Made by a program: the position numbers and the translations under genes. A stretch of 47,798 bases of DNA from Anaerolineae bacterium (GTDB lineage: Bacteria; Chloroflexota; Anaerolineae; Anaerolineales; UBA11858), in contig JACNJM010000253.1 in NCBI GenBank assembly GCA_014382605.1, positions 1,385 to 49,182 of the forward strand, written 5' to 3'. Numbering within the stretch: position 1 is the first letter of the stretch; each line of letters begins with the position of its first letter. The notes under the pieces were generated by a model. The model worked only from the letters and a program-made list of their open reading frames with translations. It made no database searches and was not told the DNA's origin. This document shows, piece after piece, positions 1 to 47,798 of this stretch.

Positions 1-92
1 CGAAATCTTGATTGCGAAGGCGTAAGCCTGAGCAATCAGTTCTATTTGGGAACAGGTATAATAATCATGGTGCAGTGGTTCTTCCTTCGCCC

Positions 93-833
93 TCATTTTG
101 CGAATTCCCAGGGACACAACTTTCGTTCGAGCCAATCTACCGAGAAATATAATCCCAACCCTAATAAACTCATCGCCATGATTCCGGCGTACATGGCTGG
201 GTAGTCGAAGAGTGTACTGCCCTTGAGGTAGATGTAATAGCCCAGGCCGCGTTGTGTGGCGAATAACTCGGCCACATATAGCACCGCCACCGCCGTCCCC
301 ACAGATTGGCGCAGCCCAGTGAGAATAGCGGGTAGGCTGGCGGGTAGGTACACATAGCGGAATAGCGCCCGCCGCCCAGCCCCCAGGCTGCGCACACTCT
401 GGATCAACTCCGGGCGCAGGCTGGCAGCTTGATCGCGCACCAGTACCAAAATTTGGAAGAAAAGAATGATAAAGATAATCGCGATTTTGGGCATATCGCC
501 CAACCCAAAGAGCAGAATCAATACCGGGACGAGTACCACTTTTGGGATCGGGTAGAGCAGGTAGATCAGTGGTGAGAAAAGCGCGTTCATGCGCGGCGAC
601 TGCCCCAAAATTAGCCCCGCGGGGGAGGCTAGCAAAATCGCCAGCGCCGTGCTGGCAAACACACGCCAAAGGCTGACGGCGAAATGTGGCAGCAGATCGC
701 CCCCCAATTCGCGAAAAAACGCCGGGATAACCTCGATGGGAGATGGCAAGATCGGTTGATCGATCATCCAGGCGGCGATATGCCAGATGGTGAAGAGCGC
801 CAATACGGCATAAATCAGATCGCGGCGTTTCAT
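93..833 (-). CDS. ABC transporter permease, NitT/TauT/SsuC-like
   Basis: 246 aa multi-TM protein with BPD_transp-like segment (SVRSLGAGRRALFRYVYLPASLPAILTGLRQSVGTAV); overlaps the ATPase gene by 4 nt. Confidence 0.88.
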   Translation of the reverse strand: MKRRDLIYAVLALFTIWHIAAWMIDQPILPSPIEVIPAFFRELGGDLLPHFAVSLWRVFASTALAILLASPAGLILGQSPRMNALFSPLIYLLYPIPKVVLVPVLILLFGLGDMPKIAIIFIILFFQILVLVRDQAASLRPELIQSVRSLGAGRRALFRYVYLPASLPAILTGLRQSVGTAVAVLYVAELFATQRGLGYYIYLKGSTLFDYPAMYAGIMAMSLLGLGLYFSVDWLERKLCPWEFAK

Positions 834-1591
834 GGCAACTCCATTTGAGCGCGCAGGTCGCGGCAGATGTTCATATATGCATCGCTGCCGCGGAAATTAT
901 CGCTTCCGGCCTGTGGATTTTCGATCACCCGCGGGTGTGTATTGGGTGGTTCCCCCAGCAGCAGGATTTTCTTGCCAAGAATGGCGGCCTCCTCAATGGT
1001 GTGCGTGACAATCAGCAGGGTCAGATTTTGCTCGCCTTGTAACTCAAGGGTCAGGTTCTGTAAGTCTTCGCGCGTGGGGGCATCCAGTGATGAAAAAGGC
1101 TCGTCCATCAACAGCAGATCAGGTTCCAGCGCCAAAGTGCGCGCAATCGCGGTGCGCTGGCGCTGCCCACCGGAGAGCTGCCCCGGGTATTTTTCGGCAT
1201 GGGGGAGTAATCTTAAACGATCCAGCCAGGGATCAACATTCAGGGATGGCTGAAAATCTTGCGGCGCGTGCGTGCCATCTGGCCCGTAAAAGCCGCGGAT
1301 GCGCAAGCCAAGTTGAGCGTTTTCGCGCACAGTGGCCCAATGCAACAGGCCGTATTCTTGAATAATCAGCCCGGTGTGCGGCCGCGGGCGCGTAATGCGT
1401 TCCCCGTTGATGAGTACATTCCCCGCGGTGGGGAAGCGCAAACCCGCGATCAGATACAGCAGTGTTGATTTGCCGCATCCCGAAGGGCCAAGCACCGCCC
1501 AGGTTTCGCCGCGCTGAACCTCCCAGGAAAAATCCTGAAAAATTGGTTTTTGGTTGGCGTAGGCAAACGTGAGCGCATTGAGTTGAATCAT
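830..1591 (-). CDS. ABC transporter ATP-binding protein, NitT/TauT family
   Basis: Walker A GPSGCGKST, signature LSGGQRQR, Walker B LLLMDEPFSSLD. Confidence 0.93.
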   Translation of the reverse strand: MIQLNALTFAYANQKPIFQDFSWEVQRGETWAVLGPSGCGKSTLLYLIAGLRFPTAGNVLINGERITRPRPHTGLIIQEYGLLHWATVRENAQLGLRIRGFYGPDGTHAPQDFQPSLNVDPWLDRLRLLPHAEKYPGQLSGGQRQRTAIARTLALEPDLLLMDEPFSSLDAPTREDLQNLTLELQGEQNLTLLIVTHTIEEAAILGKKILLLGEPPNTHPRVIENPQAGSDNFRGSDAYMNICRDLRAQMELP

Positions 1592-1614
1592 GGCAAAAGC
1601 GGATTATATCCCAG

Positions 1615-1655
1615 AATCAAAAGAGAAACTTCTCCAAGAAGTTTCTCTTTTGATT
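1615..1655 (-). terminator. Strong hairpin between the substrate-binding protein and ATPase genes
   Basis: Perfect 18-bp arms aatcaaaagagaaacttc / gaagtttctcttttgatt with a 5-nt loop. Confidence 0.6.
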
Positions 1656-1676
1656 GAAATTAAGGTCTTGAATGGC

Positions 1677-2633
1677 TTAGGGCAGGTATGCTGCCGTCAC
1701 TGATTCGCTATAGGCAACATCGGTTCCCAGCAATCCTTTATCCATCGCCCAATTCACGGCATCATCCCACTGCGCCTGTGAGGGCACGCCCGCGGTGGGG
1801 AAGGGGTTGACCTGGTAGGTTTCCAGCAATGGGCCGGGGACCAGACCCAGCTCGCCCATTAGCGCGGTATATTGCGCCGGGTTGGCGTTGATTTTCTCCA
1901 CGGCTTGCTCAACTGCTGCGAGGAAGGCCCGTACCGCTTCGGGATTGGCATCAATCACATCCTTGCGGAAGGAAAAAACACTCAAGCCATATTCGGGATG
2001 GCTGGTATCGTCAACAACAACGGTTGCCCCGCCTAACAAGGCCATTGACGAAGCTGGGTCGGGCAGCATGGCAGCCTGCATATCGCCAGAACCGAGCAAT
2101 GCCAACCGGTCGGGGATTTTCGGTACAGAGAGGGTGGCGATTTCATCGGCAGTAAAGCCCTCGGCCTCCAGCAAGCGGTCGGTCAGATAAGCGATCACCG
2201 TGCCATCCGAGATGCCAATTTCAACCCCCTTGAGGTCTTCTACAATGGCGATGCCGCTGTCTTTGGCGGCCAGAATGCGGAAAAGCGGCGCGGTGCTGGT
2301 AGCGGCGCGGGCGGTGCGCACAATTTGCACCTGAACTTCGTTTTTGTTGTAGAACAAGGTCGAGACGATCTCGTTGAGCATCCCGTCGGCGCTGCCCGCG
2401 GCGATGATTTGGTCACGCTCGGGGGCGGAGGCCACCGGTATGATTTCCACCTTCACACCCTGGGCTTCGAAAAAGCCCTCTTGGGCAGCCACATGGATGG
2501 GGAGTGTATCCAGCACGGGGAGCAGAGCCATCTTTAGGGTCGCTGGTTCGGACTTCCCGCCGCAGGCGCTTAGCATCACACCCGATAACATAATTATGAA
2601 TAGCATTAGGACGAACTTGTTTTTTGTAAACAT
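1677..2633 (-). CDS. ABC transporter substrate-binding lipoprotein (NMT1/NitT-TauT-like)
   Basis: Start trimmed to MFTKNKFVLMLFIIMLSGVMLSACGG (lipobox LSAC); SBP-like body ALLPVLDTLPIHVAAQEGFFEAQGVKVEIIPV. Confidence 0.85.
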   Translation of the reverse strand: MFTKNKFVLMLFIIMLSGVMLSACGGKSEPATLKMALLPVLDTLPIHVAAQEGFFEAQGVKVEIIPVASAPERDQIIAAGSADGMLNEIVSTLFYNKNEVQVQIVRTARAATSTAPLFRILAAKDSGIAIVEDLKGVEIGISDGTVIAYLTDRLLEAEGFTADEIATLSVPKIPDRLALLGSGDMQAAMLPDPASSMALLGGATVVVDDTSHPEYGLSVFSFRKDVIDANPEAVRAFLAAVEQAVEKINANPAQYTALMGELGLVPGPLLETYQVNPFPTAGVPSQAQWDDAVNWAMDKGLLGTDVAYSESVTAAYLP

Positions 2634-2692
2634 TGAAATTATCCTTTCGTGTTTTTGATAAGACCAAGAAACTATGCTGTGTATTCCTGGCT

Positions 2693-3304
2693 TTATAAAT
2701 TCTCTAACTGCGAAATGCGTTCTTCGGAGATGCCAAGACTGCGCAGCAGCACGGTTTGCAGCCCCGGGAGCGCCCGTTGTGGCGTGGGGTGTCCGGTATG
2801 TACCCACTCGATAATTACCTCATTGATCGCGCCCATCCAGGCGTAGGCCGCGATTTCGGTGTCGATGGATAGAATATCGCCTTCTTGCACGGCTTCGTCG
2901 AGATGCCGCTGAATGAGCCGGATGAAACGCAGGTGGATTTCGCGCTGCTTCTCTTCGAAGGCTGCCCCCAGGCCAACCGCTTGTATCAGGAATATTTTGG
3001 CTAATTTCTGATATGAGGTAAAGGTTTCCATGCAGATGCGCAAGGCGGTATTTACCCGACGAACGCCGCTGGTTTCTTTGTCGATGGCTTCCTTCAGCCG
3101 TTTTTCGAGAATCCCGGCGAACTCGTCGACCAGGCCGAGGAAAATTTCTTCTTTGCTGGGGAAGTGGAAATAGACCGCGCCTTTCGAAGTTTGCGAATCG
3201 CTGACAATATCGGCTACGCTGGTATTGTGGTAGCCATTTTGGGCAAAACGTTCCACGGCGGCATCCAGAATACGTTGGCGCGTGGTCTTTTCGGTTTCAA
3301 GCAT
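2693..3304 (-). CDS. TetR/AcrR family transcriptional regulator
   Basis: TTRQRILDAAVERFAQNGYHNTSVADIVSDSQTSKGAVYFHFPSKEEIF is a classic TetR N-terminal HTH; start set at MLETEK. Confidence 0.93.
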   Translation of the reverse strand: MLETEKTTRQRILDAAVERFAQNGYHNTSVADIVSDSQTSKGAVYFHFPSKEEIFLGLVDEFAGILEKRLKEAIDKETSGVRRVNTALRICMETFTSYQKLAKIFLIQAVGLGAAFEEKQREIHLRFIRLIQRHLDEAVQEGDILSIDTEIAAYAWMGAINEVIIEWVHTGHPTPQRALPGLQTVLLRSLGISEERISQLENL

Positions 3305-3320
3305 GTATGCTCTCACAATC

Positions 3321-3338
3321 AGACCGACCGGTCGGTCT
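3321..3338. promoter_or_regulatory. Perfect 18-bp palindrome, candidate TetR operator
   Basis: agaccgaccggtcggtct is its own reverse complement; lies 17 nt upstream of the tetR start codon. Confidence 0.75.
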
Positions 3339-3349
3339 CTGTGCGGTGA

Positions 3350-3378
3350 AGAATAGCACAGTGCAAAATTTTTGTCAA
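3350..3378 (-). promoter_or_regulatory. Sigma70-type promoter for tetR and the ABC importer
   Basis: Minus strand TTGACA-N17-TATTCT (3378-3373 / 3355-3350); the operator lies just downstream of the -10. Confidence 0.7.
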
Positions 3379-3397
3379 AGGTTTGAATTTCTACAAA

Positions 3398-3492
3398 AGA
3401 CCTCCGAAGTTTTCGTGCAGCATTTCGAACGAAGTGAAGAAGCGACGAGCTTGTTCGATTCGCTCAGAACCTTCCTGTGACTTCGGAGGTCT
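3398..3492. repeat. Intergenic inverted repeat, 12-bp arms
   Basis: agacctccgaag (3398-3409) and cttcggaggtct (3481-3492) flanking about 71 nt. Confidence 0.6.
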
Positions 3493-3618
3493 GAGTTTGA
3501 TACTGAAACTGACTTTATATTGCGCAAAAAAATGGGATATATTTAGTCCGAATATTACGCTTGCCGAATGACTTTTATCACTCATGGAAGGATCAATGGC
3601 TATGTTAAAATCTGATCG

Positions 3619-4281
3619 GTGAAAGAGCGCTATTTTTCTTCCAATACCATCGACGTTCAGGCCACGCAAATGCTCCATCAGGCAAGCTCCCGCCCTCGAG
3701 AGTTTGCCTTGATTCCGGAACGTAGCGCTCTGCTGGTATTGGATATGCAGGATTATTTCCTGCACCCCGAATCTCATGCGTACATCCCCAGCGCGGTGGC
3801 GATTCTCCCCGGCCTGCAAAACTTGATTGACGCGTTCTCGCAGCGCAATTGCCCAATCTTCTTCACGCAGCACATCAACACCCCTGAGAATGCGGCTATG
3901 ATGGGCCAGTGGTGGCGCGAAATCATCACCGTCGAAAACCCCCTCCGCGCTATCACACCCCAACTCGATACGCGCCCCGGTGTGATATTACAGAAGCCGC
4001 AGTACGATGCTTTCTATCAGACCGATCTTGAAGATCGTCTGCATGGCCTGAATGTGCGACAGCTTATCATTTGTGGTGTGATGACGCACCTGTGCTGCGA
4101 GACCACTGTCCGCGCTGCCTTTGTACGTGGTTTCGAAATATTCTTCCCTGTAGATGGCACGGCTACCTACAATATCGCTTTCCACCGCGCCACGCTCACC
4201 AACCTGGCGCACGGCTGCGCCCACCTCACCTTGGTTGCCGATATTTTGGCTTTGCTTACACCCGATGACCACAATGCCTGA
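3619..4281 (+). CDS. Isochorismatase-family cysteine hydrolase
   Basis: ALLVLDMQDYFLHP, GVILQKPQYDAFYQTDLE, LIICGVMTHLCCETTVRAAFVRGFEIFFPVDGTAT; GTG start. Confidence 0.88.
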   Translation: MKERYFSSNTIDVQATQMLHQASSRPREFALIPERSALLVLDMQDYFLHPESHAYIPSAVAILPGLQNLIDAFSQRNCPIFFTQHINTPENAAMMGQWWREIITVENPLRAITPQLDTRPGVILQKPQYDAFYQTDLEDRLHGLNVRQLIICGVMTHLCCETTVRAAFVRGFEIFFPVDGTATYNIAFHRATLTNLAHGCAHLTLVADILALLTPDDHNA

Positions 4282-4297
4282 ATATTACCAACAAATT

Positions 4298-4348
4298 ACC
4301 GCCAAGAACTTTATTTTTTTCGCTTTGCGTTCTTGGCGTCTTAGCGGT
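4298..4348. repeat. Intergenic imperfect palindrome (CGCCAAGAAC-type), dispersed family copy 1
   Basis: accgccaagaac ... gttcttggcgtcttagcggt. Confidence 0.7.
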
Positions 4349-4362
4349 GCCAAAATTTTTTT

Positions 4363-5286
4363 ATGACGGCAATAGATATTAACCCGGTTGCGATTATCGG
4401 CGCTGGCCCGGCGGGGTTGGCCGCTGCAATTCAGATCAAACGCTTTGGCGTCGATCCGCTAGTTTTCGAAATGGATGCCCCTGGCGGCTTGCTGTGTAAT
4501 GCCAACCTGGTAGAAAATTACCCTGGATTCCCGCGCGGCATCGCGGGAACGAGGTTGGTACGCCTCTTCGAGCGTCAGGCTCAAGCTGTAGGAGTAAACC
4601 TGACTCACGCGCGCGTGACTCAGCTCGATTGGGATGGTGGCGCCTTCCGGCTGGATACCTCCCACGGGGCGCGTATGGCCCGAAGGGTGGTTGTCGCCAC
4701 GGGGACGCGGCCGCGCACTTTTACAAATTTGGAAATTCCCGCGCCTCTGATCGACCGCGTGTTCTATGAAGTTTTCCATCTCTTCGGCGTGACCGGGCAG
4801 CATATTGCGATTGTTGGCGCAGGGGATGCGGCCTTTGATTATGCCCTGAATCTGGCCGGGCGCGGCAACACGGTGACGATTTTGAATCGCGGCGGCGAAC
4901 TCAAGTGTCTGCCTCTGTTGTGGGAGCGCTCGCAAGTTAAGCCGCGCATTTGCTATTTGGCGCACACGGCGCTTGAAACGCTAGAACCGGGTGCAGACGA
5001 TGGCCTATTATTGCGCTGCGTTTCAGGGCGCAAAAAACTAAAAATCCAGGCTGACTATCTTTTAGGCGCCATTGGGCGCGTGCCGCGTCTGGACGTGCTA
5101 TCGCCTCGGGTGCAGGATCAGGCCCAGAGCCTGGAAAGTCGCGCCTTGCTTTATTTCATTGGAGATGTTAAAAATGGCATCTATCGGCAAACGTCCATCG
5201 CCATTGGGGATGGCATCCGCGCTGCGATGCAGATTTGTCAAGAATATAATCACGGAGACACAGAGTTCACAGAATCTTCTCAGTAA
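4363..5286 (+). CDS. NAD(P)/FAD-dependent oxidoreductase (thioredoxin-reductase-like)
   Basis: AIIGAGPAGLAAAIQIKRFGVDPLVFE, second GxGxxA motif IAIVGAGDAAFDYALNLA, FIGDVKNGIYRQTSIAIGDGIRAA. Confidence 0.85.
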   Translation: MTAIDINPVAIIGAGPAGLAAAIQIKRFGVDPLVFEMDAPGGLLCNANLVENYPGFPRGIAGTRLVRLFERQAQAVGVNLTHARVTQLDWDGGAFRLDTSHGARMARRVVVATGTRPRTFTNLEIPAPLIDRVFYEVFHLFGVTGQHIAIVGAGDAAFDYALNLAGRGNTVTILNRGGELKCLPLLWERSQVKPRICYLAHTALETLEPGADDGLLLRCVSGRKKLKIQADYLLGAIGRVPRLDVLSPRVQDQAQSLESRALLYFIGDVKNGIYRQTSIAIGDGIRAAMQICQEYNHGDTEFTESSQ

Positions 5287-5328
5287 CTGTACAGAGAAAA
5301 TTTTCGTGTGCTTTGTGTCTCTGTGGTG
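5251..5328. repeat. Imperfect palindrome (CACAGAG-type), dispersed family copy 2, overlapping the end of the upstream CDS
   Basis: cacggagacacagagttcacagaa ... ttcgtgtgctttgtgtctctgtggtg. Confidence 0.75.
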
Positions 5329-5349
5329 AAATTTTAAGGAGATTATTTT

Positions 5350-6294
5350 ATGAAAGTCCTCGCTTCGTCAGGTCGAGAAGATATTGCTATGGTATATGTG
5401 GCCGAATTGGAAGGCGGTAAATTTATTGAATTTGTGGAAGCTATCCAGCCGCCGATGCCGCGTGAAGAAAAATGGGTTTTAATGGTATCAACCCTGTATG
5501 GTTGTCCGGTGGGTTGCTCGATGTGCGATGCGGGGGGCTATTTCCACGGTAAGGTTTCAAAGGAAGATTTATTTGCCCAGATTGATTATGTGGTGAATTT
5601 GCGCTACCCGGATTGGCAGATTAACACGCAGCAGTTTAAAATTCAGTTTGCCCGTATGGGCGAACCCGCCTTCAATATGGCGGTGTTGGATGTGATCGAA
5701 GAACTTCCGCAGCGTTATCATGCCCCCGGATTTATGCCCTCGGTTTCGACGATTGCTCCGCATGGCACCGAGCGCTTTTTCGAGCGGTTGCTGGATGTGA
5801 AGAATAGGCTCTACCGCGGCGGGAATTTTCAGTTCCAGTTTTCAATTCATACTACGGATGAACGCCTGCGCGATGAGATGATTCCGGTGAAAAAGTGGAG
5901 TTTTGCTGAGATGGGGGCCTTCGGCGAGCGTTTCTACGAAGATGGCGACCGCAAGGTTACATTGAATTTTGCCCTGGCTGAAGATAGCCCGGTAGACCCC
6001 GATGTGCTATTGCGGCATTTTTCGCCAGAGAAATTTTTGATTAAGATCACGCCGTTGAACCCAACTTACCGCGCCGCCGAGAATGGCTTAAACTCGTATA
6101 TTGATCCACATAGCGGGAATGGCGATTATCCAATCCTTCAGGATTTGCGCGCTGCCGGGTATCAGGTGATTATGAGTATCGGCGAAGTGGAAGAGAATTA
6201 TATCGGTTCAAACTGCGGCCAGTATGTGCGCCGTCATCTCGAAGCGCTGGATATGGCGATTGATGGCTATACTTACCGCGTGCAGGAATATTAA
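5350..6294 (+). CDS. Radical SAM protein, short RlmN/Cfr-like
   Basis: GCPVGCSMCDAGG (CX3CX2C), ARMGEPAFN, FSIHTTDERLRDEMIPVKKW, C-terminal SNCGQYVRRH resembling the RlmN Cys motif; no RlmN N-terminal domain. Confidence 0.8.
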   Translation: MKVLASSGREDIAMVYVAELEGGKFIEFVEAIQPPMPREEKWVLMVSTLYGCPVGCSMCDAGGYFHGKVSKEDLFAQIDYVVNLRYPDWQINTQQFKIQFARMGEPAFNMAVLDVIEELPQRYHAPGFMPSVSTIAPHGTERFFERLLDVKNRLYRGGNFQFQFSIHTTDERLRDEMIPVKKWSFAEMGAFGERFYEDGDRKVTLNFALAEDSPVDPDVLLRHFSPEKFLIKITPLNPTYRAAENGLNSYIDPHSGNGDYPILQDLRAAGYQVIMSIGEVEENYIGSNCGQYVRRHLEALDMAIDGYTYRVQEY

Positions 6295-6337
6295 ACCGAA
6301 GAGTTGCTACGCAGGCAGCGGGTATGTTTGCCTTTAT

Positions 6338-6400
6338 CACCATAAAAACTCAAAGGCACGAAGGGATTATTTTTCTTTGTGTCTTCGTGCCTTTGTGGTG
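6338..6400. repeat. Imperfect palindrome (AAAGGCACGAAG-type), dispersed family copy 3
   Basis: caccataaaaactcaaaggcacgaag ... cttcgtgcctttgtggtg. Confidence 0.75.
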
Positions 6401-6430
6401 AATTCTTTGTAAATCTACATGATCCGTGTC

Positions 6431-8107
6431 CTATTTCGTTAACTTTCGGTATTTGATGCGTTGGGGGGTGTCGGCATCGGTGCCCAGGCGTTTGCGGCGT
6501 GCTTCTTCGTAATCCGACCAGTTGCCTTCAGACCACATTAATTGACTATCGCCCTCAAAGGCCAGAATATGCGTGGCGATACGGTCAAGGAACCAGCGAT
6601 CGTGCGAAACCACGATGGCGCAGCCCGCAAAATTTTCCAGGGCTTCTTCCAGTGAGCGTAGCGTGTTGACATCGAGATCGTTGGTCGGCTCGTCGAGCAA
6701 AATCACGTTGGCGGCTTCTTTGAGAATTTTCGCCAAATGGACGCGGTTGCGCTCCCCGCCGGAGAGATTCTTGACCTGTTTTTGCTGGTCGCTACCCAAA
6801 AAATTGAACGAAGATACATAGGCGCGGCTGTTGCGCTTTTTGCCGCCCAGGTTGATGAACTCGTCTCCGCGGCTGATTTCTTCCCAGACATTTTTCTCGC
6901 CATCGAGCGTATCGCGTGACTGGTCTACGTAGCCTAACTGCACTGTCTGCCCGATGGCGACATTACCCGAATTAGGCTGCTCTTGCCCGGCAATCATGCG
7001 TAGCAGGGAGGTCTTGCCCGCGCCGTTGGGGCCGATCACCCCCACAATGCTGCCCGCCGGAATACTGCGGGTGAAGTCTTCAATCAACAGGCGCTCATCG
7101 TAACCCTTGTTAACTTTCTCGAAGTCGATCACGCGGTCGCCGAGCCGCGGCCCCGGCGGGATATAAATCTCCAGATCTTCGCGCTGTTTTTCATATTCCT
7201 GCGAGAGCAGCCGTTCGTAGGCCGTGACGCGGGCCTTGCCTTTGGCATGGCGAGCTTTAGGGGCCATGTGAATCCACTCCAACTCGCGTTGCAGGGTTTT
7301 TAGGCGTTTGTCTTCACTTTTCTCTTCCAGACGCAGACGGTTTTGTTTTTGCTCCAGCCAGGAGGAGTAATTGCCCTTCCAGGGGATGCCATGCCCGCGG
7401 TCGAGTTCCAGTATCCAGCCCGCCACATTGTCGAGAAAATAACGGTCGTGCGTCACCGCGATAACTGTGCCGGGGTATTGTTGTAAGTGGCGCTCCAACC
7501 AGGCCACCGATTCGGCATCGAGATGGTTGGTCGGTTCATCAAGCAACAGAATATCTGGCTCGGTGAGCAGCAGGCGCGTCAGCGCCACGCGGCGACGCTC
7601 GCCGCCCGAAAGCACAGCCGCCGAAGAATCTTCCGGTGGGCAGCGCAGCGCCCCCATCGCCATCTCTAATTTATGATCCAGATTCCAGGCATCGTGTTGG
7701 TCAAGCCAATCTTGCAAGCGGCCTTGTTCGGCGATCAGGGCTTCAAAATCGGCATCGGGTTCAGTGAATTTCTCGTTGATGGCATCAAAAGCTTTGAGAT
7801 TATCAACGATCGGCTGCACCGCTTCTTCAATAATCTCGCGCACGGTTTTGGCGTCATCCAATTGGGGTTCTTGCTCCAATAGCCCGACGCTGTAGCCTGG
7901 CGAAAAAACCACCTGGCCTTCGTAGCCATCATCATGCCCGGCAATAATTTTCAGCAATGTACTTTTGCCCGATCCGTTCAGGCCGACAACACCGATCTTG
8001 GCTCCATAATAAAATCCTAGCGAAATATCGCGGATGACTTCTTTGTTGCTGGGCGGAAAGCGGCGATTGACCCGCACCATTGAAAAAATAACTTTTTGAT
8101 CGTTCAT
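6431..8107 (-). CDS. ettA: ABC-F protein, energy-dependent translational throttle EttA-like
   Basis: Two ABC domains (GLNGSGKST / GPNGAGKTS), two LSGGE signatures, full-length ABC-F architecture, 558 aa. Confidence 0.9.
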   Translation of the reverse strand: MNDQKVIFSMVRVNRRFPPSNKEVIRDISLGFYYGAKIGVVGLNGSGKSTLLKIIAGHDDGYEGQVVFSPGYSVGLLEQEPQLDDAKTVREIIEEAVQPIVDNLKAFDAINEKFTEPDADFEALIAEQGRLQDWLDQHDAWNLDHKLEMAMGALRCPPEDSSAAVLSGGERRRVALTRLLLTEPDILLLDEPTNHLDAESVAWLERHLQQYPGTVIAVTHDRYFLDNVAGWILELDRGHGIPWKGNYSSWLEQKQNRLRLEEKSEDKRLKTLQRELEWIHMAPKARHAKGKARVTAYERLLSQEYEKQREDLEIYIPPGPRLGDRVIDFEKVNKGYDERLLIEDFTRSIPAGSIVGVIGPNGAGKTSLLRMIAGQEQPNSGNVAIGQTVQLGYVDQSRDTLDGEKNVWEEISRGDEFINLGGKKRNSRAYVSSFNFLGSDQQKQVKNLSGGERNRVHLAKILKEAANVILLDEPTNDLDVNTLRSLEEALENFAGCAIVVSHDRWFLDRIATHILAFEGDSQLMWSEGNWSDYEEARRKRLGTDADTPQRIKYRKLTK

Positions 8108-8194
8108 AGAATTGTTTCCTGCTTTCTTGGTTTCCTCGTGGAACTACCCATACACAGTTATAGAATTATACGCGATTATTGGTAAAATCGCCTT

Positions 8195-9262
8195 ATGAGC
8201 GATTCTAAACCTATTTCCGAAGTTGCCATCATTGGCGCGGGGCCGATTGGCATCGAGTTGGCCGCGGCGCTGAAACGCGCCGGGGTTTCCACCCTGCATT
8301 TCGATACCCAACAAATTGGCTACACTCTATCTTGGTGGCCGCGCCAGACTTATTTTTTCAGCACCACCGAGCGCATCGAAATTGTGGGCATCCCCATGCC
8401 CAGCATGCACCAACAGCGCGTCACCGGGGAAGAGTATCTGGCCTATCTACGTGGTATTGTCGAAGCGCTGGATTTGCAAATCAACACTTACGAATCAGTG
8501 ATGGGGATTACGCGGCTGGATTCAAGTTTTGAACTGGTGACCCAATCCCGTGCCGGGGAGCGGCGATACCAGGCCCGGCGCGTGGTATTCGCCATCGGGG
8601 ATATGCACGCCCCTAACTTGCTCCATATCCCCGGCGAAGATTTGCCGCATGTGACGCATTATTTCGATGAGCCGCACGCCTATTTCCGCAAGAAATTGTT
8701 CATCGTGGGCGGGCGCAACTCAGCCGTCGAAGCCGCACTGCGCTGCTGGCGCGCCGGGGCCGATGTGACCCTCAGCTATCGCCGCGCCGAATTTGATCCG
8801 AAATCGGTCAAACATTTCATCCTGCCCGATCTGTTGGCACAGATTGAACTCGGCACGATCACATTTCTGCCTGAAACCACCCCTCTGGAGATTACGCCTA
8901 CACAGGTTATTTTGCAGCGCGTCGATGGCTCGCGTTTTGAACAATCTGCCGACTTTGTGTTGCTGCTGACTGGCTTCCTCGGGGATATGACTCTCTTCGA
9001 GCGTGCCGGAGTCACGCTGGAGGGTGAAAGCCGCGCCCCGGTTTTTGATCCCCACACCATGCAGACGAATATCCCCGGGTTGTATGTCGCCGGGACGGCT
9101 GCGGGCGGCGAGCGCAAAGCGCGCTATAGCTACTTCATCGAAAATTGCCACGTTCATGTCGGGCGCATCGTCCAGCACATCACCGGTAAATGGCCGGAGA
9201 AACTGGGCACGATTCCCTCTCGGCAGTACGAACTTCCGTTGGAAGATATTCGAGCCAATTAG
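8195..9262 (+). CDS. FAD/NAD(P)-binding oxidoreductase, YpdA-like
   Basis: [101 protein letters not shown]. Confidence 0.82.
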
Positions 9263-9270
9263 ATAGGGTT

Positions 9271-9373
9271 CACCACAAAGGCCCGAAGACACAAAGGCAA
9301 AAAGAAAAAAACTTCGTGGCTTTGCCGTCTCGCACCGGCGTGCTCGCGGCACGAACGGTGTGTCTTCGTGGTG
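9271..9373. repeat. Imperfect palindrome, dispersed family copy 4, with interior insertion
   Basis: caccacaaaggcccgaagacacaaagg ... gtgtcttcgtggtg. Confidence 0.65.
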
Positions 9374-9385
9374 GGCATTATAAAA

Positions 9386-9628
9386 ATGGACACAAATCAG
9401 CACCAAACCCAAATTCTCATCGAGCGTCTGGCGCGGCTTTCTGCCGATTCGCTGTGGGCGCGGCGCGCCAGCGGGGTGCGCGCCGCGCTGGATAAGGCCC
9501 TCAGCCGCCCAGAGATAAGTGACCCGCAATATCTGGAACGTCTCATCCAGGCTGGTTTTGAACTGCTCGAAAAAGCCGCGTGTGAATTGCCTTACGATAA
9601 CATTGACAAATCCGGCGGCATTGACTAG
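9386..9628 (+). CDS. Small hypothetical protein (about 80 aa)
   Basis: ORF restarted at MDTNQHQTQILIERLARLSADSLWARRASGVRAALDKAL; amphipathic helical look, in the gap before the promoter at 9603. Confidence 0.5.
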   Translation: MDTNQHQTQILIERLARLSADSLWARRASGVRAALDKALSRPEISDPQYLERLIQAGFELLEKAACELPYDNIDKSGGID

Positions 9629-9631
9629 AAT
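9603..9631 (+). promoter_or_regulatory. Consensus-like promoter for the trans-sulfuration leader
   Basis: TTGACA (9603-9608), 17-nt spacer, TAGAAT (9626-9631). Confidence 0.7.
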
Positions 9632-9641
9632 TCGCCCCAAT

Positions 9642-9749
9642 ATGTTTACTACCACCTTGATCTCCCTCGGCATTTTTGCCACAATGATGAGCGTGTTGAT
9701 GCCCCGCTCGCGGGCTTGGGTGGTCGCGTCTCGCAGACGCAGGCATTAG
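9642..9749 (+). CDS. Putative leader peptide MFTTTLISLGIFATMMSVLMPRSRAWVVASRRRRH (35 aa)
   Basis: ATG lies about 2-4 nt from the predicted TSS (near-leaderless); internal Met codons 15, 16, 20; followed by a terminator hairpin before the structural gene. Confidence 0.5.
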   Translation: MFTTTLISLGIFATMMSVLMPRSRAWVVASRRRRH

Positions 9750-9774
9750 AACGTACATATCTTTTGCACAATAG

Positions 9775-9797
9775 GCCGCCCAATCGGGCGGCTTTTT
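9775..9797 (+). terminator. Intrinsic terminator, candidate attenuator
   Basis: gccgccc-aatc-gggcggc-ttttt. Confidence 0.8.
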
Positions 9798-9821
9798 GAT
9801 TCCCACAAGGAGAATGTTTGT

Positions 9822-11060
9822 ATGGCTTACCCTACCATATCTACCCAGGCACCCCCCATCGAACCCAAATCAAATGGTTTCGGCCCCTCTACCCAATCTG
9901 TGCATGGGGGGCGGAGCGCCAACCCCTATAACGCGGTAACCGAACCCATCATACAGACAGCCACCTACACCTTCGCGGATACTGCCGCTGTGTGTGCCTA
10001 TAAAGACGCCTATCTCATGGGCGATGCTGGCGGTGTGATCGAATATGGACGTTATGGCAACCCTACCGTATCCGCGGCTGAGGCGCGCCTGGCGGCTCTC
10101 GAAAGCGCTGACGATGCCCTGCTCTATGCTTCGGGCATGGCGGCGATTACCAGCGTGGTGCTGTCGATGTTGCCGACCGGCTCGCATATTGTCCTCACCG
10201 ACGACTGTTATCGTCGCACGCGTGAATTTGCGCTGACGTTTCTCAAACGCCTGGGGATTGGTTGCACGATTGTGCCGATGGGTGATTATCAGGCTCTCGA
10301 AGATGCCATCTGCCCGGAGACACGCCTGCTGATCTCCGAGTCGCCAACCAACCCCTATTTGCGGGTGCTGGATATGGAACGTTTTGTGGAAGTCGCTCGC
10401 CGTCGTAAAGTCAGGACAATGGTGGATGCCACCTTTGCCACGCCGGTCAATATCCAGCCCCTGGCGTGGGGCGTGGACCTGGTGGTGCATTCTGCCTCTA
10501 AATATCTTGCCGGGCATAATGATTTGCTCGCCGGGGTGGTGGCTGGAGAGGCAGGGCTGATTGCCTCGCTGCGCGGTCCGCTGGGCGTGTTGGGTGGAAT
10601 TATTGATCCCAACAACGCCAATTTGGTACTGCGCGGCGTCAAAACCCTGGCCTTGCGTGTCGAGCAGCAAAACCAGAGCGGGATGAAGGTTGCCCAATTC
10701 TTGGAAGCGCATCCCAAAATCGAGCAGGTTTGGTATCCGGGGCTATCCTCTCACCCCGATCACAGAGTCGCCATCCAACAGATGAAAGGTTTCGGAGGGG
10801 TGGTATCCTTTACCGTGCGCGGCGGTTTGGAAGCAACCTCCCGCTTCATTGACAATCTGCAACTCTCGCAGATTGCGACCTCATTGGGCGGCACGGAATC
10901 GCTCGTCATTCAACCGGCACTGATGACCTATTATGAGTTCTCACCGGAAGAGCGCGCTGGAATGGGCATCCGAGATAATCTGGTGCGTCTGGCGCTCGGC
11001 ATTGAGGATGCACAAGACCTGATCACTGATTTGGCTCAGGCCTTGGCAATGGCGCCGTGA
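9822..11060 (+). CDS. PLP-dependent trans-sulfuration enzyme (cystathionine gamma-synthase/lyase family)
   Basis: STQSVHGG, RYGNPTVSAAEARLAALE, SASKYLAGHNDLLAGVV (PLP Lys), GGTESLVIQPALMT. Confidence 0.92.
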   Translation: MAYPTISTQAPPIEPKSNGFGPSTQSVHGGRSANPYNAVTEPIIQTATYTFADTAAVCAYKDAYLMGDAGGVIEYGRYGNPTVSAAEARLAALESADDALLYASGMAAITSVVLSMLPTGSHIVLTDDCYRRTREFALTFLKRLGIGCTIVPMGDYQALEDAICPETRLLISESPTNPYLRVLDMERFVEVARRRKVRTMVDATFATPVNIQPLAWGVDLVVHSASKYLAGHNDLLAGVVAGEAGLIASLRGPLGVLGGIIDPNNANLVLRGVKTLALRVEQQNQSGMKVAQFLEAHPKIEQVWYPGLSSHPDHRVAIQQMKGFGGVVSFTVRGGLEATSRFIDNLQLSQIATSLGGTESLVIQPALMTYYEFSPEERAGMGIRDNLVRLALGIEDAQDLITDLAQALAMAP

Positions 11061-11095
11061 TTTTTAGACCTTTACGCAATTTTTACACTTAGCGG

Positions 11096-11124
11096 TTGAC
11101 AGTTCTTGTGCCCTTGGGTACAAT
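11096..11124 (+). promoter_or_regulatory. Consensus sigma70-type promoter of the ilv operon
   Basis: TTGACA (11096-11101), 17-nt spacer, TACAAT (11119-11124). Confidence 0.8.
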
Positions 11125-11167
11125 CCCGCCCAATATTGAGACAGCCGGAACGCCCGGCAAAAAAATT

Positions 11168-11281
11168 ATGCCAAATTTATTTGTTTTGTTTATCTTTATC
11201 CTGATTAGCCTTTTGGTTCTTATCCTTGGGATTACGAACCCCGTTTCCGTTTGGGCAGTTAGGAAAGTGACGAGCAGATAA
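11168..11281 (+). CDS. Putative ilv leader peptide (37 aa) MPNLFVLFIFILISLLVLILGITNPVSVWAVRKVTSR
   Basis: 18 of 37 residues are Leu/Ile/Val; between promoter and terminator upstream of ilvD. Confidence 0.7.
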   Translation: MPNLFVLFIFILISLLVLILGITNPVSVWAVRKVTSR

Positions 11282-11309
11282 CAGCAAAACACATTCCAAG
11301 AGTTAGAGC

Positions 11310-11339
11310 AAAGGGCTGCCCACACGGGCAGCCCTTTTT
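11310..11339 (+). terminator. Intrinsic terminator, ilv attenuator
   Basis: aaagggctgccc-acac-gggcagcccttttt, perfect stem, 15 nt before the ilvD ATG. Confidence 0.88.
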
Positions 11340-11353
11340 GATTAGGTGAAATT

Positions 11354-13021
11354 ATGCGATCTGACATCATCAAAAAAGGCTATGAGCGAGCGCCCCACCG
11401 ATCGTTATTGAAAGCTACCGGCGTGGTTAAAGACGGCGATTTTGACAAACCCTTCATTGCCATTGTCAATTCGTATATTGATATTGTCCCCGGTCATGTT
11501 CACCTGCAAGAGTTTGGCCGCCAAATCAAAGAAGCTGTGCGCGCAGCGGGTGGTGTGCCCTTTGAGTTTAATACTATCGGCGTGGACGATGGCATTGCGA
11601 TGGGACATGAAGGTATGAAATTTAGTTTACCCTCGCGCGAGCTGATCGCCGACAGCGTCGAGACGATGATCCAGGCGCACCAGTTCGACGGTATGGTCTG
11701 TATTCCCAACTGCGACAAAATTGTGCCCGGTATGGCGATGGCGGCTTTGCGTGTTGACATACCGGCGATTTTCATATCCGGTGGGGCGATGGCGGCTGGC
11801 CGTACCCCCGACGGCGAGGTCGTTGACCTGATTTCGGTTTTCGAGGGCGTAGGGGCTTATAAAGCTGGAAAGATTGACGAAGCACGTTTGAAATTACTGG
11901 AAGATTATGGCTGCCCTTCGTGTGGCTCCTGTTCCGGGTTGTTCACAGCCAATTCAATGAACTGCCTGCTGGAGGCCCTGGGGCTGGCTTTGCCCTTCAA
12001 CGGATCGGCGCTGGCGTTGAGCGAGGAGCGTGAGGCGTTAGCTCAACGCGCTGCCCGGCAGATTTTACGCCTGGTCGAAAGCGACCTGACCCCACGGAAA
12101 ATTGTGACCCCCGAAGCGATTGATGATGCCTTTGCGCTGGATATGGCGATGGGCGGTAGCACCAATACCGTGCTGCACACCCTGGCATTGGCCCACGAGG
12201 CCGGGATCGAGTACGACCTGGCGCGCATTAACAAAATCGCCGAGCGAGTGCCGCATCTGTGCAAGGTTAGCCCATCGGGCAAGTGGCATATGGAAGATGT
12301 GCACCGCGCTGGTGGAGTCCCCGCCATTTTGAATGAAATCGCGAAAGCAGGAAATACTTTATCGTTAGATCGTCCCACTGTGGCGGGGACATCGTTGGGG
12401 GAATCAATCGCCGGGCATAATATCCGCGATTTTGATGTCATCCACCCCATTGGGAGTCCGCATTCCGCTCAGGGCGGGTTGTCCATCTTGTTCGGGAATC
12501 TGGCTCCCGATGGTGGCGTTGTTAAAGCCGGAGGCGTGGCTCCATCTATGCGCAAACATAGTGGTCCGGCGCGCATCTACGAAAGTCAGGACGAAGCCAT
12601 GCGCGGGATTTTGAATCATGAGGTGCAAGAAGGCGATGTGGTTGTGATCCGCTATGAAGGCCCGCGCGGCGGCCCAGGGATGCAGGAGATGCTTTCGCCG
12701 ACTTCGGCGATTATGGGTATGGGGCTGGGCGAGAAGGTGGCCTTGATTACGGATGGGCGTTTTTCGGGCGGGACGCGTGGCGCCTGTATTGGGCATGTTA
12801 GCCCCGAAGCAGCAGCGCGCGGCCCAATTGCCTCCCTGCAAGATGGTGACATGATCGAAATTGACTTGGACGAACGAAAATTAGCCGTTCGTCTGAGCGA
12901 TGCGGAGATTCAAGCGCGCCTGGATGCGCTGCCCGCATTTGAGGCGCATACAAAGAGTTCCTGGTTGCGGCGTTACTCGCGCATGGTGACGAGCGCTAAT
13001 CAGGGCGCTGTATTGGTGTAA
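11354..13021 (+). CDS. ilvD: Dihydroxy-acid dehydratase
   Basis: 555 aa; [68 protein letters not shown]. Confidence 0.97.
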
Positions 13022-13112
13022 GTAAGGAAACAGATGATTATGTAATTAGGGATGCCCCCCTGAGTGACTAATCCCAAATTACCGAAGACCTTTTTTAAGA
13101 GGAGAAGCAATT

Positions 13113-14795
13113 ATGAAAAAAACAGGCGCAGAGATTATGTGGGAATGCATGGTGCGTGAAGGTGTAGATGTTGCCTTTGGGTATCCTGGTGGATCGATTA
13201 TGCCAGTACATGATGCCATGCTCAATTATCCGGTGCATCACGTGCTCACTCGCCATGAGCAGGGTGCCGCGCATATGGCAGATGGCTATGCCCGCGCATC
13301 TGGAAAAGTTGGGGTTGTGTTGGCAACTTCGGGTCCGGGCGCTACGAATCTGGTCACCGGTATTGCCACGGCTATGATGGATTCATCCCCGATGGTTTGT
13401 ATCACTGGGCAGGTTCACTCGCATTTGATTGGCGGAGATGCCTTTCAGGAGACGGATGTAACCGGTATCACATTGCCAATTACCAAGCATAATTATTTGA
13501 TTACGCGTGCCGACGAAGTTGCCCAGGTGGTGCGGGAGGCGTTTCATATTGCCCGCAGCGGGCGTCCTGGCCCAGTTCTGATCGATTTTTGTAAGAATGC
13601 ACAAATTGAAGTTACCGAGTTTAAATACTCCGAAGAAGTATCGCTGCCGGGATACAAGCCCCCCAAACATGCCCCGGTAGCCGATTTGGAAAAAGCGGTT
13701 GAATTGATTGCTAAATCTGAGCGTCCGGTGATTTTAGCCGGGCATGGCGTGTTGATGTCGGGCGCAATGGAAGAATTGCAGATTCTGGCAGTTAAAACCC
13801 AAACTCCCGTAGCGATGACATTGCTGGGATTGGGCGGCTTGCCTGCTTCGCACGAACTTAGCCTGGGGATGATGGGCATGCATGGCGAAGCCTATGCCAA
13901 TAACGCTATTCAGAATTCGGATTTGATTTTAGCGCTGGGTATGCGTTTTGATGACCGTGTAACGGGCAATTTGCGCACCTATGCACCGCGCGCCCGCAAA
14001 ATCCACGTGGAAATTGATCCTTCCGAAGTGCATAAAAACGTCACCGTGGATGTGCCATTGGTGGGCGATTTAAAGACCGTACTCACCGATATGATCCCCA
14101 TGCTCGATGAATATGAGCATGAAACATGGATGGAACAAATTGCAGGGTGGAAAGCCGAAGCCGAAGATCGCAGCATTATGTCGTGGCCGGATGATGGCAA
14201 ACTCTACACGGCTCATGCCATCCGCGCTTTATGGAATGCGACCAATGGCGATTCGATTGTGGCAACCGGCGTTGGTCAGCATCAGATGTGGGCGGCGCAA
14301 TATTACCACTTTGAACTGCCCTATCGCCTGGTGACTTCGGGCGGTGCGGGGACAATGGGCTTCGGATTGCCATCTGCTATCGGAGCCTGGTTTGCCCACA
14401 AAGAAAAAGAAGTTTGGCTGATCGATGGAGATGGCAGTTTCCAGATGACTCAGGCCGAACTTTCCACTGCCGTGCAGGAAGGCGCTAACGTCAAGATTGC
14501 GATTATGAATAACAACTTCCTGGGAATGGTGCGCCAATGGCAGGAATTCTTCTTCGACAAGCGCTATGCGGCTACTCCGATGACCGGACCTGACTTCACC
14601 AAGATTGCCGATGCGCATGGTATTCCGGCCCGTCTGGTGACCAAACCGGAGGAAGTTTTTGATGCATTTACTTTTGCTCAGGAAACACCCGGCCCGGTTG
14701 TGCTGGAATTCCGTGTTGAAAAAGAAGAAGCTGTTTACCCAATGGTGCCCTCTGGGGCTGATCTGGACGATATGATCCGGCGACCGGTTCGATAG
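13113..14795 (+). CDS. ilvB: Acetolactate synthase large subunit
   Basis: 560 aa; FGYPGGSIMPVHDAML, ATSGPGATNLVTGIATAMMDSSPMVCITGQV, TPP motif GDGSFQMTQAELSTAVQEGANVKIAIMNNN. Confidence 0.97.
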   Translation: MKKTGAEIMWECMVREGVDVAFGYPGGSIMPVHDAMLNYPVHHVLTRHEQGAAHMADGYARASGKVGVVLATSGPGATNLVTGIATAMMDSSPMVCITGQVHSHLIGGDAFQETDVTGITLPITKHNYLITRADEVAQVVREAFHIARSGRPGPVLIDFCKNAQIEVTEFKYSEEVSLPGYKPPKHAPVADLEKAVELIAKSERPVILAGHGVLMSGAMEELQILAVKTQTPVAMTLLGLGGLPASHELSLGMMGMHGEAYANNAIQNSDLILALGMRFDDRVTGNLRTYAPRARKIHVEIDPSEVHKNVTVDVPLVGDLKTVLTDMIPMLDEYEHETWMEQIAGWKAEAEDRSIMSWPDDGKLYTAHAIRALWNATNGDSIVATGVGQHQMWAAQYYHFELPYRLVTSGGAGTMGFGLPSAIGAWFAHKEKEVWLIDGDGSFQMTQAELSTAVQEGANVKIAIMNNNFLGMVRQWQEFFFDKRYAATPMTGPDFTKIADAHGIPARLVTKPEEVFDAFTFAQETPGPVVLEFRVEKEEAVYPMVPSGADLDDMIRRPVR

Positions 14796-14887
14796 GGATA
14801 TTAGGCAGTCGCCAGTAGACGGTAACCAGTTTTAAACAATTGGAAACTAATGATCTGAATGCTGGCTGCTGAAAGTAGGAGAATCTT

Positions 14888-15421
14888 ATGCAACATACAT
14901 TATTTGCCTTAGTTGAAAATAGGCCCGGTGTGTTGAACCGGGTAGCATCTTTGTTCCGCCGTCGCAACTTCAATATCGAATCGCTCAATGTTGGGCGTAC
15001 AGAAACCCCCGACATCTCGCGCATGACCATTGTGATGGATAGCAAAGACGTGGATGTGCGCATCGTAGAAGCTAATTTGTATAAATTAGTCAATGTAATT
15101 GATGTTCAGGATGTCACCAACCAACCTGCGGTGGCTCGTGATTTGGCGCTGATCAAGGTGAAAGCTGACCCGGAACACCGTGGTGAAATCACAAGTCTGG
15201 CCTCTATCTTTCGGGCAAAAATTGTCGATGTTGCGCCCGATTCGGTGATTGTGGAGATTGCAGGCACCGAAGACAAGATCGAGAGTTTGGTTGAGCTTTT
15301 GCGCCCCATCGGCATTTTGGAAATGGTGCGAACCGGTCAGGTTGCCATGATGCGTGGCACGGGCGCGGGTGTGCGCCATACACCAGGCGCGCATGGAAAC
15401 GGGAATGGCAAGAGCCATTAG
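14888..15421 (+). CDS. ilvN: Acetolactate synthase small subunit
   Basis: ACT domain: LFALVENRPGVLNRVASLFRRRNFNIESLNVGRTE; 177 aa. Confidence 0.95.
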   Translation: MQHTLFALVENRPGVLNRVASLFRRRNFNIESLNVGRTETPDISRMTIVMDSKDVDVRIVEANLYKLVNVIDVQDVTNQPAVARDLALIKVKADPEHRGEITSLASIFRAKIVDVAPDSVIVEIAGTEDKIESLVELLRPIGILEMVRTGQVAMMRGTGAGVRHTPGAHGNGNGKSH

Positions 15422-15434
15422 CAGTATTTAATGA

Positions 15435-16472
<1,038 letters not shown>

Positions 16473-16485
16473 CCTTTTTAGAAAT

Positions 16486-16525
16486 TTACGATGCAACATT
16501 CAAATATTTGAACGTTGCATCGTAA
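16486..16525. repeat. 40-nt near-perfect palindrome between ilvC and leuA
   Basis: ttacgatgcaac-a-ttcaaatatttgaa-c-gttgcatcgtaa; one mismatch per half-site. Confidence 0.75.
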
Positions 16526-16541
16526 TAAAGTGAGTTGGTCT

Positions 16542-18188
16542 ATGAACAACAACTACGTCCGTATCTTTGATACCACCCTGCGTGATGGCGAGCAATCCCC
16601 TGGGGCAACCCTGACCTCCGTTGAAAAGCTGGAGATCGCCCGCGGGCTGGCGCGTTTGGGTGTGGATATAATCGAAGCCGGGTTCCCGGCGGCCTCACCG
16701 GATGACTTCGAAGGTGTGCGCCGCATCGCCGTGGAAGTGGGGAATCCGCCCGAGGGCGTAGATGACCCCGATTATCGCGTCCCCACCATCTGTGGGCTGG
16801 CCCGTGCCACCCAAAAAGATATTGACGCGGCCTGGGGGGCGATCCAATCTGCCAAAAAACCGCGCATCCACACTTTTTTGGCAACTTCCCCCATCCACAT
16901 GCAATACAAGTTGCGCATGGATCCCGAAGAAGTTGTTGACCAGGTGCGCGAGATGGTTGCTTACGCGAAATCTTTGTGTGATGATGTCGAATTTTCACCC
17001 GAAGACGCCGGACGCAGTGATCCAGAATTTCTCTATTTGGTGCTGGGCGAAGCGATCAAGGCCGGGGCGACCACGCTCAATATCCCCGATACAGTGGGCT
17101 ACACCACGCCCGAAGAGTTCGGCGCCCTGATTGCCGGAATCGTGGAGCACACGCCGGGCATCGAAAACGCGGTTGTCTCGGTGCATTGCCATGACGATCT
17201 TGGTCTGGCAACCGCCAACGCGCTGGCAGGCATTCAGGCCGGGGCGCGTCAGGCCGAAGTAACCATGAACGGAATTGGTGAGCGCGCCGGAAACACATCG
17301 CTCGAAGAAGTGGTCATGGCGCTAAAAACCCGCCAGCCGGTCTACAACCTGGAAACAGGTATCGATACTACGCAGATCACGCGCATCAGCCGCATGGTTT
17401 CAAATTACACCGGAATGCCAGTGCAGCCGAATAAGGCCATCGTTGGGGCGAATGCCTTTGCCCACGAAGCCGGAATTCATCAGGATGGGATGCTCAAAAA
17501 CAACAGCACCTATGAGATCATGAAACCTGAAACGGTGGGTTTGCACCGCTCTCGTCTGGTGTTAGGCAAACATTCGGGCCGCCATGCCTTGCGTGTGCGT
17601 CTCGAAGAATTGGGCTATGGGCTGGAAGGCGAAGAACTGGATCGAGCGTTCCAAAGTTTTAAAGAATTGGCCGATAAGAAGAAAACCATCACGGATGCCG
17701 ATTTGGAAGCTCTGGTAGAAGATCTAATGGACCGCGTCAGCGAAATCTACAGCCTGGATGGTTTGCAGGTGGCGTGCGGGACGATAGGGTTGCCAACCGC
17801 TACCGTACGTTTGCTTGGCCCCGATGGCGAGTTGCACATTCAAGCCGCCATTGGCACCGGCCCCGTGGATGCGGCCTATAAAGCCGTTGATGAGATTGTA
17901 AAGGTTCCGAATACGCTGCTGGAGTTCAATATCCACGCCGTGACCGAGGGAATTGATGCTATGGGTGAAGTTACTGTGCGCCTGAAAGCTAAAAACGGCT
18001 CTGTCCCGCGGCGCACATCACCCCAAAGCGGGCGCACCCGTGCGCGCACATTTGGCGGATACGGCGCGGATACCGACATCATCACCGCCAGCGTCAAAGC
18101 TTATTTGGCTGCTGTAAATAAACTGCTAGCTGCCCGTGAGCGTTCGGAAGTTTTTGAAGCGGTAATCAGTCAGCCGATAGCCAACTGA
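16542..18188 (+). CDS. leuA: 2-isopropylmalate synthase
   Basis: [48 protein letters not shown]-terminal LeuA dimer domain; start trimmed to MNNNYVRIF. Confidence 0.95.
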
Positions 18189-18244
18189 AAGACGAATTGT
18201 GTGTTCTGTAAGCTTGTCTTTATTGATGATTTAGGAGAAGAAAC

Positions 18245-18448
18245 ATGGCCGAAAAGAAAAAAGCCCCCCGTGAAAACGCCTTTGAGAAGTTCCCCCAACC
18301 GCGCACTTTCCCCTCTCAGTGGGATATGTCGGGGATGATGGCCGCTGAGGCTCCCCAGCAATATGCCGATGTGGAAGATCGCATGGAAACCTTCCCTGAG
18401 CCGCGTACTATCCCTGCCAAATGGGATGTCTCAGGATTAAAAAAATAG
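18245..18448 (+). CDS. 67-aa microprotein with internal duplication
   Basis: Good SD (taggag); [15 protein letters not shown] and [15 protein letters not shown], 34 residues apart; between leuA and leuC on the same strand. Confidence 0.75.
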
Positions 18449-18461
18449 GCTATTTGTTCGT

Positions 18462-19880
18462 ATGAATCAATCCAACAATCCCAAAACGCTATACGAAAAA
18501 GTATGGGAAGCGCATATTGTTGCCGAAAGCGATGATGCGCCCTGCGTGCTCTATATTGACTTGCATCTCATTCATGAGGTGACATCCCCCCAAGCCTTTA
18601 GCGGTTTACGTGAAAAAGGGCTAAAAGTTCGCCGCCCAGAGCGCACCATCGCCACGATGGATCACTCCACACCAACGATTTCTCTCAGCTTCGACTCCGC
18701 GGATGATATGGCTGTTGCCCAACTTGAGCAAATCACCAAGAATTGCGCCGAATTTGGTATTACCCTCTACGATGCTGAAAGCGATGGGCGTGGCATCGTC
18801 CACGTGATCGGGCCAGAACAAGGGTTTACCCAACCTGGCAAAACTATTGTCTGCGGAGACAGCCATACATCTACACATGGCGCATTTGGCGCACTTGCCT
18901 TTGGTATCGGCACATCCGAAGTGGAGCATGTCCTCGCGACCCAATCTTTGCTGCAATCAAAATCAAAGGCGTATGAAGTCCGCTTTGAAGGTGAACTTCC
19001 CTTTGGCGTGACAGCTAAAGATATGGTTTTGGCGCTCATTGCTAAAATTGGGATTGGTGGCGGCACTGGGCATGTCTTTGAATATACAGGCGATGCAGTC
19101 AAAGCCCTCGATATGGATGGACGCATGACCCTTTGCAATATGTCCATTGAAGCCGGCGCACGAGCAGGTATGATCGCTCCCGATGAGACGACTTTTGAAT
19201 ATCTCAAAGGACGTCCCTATGCACCCCAAGGCGCTGATTGGGATGCCGCCGTTGAGAGATGGAAGCAACTTCCCTCCGATGAGGGCGCAGTTTACGACAA
19301 AACCGTCACCATCGATGTCTCCAAGCTTGAACCGATGGTGACTTACGGTACCAACCCTGAGATGGGTATCCAAATCAGTGAAAGGATACCCAGCCTGCAA
19401 AACATGGATTCTGCTGCGCAGCAATCCTCACTTGAAAAGGCACTCAGCTATATGGACCTTAAACCTGCCAGTACCTTGAAAGGGCATCCTGTAGATGTGG
19501 TTTTTATTGGCTCATGCACGAACTCACGCATGAGCGATCTTCGAGCAGCAGCGTCCATCCTGAAAGGGCGCAAAGTTGCCGATGGGTTGCGTTTGCTAGT
19601 TGTTCCCGGTTCAGAGAGTATCCGCAAACGCGCCGAAGCAGAAGGTATCGACAAAATTGTACGTGATGCAGGCGGCGAATGGCGTTTTGCCGGTTGCAGC
19701 ATGTGTTTGGCGATGAACGGTGATGAACTTGAACCTGGTCAATACGCGGTGAGTACCAGCAACCGCAATTTTGAAGGTAGGCAGGGGAAAGGCGGACGTA
19801 CCATTCTCGCCAGCCCCCTCACCGCAGCTGCCAGTGCTATCACCGGCAAAGTCACCGATCCACGTGAGATGATGCAATGA
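18462..19880 (+). CDS. leuC: 3-isopropylmalate dehydratase large subunit
   Basis: 472 aa; [59 protein letters not shown]. Confidence 0.97.
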
Positions 19881-20467
19881 GATCTTTCACTAAACTAACT
19901 TCAAAAATCATTCCTCTGCCATACACCGATGTAGATACAGACCAAATTATCCCTGCTCGCTATTTGAAAGTGGTCAATAAGGACGGTTTGGCAGAAGGGC
20001 TTTTCGATAGCTGGCGTAAGCTTGAAGATGGCAGTCCCAACCTTGCTTTTCCGCTCAATCAGGATGAATATCAGGGCGCAGAAATTTTGCTGGCTGGTGA
20101 TAATTTCGGATGTGGCTCATCTCGTGAGCATGCTCCCTGGGCATTAACTGGATGGGGGATTCGGGCCATCATTAGCACTTCCTTTGCAGATATATTCAGG
20201 AACAACTCGCTTAAGAATGGCCTGTTACCGATTATCGTAGACGAAGAGACGCACGCATCACTCTTCGACCTGACAGAAGAAGCACCTGCAGCCACAATTG
20301 ATATTGATTTGGCATCCCAAACGCTGTTCCTGCCCGGTGGAGAGAAGGTTTCCTTTGAAATTGATTCTTTCAGTAAAACGTGTTTGCTCGAAGGGATCGA
20401 TCAGCTTGGCTATTTGTTGAAACACGAAGCCGAAATCGCGGCCTATGAAGCCGCCCGAGATTTTTAG
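19877..20467 (+). CDS. leuD: 3-isopropylmalate dehydratase small subunit
   Basis: 196 aa; [60 protein letters not shown]; 4-nt overlap with leuC. Confidence 0.97.
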
Positions 20468-20509
20468 CATGACGATATTGGATTATTTTTTGCGGAACGG
20501 GAAGGTGGA

Positions 20510-20537
20510 CTGGGTGACGGATGATCGCGTCACCCAG
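20510..20537. repeat. Hairpin between leuD and cimA
   Basis: ctgggtgac-ggatgatcgc-gtcacccag, perfect 9-bp arms. Confidence 0.55.
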
Positions 20538-20607
20538 GGAATCTCCGGTTGATGGTGTTCGCACGAAGCAACAAATTCAACTCATTGTACTAATTTAGGA
20601 GATACCC

Positions 20608-22167
20608 ATGTCTACATCTGTCAAAATCTACGATACAACTTTGCGCGATGGCACTCAAAGTGAAGGCATCTCGCTCTCGGTAAACGATAAAATAAAAATC
20701 GCCCACCGTTTAGATGAATTTGGCGTGCATTATATCGAGGGTGGCTGGCCTGGCTCGAACCCCAAAGATGCCGAGTTTTTCGAGCGCGTGCGCAAAATGG
20801 AGTTCAAAAACGCGAAGGTAGCTGCTTTTGGTTCGACGCGCAAAAAAAACAGTCCAACAGAGGGTGATCCCAATTTACAAGCTTTGGTGGATGCTGAAAC
20901 CCCGGTTGTGACCCTGGTGGGTAAAAGCTGGGATTTGCACGTTTACGACGTGCTGGAAACCACCCTGGAAGAAAATCTGGCGATGATCCGAGAGAGTGTG
21001 GCCTATATGAAAGCGCTGGGCAAAGAAGTTGTCTATGATGCCGAACATTTCTTCGATGGTTATAAAGCCAATCCTGAATATACCCTGCAAACGCTGCGTG
21101 CCGCAGCCGATGGTGGGGCCGATATTCTGGTGCTATGCGAGACGAACGGCGGTTCGCTGCCCTGGGAAGTGGAAGAGATCACGGCCTTGATGGGCGAGCA
21201 ATTTAAAACCCCGTTGGGCATTCACACGCATGACGATGGCGGTAACGGCGTGGCGAATACGCTGTCTGGCGTACGTGCCGGAGCGGTGCAGGTGCAGGGC
21301 ACGGTCAACGGTTATGGCGAGCGCACTGGCAATGCCAATCTGTGTACAATTATCCCCAATTTGCAATTGAAAATGAATATTCGTTGCGTCTCAGATGAAA
21401 ATCTGGCCCGTTTGTCCGATTTATCGCATTATGTTGCCGAAGTTGCTAATCAACCGCCGAATCCCTATTACCCCTTCGTCGGCAAGAAAGCGTTTGCACA
21501 CAAGGGTGGCATCCATGTAGCCGCGGTACTCAAGAATGAATTTTCTTACCAGCATATTGACCCAACGTTAGTGGGCAATCAGCGCCGTACGCTGGTTTCG
21601 GAACTCTCCGGACGTGGCAATGTAGTTGAAAAAGCCAACGAATTTGGCATAGATATGACCAGCGAAAAAGCTCGCAAGGTCGTTGAGCAGATCAAGAGCC
21701 TTGAAGCGCAGGGCTTCACGTTCGAAGGGGCCGGCGCATCGGCTCAGTTGCTCATGCAGCGCGCAGAGGAAGATTATAAACCGCCTTTTGAGTTGATTGA
21801 CTTCATGGTTATTGTTGAAAGTCGGCAGGGACGTGGCGTTTTTGCTGAAGCCACAGTAAAGGTGGATGTAGGTGGTGAAATTATCCACACGGCGGCTGAA
21901 GGCAATGGGCCGGTCAATGCGTTGAATAAAGCCCTTCGCAAAGCCCTGAGAGATTTATATCCCCGCCTCGATGAAATTCATCTCTCAGATTACAAAGTCC
22001 GCATTTTGGATAGCGAGAGCGGCACAGCGGCGAACGTCCGCGTACTTATTGATACCAAAAATGGCGATAACGCCCGCTGGAGTACCGTTGGCGCGAGTAC
22101 CAATATCATCGAAGCAAGCTGGCGTGCGTTAGCCGACAGTATGGAATATGCTCTGCAGAAAGAATAA
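20608..22167 (+). CDS. cimA: (R)-citramalate synthase
   Basis: 519 aa; VKIYDTTLRDGTQSEGISLSVNDKIKIAHRLDEFGVHYIEGGWPGSNPKD is typical of the CimA subfamily. Confidence 0.93.
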   Translation: MSTSVKIYDTTLRDGTQSEGISLSVNDKIKIAHRLDEFGVHYIEGGWPGSNPKDAEFFERVRKMEFKNAKVAAFGSTRKKNSPTEGDPNLQALVDAETPVVTLVGKSWDLHVYDVLETTLEENLAMIRESVAYMKALGKEVVYDAEHFFDGYKANPEYTLQTLRAAADGGADILVLCETNGGSLPWEVEEITALMGEQFKTPLGIHTHDDGGNGVANTLSGVRAGAVQVQGTVNGYGERTGNANLCTIIPNLQLKMNIRCVSDENLARLSDLSHYVAEVANQPPNPYYPFVGKKAFAHKGGIHVAAVLKNEFSYQHIDPTLVGNQRRTLVSELSGRGNVVEKANEFGIDMTSEKARKVVEQIKSLEAQGFTFEGAGASAQLLMQRAEEDYKPPFELIDFMVIVESRQGRGVFAEATVKVDVGGEIIHTAAEGNGPVNALNKALRKALRDLYPRLDEIHLSDYKVRILDSESGTAANVRVLIDTKNGDNARWSTVGASTNIIEASWRALADSMEYALQKE

Positions 22168-22176
22168 GGAAAAAAC

Positions 22177-23265
22177 ATGAAAGCAAATATTGTATTACTT
22201 CCCGGTGACGGTATTGGCCCTGAAGTGGTTGCCGCGGCTCAGAGCGTACTCGAAGCCGTCGAGAAAAAATACGGCCATATCTTTGAAATGAGCGAATATC
22301 TGATCGGCGGGGCGGCGATTGATGCTACCGGTCAGGCATTGCCCGCAGAGACTTTAGCCGCCTGCCAGCAGGCCGATGCGGTACTGCTGGGTGCGGTTGG
22401 CGGCCCCAAGTGGGATGATCCTGCCGCTGCCGTGCGCCCGGAGCAAGGCTTGCTGGGTTTGCGCAAAAATCTGGGCTTATTTGCTAATTTGCGCCCGGTT
22501 GTGCCGCAGGCCGATTTGCTCTCCGCTTCGCCCTTGCGCCCCGACCTACTTGACGGCGTGGATTTGCTGGTGGTGCGCGAACTTACTGGCGGTATCTACT
22601 TTGGCGAACCGCGCGGGCGGCGTGAAGTTAACGGCCAGTGGGAAGCCTTCGATACCATGCTTTACTCAGAGAATGAAGTGCGCCGGGTGGTACGTCTGGC
22701 TTTCGAGTTGGCGCGCGGACGACGCAAAAAAGTGACTTCGGTGGACAAAGCCAATGTGCTCGACTCCTCGCGTTTGTGGCGTCAGGTGGCAGCACAAGTT
22801 GCCAGCGAATACCCCGATGTGGAATTTGAAGTCTTGCTTGTGGACGCAGCTACCATGCATCTGATTACCCGCCCGGCGAGTTTTGATGTGATGGTCACGA
22901 CGAATATGTTTGGCGATATTCTCACTGATGAAGCCTCCGTGCTGACCGGCTCGATGGGGAACCTGCCCTCAGCTTCGCTGGGGGAGGACACGAATCGGCT
23001 CGGTAAACCCCGCGGTCTCTACGAGCCGATCCACGGCTCGGCGCCGGATATTGCCGGAGAGGGGATTGCCAACCCCATTGGGACGATTGTCTCGGCGGCG
23101 ATGTTGTTGCGCCACTCCTTGGGGATGGAACCTGAAGCCCGGGCTGTCGAAAACGCCGTAGATACGGCCATTCGAGCGGGACATCGTACGATTGATCTGG
23201 CGCGTTCGGGCGAAAAATCGCTCAATACAGCTATGATCACCGACGCGATCGTCAAATTGGTTTAA
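22177..23265 (+). CDS. leuB: 3-isopropylmalate dehydrogenase
   Basis: 362 aa; [58 protein letters not shown]. Confidence 0.97.
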
Positions 23266-23266
23266 T

Positions 23267-24097
23267 GTGAACCGAAGGATTGCTTTTCAAGGAGAACCGG
23301 GCGCGTATAGCGAGTTAGCAGCGTTCGAATATTTTGGCGCGGGAATTAAGCCGCTGCCGTGTGCATCTTTCGAAGCTACCTTTGCTGCGGTAACCGATGG
23401 TACTGCCGAGTATGGTCTATTGCCGATTGAGAACTCGCTGGCGGGCAGCATCCACCGTAATTATGACCTGCTGCTGGAGTCAGATTTAATGATTGTGGGC
23501 GAGTATCACTTGCGCGTTAGTCATTGCCTGATGGCCCTGCCCGGCACAACGCTTGCCGATATGCGCCAGGTGCATTCGCACCCCCAGGCGTTGGCGCAAT
23601 GCAAAAAACGTCTGCGCCAAATGAGCCTGGAAGCCGTAGTGGAAGCAGATACAGCGGGCAGCGCCCGAATGATTAAAGATAGTGGCGATCAGCACGCCGC
23701 GGCGCTAGCCTCCAAACGCGCTGCTGAGGTCTATGATTTGCATATTTTGCAGAAAAACATGGAAGACAATCCAGCCAATTACACGCGCTTTTTGGCGCTT
23801 ACGGCACAGACAGCGCCGGGGAATACGGATGGGGATTTCAAAACATCAATCGTTTTTAGCTTGCAAAATCAGCCCGGCGCTTTATTCAAAGCGTTGAGTG
23901 TGTTTGCCTTGCGTGATATTGATCTCGCCAAAATTGAATCGCGCCCCATTCAGGGCAAACCTTGGGAGTATATGTTCTACATCGATTTTGCTGGTCACGC
24001 CCAGGCTGAGTCCGGGCGGCGGGCGTTGGATCATTTGGGGAAGTTGGCAGCTTATCTACGCGTGTTGGGTTCGTATCCGCGCCACCGCGTGGCATAA
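23267..24097 (+). CDS. pheA: Prephenate dehydratase with C-terminal ACT domain
   Basis: RIAFQGEPGAYSELAAFEYFG, YGLLPIENSLAGSIHRNYDLL, ACT: IVFSLQNQPGALFKALSVFALRDIDLAKIESRPI; GTG start. Confidence 0.94.
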   Translation: MNRRIAFQGEPGAYSELAAFEYFGAGIKPLPCASFEATFAAVTDGTAEYGLLPIENSLAGSIHRNYDLLLESDLMIVGEYHLRVSHCLMALPGTTLADMRQVHSHPQALAQCKKRLRQMSLEAVVEADTAGSARMIKDSGDQHAAALASKRAAEVYDLHILQKNMEDNPANYTRFLALTAQTAPGNTDGDFKTSIVFSLQNQPGALFKALSVFALRDIDLAKIESRPIQGKPWEYMFYIDFAGHAQAESGRRALDHLGKLAAYLRVLGSYPRHRVA

Positions 24098-24104
24098 AAA
24101 TGAA

Positions 24105-24143
24105 GAAGCCAGGAACTCAGGAAAACCCCGGTTTTCTGGCTTC
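24105..24143 (+). terminator. Hairpin after pheA
   Basis: gaagccag ... gaaaaccccggttttc ... ctggcttc nested inverted repeat. Confidence 0.5.
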
Positions 24144-24173
24144 ATATTGCATACCTGTGATATAAAGGGGGGC

Positions 24174-25169
24174 ATGAAATTCCAGTTTTTCTTCTTTGTT
24201 GCCATCTGCCTGGGGTTGGCGGCAGCCTGTTCTCCGGGGGCGCAGGTTCCAGAACCAACCCCCACGGCAGTACCCACCCAGACCGCGGCAGCCACCCCAA
24301 CACTCGTCCCGACAGCCACACGCACGCGGATGCCCGCCGCGCCCAGCGTCACCCCGACATTTACGCTGGCTCCCCCTACCGAAACTCCCCTTCCCGAAGA
24401 TTGTAATCAGGCTAGTGTTATTGAAGACGTAACCATACCGGATGGCGCGCTCGTTGATCCTGGTGAAGTTTTTCTGAAAATTTGGCGTGTTCAGAATACT
24501 GGTTCGTGTACCTGGCAGTGGGGGAGCTTTTGGCTGGTGTTTGATAGTGAAAACCAGATGAATGGCCCCGATTTGGCGCGGGCGTATTTTTACCCATCAC
24601 AGCCGGTGCTTGATTTAGCAACTTTGGGCAATGCTGCCTGGAATGGGGTACTGGGCGAGGTTGCCCCCGGTGAGGTGGTGGATATTCCGCTATTATTGCA
24701 AGCGCCCGATAAGCCCGGCGTGTATCGCAGCCATTGGCATTTGCAGGATAAAGCCGGGAACTCGGCGGCGTTGATGTGGGTGTTGCTGGTGGTTGATACC
24801 CAGAAGGAAATTCAGCAGCCGGATTGGTCGGGAAATTGGTTGCATGCTAACACCTGGTTTATTAACCGCTTGGTGGACCCTGGAGTACTGGTTGTGGAAC
24901 AGAGAGGGTCGGAAATTTTGGGTTTCTTCTACCCCCGCGGCGGCCCAGCCGATGGGGATTTGGTGTACGTCACCGGGCGCGTCAGCGAAGATGGGATGCA
25001 GGTTGAGGGGCTGTTTAGCCTGGTTTGGGATGAGCCGATTGATTTTCAATGGGCGATGAGCGCCAATCAGCAGCAATTTGAAGGGCTAATTACTTCAGAG
25101 CGCCTCGATATTGACGGTACCTGGTGCGGCGGGCGCAATGGTCTTGTGCCGCCAATTTGCGCACCGTAA
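24174..25169 (+). CDS. Lipoprotein with Pro/Thr-rich linker and NBR1-Ig-like domain
   Basis: Lipobox LAAAC; PTPTAVPTQTAAATPT linker; LKIWRVQNTGSCTW...PDKPGVYRSHWHLQDKAGN resembles NBR1 central Ig-like domains. Confidence 0.75.
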   Translation: MKFQFFFFVAICLGLAAACSPGAQVPEPTPTAVPTQTAAATPTLVPTATRTRMPAAPSVTPTFTLAPPTETPLPEDCNQASVIEDVTIPDGALVDPGEVFLKIWRVQNTGSCTWQWGSFWLVFDSENQMNGPDLARAYFYPSQPVLDLATLGNAAWNGVLGEVAPGEVVDIPLLLQAPDKPGVYRSHWHLQDKAGNSAALMWVLLVVDTQKEIQQPDWSGNWLHANTWFINRLVDPGVLVVEQRGSEILGFFYPRGGPADGDLVYVTGRVSEDGMQVEGLFSLVWDEPIDFQWAMSANQQQFEGLITSERLDIDGTWCGGRNGLVPPICAP

Positions 25170-25173
25170 GCCA

Positions 25174-25230
25174 AAACGCCAGGAAACCGAGGCGCAAAGA
25201 AAAAATAATTATCTTTGCGCCTTTGCGTTA
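25174..25230. repeat. Imperfect palindrome (GCGCAAAG-type), dispersed family copy 5
   Basis: aacgccaggaaaccgaggcgcaaagaaaa ... tctttgcgcctttgcgtt. Confidence 0.65.
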
Positions 25231-25247
25231 AAAACGGAGATTAGCAG

Positions 25248-26567
25248 ATGTCTTTGAGAGCATATCTTGAATTTTTGGAGGCCAACGACCGACTGGTTCG
25301 TATCACCGAGCCAATTTCGACGCGCTATGAAATTGCCGCCGTACTCAAGCAATTAGAACCCCGTCCGGTGATTTTTGAGAATGTGCAAGAGTCTGCGTAT
25401 CGGGTGATGGGCAATCTTTTTTGTACCAAACAGGATTTCGCCGACTATTTCAGTATCCCGGTTGCGGAGATCATTTCTGCGCTGGGTGAAGCGATCGCTT
25501 CACCCTTGCCTCTCCCAGCCTGGCAGAGGAAGTTGGATGCGGTTCCCCCCTGCCAGGAAGTAGTGCATCATAACCCCAATCTGGATGCTATTCCCATACC
25601 GTTACACTTTCCCAGTGATGGTGGCCCGTATATCACGTCAGGCGTATTTGTGGTCAAGCATCCGGTTCACGGCCAGAATCTGGATTTTCACCGCGCCATG
25701 CAGTTTTCGTCGACCGAAATGGCAATCCGTGTGGTGGAGGGACGGCACTTCGACCAATATTTGAGGGAATTAGGCCAGGTGGATGTAGCCGTGTGTATTG
25801 GCATTCCGCCCAATGTGCTGGCGGCTGCGGCTACCTCGGTGGCGTTGGGTGTGGACGAATTGACCATTGCCAATGCCTTGCAGCCACTTGAACTGGTGCC
25901 TGCCAAAACAGTAGATTTAATGATCCCTGCCGAAGCCGAGTTTGTGCTTGAAGGAACTGTGTATCGCGATCGTCGCCATGCTGAGGGGCCGTTTGTTGAT
26001 CTCACCGAAACGATGGATGTGATCCGTAATGAGCCAGTTTTTGAAGTTAAGGCCATCACGCATCGCAAAGATGCGCTTTGGCACGCACTGCTACCGGGCG
26101 CATTGGAACACAAGCTGCTGATGGGTATGCCGCGCGAGCCAACTATTTTCCGCAAGGTTAAAGATGTGGTCAAATGCCTGGATGTTAATATCAACCCCGG
26201 GGGTTGCTCTTGGCTGCATGCGATTGTGCAAATTGACAAGCAGCACGCCGATGATGGCGAGAAAGCCATCCGGGCGGCATTTGCCGGGCATCGCTCGTGC
26301 AAGCACATTTATGTAGTGGATGCCGATGTGGATATTTACGATCCGCTGCAAGTGGAATGGGCAATGGCGACGCGCTTTCAGGGCGACCGCGATCTGGTGA
26401 TTCTCGATCGAGAACCCGGTTCCAGCCTGGATCCCAGCGCCGAGCCGGGTACCAAGCTGACCACCAAGATCGGTTTTGATCTGACGGCTCCGGTAGGTGA
26501 AGCCCGGCGACATTATGAGAAGGTGCTGTATCCAAAAGTTAATTTGGCGAAGTTTATCCGAGATTGA
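25248..26567 (+). CDS. UbiD-family (prenylated-FMN) decarboxylase
   Basis: 439 aa; SLRAYLEFLEANDRLVRITEPIS, VCIGIPPNVLAAAATSVALGVDELTIANAL, REPGSSLDPSAEPGTKLTTKIGFDLTAP. Confidence 0.92.
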   Translation: MSLRAYLEFLEANDRLVRITEPISTRYEIAAVLKQLEPRPVIFENVQESAYRVMGNLFCTKQDFADYFSIPVAEIISALGEAIASPLPLPAWQRKLDAVPPCQEVVHHNPNLDAIPIPLHFPSDGGPYITSGVFVVKHPVHGQNLDFHRAMQFSSTEMAIRVVEGRHFDQYLRELGQVDVAVCIGIPPNVLAAAATSVALGVDELTIANALQPLELVPAKTVDLMIPAEAEFVLEGTVYRDRRHAEGPFVDLTETMDVIRNEPVFEVKAITHRKDALWHALLPGALEHKLLMGMPREPTIFRKVKDVVKCLDVNINPGGCSWLHAIVQIDKQHADDGEKAIRAAFAGHRSCKHIYVVDADVDIYDPLQVEWAMATRFQGDRDLVILDREPGSSLDPSAEPGTKLTTKIGFDLTAPVGEARRHYEKVLYPKVNLAKFIRD

Positions 26568-26581
26568 ACCGCAAATCTATA

Positions 26582-26650
26582 ACCGCAGAGTGAGCGGAGA
26601 GCGCGGAATTTTTCTTTTGCTTTTCTCCGCGAACTCAGCGTTCTCAGCGG
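26582..26650. repeat. Imperfect palindrome (CGGAGAGCGCGGA-type), dispersed family copy 6
   Basis: accgcagagtgagcggagagcgcgga ... tccgcgaactcagcgttctcagcggt. Confidence 0.7.
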
Positions 26651-26690
26651 TGACTTTGGGTTGCAGTTGGAGACTGCGTTAGGAACGATT

Positions 26691-27893
26691 ATGCAACTAA
26701 CCAAAGAAGAAAAAGCGATGCTCGATGGCGCGCAGGGACGTGCCACGCAAAAATCGATGGAAATTTTGACCACCCTGGGACGAATATACGATGCCGAGCG
26801 CTTCATACCGGTGACATCAGTGCAAATTGCGGGTGTCAGCTATGCCAACCTGGGCGAAGCCGGGCTGGCGTTCCTCGATGAAATGGCCGATGGAGACGGG
26901 CGCGCCCGTGTGCTGACTACACTCAACCCCGCCGGGATGGATATGGAAAACTGGCAGAATTTGGGCATCAGCGCTGAGTTTGCCGAAAATCAGATGCGTG
27001 TGTTAGATGCTTTTGCTCGCATGAATGTGATTACTACGGCGACTTGCACGCCCTACCTGATCGGCAACACGCCGCATTTTGGTGAGCGTATCGCCTGGGC
27101 CGAGAGCAGCGCGGTGTGCTACGCTAATTCGGTGTTGGGTGCGCGCTCCAACCGCGAAGGCGGTCCCAGCGCTCTGGCAGCATCGCTGACCGGCCTGACC
27201 CCGGAATATGGCTACCATCTCGATGCCTATCGGCAGCCAACCCTGAAGGTCAATATCGAAGGTTTGCAAGGTGAGAATACAGATTTTGGGGCGTTGGGAA
27301 AGGTACTGGGTGAAAAACTGGAGGCAATCTCAGGGCGGCGCGTGCCATATTTGTGGGGGATTGAAGCGGCATCCGTGGAGAACCTCAAATCGTTTTGCGC
27401 CAGCGTGGCAACCTATGGGGGCGTGACTCTCTTTCATATGCAGGGGATCACCCCCGAGGCAGGTCAGATGCTCCCGCCCGATGAGCAGATCACCATCACC
27501 GCAGCAGAAATCCACCTCGCCAGAGAATCCATGATCGATGCCACATCGGACGAAATTGATTTTGTTAGTTTGGGTTGTCCGCACCTATCGATCAAGGAAA
27601 TTGCTCGCATCGCCGAATTGCTGGCCGAAAAAACTGTGACTAAAGAGTTCTGGATCACTACCGCCCGCCCGACCAAAGAGATCGCCGACCGGATGGGTTA
27701 TACGGCGGTGATTGAAGCAGCAGGCGCCAAATTTGCTGCCGATACCTGTTGCGTGGTCGCGCCGATAAAAGGGCGCTTCAACGCGCTGGCAACTGACAGC
27801 GCCAAAGCATGTTATTATGCTTATTCCAAAAACAAATTTAAAACCGCACTCGTGCCTTTCGATGAGGTGGTTCAGATCGCGTTGCAAGACTAG
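26691..27893 (+). CDS. Aconitase X large-subunit-like protein (DUF521 type)
   Basis: MQLTKEEKAMLDGAQGRATQKSMEILTTLGRIYDAERFIPVTSVQIAGVSY; TCTPYLIGNTPHFGERIAWAESSAVCYANSVLGARSNREGGPSALAASLTGLTPEYGYH. Confidence 0.9.
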   Translation: MQLTKEEKAMLDGAQGRATQKSMEILTTLGRIYDAERFIPVTSVQIAGVSYANLGEAGLAFLDEMADGDGRARVLTTLNPAGMDMENWQNLGISAEFAENQMRVLDAFARMNVITTATCTPYLIGNTPHFGERIAWAESSAVCYANSVLGARSNREGGPSALAASLTGLTPEYGYHLDAYRQPTLKVNIEGLQGENTDFGALGKVLGEKLEAISGRRVPYLWGIEAASVENLKSFCASVATYGGVTLFHMQGITPEAGQMLPPDEQITITAAEIHLARESMIDATSDEIDFVSLGCPHLSIKEIARIAELLAEKTVTKEFWITTARPTKEIADRMGYTAVIEAAGAKFAADTCCVVAPIKGRFNALATDSAKACYYAYSKNKFKTALVPFDEVVQIALQD

Positions 27894-28018
27894 AAAATCG
27901 TAAGATGAGTGTAACAAGTGCATCGGTGGATAGTTTACATAACAGAAGGTCTTATCAGATATGTAAATATTCGCGCCAGTGTTATCCGCTACAATATACT
28001 TGTTTCAGGAGATGAGTT

Positions 28019-28648
28019 ATGGCAGTTCCTTATGGGCCGCTTCTAGTTGTCGAAGATACGCCGCACGTTTTAGACCTGTTGGCGGTGACTTTGCGTTTCA
28101 AGGGGTATCCGGTTGTGACCGCCAAGAATGGGGAAGAAGCTCTTGAGCGAATAGCCGAAGAGCGCCCGGCGCTGATTATCACCGATATTCTCATGCCGCG
28201 CATGGATGGGTTTGCCCTGATGTATGCTTTACGGCAGAACCCGAAAACGCATCAAATTCCGGTGATTTTTCTTTCAGCCACTTACGTTACTCCGGAAGAT
28301 CGGGAATTTGCACTAAAATTAGGCGCGGTGCGATTTTTGGTAAAACCGGTAGATACCGCTGAATTTTTGCTCACAATTGCTGAAATTCTCACCGAGGGAG
28401 CGCCAGCGCTGCCTCCGCTGATGAGCAAAGAAGAGTTTTATCGTGGTTATCGCAAACGGTTGGAAGAAAAACTGAGTGAGAAAACAAATCAGATCGCGCG
28501 TACGGAGCGTTTGCTACAAACATTACCCACAGAGCAAAAGCCAGCTTTTGAAGCCTTGCTCACAGAAGCCAGCGCTCAAAAGCAAGAAATTCAAGATGAA
28601 CTGGATCAACTCTATAAAATCCTTGCTGAAGAAAACGCCAGCGAATAA
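28019..28648 (+). CDS. Response regulator with CheY-like receiver domain and C-terminal coiled coil
   Basis: LLVVEDTPHVLDLLAVTLRFKGYPVVTAKNGEEAL, IITDILMPRMDGFALMYALR, KPVD. Confidence 0.9.
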   Translation: MAVPYGPLLVVEDTPHVLDLLAVTLRFKGYPVVTAKNGEEALERIAEERPALIITDILMPRMDGFALMYALRQNPKTHQIPVIFLSATYVTPEDREFALKLGAVRFLVKPVDTAEFLLTIAEILTEGAPALPPLMSKEEFYRGYRKRLEEKLSEKTNQIARTERLLQTLPTEQKPAFEALLTEASAQKQEIQDELDQLYKILAEENASE

Positions 28649-28689
28649 CGAAAAACTGAGAAACTTATAAAGCAAGGGGTGTGCGGGAT

Positions 28690-28796
28690 AATTTGCTCCT
28701 GTACACCCTTATTTTATTTCGAGCCAGCGGCGAGAAATCTCTGAGATAAGGGTACAGGGATTCCTCCTTGCGCTCCCTGCGGTCGGAATGACAAAT
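28690..28796. repeat. Composite intergenic inverted repeat
   Basis: cctgtacaccctta / taagggtacagg plus cgagccagcggcgagaaatct / gattcctccttgcgctccctgcggtcgg. Confidence 0.5.
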
Positions 28797-28829
28797 GCCG
28801 ATCATCCCAAAAAATACGGAAAATGACTG

Positions 28830-29609
28830 ATGCAACCTACACTGAGCGACCTGATTAAAATGGCCCGCACGGCTGGCGAAATTGTCCGCCAGGGGTATGG
28901 CAAACAACACGATGTACAACTCAAAGGCGAGATTGATCTAGTTACCGAAGTTGACCGCCGCTCAGAAGAATTCTTACTCAGTGCGCTGGCCGAGCGTTTT
29001 CCAGGCCAGCATGTGATCGCTGAGGAGAGCGGTTTGCGAGAAGGTCTTGGCGAGCAGCGCTGGATTGTGGATCCTCTGGATGGCACGGTCAATTATGCGC
29101 ACGGCATTCCCTTCTTTTCGGTTTCAATTGCCTTTGCGGTGGGGGATGTACTTACCCTGGGGGTGGTTTACGACCCGATGCGGGATGAGTGTTTCAGTGC
29201 AGAACGCGGGCAAGGCGCATGGCTCAACGGGACTCCTTTGAAGGTGACTGCTGTACCCGAGCTGGGGCAAAGCCTCCTGGTGACGGGCTTTTACTACGAT
29301 TCGTGGCGTAACCCGGAAAATAACCTCGATAATTTCGCCAGGCTAACTTTGCGAACTCAGGGCGTGCGGCGTTTAGGCTCGGCAGCTTTGGATTTATGCT
29401 ATGTTGCTGCGGGGCGTTTCGATGGCTATTGGGAATTGCGCCTGGGGGCCTGGGATATGGCGGCTGGGGTATTGATTGCGCAGGAAGCCGGGGCATTGGT
29501 CACAAGTGCGCGTGGCGAGCAGGATTATTTTAAGCCACCCTACTCGGTTTTGGCAGCTAACCCGGTTTTGCACGCCAAAATTCTGGCCGTATTACGGGGG
29601 TCAGATTAA
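28830..29609 (+). CDS. Inositol monophosphatase family protein
   Basis: LVTEVDRRSEEFLLSALAERFPGQHVIAEESG, WIVDPLDGTVNYAHGIPFFSVSIA, GAWDMAAGVLIAQEAGALVT. Confidence 0.93.
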   Translation: MQPTLSDLIKMARTAGEIVRQGYGKQHDVQLKGEIDLVTEVDRRSEEFLLSALAERFPGQHVIAEESGLREGLGEQRWIVDPLDGTVNYAHGIPFFSVSIAFAVGDVLTLGVVYDPMRDECFSAERGQGAWLNGTPLKVTAVPELGQSLLVTGFYYDSWRNPENNLDNFARLTLRTQGVRRLGSAALDLCYVAAGRFDGYWELRLGAWDMAAGVLIAQEAGALVTSARGEQDYFKPPYSVLAANPVLHAKILAVLRGSD

Positions 29610-30412
29610 CTCAATAATTTCTCAAGCATTTCCGGCAAGACCCGCGACGTCAGGTCTAAACTCAAAGGGGTCACTGAAACATGCTTGCGGGTGAAAAGTG
29701 CATGAACATCCGAATCGGCAGAAGCTTCCCGCCAACTTTCGTTGACACGGTAGCCCATCACCGTGGGCTGATCCCAGGATGTGCGTTCTGGCTTTTCGGC
29801 GTGGTAATATCGTACTCGTGAAAGCCGGGTAATCTCCCAGGGCGTTTCCTGCGTGGCTTGAGCCGGAATCTCTACTTTGAGCACATCCACATCCGAGGGC
29901 ATCTGTTTTTGCAGTAATTTGCCCCCAAAATAAGCCGTAAAAAAAGCCGCGGCAGAAAAATCGACTTCTTGCGAATAGGAAAGGTGGTGTTCCAGTTTGG
30001 TGTCTAAAGAGATAGCCAGGGACGGGATGCCCAACGCAGCCGCTTCGAGCGCCGCGCCAACCGTGCCCGAAATGGTCACGCCGCTGCCGATATTAGCTCC
30101 GTAGTTAATCCCCGAAACCACCAGATCGGGCAAGCGAGGCATCACTTCCAACGCGCCGTGCAGCACGGCCTGGGCAGGCGATCCGCCCACCGCGTAAACC
30201 GTCCAGATACGGTCGTTGACTTGGAGTTGTTCAGGCGTAATCAGGCCATCGGTTGTATTGGGCAGGCTGCGCCCCATCCCCGAACTTTGCTCACGCGGGG
30301 CGGCCACAGTAACATAACCAATCGCTTCCAAGGCGGCCGCCGCGGCCCACAGGCCCGGCGAGCGAATGCCATCATCATTGGTGAGTAAGATTTGGGGTTT
30401 TTCAATTTTCAT
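29606..30412 (-). CDS. surE: 5'/3'-nucleotidase SurE
   Basis: ILLTNDDGIRSPGLWAAAAAL, VVSGINYGANIGSGVTISGTVGAALEAAALGIPSLAISLD; start trimmed to MKIEKPQ. Confidence 0.94.
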   Translation of the reverse strand: MKIEKPQILLTNDDGIRSPGLWAAAAALEAIGYVTVAAPREQSSGMGRSLPNTTDGLITPEQLQVNDRIWTVYAVGGSPAQAVLHGALEVMPRLPDLVVSGINYGANIGSGVTISGTVGAALEAAALGIPSLAISLDTKLEHHLSYSQEVDFSAAAFFTAYFGGKLLQKQMPSDVDVLKVEIPAQATQETPWEITRLSRVRYYHAEKPERTSWDQPTVMGYRVNESWREASADSDVHALFTRKHVSVTPLSLDLTSRVLPEMLEKLLS

Positions 30413-30416
30413 AGAT

Positions 30417-30445
30417 AAAAAAAGAGAGCGGGATTTTCCCGCTCT
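30417..30445 (-). terminator. Intrinsic terminator downstream of the tRNA cluster
   Basis: Minus strand agagcggga-aaa-tcccgctct-ctttttttat. Confidence 0.8.
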
Positions 30446-30451
30446 AATCTG

Positions 30452-30524
30452 CGCTCTCGGCGCGACTCGAACGCGCGACCCCTTAGTCCGCAACCAAGTG
30501 CTCTATCCACTGAGCTACGAGAGC
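30452..30524 (-). tRNA. tRNA-Arg (anticodon GCG)
   Basis: Cloverleaf by hand: GCTCTCG..CGAGAGC acceptor, CTTGG-TTGCGGA-CTAAG anticodon arm, GCGCG-TTCGAGT-CGCGC T arm. Confidence 0.92.
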
Positions 30525-30529
30525 AAAGG

Positions 30530-30618
30530 CGGGGAGGGCGGGATTCGAACCCGCGGTCGAGTTTTACCCCGACAACCGCTTAGCAGGCGGCCCCAATCAA
30601 CCACTCTGGCACCTCCCC
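30530..30618 (-). tRNA. tRNA-Ser (anticodon GCT)
   Basis: GGGGAGG acceptor, CCGC-CTGCTAA-GCGG anticodon arm, long variable arm, TTCGAAT. Confidence 0.92.
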
Positions 30619-30628
30619 AAGAAGTGCA

Positions 30629-30682
30629 GAATTATGAATGCAGAATACGAAATTAACGTTTCGTATTCTGCATTCATAATTC
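30629..30682. repeat. Perfect 24-bp-arm inverted repeat between two tRNA-Ser genes
   Basis: gaattatgaatgcagaatacgaaa-ttaacg-tttcgtattctgcattcataattc. Confidence 0.9.
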
Positions 30683-30696
30683 ACCATTTGTTAAGG

Positions 30697-30781
30697 CGGA
30701 GGGAGTGGGATTCGAACCCACGATGGATTGCTCCATACCTGTTTTCAAGACAGGCGCCTTCGTCCACTCGGCCATCCCTCC
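30697..30781 (-). tRNA. tRNA-Ser (anticodon TGA)
   Basis: GGAGGGA acceptor, CCTGT-CTTGAAA-ACAGG anticodon arm, long variable arm, TTCGAAT. Confidence 0.93.
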
Positions 30782-30819
30782 GGGGCGTGGGTTGGGAGAA
30801 CCCCTCCCAAGCGGGCTGA

Positions 30820-30848
30820 ATTCTACCATAGGTGAATCGGCGTGACAA
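30820..30848 (-). promoter_or_regulatory. Promoter of the tRNA cluster
   Basis: Minus strand TTGTCA-N17-TAGAAT. Confidence 0.65.
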
Positions 30849-30867
30849 TATTGCTGTTGAACTTCCC

Positions 30868-30896
30868 TTGACCAAACATCCCTTACAAGCTAGAAT
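30868..30896 (+). promoter_or_regulatory. Promoter of ffh
   Basis: TTGACC-N17-TAGAAT. Confidence 0.65.
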
Positions 30897-30952
30897 TCAG
30901 CGTTGCGGTTGGCCTGTTGTAGTGGTTGCCAGCCGCAATTTTGATGTTTATT

Positions 30953-32275
30953 ATGTTTGAGAATCTGACAGGCCGCCTCAACGAAGTTTTCGACAAATTG
31001 CGCCGCCGGGGCAAGCTCTCTGAACGCGATGTCGATGATGCCATGCGCGAAGTTCGTCTGGCTTTGTTGGAAGCGGATGTACATTACAAAGTTGCCAAAG
31101 AGTTTATCGCCCGCGTGCGCGAGCGCGCCGTCGGTCACGAAGTTTCGCGAGCGCTCAACCCCGGCCAGCAAATTATCAAGATTGTCAACGAAGAGTTGAT
31201 TGCCACGCTTGGCCAGGCCGCTCCGCTTGATTTGCGTGGTCCCAAACCGCGTGTCATCATGCTGGTGGGCTTGCAGGGCGCTGGTAAAACCACGGCGGCT
31301 GGAAAACTGGCGCGTATTTTGCGCGGGCAGGGTGAACGCGTGCTGATGGTTGCTGGCGACCCGTACCGCCCGGCGGCTGTGCAGCAGTTGCAAACCCTCG
31401 GCGAACGTTTGGGAATCGAAGTTTTTGCCCAGCCCGATATTGCTCCCCCCGAACTTGCCAAACGTGCCCATGATAAGGCGCAAAAGGGCGGTTTTGGTGC
31501 GGTCATTCTGGACACGGCCGGTCGCTCACAACTGGATGATACCCTGATGACCGAACTTCAGGCCATTACCGCGAAAGTGGATTTGACCGAAGTGCTGCTG
31601 GTTGTGGATGCCATGATCGGTCAGGAAGCGGTCAATATTGCCCAGGGTTTTCGCGAAGCGGTTCCGCTCTCGGGGTTGATCCTCACTAAGATGGATGGCG
31701 ATGCCCGCGGGGGCGCGGCGATCTCTATTCGCTCGGTCACTGGCGTGCCGATCAAATTCTTGGGTGTGGGCGAAGGCTTGGACGCGCTCGAAGTTTACGA
31801 TCCATCGCGCTTGTCTTCGCGCATTCTGGGGATGGGTGATGTCATCGGCCTGATCGAAAAAGCCGAGGCGGCCTTTGACACGGATACCGCCGAAGCGCAG
31901 GCCAAAAAGCTCATGTCGGGCGAGTTCACCCTTGAGGATTTCGGCGACCAACTCAAACAGGTGCGCAAGATGGGCCCGATTGGTCAACTGCTCGATATGG
32001 TCCCCGGCGGCATGGGTCAGATGGCAAAATCGGTGGATCCGCAAGAAGCCGAACAACAGCTCAAAAGAACGGAAGCCATTCTGAGTTCGATGACTGTGGC
32101 AGAGCGCCGCAAACCTAAACTCCTGAACGCCAGCCGCAAACGGCGAATTGCCTCGGGGTCTGGCACCCAGGTTCAGGATGTTAATCAATTGTTGAAACAG
32201 TATCGGGAAGCGCAGCGCATGATGAAGACCTTGCGAAAGTCAGGGATGCGCGGCCTCTCTGGTTTGTTTGGATAA
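30953..32275 (+). CDS. ffh: Signal recognition particle protein
   Basis: MFENLTGRLNEVFDKLRRRGKLSERDVDDAMREVRLALLEADV, GLQGAGKTTAAGKLA, GDPYRPAAVQQL, DTAGRSQLDD, Met-rich M domain. Confidence 0.97.
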   Translation: MFENLTGRLNEVFDKLRRRGKLSERDVDDAMREVRLALLEADVHYKVAKEFIARVRERAVGHEVSRALNPGQQIIKIVNEELIATLGQAAPLDLRGPKPRVIMLVGLQGAGKTTAAGKLARILRGQGERVLMVAGDPYRPAAVQQLQTLGERLGIEVFAQPDIAPPELAKRAHDKAQKGGFGAVILDTAGRSQLDDTLMTELQAITAKVDLTEVLLVVDAMIGQEAVNIAQGFREAVPLSGLILTKMDGDARGGAAISIRSVTGVPIKFLGVGEGLDALEVYDPSRLSSRILGMGDVIGLIEKAEAAFDTDTAEAQAKKLMSGEFTLEDFGDQLKQVRKMGPIGQLLDMVPGGMGQMAKSVDPQEAEQQLKRTEAILSSMTVAERRKPKLLNASRKRRIASGSGTQVQDVNQLLKQYREAQRMMKTLRKSGMRGLSGLFG

Positions 32276-32389
32276 AACGTAAAGCAGAAGCAGTGTGCGC
32301 CCCTTCAGCGCAACCCCTCTCACTGTAGATGGCGATACGACACTATATATTAATACCCAATATCTGTAACTGAAGGAGACAGATCAATT

Positions 32390-32842
32390 ATGGTACGCAT
32401 TCGACTGCGCCGCATTGGCGCAAAAAAGCAGCCCAGCTATCGTGTTGTGGCAGCAGACAAAGAAAGCCCCCGCGATGGACGTTTTCTGGAAGTTTTGGGT
32501 TTTTATAACCCGCGTACAGAGCCATCAACAATTGAATTCACCGAAGATCGCGTGTATCACTGGTTGAGTGTTGGTGCACAGCCTTCGGATTCTGTGAGTA
32601 GCTTGTTTCGGCAGGTTGGTTTGATGGATCGTTTCGAACGCTTCAAAGCTGGTGAAGCTGTTGAAAAACTACTTGAAGAAGCCGCTGCTGCTATGGAAGC
32701 TCGTAATGTTGATCCGCGCACCCGTCGCGATGATTTGATTGCACAGGCTGCAAAAGCGAAACCCGCCGAACCAAAAGCAGAACCGCAGGTGGAAGAAACT
32801 GAAGCTGAAACTGAAGCTGAAACTGAAACCGAAGAAGCATAA
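32390..32842 (+). CDS. rpsP: 30S ribosomal protein S16 with acidic C-terminal extension
   Basis: MVRIRLRRIGAKKQPSYRVVAADKESPRDGRFLEVLGFYNP; tail ETEAETEAETETEEA. Confidence 0.96.
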   Translation: MVRIRLRRIGAKKQPSYRVVAADKESPRDGRFLEVLGFYNPRTEPSTIEFTEDRVYHWLSVGAQPSDSVSSLFRQVGLMDRFERFKAGEAVEKLLEEAAAAMEARNVDPRTRRDDLIAQAAKAKPAEPKAEPQVEETEAETEAETETEEA

Positions 32843-32949
32843 GTTTGTGACAGTTTCTGATACGATAGGTGTGTGACGCAAAAATTGGTTTGCATGCCTA
32901 TCGATTGAATTTCTTTTCTAGAATTGATGAGAAATATGGGAGGTGCTTT

Positions 32950-33186
32950 GTGAAAAGCCTGGTAGAGTTCATTGCTCGTTCGCTCGTAAATGATCCGATG
33001 GAAGTTGTCGTAGATCAGAAAAACCACGGTTCCAAAGTTTATTTACACCTCCGGGTTGCGAAAGAAGACATGGGACGCGTAATTGGTAAAGGGGGGCGTG
33101 TAGCCAATGCCATTCGTAGGCTGCTTTATGTTGCCGCAGCGCGCGAAGGTAAAAACGCCACTCTTGATATTGATGATCCACGATGA
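32950..33186 (+). CDS. khpA: KH-domain RNA-binding protein KhpA
   Basis: GTG start; SLVEFIARSLVNDPMEVVVDQ...GRVIGKGGRVANAIRRLLYVAA. Confidence 0.9.
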   Translation: MKSLVEFIARSLVNDPMEVVVDQKNHGSKVYLHLRVAKEDMGRVIGKGGRVANAIRRLLYVAAAREGKNATLDIDDPR

Positions 33187-33752
33187 TCTTTGAACGCATC
33201 AATTTTTCTCCTGAGCATAAAGCAGGCTCGTCACAAATGGGTGGCGAGCCTGAATTCTTAGTCGTTGGGAAGCTGCGTAAACCGCACGGGCTACGCGGTG
33301 AGATGCTCATGTCCGTGTGGACAGATTTCCCCGAGCGCATACTGCCCGGTAATATGCTCTATGCTGGCGAAGCGCACCGACCCCTGGAAATTGAGAGCGT
33401 CCGTTGGCATCGGCAGGATTTACTGATCGCTTTTTCTGGCTTGCTCGACCGCGAGCAGGTTGGCGAATTTCGCAATCAAATTATTTCTGTGCGCGCCGCG
33501 GATAGCCCCGAATTGGATGAAGGCGAATACTATCTACACCAATTGCTGGGCTTGCAAGTCATCGAAGACGCTACCGGGCATTTGCTGGGCAGCGTAGAAA
33601 AAATCATTGACACGGGCGCTAACGATGTCTTTCTGGTACGCTCACCAAATGGCGGCGAAGTATTGCTCCCAGATATTGAATCGGTTGTTCTGTCTATTGA
33701 TTTGAAAGAAAGTCAGATTCGGGTTCATTTGCTGCCCGGGTTAATTGTGTAA
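33183..33752 (+). CDS. rimM: Ribosome maturation factor RimM
   Basis: FLVVGKLRKPHGLRGEMLMSVWTDFPER, DEGEYYLHQLLGLQV, SPNGGEVLLPDIESVVLSIDL. Confidence 0.93.
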   Translation: MIFERINFSPEHKAGSSQMGGEPEFLVVGKLRKPHGLRGEMLMSVWTDFPERILPGNMLYAGEAHRPLEIESVRWHRQDLLIAFSGLLDREQVGEFRNQIISVRAADSPELDEGEYYLHQLLGLQVIEDATGHLLGSVEKIIDTGANDVFLVRSPNGGEVLLPDIESVVLSIDLKESQIRVHLLPGLIV

Positions 33753-33770
33753 ATATAGAGATGTAGATGT

Positions 33771-33815
33771 AAAAAAGGGAGTGGCGATGGCTATGGCAGC
33801 GCCACTCCCTTTTTT
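33771..33815 (+). terminator. Intrinsic terminator after rimM
   Basis: aaaaaagggagtggcg ... cgccactccctttttt, perfect 16-bp arms. Confidence 0.85.
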
Positions 33816-33990
33816 GCGCCTTGACACATAAAAAAACAATATGGTATTCTGATGCACGCTTTTTTGACTGCTTTACGAAGATTCTCGCGGGAAGCCCTAG
33901 ATATTTGGGTGTATCTTCCAAGAGAAGTGGGGGGAAGCAAGCTGTGACTGGCTTGAGCTGCCCCATAAAAATCGACTGAACCAGGGGTTG

Positions 33991-35109
33991 GTGTTGACAG
34001 AGAATCAGAAATATTGGGTTGGTTTCAACTTGGTCAAAGGGATTGGCGCAGTCCGTTTGCAAAGATTGCTGGAATATTTTGGTGATCTGGAAACCGCCTG
34101 GAATGCGTCTCCTGAAACTCTTTGTGAAGCGGGTTTAAGCCAGCGCATTGTTGCCAACTTTGTTCAACTGCGCAAGGATGTTGATCTGGCCGATGTTTTG
34201 CAAGCTATTCAGGCACAAGGGATCCGTGTACTCACCTGGGATGATGAAGATTATCCCGCGCGGCTCAAGGCATTGGATACCGCGCCTCCGGTGCTTTTTC
34301 TGCGTGGGGAGTTGATCCCAGAAGATGAGTGGGCCGTTGCCATAGTGGGGACGCGCCGCATCACAGCCTATGGCCGTCAAGTGACCGAGAGCATCGTGCG
34401 CACCCTGGTGCGTAATGGTGTGACGATTATCAGTGGCCTGGCGCGCGGCGTTGATGGGATTGCACATAAAGCTGCGTTGGATGCTGGCGGGCGCACAATT
34501 GCTGTGCTAGGCAGCGGCGTAGATCGTATTTATCCACCGGAGCATCGCGGGCTGGCCGAGCAAATTGCTCAGAATGGCGCGATCCTTAGCGATTATTCCG
34601 TTGGTACGCACCCCGATGCGCGTAATTTTCCGCCGCGCAATCGCATTATTGCCGGACTTTCGATGGCAACGGTGGTTGTGGAGGCAGGCCGCAAAAGCGG
34701 CGCGCTGATTACCGCCGAATTCGCTGCCGAACAAGGGCGTGAGGTATTTGCCGTGCCGGGAAACGTGCTGACCCCACAAAGCAAAGGCACAAATTGGCTG
34801 ATCCAACAAGGCGCTCACCCTTTGTTGGATCCGGAAGAAATTTTACAAACGCTGGATTTGACCATGATCTCAGCCCATCGACAGGCTCGCACGGTATTGC
34901 CTGCCGATGCCACTGAAGCACAATTATTTGCTGTGCTCGATCATAGTCCTGTGCATGTAGATGAAATTCGCTCCCGCACGAACTTACCCATTGAGCAAGT
35001 TACCGCCGCCCTGGCGATGATGGAACTCAAAGGCATGGTGCGTCAGGTCAGCGGAATGCGTTATTATGCTGTGCGCGAAGTTGGTTCCGATTATCATACG
35101 GATAAGTGA
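33991..35109 (+). CDS. dprA: DNA processing protein DprA
   Basis: VAIVGTRRITAYGRQVTESIVRTLVRNGVTIISGLARGVDGIAHKAALDAGGRTIAVLGSGVDRIYPPEH; start ambiguous among TTG 33988, GTG 33991 and TTG 33994. Confidence 0.93.
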   Translation: MLTENQKYWVGFNLVKGIGAVRLQRLLEYFGDLETAWNASPETLCEAGLSQRIVANFVQLRKDVDLADVLQAIQAQGIRVLTWDDEDYPARLKALDTAPPVLFLRGELIPEDEWAVAIVGTRRITAYGRQVTESIVRTLVRNGVTIISGLARGVDGIAHKAALDAGGRTIAVLGSGVDRIYPPEHRGLAEQIAQNGAILSDYSVGTHPDARNFPPRNRIIAGLSMATVVVEAGRKSGALITAEFAAEQGREVFAVPGNVLTPQSKGTNWLIQQGAHPLLDPEEILQTLDLTMISAHRQARTVLPADATEAQLFAVLDHSPVHVDEIRSRTNLPIEQVTAALAMMELKGMVRQVSGMRYYAVREVGSDYHTDK

Positions 35110-35112
35110 TGA

Positions 35113-36201
35113 ATGAATGAGCATTATTATGCCGTGATTATGGCTGGCGGTGGTGGTACTCGTCTTTGGCCGTTATCGCGGGTTGCAAACCCAAAACAGA
35201 TGCTCCCTTTGGTTGGGGAACGTTCTTTATTCCAAATCTCCGTTGACCGCCTGGATGGTATTTTTGCGCCAGAACGCATCTTTGTTGTTACCGTAGCGGA
35301 GCAGGCGGCGGCATTGCAGGCACAGTGCCCCCAAATTCCGGTTGAGAATTATTTGTTAGAGCCAATGCCGCGTGGCACCGCCTCGGTGGTGGGGCTGGCC
35401 GCGGTTGCGCTGGCGGCGCGTGATCCGCAGGCAATAATGGCTGTACTAACTGCCGACCATATCTTTAAAAACGAAGGCTATTTCCAGGCATTATTGCTGG
35501 CTGCTTTTGATGCCGCTCAAGACGGACATCTGGTTACGCTGGGCATTGCGCCTACATTTCCGGCGACGGGTTATGGCTATATCCAGCAGGGCGAGCGGGT
35601 TGCCAAATATCAGGATTTGAATGCCTATGCTGTACGCCGTTTTGTAGAGAAGCCCGATGAGTCATACGCTCGTGAAATGCTCGCAAGCGGCGATCACGCC
35701 TGGAACTCGGGGATGTTCGTCTGGCAGGTGGCGCGCATTCAGGCTGAATTTCGTCGCCAGATGCCAGAACTTGCCTCAATGTTAAATGAAATCTCCGAGG
35801 CCTGGAACCAACCCCAGAGCGAGTCCGTTGTGCGGCGGCTTTGGCCGCAAATTCAACCGGAAACGATTGATTATGGCATTATGGAAAATGCTGAGGATGT
35901 TGTTGTGATCCCCGCGGAAGGATTGGGCTGGAATGATGTTGGGAGTTGGGAGGCGCTGTTTGATATTTTTCCTGCCGATGAGCGGGGAAATATCGCACTG
36001 GGGGGGCGGCATCTGGCCCTCGATACACAACAAACATTGGTCTTCACATCCAATGAAGAGCGTCTGATTGTGACCATTGGGGTGGATGATTTGGTGGTGG
36101 TGGACACCGGAGATGTTTTAATGGTTTGCAAGAAAGATCAGGCGCAAAAAGTTCGCCAGATTGTACAAAATTTAAAAGCGACGGGTCGCCAGTATTTGTA
36201 G
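35113..36201 (+). CDS. Mannose-1-phosphate guanylyltransferase
   Basis: YAVIMAGGGGTRLWPLSRVANPKQMLPLVGERSLFQ, GTASVVGLAAVALA, FVEKPDESYAREMLASGDHAWNSGMFVW. Confidence 0.93.
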   Translation: MNEHYYAVIMAGGGGTRLWPLSRVANPKQMLPLVGERSLFQISVDRLDGIFAPERIFVVTVAEQAAALQAQCPQIPVENYLLEPMPRGTASVVGLAAVALAARDPQAIMAVLTADHIFKNEGYFQALLLAAFDAAQDGHLVTLGIAPTFPATGYGYIQQGERVAKYQDLNAYAVRRFVEKPDESYAREMLASGDHAWNSGMFVWQVARIQAEFRRQMPELASMLNEISEAWNQPQSESVVRRLWPQIQPETIDYGIMENAEDVVVIPAEGLGWNDVGSWEALFDIFPADERGNIALGGRHLALDTQQTLVFTSNEERLIVTIGVDDLVVVDTGDVLMVCKKDQAQKVRQIVQNLKATGRQYL

Positions 36202-36223
36202 GCGGCATGTGTTTGGAGTTTTT

Positions 36224-38542
36224 ATGGAAGCCTATTGTGTGAAGTGTAAGACAAAACGCGAAATTGGCAGCCCGGAAGCTGTTTTTACAGCATCGGGGAC
36301 CCCAGCGACACGCGGCGTTTGTTTGGAATGTACTACCGGCCTGTACCGGATGGGACGCACACCGGCGCATGAAGGTCTGACGCCGCCTGAAGTTACCAGG
36401 CGACCGCGTAAGAAAAAAGAAGTCAAGCGTTCCGGGAAGTTGGTGATTGTTGAGTCGCCTGCCAAAGCGAAAACAGTGGGGCGTTATTTGGGCAAGGGGT
36501 ATAAAGTGCGCGCTTCAGTAGGCCACGTGCGCGATTTGCTGCGCTCACAGCTCTCGGTGGATGTCGAGAACGATTTCATGCCGAAATACCGTGTTCCCAA
36601 CGAAAAGCGCGATGTGGTCAAAGAGTTAAAAGTTTTGGCAAATCAGGCTGAAGAAATTTATTTGGCGACCGATCTCGACCGGGAAGGCGAAGCGATTGCC
36701 TGGCATTTGATGGAATCGGCTGAAATTGAACCGGAGCGCACCCGGCGGGTGGTTTTTCATGAAATCACGCGCCCGGCGATTGAAGAAGCATTTACTCATC
36801 CGCGTGCGCTGGATATGGATTTGGTCAACGCCCAACAGGGGCGCCGCATTTTAGATCGTCTGGTGGGGTACAGTATTAGCCCGTTGCTGTGGCAAAAAGT
36901 GCGCGGCCGTCTTTCGGCGGGGCGTGTGCAATCGGTGGCTTTGCGGTTGATTGTGGAGCGCGAGCGCGAAATTGATGCCTTTATCCCGGTAGAATACTGG
37001 ACGATTGCGGCAGAATTTTCTCCGAATGGCGATAAAGAAAAATTCATCGCCAAGCTGGTGCGGGTTAATGGTGAAGAGCCAAGTTTATCCATCGAAGCCG
37101 ATGTTATTCCACTGCTGGTGGATATGGAGCGGGCCAAATATGCCGTCAGCAAAACCAAAAAGGGCACCCGTCGTCGTAATCCACAGGCGCCGTTTACCAC
37201 CAGCACCATGCAGCAAGATGCCTCCCGCCGATTAAGTTTTACCGCGCGGCGCACCATGCGAATAGCCCAGCAATTATACGAGGGCGTGGATGTGGGCGAT
37301 GGCGGACAGACAGGTTTGATTACCTATATGCGTACGGATTCCACCAATATCTCTGCGGTGGCACAGGCTGAAGCGCGCAAATTTATCGTTGGGCAATATG
37401 GCGAAAAATATGCTCCAAAAGAAACGCCTGAATATCGAACCAAAGCCCGCCGGGCGCAAGAAGCACACGAAGCTGTGCGCCCAACTTCAGCGTATCGCAC
37501 GCCGAAAGCTATCAAGAGTTTTTTGACGCGTGATCAGTACCGGCTGTATCAACTGATTTGGCAGCGCTTTGTAGCATCTCAAATGACCCCGGCCGTTTAT
37601 AATACGATCTCGGTAGAGATTGAAGGGTCTGAAGTAAAAAATACTTATTTGCTGCGTGCATCTGGTTCTACAATTAAGTTCCCGGGCTTTTTGGTGGTCT
37701 ATAAAGAACTTAAGCAGGAAGATGATGCAGATATGCTTGTTCCTACAGATTTAACCGTCGGGCAGTTATTAAAACTCCTTCGTTTAATCCCTGAACAGCA
37801 TTTCACCCAGCCGCCGCCCCGTTTTTCAGATGCGTCTCTGGTTAAGGAACTGGAAGAGAACGGGATTGGCCGACCATCAACCTACGCGCCCACACTTTCC
37901 ACGTTGCAAAACCGCGGCTATATTATCCGCGAGCAACGGCGCTTGTTCCCGACAGAAACTGGCGAATTGGTTAATGATCTGCTTGTCGAGCATTTTTCCA
38001 ATATTGTCGATGTGAGTTTCACGGCGGAGATGGAAGAAAACCTGGATCAGGTTGCAGATGGCAAACAGACCTGGGTGGATGTGATTCGCGATTTTTACAC
38101 CCCCTTTGAGAAGCAACTTGAACTCGCCAAAGAACAAATGCCAGATGTGAATACCGGCCCTGAACCCATTGGGCGCGCCTGTCCGGAATGTTCGCAAGAA
38201 CTGGTCATCCGTTGGGGGCGGCATGGTAAATTCATTGGTTGTAGCAATTTCCCGACGTGTCGTTACACAGAGCCCTGGTTGGAAAAAATTGGTGTGTTCT
38301 GTCCGGATGACGGCGGCGACCTTGTTATTCGAAAAACACGCCGGGGTCGTATTTTCTATGGTTGTTCCAACTATCCAGAGTGTGAATTCTCATCCTGGAA
38401 GCGACCGCTGCCGGTGCCATGTCCCAAATGTGGCGGTTTGCTGGTTGCCAATAACAAACATCAGGTTGCCTGTATAAAATGCGAAGAAGTATTTATGCGC
38501 GATGCTGTCATCCCGGATGAGCTTTCAGAAGACGCTGAGTAG
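36224..38542 (+). CDS. topA: DNA topoisomerase I with N-terminal DUF5679-like Cys motif domain and C-terminal zinc ribbons
   Basis: N-term MEAYCVKCKTKREIGSPEAVF...GVCLEC; TOPRIM KLVIVESPAKAKTVGRYLG; GLITYMRTDSTNIS; C-term CX2C ribbons. Confidence 0.95.
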   Translation: MEAYCVKCKTKREIGSPEAVFTASGTPATRGVCLECTTGLYRMGRTPAHEGLTPPEVTRRPRKKKEVKRSGKLVIVESPAKAKTVGRYLGKGYKVRASVGHVRDLLRSQLSVDVENDFMPKYRVPNEKRDVVKELKVLANQAEEIYLATDLDREGEAIAWHLMESAEIEPERTRRVVFHEITRPAIEEAFTHPRALDMDLVNAQQGRRILDRLVGYSISPLLWQKVRGRLSAGRVQSVALRLIVEREREIDAFIPVEYWTIAAEFSPNGDKEKFIAKLVRVNGEEPSLSIEADVIPLLVDMERAKYAVSKTKKGTRRRNPQAPFTTSTMQQDASRRLSFTARRTMRIAQQLYEGVDVGDGGQTGLITYMRTDSTNISAVAQAEARKFIVGQYGEKYAPKETPEYRTKARRAQEAHEAVRPTSAYRTPKAIKSFLTRDQYRLYQLIWQRFVASQMTPAVYNTISVEIEGSEVKNTYLLRASGSTIKFPGFLVVYKELKQEDDADMLVPTDLTVGQLLKLLRLIPEQHFTQPPPRFSDASLVKELEENGIGRPSTYAPTLSTLQNRGYIIREQRRLFPTETGELVNDLLVEHFSNIVDVSFTAEMEENLDQVADGKQTWVDVIRDFYTPFEKQLELAKEQMPDVNTGPEPIGRACPECSQELVIRWGRHGKFIGCSNFPTCRYTEPWLEKIGVFCPDDGGDLVIRKTRRGRIFYGCSNYPECEFSSWKRPLPVPCPKCGGLLVANNKHQVACIKCEEVFMRDAVIPDELSEDAE

Positions 38543-38599
38543 CCTGGCATAAGGCTTGCAACAGACTAAAAGTTGTTCGTAACGTGAACTTGTGAGGGA

Positions 38600-38628
38600 T
38601 TGCATGTTTTCCCTCTCTCGTCTACAAT
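38600..38628 (+). promoter_or_regulatory. Promoter upstream of the 38699 gene
   Basis: TTGCAT-N17-TACAAT. Confidence 0.55.
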
Positions 38629-38698
38629 ACTGGAAGATGTGATCAGCGAGTAGGCAGCAGGTTTTGGCTGAGCGAGCTAGAAAAAATGGAGAGAAGCG

Positions 38699-39760
38699 AT
38701 GGAATTCATTCGTGAGAAATTTAATAATCCCCTCGTGGCTGGCTTAGTCGGCCTGGGCGTCGGATTATTCATCGGTTGGTTTATTATCGGGTGGGGGATT
38801 TGGCCTGTGAAGTGGGTCGATGGTTCCCCGGCAGATTTGCATCCAACGTATCGTGATGATTATTTGCACATGGCGATCGACTCGTATGCGCTATTCCCTG
38901 ATGAAGATATCGCGCGCCAACGGTGGGAATATCTTGGCGAAACAGCCGATGAAACCCTGACCAGTGTTGCGGCAAGCCCTGGCGCATATCCAGAAAATGT
39001 CCAGAAATTCAGCGAGGTCATTACGGGTGCGGCTGTAGCGCCTGTAGTGCCTGCAGAAGAAACCCTGTCCGGAGAAATCGCGCCCGAAGAAATACCAACT
39101 GAAACTACCGATACGGGCGAACCAGCTTCCGGGGGCATTAACTTTACACCGATCCTGGTGATGTGCGGCGTTGTTTCGCTCTTGGCAGTTGGAGTGGTTG
39201 GCTATTTATATATATCCCGGCAGCGCGGCTTATCTTCAGAGTCAGAATTTATGTCACCGATTGCACAGGCCCAGGAAATTTCTCGCAACTCTGAACCAAC
39301 CGATTTTTCTGCACGGGGTGAGGTGCCGCCGATGGTCCAGTTTATGACCACCTATATGCTCGGCGATGATCTCTTCGATGACTCATTCAGCATCGACTCG
39401 CCCACCGGCGAATTTCTCGGGGAGTGCGGTGTAGGCATCTCGGAGGCGATTGGCATTGGCGAGCCGAAGAAAGTTGCCGCATATGAAATCTGGCTTTTTG
39501 ACAAGAATGATATTCAAACGGTAACCAAAGTTCTGATGAGCCGCCATGCTTATAACGACAATACTCTGCGCGAGCGGCTGCAAACCAAAGGCGAACCTTT
39601 CCCTGCGGACCCCGGCTCGGAGATGATCCTCGAGACGGCCACGCTGCGTCTGGTGGCTCGAGTGGTGGATATGGCCTACGGCAGCGATGGGGATGGACTG
39701 CCTCAGGGGAGTTTCTTCGAACGTTTGACGCTGGAACTCGCCGTTTGGCAAAAAATTTAA
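38699..39760 (+). CDS. Hypothetical protein with two TM segments
   Basis: 353 aa; TM LVAGLVGLGVGLFIGWFIIGWGIW and ILVMCGVVSLLAVGVVGYLYI; no family recognised. Confidence 0.8.
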   Translation: MEFIREKFNNPLVAGLVGLGVGLFIGWFIIGWGIWPVKWVDGSPADLHPTYRDDYLHMAIDSYALFPDEDIARQRWEYLGETADETLTSVAASPGAYPENVQKFSEVITGAAVAPVVPAEETLSGEIAPEEIPTETTDTGEPASGGINFTPILVMCGVVSLLAVGVVGYLYISRQRGLSSESEFMSPIAQAQEISRNSEPTDFSARGEVPPMVQFMTTYMLGDDLFDDSFSIDSPTGEFLGECGVGISEAIGIGEPKKVAAYEIWLFDKNDIQTVTKVLMSRHAYNDNTLRERLQTKGEPFPADPGSEMILETATLRLVARVVDMAYGSDGDGLPQGSFFERLTLELAVWQKI

Positions 39761-39797
39761 CCCAATAGGGGCGCAAAACCCCTGGAAAAGAGAATCA

Positions 39798-39835
39798 AAC
39801 AACCCCTGGCCGGGTACAAGTTGCCAGGGGTTGTT
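39798..39835. terminator. Bidirectional terminator between convergent genes
   Basis: aacaacccctggc ... gccaggggttgtt, perfect 13-bp arms. Confidence 0.75.
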
Positions 39836-39856
39836 TTCATATCCCTTAGGTGGGGG

Positions 39857-40318
39857 TTACTCAATTTTTAGAATTTTGAAGTTAATCTTCCCCCCCGGGG
39901 TTTCTACTTGAATCGTGTCGCCAACTTTTTTGCTCAGCAACGCACGGCCAATCGGCGATTCGTTGGAAATCCGCCCATTGCCAGGGTCCGCCTCCTGACT
40001 GCCGACCAGGTGATAGACCTCCTCCGGAAAATCATCTTCCTGAATAGTCACCTTTGCTCCAATCGAGACAATATCGTAGCCCCCTTTCGTTTCTATGATT
40101 TCTGCATTGGCAAGAATATACTCAATTTCCTGAATGCGTCCTTCCATAAAACCCTGCTCTTCTTTTGTGGCAACATATTCGGCATTTTCTGATAAGTCGC
40201 CCATTTCAATGGCAGATTTGAGGCGACGCGCAATTTCGGGGCGCTTGATCGTAATTAAGCGCTCAAGTTCGGTTTGCAATTCTTGTTTGCCTGCTTTGGT
40301 CAGATATTGTGTACTCAT
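39857..40318 (-). CDS. greA: Transcription elongation factor GreA
   Basis: LTKAGKQELQTELERLITIKRPEIARRLKSAIEMGDLSENAEYVATKEEQGFMEGRI; NESPIGRALLSKKVGDTIQVETPGG. Confidence 0.95.
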   Translation of the reverse strand: MSTQYLTKAGKQELQTELERLITIKRPEIARRLKSAIEMGDLSENAEYVATKEEQGFMEGRIQEIEYILANAEIIETKGGYDIVSIGAKVTIQEDDFPEEVYHLVGSQEADPGNGRISNESPIGRALLSKKVGDTIQVETPGGKINFKILKIE

Positions 40319-40359
40319 AGGTTATGTCTTTCGGGGTTGAACCAGGGCTGGTAAATTTT

Positions 40360-41511
40360 TTAGGGCCTTACTGTAGGGTCGTAGAGCTTGGTATGCTCTT
40401 CGATGGCATAGCGGTCTGTCATGCCAGCAATATAGTCGCAAATTGTGCGTTCGAGACCAACAGGCGCGATTTGCTGTTGGATATGATTCGGCATCATGGC
40501 AGATTCTTGTTCGTAGGCTACGAATATCTCCCGGATAACACGTTCGGCTTTGGCTTGCATGCGCAACACGCGCGGGTGCCGATAAAGATTATTGTATAGA
40601 AAATCTTTCAGCTCACGATTGCGGCGGCGCATATCATCGCTGAAACTGGCGACGTTATAGTCTAACGTTTGTACTTCTTCAACTGATTGTACTCCGCTTT
40701 CGTTAAGTCGTTGTGTAGTGTACTTGACCATATCGCTCACCGCCAGGCCGATCAATCGCCGGATAAGGCGGTGGCGAATAAGATCATCGAAGGGGTTGGT
40801 GCGCGCTTCAATACTCTCTAGAATAATCTCCCATAGCGTAATCCCCTCTAACATCGCTGGTGTGATCATCCCTGAGCGCAGCCCATCGTCGAGATCGTGC
40901 GAAGTGTAGGCGAGTTCATCCGCAATATTGGCGATTTGAGCTTCGAGATGACCACGCAAGGCGGGGTTGTAATTCGACGCGTCTGCGATATCATATTCGG
41001 TTTCATGTTTTACAATCCCCTCGCGCGTCTCCCAGGTTAGATTTAGCCCCGAGAATTCAGGGTAGCGTTTTTCAAGTTCGGTGACGATACGCAATGATTG
41101 TTTGTTATGGTCAAACCCACCGTGATCTTTCATCAGTCGGTTCAAAATTTCTTCACCTGAATGCCCAAAGGGGGAGTGCCCCAAATCATGTGCCAGGCAG
41201 ATGGCTTCAACCAGGTCTTCATTGGCGCCCAGAGCACGGGCAATGGAGCGCCCAATTTGTGCCACTTCGAGAGTATGCGTCAGGCGCGTGCGGTAATAAT
41301 CTCCCTCTGAGATAATGAAGACTTGAGTTTTATACTCCAGCCGACGGAAAGCAGTCGTATGCAAAATTCGCTCGCGATCACGCTGAAAGGCAGTACGGTA
41401 GTCGGGTTCTGCTTCCGGGCAGTCGCGCCCCTTGGAATCTTTGCTGCAGATGCCATAAGGAGCTAGCGTTTGTTCTTCAAATGCTTCAAGTTGCTGACGC
41501 GTGTACAACAT
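40360..41511 (-). CDS. Deoxyguanosinetriphosphate triphosphohydrolase-like HD protein
   Basis: FQRDRERILHTTAFRRLEYKTQVF, RTRLTHTLEVAQIGRSIARAL, AHDLGHSPFGHSGEEIL. Confidence 0.93.
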   Translation of the reverse strand: MLYTRQQLEAFEEQTLAPYGICSKDSKGRDCPEAEPDYRTAFQRDRERILHTTAFRRLEYKTQVFIISEGDYYRTRLTHTLEVAQIGRSIARALGANEDLVEAICLAHDLGHSPFGHSGEEILNRLMKDHGGFDHNKQSLRIVTELEKRYPEFSGLNLTWETREGIVKHETEYDIADASNYNPALRGHLEAQIANIADELAYTSHDLDDGLRSGMITPAMLEGITLWEIILESIEARTNPFDDLIRHRLIRRLIGLAVSDMVKYTTQRLNESGVQSVEEVQTLDYNVASFSDDMRRRNRELKDFLYNNLYRHPRVLRMQAKAERVIREIFVAYEQESAMMPNHIQQQIAPVGLERTICDYIAGMTDRYAIEEHTKLYDPTVRP

Positions 41512-41552
41512 ATTTACCTTCTATCTGTGGGTTAAACCAGGTGAAAAAACTT

Positions 41553-41597
41553 GAAAAAGTTGTGTGGGAGCGCAGCGCGCTCCCACACAACTTTTTC
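41553..41597 (-). terminator. Perfect 21-bp-arm hairpin downstream of the dynamin-like gene
   Basis: gaaaaagttgtgtgggagcgc-agc-gcgctcccacacaactttttc. Confidence 0.75.
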
Positions 41598-41652
41598 CAA
41601 TGGTATCAAGTCTAATCGAGTGCCATAGAACTGTCAACTTGAGGGCAGATCG

Positions 41653-43380
41653 CTACAGATCAACGATCTGTGTTTGTAAACGGCTCAATCCGTTCTGGAT
41701 TGTCTGTAATGTTTCTTGTACGTCTGTATTTTTGTTGCGCTCCGCTCTTACAAAACGAGTATAAGGGGCTACGGTGTCGTTGATATGCTGGAGGCTGCGT
41801 TCAATTTCTTTGTCGAAATGACCTCGCAGGGCTTTGGTCAGTTGATGGCGCATCTCTGCTACTTTGGCGCGCATCTCTTTTTTGGCTTTGTTGCGCCGGG
41901 CGGGGATGATGAATAATCCTAACGCGGCCACCAACCCGGCCAGCAGAATACCAGTCACGTCCGCAGCTAAAGTTGTTGCAATCGCCGCAATTACAGCGCC
42001 CAGGCCAACCGCTCCAATTTGTAACGCAGCCGTTGCCGCCACCGCGTTTTGCGCGCCTTGCGCCATGTGTTGAGCTTCTTTAGCCTTATCGTATGAATCT
42101 ACCACCCGGCGCGCTTCTTGACCAATGCCTTCGATCAACCGTTCTCGGTCGTAATGGAAATTGCCCGCGCCATCGCCGCCAACAATACGATCTTTGTGCT
42201 TGCGCCGACGGTCAGCAATATGCTCGGTGACGGCTTGCCACTGGCGCAGGTCGGCATCAACGCTCCAGTCGATCATCTCGGCAACTTTTTTCTCAATGCG
42301 CTGTGGCACATCGCCGACAACCTGCACTTCAAATTCGCGCTGGATACGCTCTTTCTTGATCAAATCGAAAACGCGCCCCAGCCGTATGGTTTCATCGAAA
42401 TAGGTCTCGCCGCGTTGCTCCATCTCGTAGAGTACATTATCTACATCTGACAGGCGGAAGTCGAAATCGCGCAGCATATCGGCGCGGTATTCGTTTAGCT
42501 GCGTTTCAACATCTTCCAGCATTTGGAAATCATCTTGCAGCAATTCAATGCGTTCACTGATTGTTTTGAGGTAGCGTTCGGTGAGATGTTTGCCCACCCC
42601 CAATGGATTTAGGAATTTCAAACGCAGGCGGCTACTCTCATCCAGCGTGTCGTGAATATATTTCTCCAGTGGCTCGAAACGGCTTTCGAGCCATGAATGG
42701 GGTTCTCCCTGCTTGGCTTGCAAAGCCTTGCGCGCGCTGATCGGGTAAATATCGGGCGTGATCCCCAGCAACAGGCGCGCGTTCTCGCTCAGAAAATCCT
42801 GAATTTGGGCTAAATCATCGTCGTTCTGTAGAATATCAATTTTATTGATGATGATGACAACTTTTTTACCCCAATCGCGGATCTTCTCAAGGAATGAGCG
42901 TTCACTCTCTGTGAAAGGCCGATCCGCAGAAGTGATGAACAACACCAGATCGGAGCGGGGCACGAATTTCGAGGTAATATTCTCATGCTCACGGATAATT
43001 GCGTTTGTGCCAGGTGTATCTACAATACTGATCTCATTCAGAAAATCCACTGGCGCTGTAAGAATGTGCAGATGATCATCAATGATCTGGCGATCTTGAT
43101 CTTCCCCGTAGCGTAACACATTGACCTGGGTTGTAGTGGGAGTCACCCCTTCTTTGAGGATACGCTTCCCTAACAGGGCATTGATAAAGGCGCTTTTACC
43201 GGCGTTGAATTCGCCCACAATAACCAGCAGAAAGAAATCATCCAATTGCTGAATCGATTCTTCCAGCGCAGTCTGATCTTCGACAGGCGCGCTCATATTC
43301 GCCAGCGTCACGCGCAAATCGCGTAGTAAATTACGTTCTTCTTTTAGTAACGTATCTTGTTGCTTCGATAGAATTTGCAT
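41653..43380 (-). CDS. Dynamin-family GTPase
   Basis: P-loop VGEFNAGKSAFINALLGKRIL, GVTPTTTQVNVLRYG, IVDTPGTNAI, NKIDIL; hydrophobic hairpin near the C-terminus. Confidence 0.88.
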   Translation of the reverse strand: MQILSKQQDTLLKEERNLLRDLRVTLANMSAPVEDQTALEESIQQLDDFFLLVIVGEFNAGKSAFINALLGKRILKEGVTPTTTQVNVLRYGEDQDRQIIDDHLHILTAPVDFLNEISIVDTPGTNAIIREHENITSKFVPRSDLVLFITSADRPFTESERSFLEKIRDWGKKVVIIINKIDILQNDDDLAQIQDFLSENARLLLGITPDIYPISARKALQAKQGEPHSWLESRFEPLEKYIHDTLDESSRLRLKFLNPLGVGKHLTERYLKTISERIELLQDDFQMLEDVETQLNEYRADMLRDFDFRLSDVDNVLYEMEQRGETYFDETIRLGRVFDLIKKERIQREFEVQVVGDVPQRIEKKVAEMIDWSVDADLRQWQAVTEHIADRRRKHKDRIVGGDGAGNFHYDRERLIEGIGQEARRVVDSYDKAKEAQHMAQGAQNAVAATAALQIGAVGLGAVIAAIATTLAADVTGILLAGLVAALGLFIIPARRNKAKKEMRAKVAEMRHQLTKALRGHFDKEIERSLQHINDTVAPYTRFVRAERNKNTDVQETLQTIQNGLSRLQTQIVDL

Positions 43381-43613
43381 GTATCAACCTTTATCAATTG
43401 CATATGCTCGCTACGAAAAGGAGAGTGGAAGCATTTGCATTGCGATTACCTTGTTTAGATTTCTCGTGCACATACAGTGTAGACTCTTATGGAACTCCTG
43501 ATGGTAATTATAGCATCACCCATTTGAACCATGATATACTATTGCCGCCTAAGGATCAGGTGAATTCGTTCGTTCAACTATGCACGCACTGAAAAATTTG
43601 AGGAGTTTTCTGA

Positions 43614-43946
43614 ATGGAACTTCAAACAACATCCTATAAGCGCTGTGATGTACTCAAGGCTTCTGGCCGTATTGACAGCCAAACTGCTCCGGCGTTGGAG
43701 CAAGCGTTTAATGCCATCGTCAACGATGGCAAATCTGGTATTGTTTTTGATATGTCTGCGGTTGATTTTATATCCAGCCGTGGTTTGTGGGTACTGCTCG
43801 AAACGCAGAAAGCCTGTAAAAAAGAAGGCGGCAAATTGGTCCTGGTTAATGTGGCAGAAGAAATGAAGGAATCTCTCGATTTGGCTGGTGTGAAACATTT
43901 TGTCGAAATCTACGCTGATCTCATAACTGCGGTTGGTAGTTTTTAG
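43614..43946 (+). CDS. STAS-domain anti-sigma factor antagonist
   Basis: LKASGRIDSQTAPALEQAFNAIVNDGKSGIVFDMSAVDFISSRGLWVLLETQKACKKEGGKLVLVNV. Confidence 0.92.
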   Translation: MELQTTSYKRCDVLKASGRIDSQTAPALEQAFNAIVNDGKSGIVFDMSAVDFISSRGLWVLLETQKACKKEGGKLVLVNVAEEMKESLDLAGVKHFVEIYADLITAVGSF

Positions 43947-44029
43947 TCAATCGCAGTGCTTGAATCAAAGGGCGGGGATGCAAGCTTGCGCCTCGCTCTT
44001 TTTATTCCCAGTAGCAGGTAATCTTCCCG

Positions 44030-44449
44030 ATGCCAACGCGCAAATTTATCGGGCGATACGAGAATCTGGCTGCGATTGGTAAATTCGTCAGCCGGATAGC
44101 CCAAAAAGCAGGCTTTGACGCGGCTCAGGTCTATGCTGTGCAATTGGCCGTGGATGAGGCCTGTACCAATATTATTGAGCATGGCTATGGCGGCGAAGGA
44201 TTGGGTGAAATCGAGTGCGCCTGTGATATTACACCCGGTGGTGTGACGGTTCAACTGCGCGATTGGAGCGCAGGTTTTAACCCTGAAGATATTCCATCCC
44301 CGAATTATACTGTGCCGCTGGAGCAATTGAAGCCACGCGGCGCTGGCTTATATTTGATGCGCCAGATGATGGATGATGTGCAGTTTAGCTTCGATCCAGT
44401 TCGAGGGAATCTGCTAACGATGAAAAAGCGCAAAACTGATTCGAGCTAG
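44030..44449 (+). CDS. Anti-sigma regulatory factor (HATPase_c, RsbW-like)
   Basis: QLAVDEACTNIIEHGYGGEGLGEIEC, RDWSAGFNPEDIP, RGAGLYLMRQMMDDVQF. Confidence 0.9.
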   Translation: MPTRKFIGRYENLAAIGKFVSRIAQKAGFDAAQVYAVQLAVDEACTNIIEHGYGGEGLGEIECACDITPGGVTVQLRDWSAGFNPEDIPSPNYTVPLEQLKPRGAGLYLMRQMMDDVQFSFDPVRGNLLTMKKRKTDSS

Positions 44450-45519
44450 AGCCAATCGCCCAATTGGGGGTATTCAACTTTTGCCATTATCCACAGGCGT
44501 GTTGATACATACAAAAGCACCATCAATGCCAGCAGCATTGCCGTGGCCGTGCCTACTGAAAAAATACCATAATGCCCTTGCCATGTGTGCCCCGTAACCG
44601 CGCCGAAAGAATAGAATAAACGATACCCAATCAGATGATGCAGAATGTACAGGAAGAGCGTTTCCTTTCCCAGTGCCCTCAACCAATCGCTTGATTTTAA
44701 ACCCCAGTCAATGCTCGATAGAAAATACAGTATTGCGCTACCCCACGCAATTATGGCTAAGTTGAAGAAGATATGCGCGGTAAATGGATAGCGATAACCC
44801 CAATCCAATGGAATTAGCGCCGCGGCGACCGCCAACCCCAGGCCGGTTGGCAGCATTAGCAAGGACATGCGGTTTAACCGAGCGGGTTGATCTTGCCAAT
44901 CGAGCAATCTTCGCCCCCAAAGGATGCCTACCGGGATGAAAAACAGCCAGGGCAAAAGCGGGAAATAAGCAATCGGGGGATTGCCATTTAGCATGGTTCC
45001 CATATAACCGGAGAGAGAAATAGCACCGCCATTTTGACCGATCCATAGTGCCCCGATGGTTATAAGCGCCAACACCCAATCTGCCCCCCACAAAACCAAC
45101 GGCGCGCAGATGATCATTCCCAGACCAATGCACTGCAGCACATCGAAGGCAAAAACATCTTGCCAATTATTGCCGTTGAAAAAAACAAGAAAATTGGTGA
45201 GAAACCCCCATAAAAAAACCATGCCGCCTCGTCGTACCAAAAACCAAAACGCCTGCCGGGTGGAAATATGTTGGGATGCGCGTTTAGCGCTTGCCAGCGT
45301 CATCGAAACCCCCACCAGCGCCAGAAACGTTGGCGCGGCTAATGTGCCAATAAACTCCGTTGTTCGCCCCCATGTCCCCAGATTATCAGCCTCGGTCAGC
45401 CACCAATCATAGGCGTGGTCTACGACCATGCACAATAAAGCCGCGCCGCGCAGGGCATCAAGAAAGGCGAAGCGCCGGATAGTAATTTGTATGGGCTGAT
45501 TGATTATATTTGTGGTCAT
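44446..45519 (-). CDS. Heparan-alpha-glucosaminide N-acetyltransferase-like / DUF1624 membrane protein
   Basis: RFAFLDALRGAALLCMVVDHAYDWWL, multi-TM, 357 aa. Confidence 0.75.
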   Translation of the reverse strand: MTTNIINQPIQITIRRFAFLDALRGAALLCMVVDHAYDWWLTEADNLGTWGRTTEFIGTLAAPTFLALVGVSMTLASAKRASQHISTRQAFWFLVRRGGMVFLWGFLTNFLVFFNGNNWQDVFAFDVLQCIGLGMIICAPLVLWGADWVLALITIGALWIGQNGGAISLSGYMGTMLNGNPPIAYFPLLPWLFFIPVGILWGRRLLDWQDQPARLNRMSLLMLPTGLGLAVAAALIPLDWGYRYPFTAHIFFNLAIIAWGSAILYFLSSIDWGLKSSDWLRALGKETLFLYILHHLIGYRLFYSFGAVTGHTWQGHYGIFSVGTATAMLLALMVLLYVSTRLWIMAKVEYPQLGDWL

Positions 45520-47618
45520 TCATTATCGCGCAGTAATACCATTAGCGTAATATCGTCTTGGGGCGCAATTTCCCCCAGAAAATCATAGACGGCATCCAGA
45601 ATGGCTTTTTGTATCCCCTCTGCCGATTGTTGCAGATTGGCACGCGCGGTGGTTTCAAGGGCACTGCGTTTAAAAAATTCCTTGTGCATATTCTGGGCTT
45701 CAGGGATGCCATCGGTATATAAGACCAACACATCGCCCGGAAAAATATTCACAGTATGGTGTTCCCAGGTGGCTTCTTCATCAATGCCGATGGGCAATCC
45801 GGTTTTCTGGAGTAATTCGGCTTCCCCATCACTTTCTGCGCGCAATAACAACGGCGGATTATGCCCGGCATTGGCGTAGGTCAGCGTGCCGTTTTGTGGA
45901 TCAAGGATTCCGTAAAAAGCCGTTACGAATAGATTGGCGCGCGTATCTTTGAGAATGCGTTCATTTGTGGCGAAGAAAACCACATCGGGCTGCAACTCGA
46001 ATTCGGTAGCATACGTGCGGATCAGCGTGCGACTCAGGGCCATGTACAGCGCCGGGCCGATGCCCTTATCGAGCACATCGGCCAGCACAATCCCCACGCG
46101 TCCGCCTTCAAGAGGAATGACATCGAAGAAATCACCCGATGTTTCCCCGGCAGGCGCCAGCGTAACCGAAAGTTGCCAGCCCGGCATTTTTGGGAAAACG
46201 CTGGGCAACAGGCTGGATTGAATTTGCCCGGCCAGTTTGAGTTCTTCGCGCACGCGCTGATATTCCAGCGATTGCTCATAAACTCTGGCCTGGTTGATCG
46301 CCGATGCAATTTGCGCGCCCAAAGTCTGCATGGCCGGGCAAAGATTTTGTAGCGCCTGACGATCCCAGGGTTGAGCCAGCGCATAGAGTTCCAGGTACAC
46401 CCCCCCAAAGGTTTGTCCCGATTCCCCATCTTTGATCGGGGAGAGAACCATCGGGTTATGGGAGTCGAAGCCATTTTGCCAGGGCAGTTCATCCTGCGCC
46501 TGGAAAATTTGCCCCTGTTCTTGCTCGAGCAGCCAGGGCCAGATCGCGCCTAGATCGGGTTGCCAGTCCAACGGATATTTGACCAGCGTATCTTCCGGGA
46601 AAATCCAGATCACATAACGCCCCGCCGGGAACATATTTGGGATGTGTGCTTTTAGGATGGCAGGCAGATTTTCGGTATGGGGCGGCGCATCGATAATGGC
46701 GCGCCCTAGCCGCTCCAGGTGTTCCAGCATCCGTGATTGCTGGCGGCTGCTCTCCCCCGACCAGCTTAATTGCCGCGTCAGATAGGCCACAATTAACATT
46801 CCGCTGATGAAAAACAGATAAACGGGGATGCCGCCTTCGGCGTATAAACCGGCGGCTAAAATGGCAAAAGGGTGCGCCATGTGCGGCAATCCCATCGCCA
46901 GGAAGAAGAATTTCAATACCGGGTTGATCTGGTCGGAGCCAGCCAAAACACGCTGCGACCAGACACCATAGAGCAGGTATCCGCTCCACAGCAAAATTAG
47001 CAAGGTAAAATTGAGCGCCAGCAGCCCGAAAGCGCGGATCACGGTGTCGGTGGAGAGCGGGGAAAGCGGGTACGTGCCACCGATGGCAACGTAGATGTTG
47101 AGCGCAGTCAACGAGACGAGGGTGTTTCCGGCAATATTGATCGCCAGATTGCGGTATTGGCTCCAGCGGGCCGTATCTGAAATGGCGTTGCGCCAATTGC
47201 TCCAGAATTCAAAGAGCGTTCCCAATATTGCCAGCCAGAGCAACGTGGGGCCGAAGAGCAGAATGCCCGACCATAAAATGATCCCTGCCAGCGAGCCATC
47301 GGAACTGCCGTAGCGATTGGCGCGCAATTCGACGATCAGGAAAAAACGCAGATAATTGAAGATGAAAAATAATACCGCTTGTAATCCGATTTCCGCGCTG
47401 TGAGCGCGCCAGAGCTGCCAATCGCTGACTCGAATGAGCCAGATGATTCCGGCGATTGCCAGCGGCGCGGCATATAAGAATGAAACCAGGTCGCCAACGG
47501 CAACAACCTGGCGCTCGATTTGCATGGCGCCGACTTCGGGGCGCAAGATGCGGGCAACGGCCAGCAAGAGCTTATAGCGTTTCGGGATAGTGGCGCGGGG
47601 TTTGAAGAACATAGGCAT
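45516..47618 (-). CDS. Membrane-anchored GAF-like / SpoIIE-type PP2C phosphatase
   Basis: N-terminal multi-TM; C-terminal AGQIQSSLLPSVFPKMPGWQLSVTLAPAGETSGDFFDVIPLEGGRVGIVLADVLDKGIGPALYMALSRTLIR; GDVLVLYTDGIPEAQN. Confidence 0.9.
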   Translation of the reverse strand: MPMFFKPRATIPKRYKLLLAVARILRPEVGAMQIERQVVAVGDLVSFLYAAPLAIAGIIWLIRVSDWQLWRAHSAEIGLQAVLFFIFNYLRFFLIVELRANRYGSSDGSLAGIILWSGILLFGPTLLWLAILGTLFEFWSNWRNAISDTARWSQYRNLAINIAGNTLVSLTALNIYVAIGGTYPLSPLSTDTVIRAFGLLALNFTLLILLWSGYLLYGVWSQRVLAGSDQINPVLKFFFLAMGLPHMAHPFAILAAGLYAEGGIPVYLFFISGMLIVAYLTRQLSWSGESSRQQSRMLEHLERLGRAIIDAPPHTENLPAILKAHIPNMFPAGRYVIWIFPEDTLVKYPLDWQPDLGAIWPWLLEQEQGQIFQAQDELPWQNGFDSHNPMVLSPIKDGESGQTFGGVYLELYALAQPWDRQALQNLCPAMQTLGAQIASAINQARVYEQSLEYQRVREELKLAGQIQSSLLPSVFPKMPGWQLSVTLAPAGETSGDFFDVIPLEGGRVGIVLADVLDKGIGPALYMALSRTLIRTYATEFELQPDVVFFATNERILKDTRANLFVTAFYGILDPQNGTLTYANAGHNPPLLLRAESDGEAELLQKTGLPIGIDEEATWEHHTVNIFPGDVLVLYTDGIPEAQNMHKEFFKRSALETTARANLQQSAEGIQKAILDAVYDFLGEIAPQDDITLMVLLRDNE

Positions 47619-47619
47619 A

Positions 47620-47798
47620 TTATACCGATGTAATTGACGTACCCAATAACTTGCCTTGCAAAGCGGCTTGCACGTTTCCGGCCTGTGCGCCGCTAAAGAT
47701 CAAAATTTTCAGCCCCTGGTTTTTACCGGCCAGTGCGAGCATTAATTCCACTTTGCCAGCCATGCCGCCGGTCACATCGGTGGCCGCCGAGCCGCCCA
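47620..47798 (-). CDS. Isopentenyl phosphate kinase-like amino-acid-kinase C-terminus (5' end outside window)
   Basis: Hand translation: GGSAATDVTGGMAGKVELMLALAGKNQGLKILIFSGAQAGNVQAALQGKLLGTSITSV*; DVTGGM...K and GxxxGT.I pattern as in IPK. Confidence 0.72.
   Translation of the reverse strand, partial: GGSAATDVTGGMAGKVELMLALAGKNQGLKILIFSGAQAGNVQAALQGKLLGTSITSV

Follow-up and report, generated by a model that had tools for sequence, protein, structure and literature searches.

What kind of control acts on the gene at 9822-11060 of the window (the whole 47,798-nucleotide stretch of Anaerolineae DNA analysed here), and which signal does its leader read? Bacterial methionine genes are controlled by SAM riboswitches, T-boxes or repressors, and we know of no established leader-peptide attenuator for methionine. 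A first-pass annotation had proposed a ribosome-mediated attenuator in front of this gene that senses Met, or else Thr or Arg. The features of the region, all on the + strand, are the following.

9603-9631, +: sigma-70-like promoter TTGACA-N17-TAGAAT (TTGACA 9603-9608, TAGAAT 9626-9631), matching 11 of 12 consensus bases
9642-9749, +: leader ORF of 35 codons, MFTTTLISLGIFATMMSVLMPRSRAWVVASRRRRH, beginning 10 nt after the -10 box
9651-9657, +: predicted region 1, ACCACCU, taken from the full-leader fold; the segment is weakly conserved
9684-9701, +: control codons Met15 (9684-9686), Met16 (9687-9689) and Met20 (9699-9701)
9716-9725, +: region 2, the antiterminator strand UUGGGUGGUC, within codons 25-28 (the W-V-V stretch)
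9726-9740, +: small hairpin GCGUCU-CGC-AGACGC at the end of the ORF, compatible with the antiterminator
9774-9783, +: region 3, GGCCGCCCAA, the 5′ arm of the terminator plus two loop bases, common to terminator and antiterminator
9775-9797, +: intrinsic terminator GCCGCCC-AAUC-GGGCGGC-UUUUU (regions 3:4), 24 nt after the leader stop
9822-11060, +: cystathionine-gamma-synthase-family PLP enzyme (PF01053), 412 aa

The promoter, the ORF, Met codons 15, 16 and 20, the terminator and the hairpin were all recovered at the positions given in the first-pass annotation. From the position of the promoter, transcription is predicted to start about 3-4 nt 5′ of the leader ATG. Region 2 starts 14 nt past the end of Met20, the last Met codon. 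The Met codons therefore lie upstream of the antiterminator strand, as had been claimed, but at a distance of about 14-30 nt and not 20-35 nt. The proposed pairing of the W-V-V stretch with the terminator arm also held, but its length grew from 8 to 10 pairs with the loop bases included (UUGGGUGGUC 9716-9725 with GGCCGCCCAA 9774-9783; 2 pairs are G-U). The antiterminator fold (9714-9785) reached -28.5 kcal/mol (z -3.9), which none of 200 shuffles equalled, and the terminator RNA (9762-9797) folded at -17.7 kcal/mol (z -3.5 against shuffles). When the full leader is left untranslated, region 1 (9651-9657) is predicted to pair with GGGUGGU (9718-9724). With this predicted region 1 added to regions 2-4, the leader has the four-segment layout of a textbook attenuator. 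Taken alone, neither the promoter (4 promoter-like sites found versus 2.3 expected) nor the terminator (3 terminator-like sites versus 3.4 expected) is remarkable. Directly 5′ of the leader lies a small ORF (9386-9628) without Pfam or NCBIfam match, the end of which is overlapped by the leader promoter; a similar ORF is present in G017 and G019.

The gene product is predicted to be CGS/OAH-sulfhydrylase/MGL-like. Because every NCBIfam equivalog model listed for it scores below its cut-off, which leaves the subfamily unassigned, it was placed only as a Cys/Met-metabolism PLP enzyme. Its control by SAM riboswitches in relatives suggests a biosynthetic role. The metX model TIGR01392 was undetected in the host genome (G000) and present in 2 of 41 relatives. 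Downstream of the enzyme gene, an ilvD leader is found at 11096-11353 (promoter 11096-11124, ORF 11169-11281, MPNLFVLFIFILISLLVLILGITNPVSVWAVRKVTSR). This leader is also kept downstream of the enzyme orthologue in G019 (L004), with a GGGCTGCCC-type hairpin.

To follow the leader across genomes, we collected orthologues with E below 1e-130, which yielded 46 genes among 201 Anaerolineales genomes; every count rests on related genomes, a large share of which are incomplete MAGs, and on fixed search thresholds. A Met-rich leader ORF with terminator was found upstream of 25 of the 46 orthologues and a SAM-I riboswitch upstream of 15, while none of the 46 carries both. Four orthologues (L062, L063, L066 and L073) have neither, and two loci are cut off upstream (L026 and L065). 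In the other orders of the class, a SAM-I riboswitch precedes 22 of the 24 scanned orthologues and a Met leader precedes none of them (0/24). SAM-type control of the enzyme gene is therefore widespread in the class. The Met-leader loci span six families of Anaerolineales (f1, f6, f8, f12, f13 and f14), where the putative Met leader stands in the place of the riboswitch. In the protein tree, Met leaders occur in more than one group, with 4 label changes by parsimony, but the starred branches are compatible with a single origin of the Met leaders. In the host genome a single SAM-I riboswitch was found, upstream of metK (L076, G000:C15:5420-5600). At three f8 loci (L008, L009 and L010) the enzyme gene is preceded by a tandem of two leader-terminator units rich in Met and Thr, possibly an attenuator sensing Met and Thr.

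A search for clusters of Met codons across the order found a leader before the methionyl-tRNA synthetase gene, metG, in G038 (L090, 1459-1620). Among the loci read, this pattern gave a well-spaced ORF and U tract only at the enzyme-gene leaders, at the metG leader L090 and at L093. L093 was rejected as a Met leader, being the antisense frame of an Asp-rich repeat protein. Applied to the whole class, the Met-cluster DNA pattern revealed no convincing leader outside Anaerolineales among the loci read, and a looser pattern applied to the host genome gave an excess of chance matches and no further leader among the loci read. Upstream of 71 metG genes we then counted 22 leaders with a terminator and spacing of the matching kind, a number that stands after a hand check in which nine loci were dropped because their hairpins were weak or poorly positioned, as was an extra ORF at L150. 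L090 brings the metG leaders to 23. The 22 include that of the host itself (L177; MKTRTYFPHMQVAMPMMRVMMCRASKQAAVQVENLC; G000:C278, metG at 2826), which precedes the matched metG start by about 307 nt. For many metG genes in Anaerolineales no leader could be recognised. That leaders of one design precede both a biosynthetic gene and the gene for the cognate synthetase suggests that charged tRNA-Met is what is sensed.

We studied the pairing in 50 leader units, 28 from the enzyme gene and 22 from metG. Each of the 28 enzyme-gene units has a strong hairpin and a U tract; the hairpin starts 17-42 nt after the stop codon, so that an intrinsic terminator lies between ORF and gene, as in an attenuator. 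The pairing of regions 2 and 3 was stronger than in dinucleotide shuffles, with a mean z of -2.28 at the enzyme gene (n=28) and -2.82 at metG (n=22), although the leaders are related and the units are therefore not independent draws. Some units are individually weak (p of at least 0.05 in 9 of the 28 enzyme-gene units). In 17 representatives, the cognate pairing averaged -21.3 kcal/mol versus -14.3 kcal/mol after exchange of partners, and the cognate sum was reached in 0 of 20,000 permutations of leader and terminator partners. Region 2 begins a median of 13.5 nt (enzyme gene) or 14 nt (metG) past the last Met codon. Given the footprint of the ribosome, the front edge of one stalled at the last Met would fall at about the start of region 2. 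With folding begun 12 nt downstream of the last Met, the 2:3 antiterminator formed in 27/28 and 21/22 units; with folding begun 12 nt downstream of the stop codon, all 50 formed the terminator. By computation, an antiterminator that excludes the terminator is thus exposed by a stall at the control codons. Since region 2 was located by the best duplex, this fold result is partly built in, and the proper controls for the 2:3 pairing are the shuffles and permutations.

Close relatives of the host, among them G019 and G013, carry the same arrangement. Orthologues with 91, 88, 76 and 71% protein identity all keep the promoter, a near-leaderless Met-rich ORF, a GGGUGGUC-type region 2 and the terminator, and the small hairpin is retained in G013 and present in a shortened form in G012. 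Read by eye from the alignment, several sequence changes preserve the pairings. At the Ala codon that precedes Trp, a T to C change in the third position accompanies an A to G change in the loop, with the antiterminator kept; region 2 changes from GGGUGGUC to GGGCGGUC where the terminator arm is ACCGCCC; and the outermost G-C of the terminator stem is replaced by A-U in G012. The parts, their conservation and spacing, the match between antiterminator and terminator and the alternation with SAM-I riboswitches are all shown by the sequences.

We consider it highly probable that the leader is a ribosome-mediated transcription attenuator with methionine control codons. This proposal, already made in the first-pass annotation, gained support from the Met leaders at 25 orthologues, the cognate pairing, the spacing of region 2 and the metG leaders. 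RNA polymerase would start a few bases 5′ of the leader ATG, with a ribosome trailing behind it. With ample Met-tRNA, the ribosome would cross the Met codons and region 2 and reach the stop codon, upon which the 3:4 terminator would fold and transcription would end before the enzyme gene. If Met-tRNA is scarce, the ribosome would stall on the Met codons with its front edge just upstream of region 2, which would then be free to pair with the 5′ arm and loop of the terminator, and the polymerase would continue into the gene. From this arrangement we infer that the leader is translated, that ribosomes stall on it and that the response has this direction. As in known attenuators, the genes downstream make or charge the amino acid concerned, here the PF01053 enzyme, which is SAM-riboswitch-controlled in relatives, and metG.

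The clustered Met could also act as residues and not as codons, if SAM or methionine caused the leader peptide to arrest the ribosome. Such arrest is known from TnaC, which responds to tryptophan, and from the MTO1 region of plant cystathionine gamma-synthase. In plant CGS1, SAM induces arrest at MTO1 within the coding region of the enzyme itself and leads to mRNA decay, a translation-coupled feedback on a cystathionine gamma-synthase gene that resembles the present case in this respect. Three species of the genus indeed have an almost identical C-terminal PRSRAWVVASRRRRH, and two more retain part of it, as might be expected of an arrest peptide. This conservation overlaps region 2 and the small hairpin, however, and is explained by RNA pairing because it coincides with them. 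Across the families the Met clusters recur at a matching place in the homologous leaders, at 25 orthologous loci in all six families, which answers the doubt whether the leader ORF is conserved, whereas the rest of the peptide diverges. Because the peptides have little in common between families beyond the Met cluster, whereas the TnaC/MTO1 type has a conserved nascent-peptide sequence upstream of the stall site, we regard peptide arrest as very unlikely.

A second question is whether the codons read by the attenuator are those of Met. TTT occurs close to the start of the window peptide and RRRR close to its end, and the Thr content of the f8 leaders is as high as their Met content, so that sensing of Thr, Arg or Leu, or of a general slowdown of translation, could be considered. 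To compare leaders without bias, ORFs were chosen by their distance to the terminator, blind to Met. At least 3 internal Met were then found in 17 of 19 leader loci, while the same pick at riboswitch loci gave none with as many (0/18), and Met made up 14% of residues in the leader ORFs versus 1.4% in the riboswitch-controlled controls. The window leader has 3 internal Met and its homologues a median of 6. The short ORF thus contains clustered codons of the amino acid under regulation, as attenuators do. Met is the common enriched residue and lies directly upstream of region 2; the Arg run, in contrast, lies past region 2, where a stall would fail to free region 2. Control acts on the genes of a Met/Cys enzyme and of MetRS. 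Since Met alone is common to all leaders and lies at the right distance, sensing of another amino acid is highly improbable. The Met enrichment and the like leaders before metG favour Met over Thr or Arg in the earlier choice.

As orthologues carry SAM-I riboswitches at the corresponding position, the leader might instead hide a metabolite-binding riboswitch or a T-box. However, when scanned against Rfam, neither the window leader nor any of the 24 other Met-leader loci matched SAM-I (RF00162) or any other family at gathering score, and the window has no match to the Rfam T-box model above the gathering score of that model. The stretch from the -10 box to the terminator has room for little but the ORF, and a hidden riboswitch or T-box is extremely improbable. 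Lastly, the terminator might serve only to end transcripts from upstream, such as that of the 9386-9628 gene, and the ORF might be a product of chance, as the promoter overlap with the 3′ end of that gene could suggest. This has a negligible probability. In G013 and G012, which have a different upstream neighbour, the enzyme gene is still preceded by promoter, Met ORF, antiterminator and terminator, which disposes of the reservation raised earlier that the terminator belongs to the 9386-9628 gene, and a matching layout is also found before metG.

The leaders, read as Met attenuators, resemble the classical ones (trpL, hisL, thrL, the ilvGMEDA leader and the pheL/pheS leader) in the short ORF with clustered control codons, in the mutually exclusive antiterminator and terminator and in the control of both biosynthetic and aminoacyl-tRNA synthetase genes. 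Unlike in those, the control codon is that of Met, which is also the start codon, the ORF is near-leaderless, region 2 lies inside the ORF and the host belongs to the Chloroflexota. The SAM-I riboswitch (RF00162) occupies the corresponding position before enzyme orthologues, but it binds SAM directly, needs no ribosome and is absent at all Met-leader loci. The nearest precedent is metL of Streptomyces lividans, proposed as a leaderless Met leader peptide before metNIQ; it differs in having only two internal Met codons, next to Cys and Thr codons, in the lack of a clear terminator, in controlling an importer and in being reported from one species (PMC8079986). The uORFC-8-2 motif before cysS of Rhodobacterales is likewise a proposed ribosome-mediated attenuator with tandem control codons at an aminoacyl-tRNA synthetase gene, but it senses Cys and occurs in Alphaproteobacteria (PMC8632094). 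A 2005 survey of Actinobacteria reports that methionine operons lack conserved upstream RNA structures (PMC1262725), and the searched passages of a terminator-based survey of 302 genomes do not mention a Met leader peptide (PMC2965389). In agreement with the first-pass annotation, which knew of no well-established Met leader, we found no established Met attenuator in the open-licence literature, a scope that might miss a subscription paper, with Streptomyces metNIQ as the one weak candidate. Ribosome-mediated attenuation is a classical mechanism, here with a new amino acid and in a new lineage.

The near-leaderless start proposed for the window leader is shared by its homologues. The distance from the -10 box to the ATG is 6-10 nt in all 14 leaders where a TTGAC-type promoter was found, and near-leaderless initiation is therefore a common trait; leaders of f14 and some of f13 have seemingly longer 5′ ends. 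A shortage of Met should also slow initiation at the leader AUG, complicating the simple picture. The behaviour of the untranslated leader matters for this reason, because lack of Met also hampers initiation. In the family of the window, regions 2 and 3 of the untranslated leader can pair before the terminator is complete (9.6 expected pairs), whereas in f12 upstream sequence mostly sequesters region 2. As untranslated nascent RNA in the window's family would form the antiterminator first, both failures might open the gene, and the leader would read Met twice, through initiation at its near-leaderless AUG and through elongation across the Met cluster. We offer this double reading as a speculative and rather unlikely extension. 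If it were true, the tandem Met/Thr leaders of f8 would integrate Met with the competing threonine branch.

A widespread and internally consistent set of leaders replaces the SAM riboswitch at one gene and covers MetRS as well, which makes the rarity of Met attenuators testable. These leaders also pose the question of how a sensor works if its amino acid also starts the translation of the sensor, and here that question can be tested.

Follow-up and report, generated by a model that had tools for sequence, protein, structure and literature searches.

A short conserved protein encoded next to leuC in Anaerolineae and its putative docking motif

Leucine biosynthesis is regarded as complete with the enzymes LeuA, LeuB, LeuC and LeuD. 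MbtH-like proteins, small helpers of adenylation enzymes, are encoded beside the enzyme they serve, and they resemble the short protein analyzed here, designated X, in size and in a P-x-G-W element, the latter through a weak match in one X relative. CP12 is a short (approximately 80 aa) disordered protein of metabolic pathways, as X probably is, and it bridges GAPDH and phosphoribulokinase as a linker, whereas for X we only infer that it binds other proteins. CP12 works by redox-active cysteine pairs, while X of the window contains no cysteine and the X alignments contain no conserved one, and no sequence relation between CP12 and X was found; X is accordingly not counted as a CP12 protein. 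The C-terminal part of CP12 is also present as the C-terminal tail of plant GapB (PMC4436894), and in this placement the CP12-derived tail parallels the X motif, which is apparently a tail of LeuA in one genome (G230). For Arabidopsis, IPMI-IPMDH complexes in leucine and methionine chain elongation were reported based on Y2H, Co-IP and BiFC, which is evidence for an association of IPMI with another leucine enzyme (PMC7876033). The abstract of that study describes a direct enzyme-enzyme association and mentions no small adaptor, unlike the role proposed below for X.

The window, i.e., the whole analyzed stretch of 47,798 nucleotides from an Anaerolineae bacterium, encodes X on the forward strand (18245..18448, stop codon included) as an unannotated open reading frame with a translation of 67 aa. 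It is located between leuA (16542..18188, forward strand), encoding 2-isopropylmalate synthase with a C-terminal LeuA_dimer domain (Pfam HMGL-like, 2.8e-95; LeuA_dimer, 5.2e-33), and leuC (18462..19880, forward strand), encoding the large subunit of 3-isopropylmalate dehydratase (Pfam Aconitase, 1.9e-172). The small subunit is encoded by leuD (19877..20467, forward strand; Pfam Aconitase_C, 1.7e-32). The end of leuA and X are separated by 56 nt, X and the start of leuC by 13 nt. The first-pass annotation had described a 67-aa reading frame between leuA and leuC with a good Shine-Dalgarno (SD) sequence; the former is confirmed by the translation and the Pfam-typed neighbors, and the sequence shown by the latter is AGGAG (18233..18237, forward strand), 7 nt 5' of the ATG. 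The Lys-rich N-terminus described at the same time is not kept in the family, as most relatives begin with MTTQ, MNPQ, MNTQ or similar. The ilvC gene next to leuA (15459-16472 in the window, and in related operons) is of two types, being approximately 70-88% identical to that of the window in some relatives and 32-40% identical in most others. On the reverse strand at 30451-30781 the window carries three tandem tRNA genes, Arg(gcg), Ser(gct), and Ser(tga).

X is a real and constrained protein-coding gene because of a third-position bias, a low dN/dS of approximately 0.05 and its syntenic recurrence. Compared with a first relative of 67 codons, 12 of 15 differences are located at third codon positions; for a second relative of the same length these are 32 of 46, and between the two relatives 34 of 46. 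The NG86 dN/dS values for these three pairs are 0.05, 0.06, and 0.03, the latter two depending on saturated dS. A chance repeat or a non-coding reading frame is ruled out by dN/dS and by synteny in dozens of genera.

A search of 61 related genomes with the single protein revealed syntenic X relatives, among them one from an uncultured Anaerolineae (L032) that is 82% identical to the window protein. A motif profile was then built from 18 rows of a 26-residue core, some of which came from the window and the first relatives; with it, 53 of 301 sampled genomes of the order matched at E <= 1e-3, with E-values that are calculated per single genome, and outside the order no match at this threshold was found among 400 genomes of the phylum. 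A profile of 47 rows added three further genomes (one other family of the class, another order). At the approximately 60 loci inspected, X is located directly 5' of leuC in all cases apart from weak matches that were set aside (e.g., L121) and the LeuA tail of G230; at one locus (L105) X lies at the contig edge and leuC is cut off. The usual place of X is between leuA and leuC, and the sole exception among the strong matches examined is the in-frame C-terminal tail of LeuA. In a second set of LeuC-encoding genomes, scanned 5' of leuC, more diverged members were found that retain P-x-x-W-D-x-S; these show weak scores and were assigned by position. The LeuA fusion aside, the X proteins are 44-107 aa long. 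Homologues in related genomes, for which a profile search had been suggested, do therefore exist. A use of the motif as general tag on other enzymes was considered and rejected, with no strong match outside the operon in the samples of order, class or phylum, where the weak matches were inspected in part.

X of the window contains two copies of a motif of 23 residues, copy 1 at residues 10-32 (18272..18340, forward strand; profile match 7.3e-15, one genome) and copy 2 at residues 44-66 (18374..18442, forward strand; 2.5e-13, one genome), both E-values being not independent as the window motifs are included in the profile. They had been described as two near-identical units spaced by 34 aa; the spacing is correct, with starts at residues 10 and 44, while the term near-identical was overstated for copies identical at 12 of 23 positions. 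The constant part of X reads approximately F-x-x-[EQ]-P-[RQNH]-T-[IMFY]-P-x-x-W-D-x-S-x-[LFM]. The 47-row core alignment shows the same P and W throughout and a nearly invariant T; the flanks outside the motif vary freely. The conserved P..W core is in line with the earlier suggestion that the motif looks like a binding peptide, and it probably acts as a protein-docking peptide. The further suggestion of a bivalent peptide does not define the family, since one-motif and two-motif forms both exist and many relatives are single-copy. Motif copies within the same protein show a likeness of 0.55 compared to 0.43 between different proteins (permutation P 5e-5), which is clearest in G247 and G233, and the duplication is common to several genomes within family f1 and likewise within family f14. 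For these reasons the motif has been doubled more than once, or its copies have been homogenized. The X proteins of family f13 (L103, L111, L116, L119, L120, L024) carry a second conserved tail after the motif, approximately NGTA[FY]xQ and ending with NAV, DAV or NVV, which is located where the reading frame of X runs into the start of leuC.

Judged by sequence comparison, X constitutes a new and undescribed family. For the window protein and 19 relatives no match above the curated cut-offs was obtained in Pfam-A and NCBIfam, and none of the matches to PDB sequences was significant, the best values being E 1.2 for the motif profile, with 11 residues aligned, and E 0.67 for the G193 protein; the first-pass annotation had recognized no family either. 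A description of an X protein was not found in the literature covered, from which subscription papers were mostly excluded. Membership in the MbtH-like family (PF03621) was rejected, as the G193 protein, the only one with a match, reaches 19.9 bits over 24 residues compared to a gathering score of 27, and the other 19 full-length X proteins scanned gave no match at E 1. These reading frames are probably overlooked or wrongly labeled by gene callers, as they are not covered by a curated family. X is probably an intrinsically disordered protein, as was also proposed initially. The AlphaFold2 model of X alone is consistent with this, albeit based on an alignment of two rows, and contains almost no secondary structure (three helical residues, mean pLDDT 65, pTM 0.14). 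A model of the X-LeuC read-through at locus L032, based on three rows, was uninformative (mean pLDDT 34).

LeuC (E <= 1e-100) is encoded in 146 of the 301 genomes of the order, and all 54 clear X carriers, i.e., the 53 matched genomes and G188, which was confirmed by position, are among these 146. If phylogeny is ignored, a random placement of all 54 carriers within the LeuC set has a probability of approximately 2e-20. The number of carriers increases to approximately 70 when the diverged members are counted. A functional link of X to the leucine operon is very likely. About half of the LeuC-encoding operons lack X, showing that LeuC works without it, and in operons lacking X the gap between leuA and leuC mostly amounts to 5-170 nt. 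X has often been lost (or gained), and its presence shows hardly any clustering on the LeuC tree, where the 71 rows require at least 13 changes compared to 14.6 with shuffled labels. At two loci, L177 and L178 (genomes G048 and G021), a methyltransferase-like reading frame of approximately 230 codons is found in place of X between leuA and leuC, and a similar one is located between ilvN and ilvC in G193.

In the reading favored here, X would be a disordered protein accessory to the leucine branch, either monovalent or bivalent. The motif would dock on isopropylmalate isomerase (LeuC/LeuD), with LeuC as the proposed partner and LeuD as the alternative; X abuts leuC, and the synthesis of X may be coupled to that of this enzyme. 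X with one motif could then cap or stabilize the isomerase, the two-motif form of the window could hold two isomerase copies together, and the motif tail in G230 could bring LeuA to the isomerase. In its most far-reaching form, this reading sees X as a disordered two-headed adaptor that physically organizes leucine biosynthesis in Anaerolineae, LeuCD with itself or with LeuA, with a motif that is sometimes fused to LeuA, and thereby as a bacterial counterpart of CP12, which as a whole we regard as a doubtful possibility. That the isomerase is the direct partner of X is a tentative assignment from gene order, somewhat better founded than the adaptor as a whole.

The translation signals at the junction bear on how X might act on this enzyme. 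In 17 of 57 rows X and leuC overlap, the stop of the former with the start of the latter, and 56 of the 57 rows of the homologue table show an SD-like site of at least four bases before X, a number that is favorable by construction as the ATG with the best SD-like site was taken as the start. An SD-like site of this length precedes leuC in 5 of 58 operons with X compared to 7 of 16 without X (raw counts over related sequences). The scarce leuC sites in X-containing operons together with the start overlap give a hint, at the level of sequence, at translational coupling of X and leuC. These features, and the position of X before leuC, would also fit a co-translational delivery of X as a folding or maturation helper of LeuC/LeuD in an MbtH-like manner, serving yield or cluster loading instead of tethering. 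The weak match around P-x-G-W agrees with such a helper; however, it stays below the Pfam cut-off and concerns one protein only, many operons lack X, and the two-motif forms would be left unexplained. We therefore consider a role as helper to be unlikely, if still worth weighing against the tethering of the isomerase.

The partner of X could also be LeuA, with X binding its C-terminal regulatory dimer domain for feedback control or assembly and with the adjacency to leuC being an accident of operon order. The gene leuA is normally the immediate 5' neighbor of X, and in G230 no stop is found between LeuA and the motif: the LeuA ends with ...HNPFGDPHTIPTGWDTSAMVAF and the stop-free frame comprises 590 aa on a contig of 720 kb, an apparent fusion at the LeuA C-terminus. 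It is the only case among 147 genomes of its family, and this single genome points equally to LeuA. Against LeuA stands that X stays by leuC where leuA is displaced or replaced. In G682 leuA is located approximately 3.3 kb from X, and in G775 a leuA fragment is found at approximately this distance with the full leuA on another contig; in both genomes X adjoins leuC. In G193 the operon encodes a LeuA of a distant type followed by pckA, a two-motif X and leuC, and a canonical LeuA was not found in this genome, the best match (1.2e-38) being the cimA of the operon. The gene pckA (PEP carboxykinase) is located directly 5' of X-leuC in G193 (L160, 6992-8590) and in G109 (L227), which belong to different families. 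Weighing G193, G682/G775 and the overlap with the leuC start above the fusion in G230, the partner is placed on the side of LeuC/LeuD, and LeuA as the partner appears improbable. IlvC and CimA are unlikely partners, since the occurrence of X goes with leuC and with the junction between leuA and leuC.

Comparison of the enzymes themselves revealed no trace of a partner. In family f11 no column of LeuA, LeuC or LeuD (28, 28, and 25 sequences) separates operons with X from those without beyond shuffled labels. LeuA is approximately 65-80% identical across the order and higher within a genus, and LeuC is similar. Viral contigs scanned for alignment rows contained one LeuA-like locus and no usable LeuC. 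Most LeuA proteins of f11 (e.g., L083, L088, L097) end with a conserved N[DN][FY]GVMLG-like tail, whether X is present or not.

X could furthermore relay an external signal to the pathway, its motif bringing a nitrogen-, energy- or redox-sensing regulator to the leucine enzymes; a regulatory adaptor of this kind would be in keeping with the patchy presence, the disorder and the one conserved peptide, but the motif has no strong match outside the leucine operon in the samples scanned, and this explanation is quite improbable. That X is a mere translated spacer which couples leuC translation, its peptide being irrelevant, would accord with the overlap in some genomes and the strong SD site before X, but is hardly credible given the constraint on the amino acids and a P..W core that is invariant even in diverged proteins.

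With an extra conserved protein linked to the leucine operon of one bacterial class, a textbook pathway would have a regulator or organizer that has gone unrecognized. X also shows a short putative binding motif that has been gained, doubled and lost, and that is apparently fused to an enzyme in one genome.
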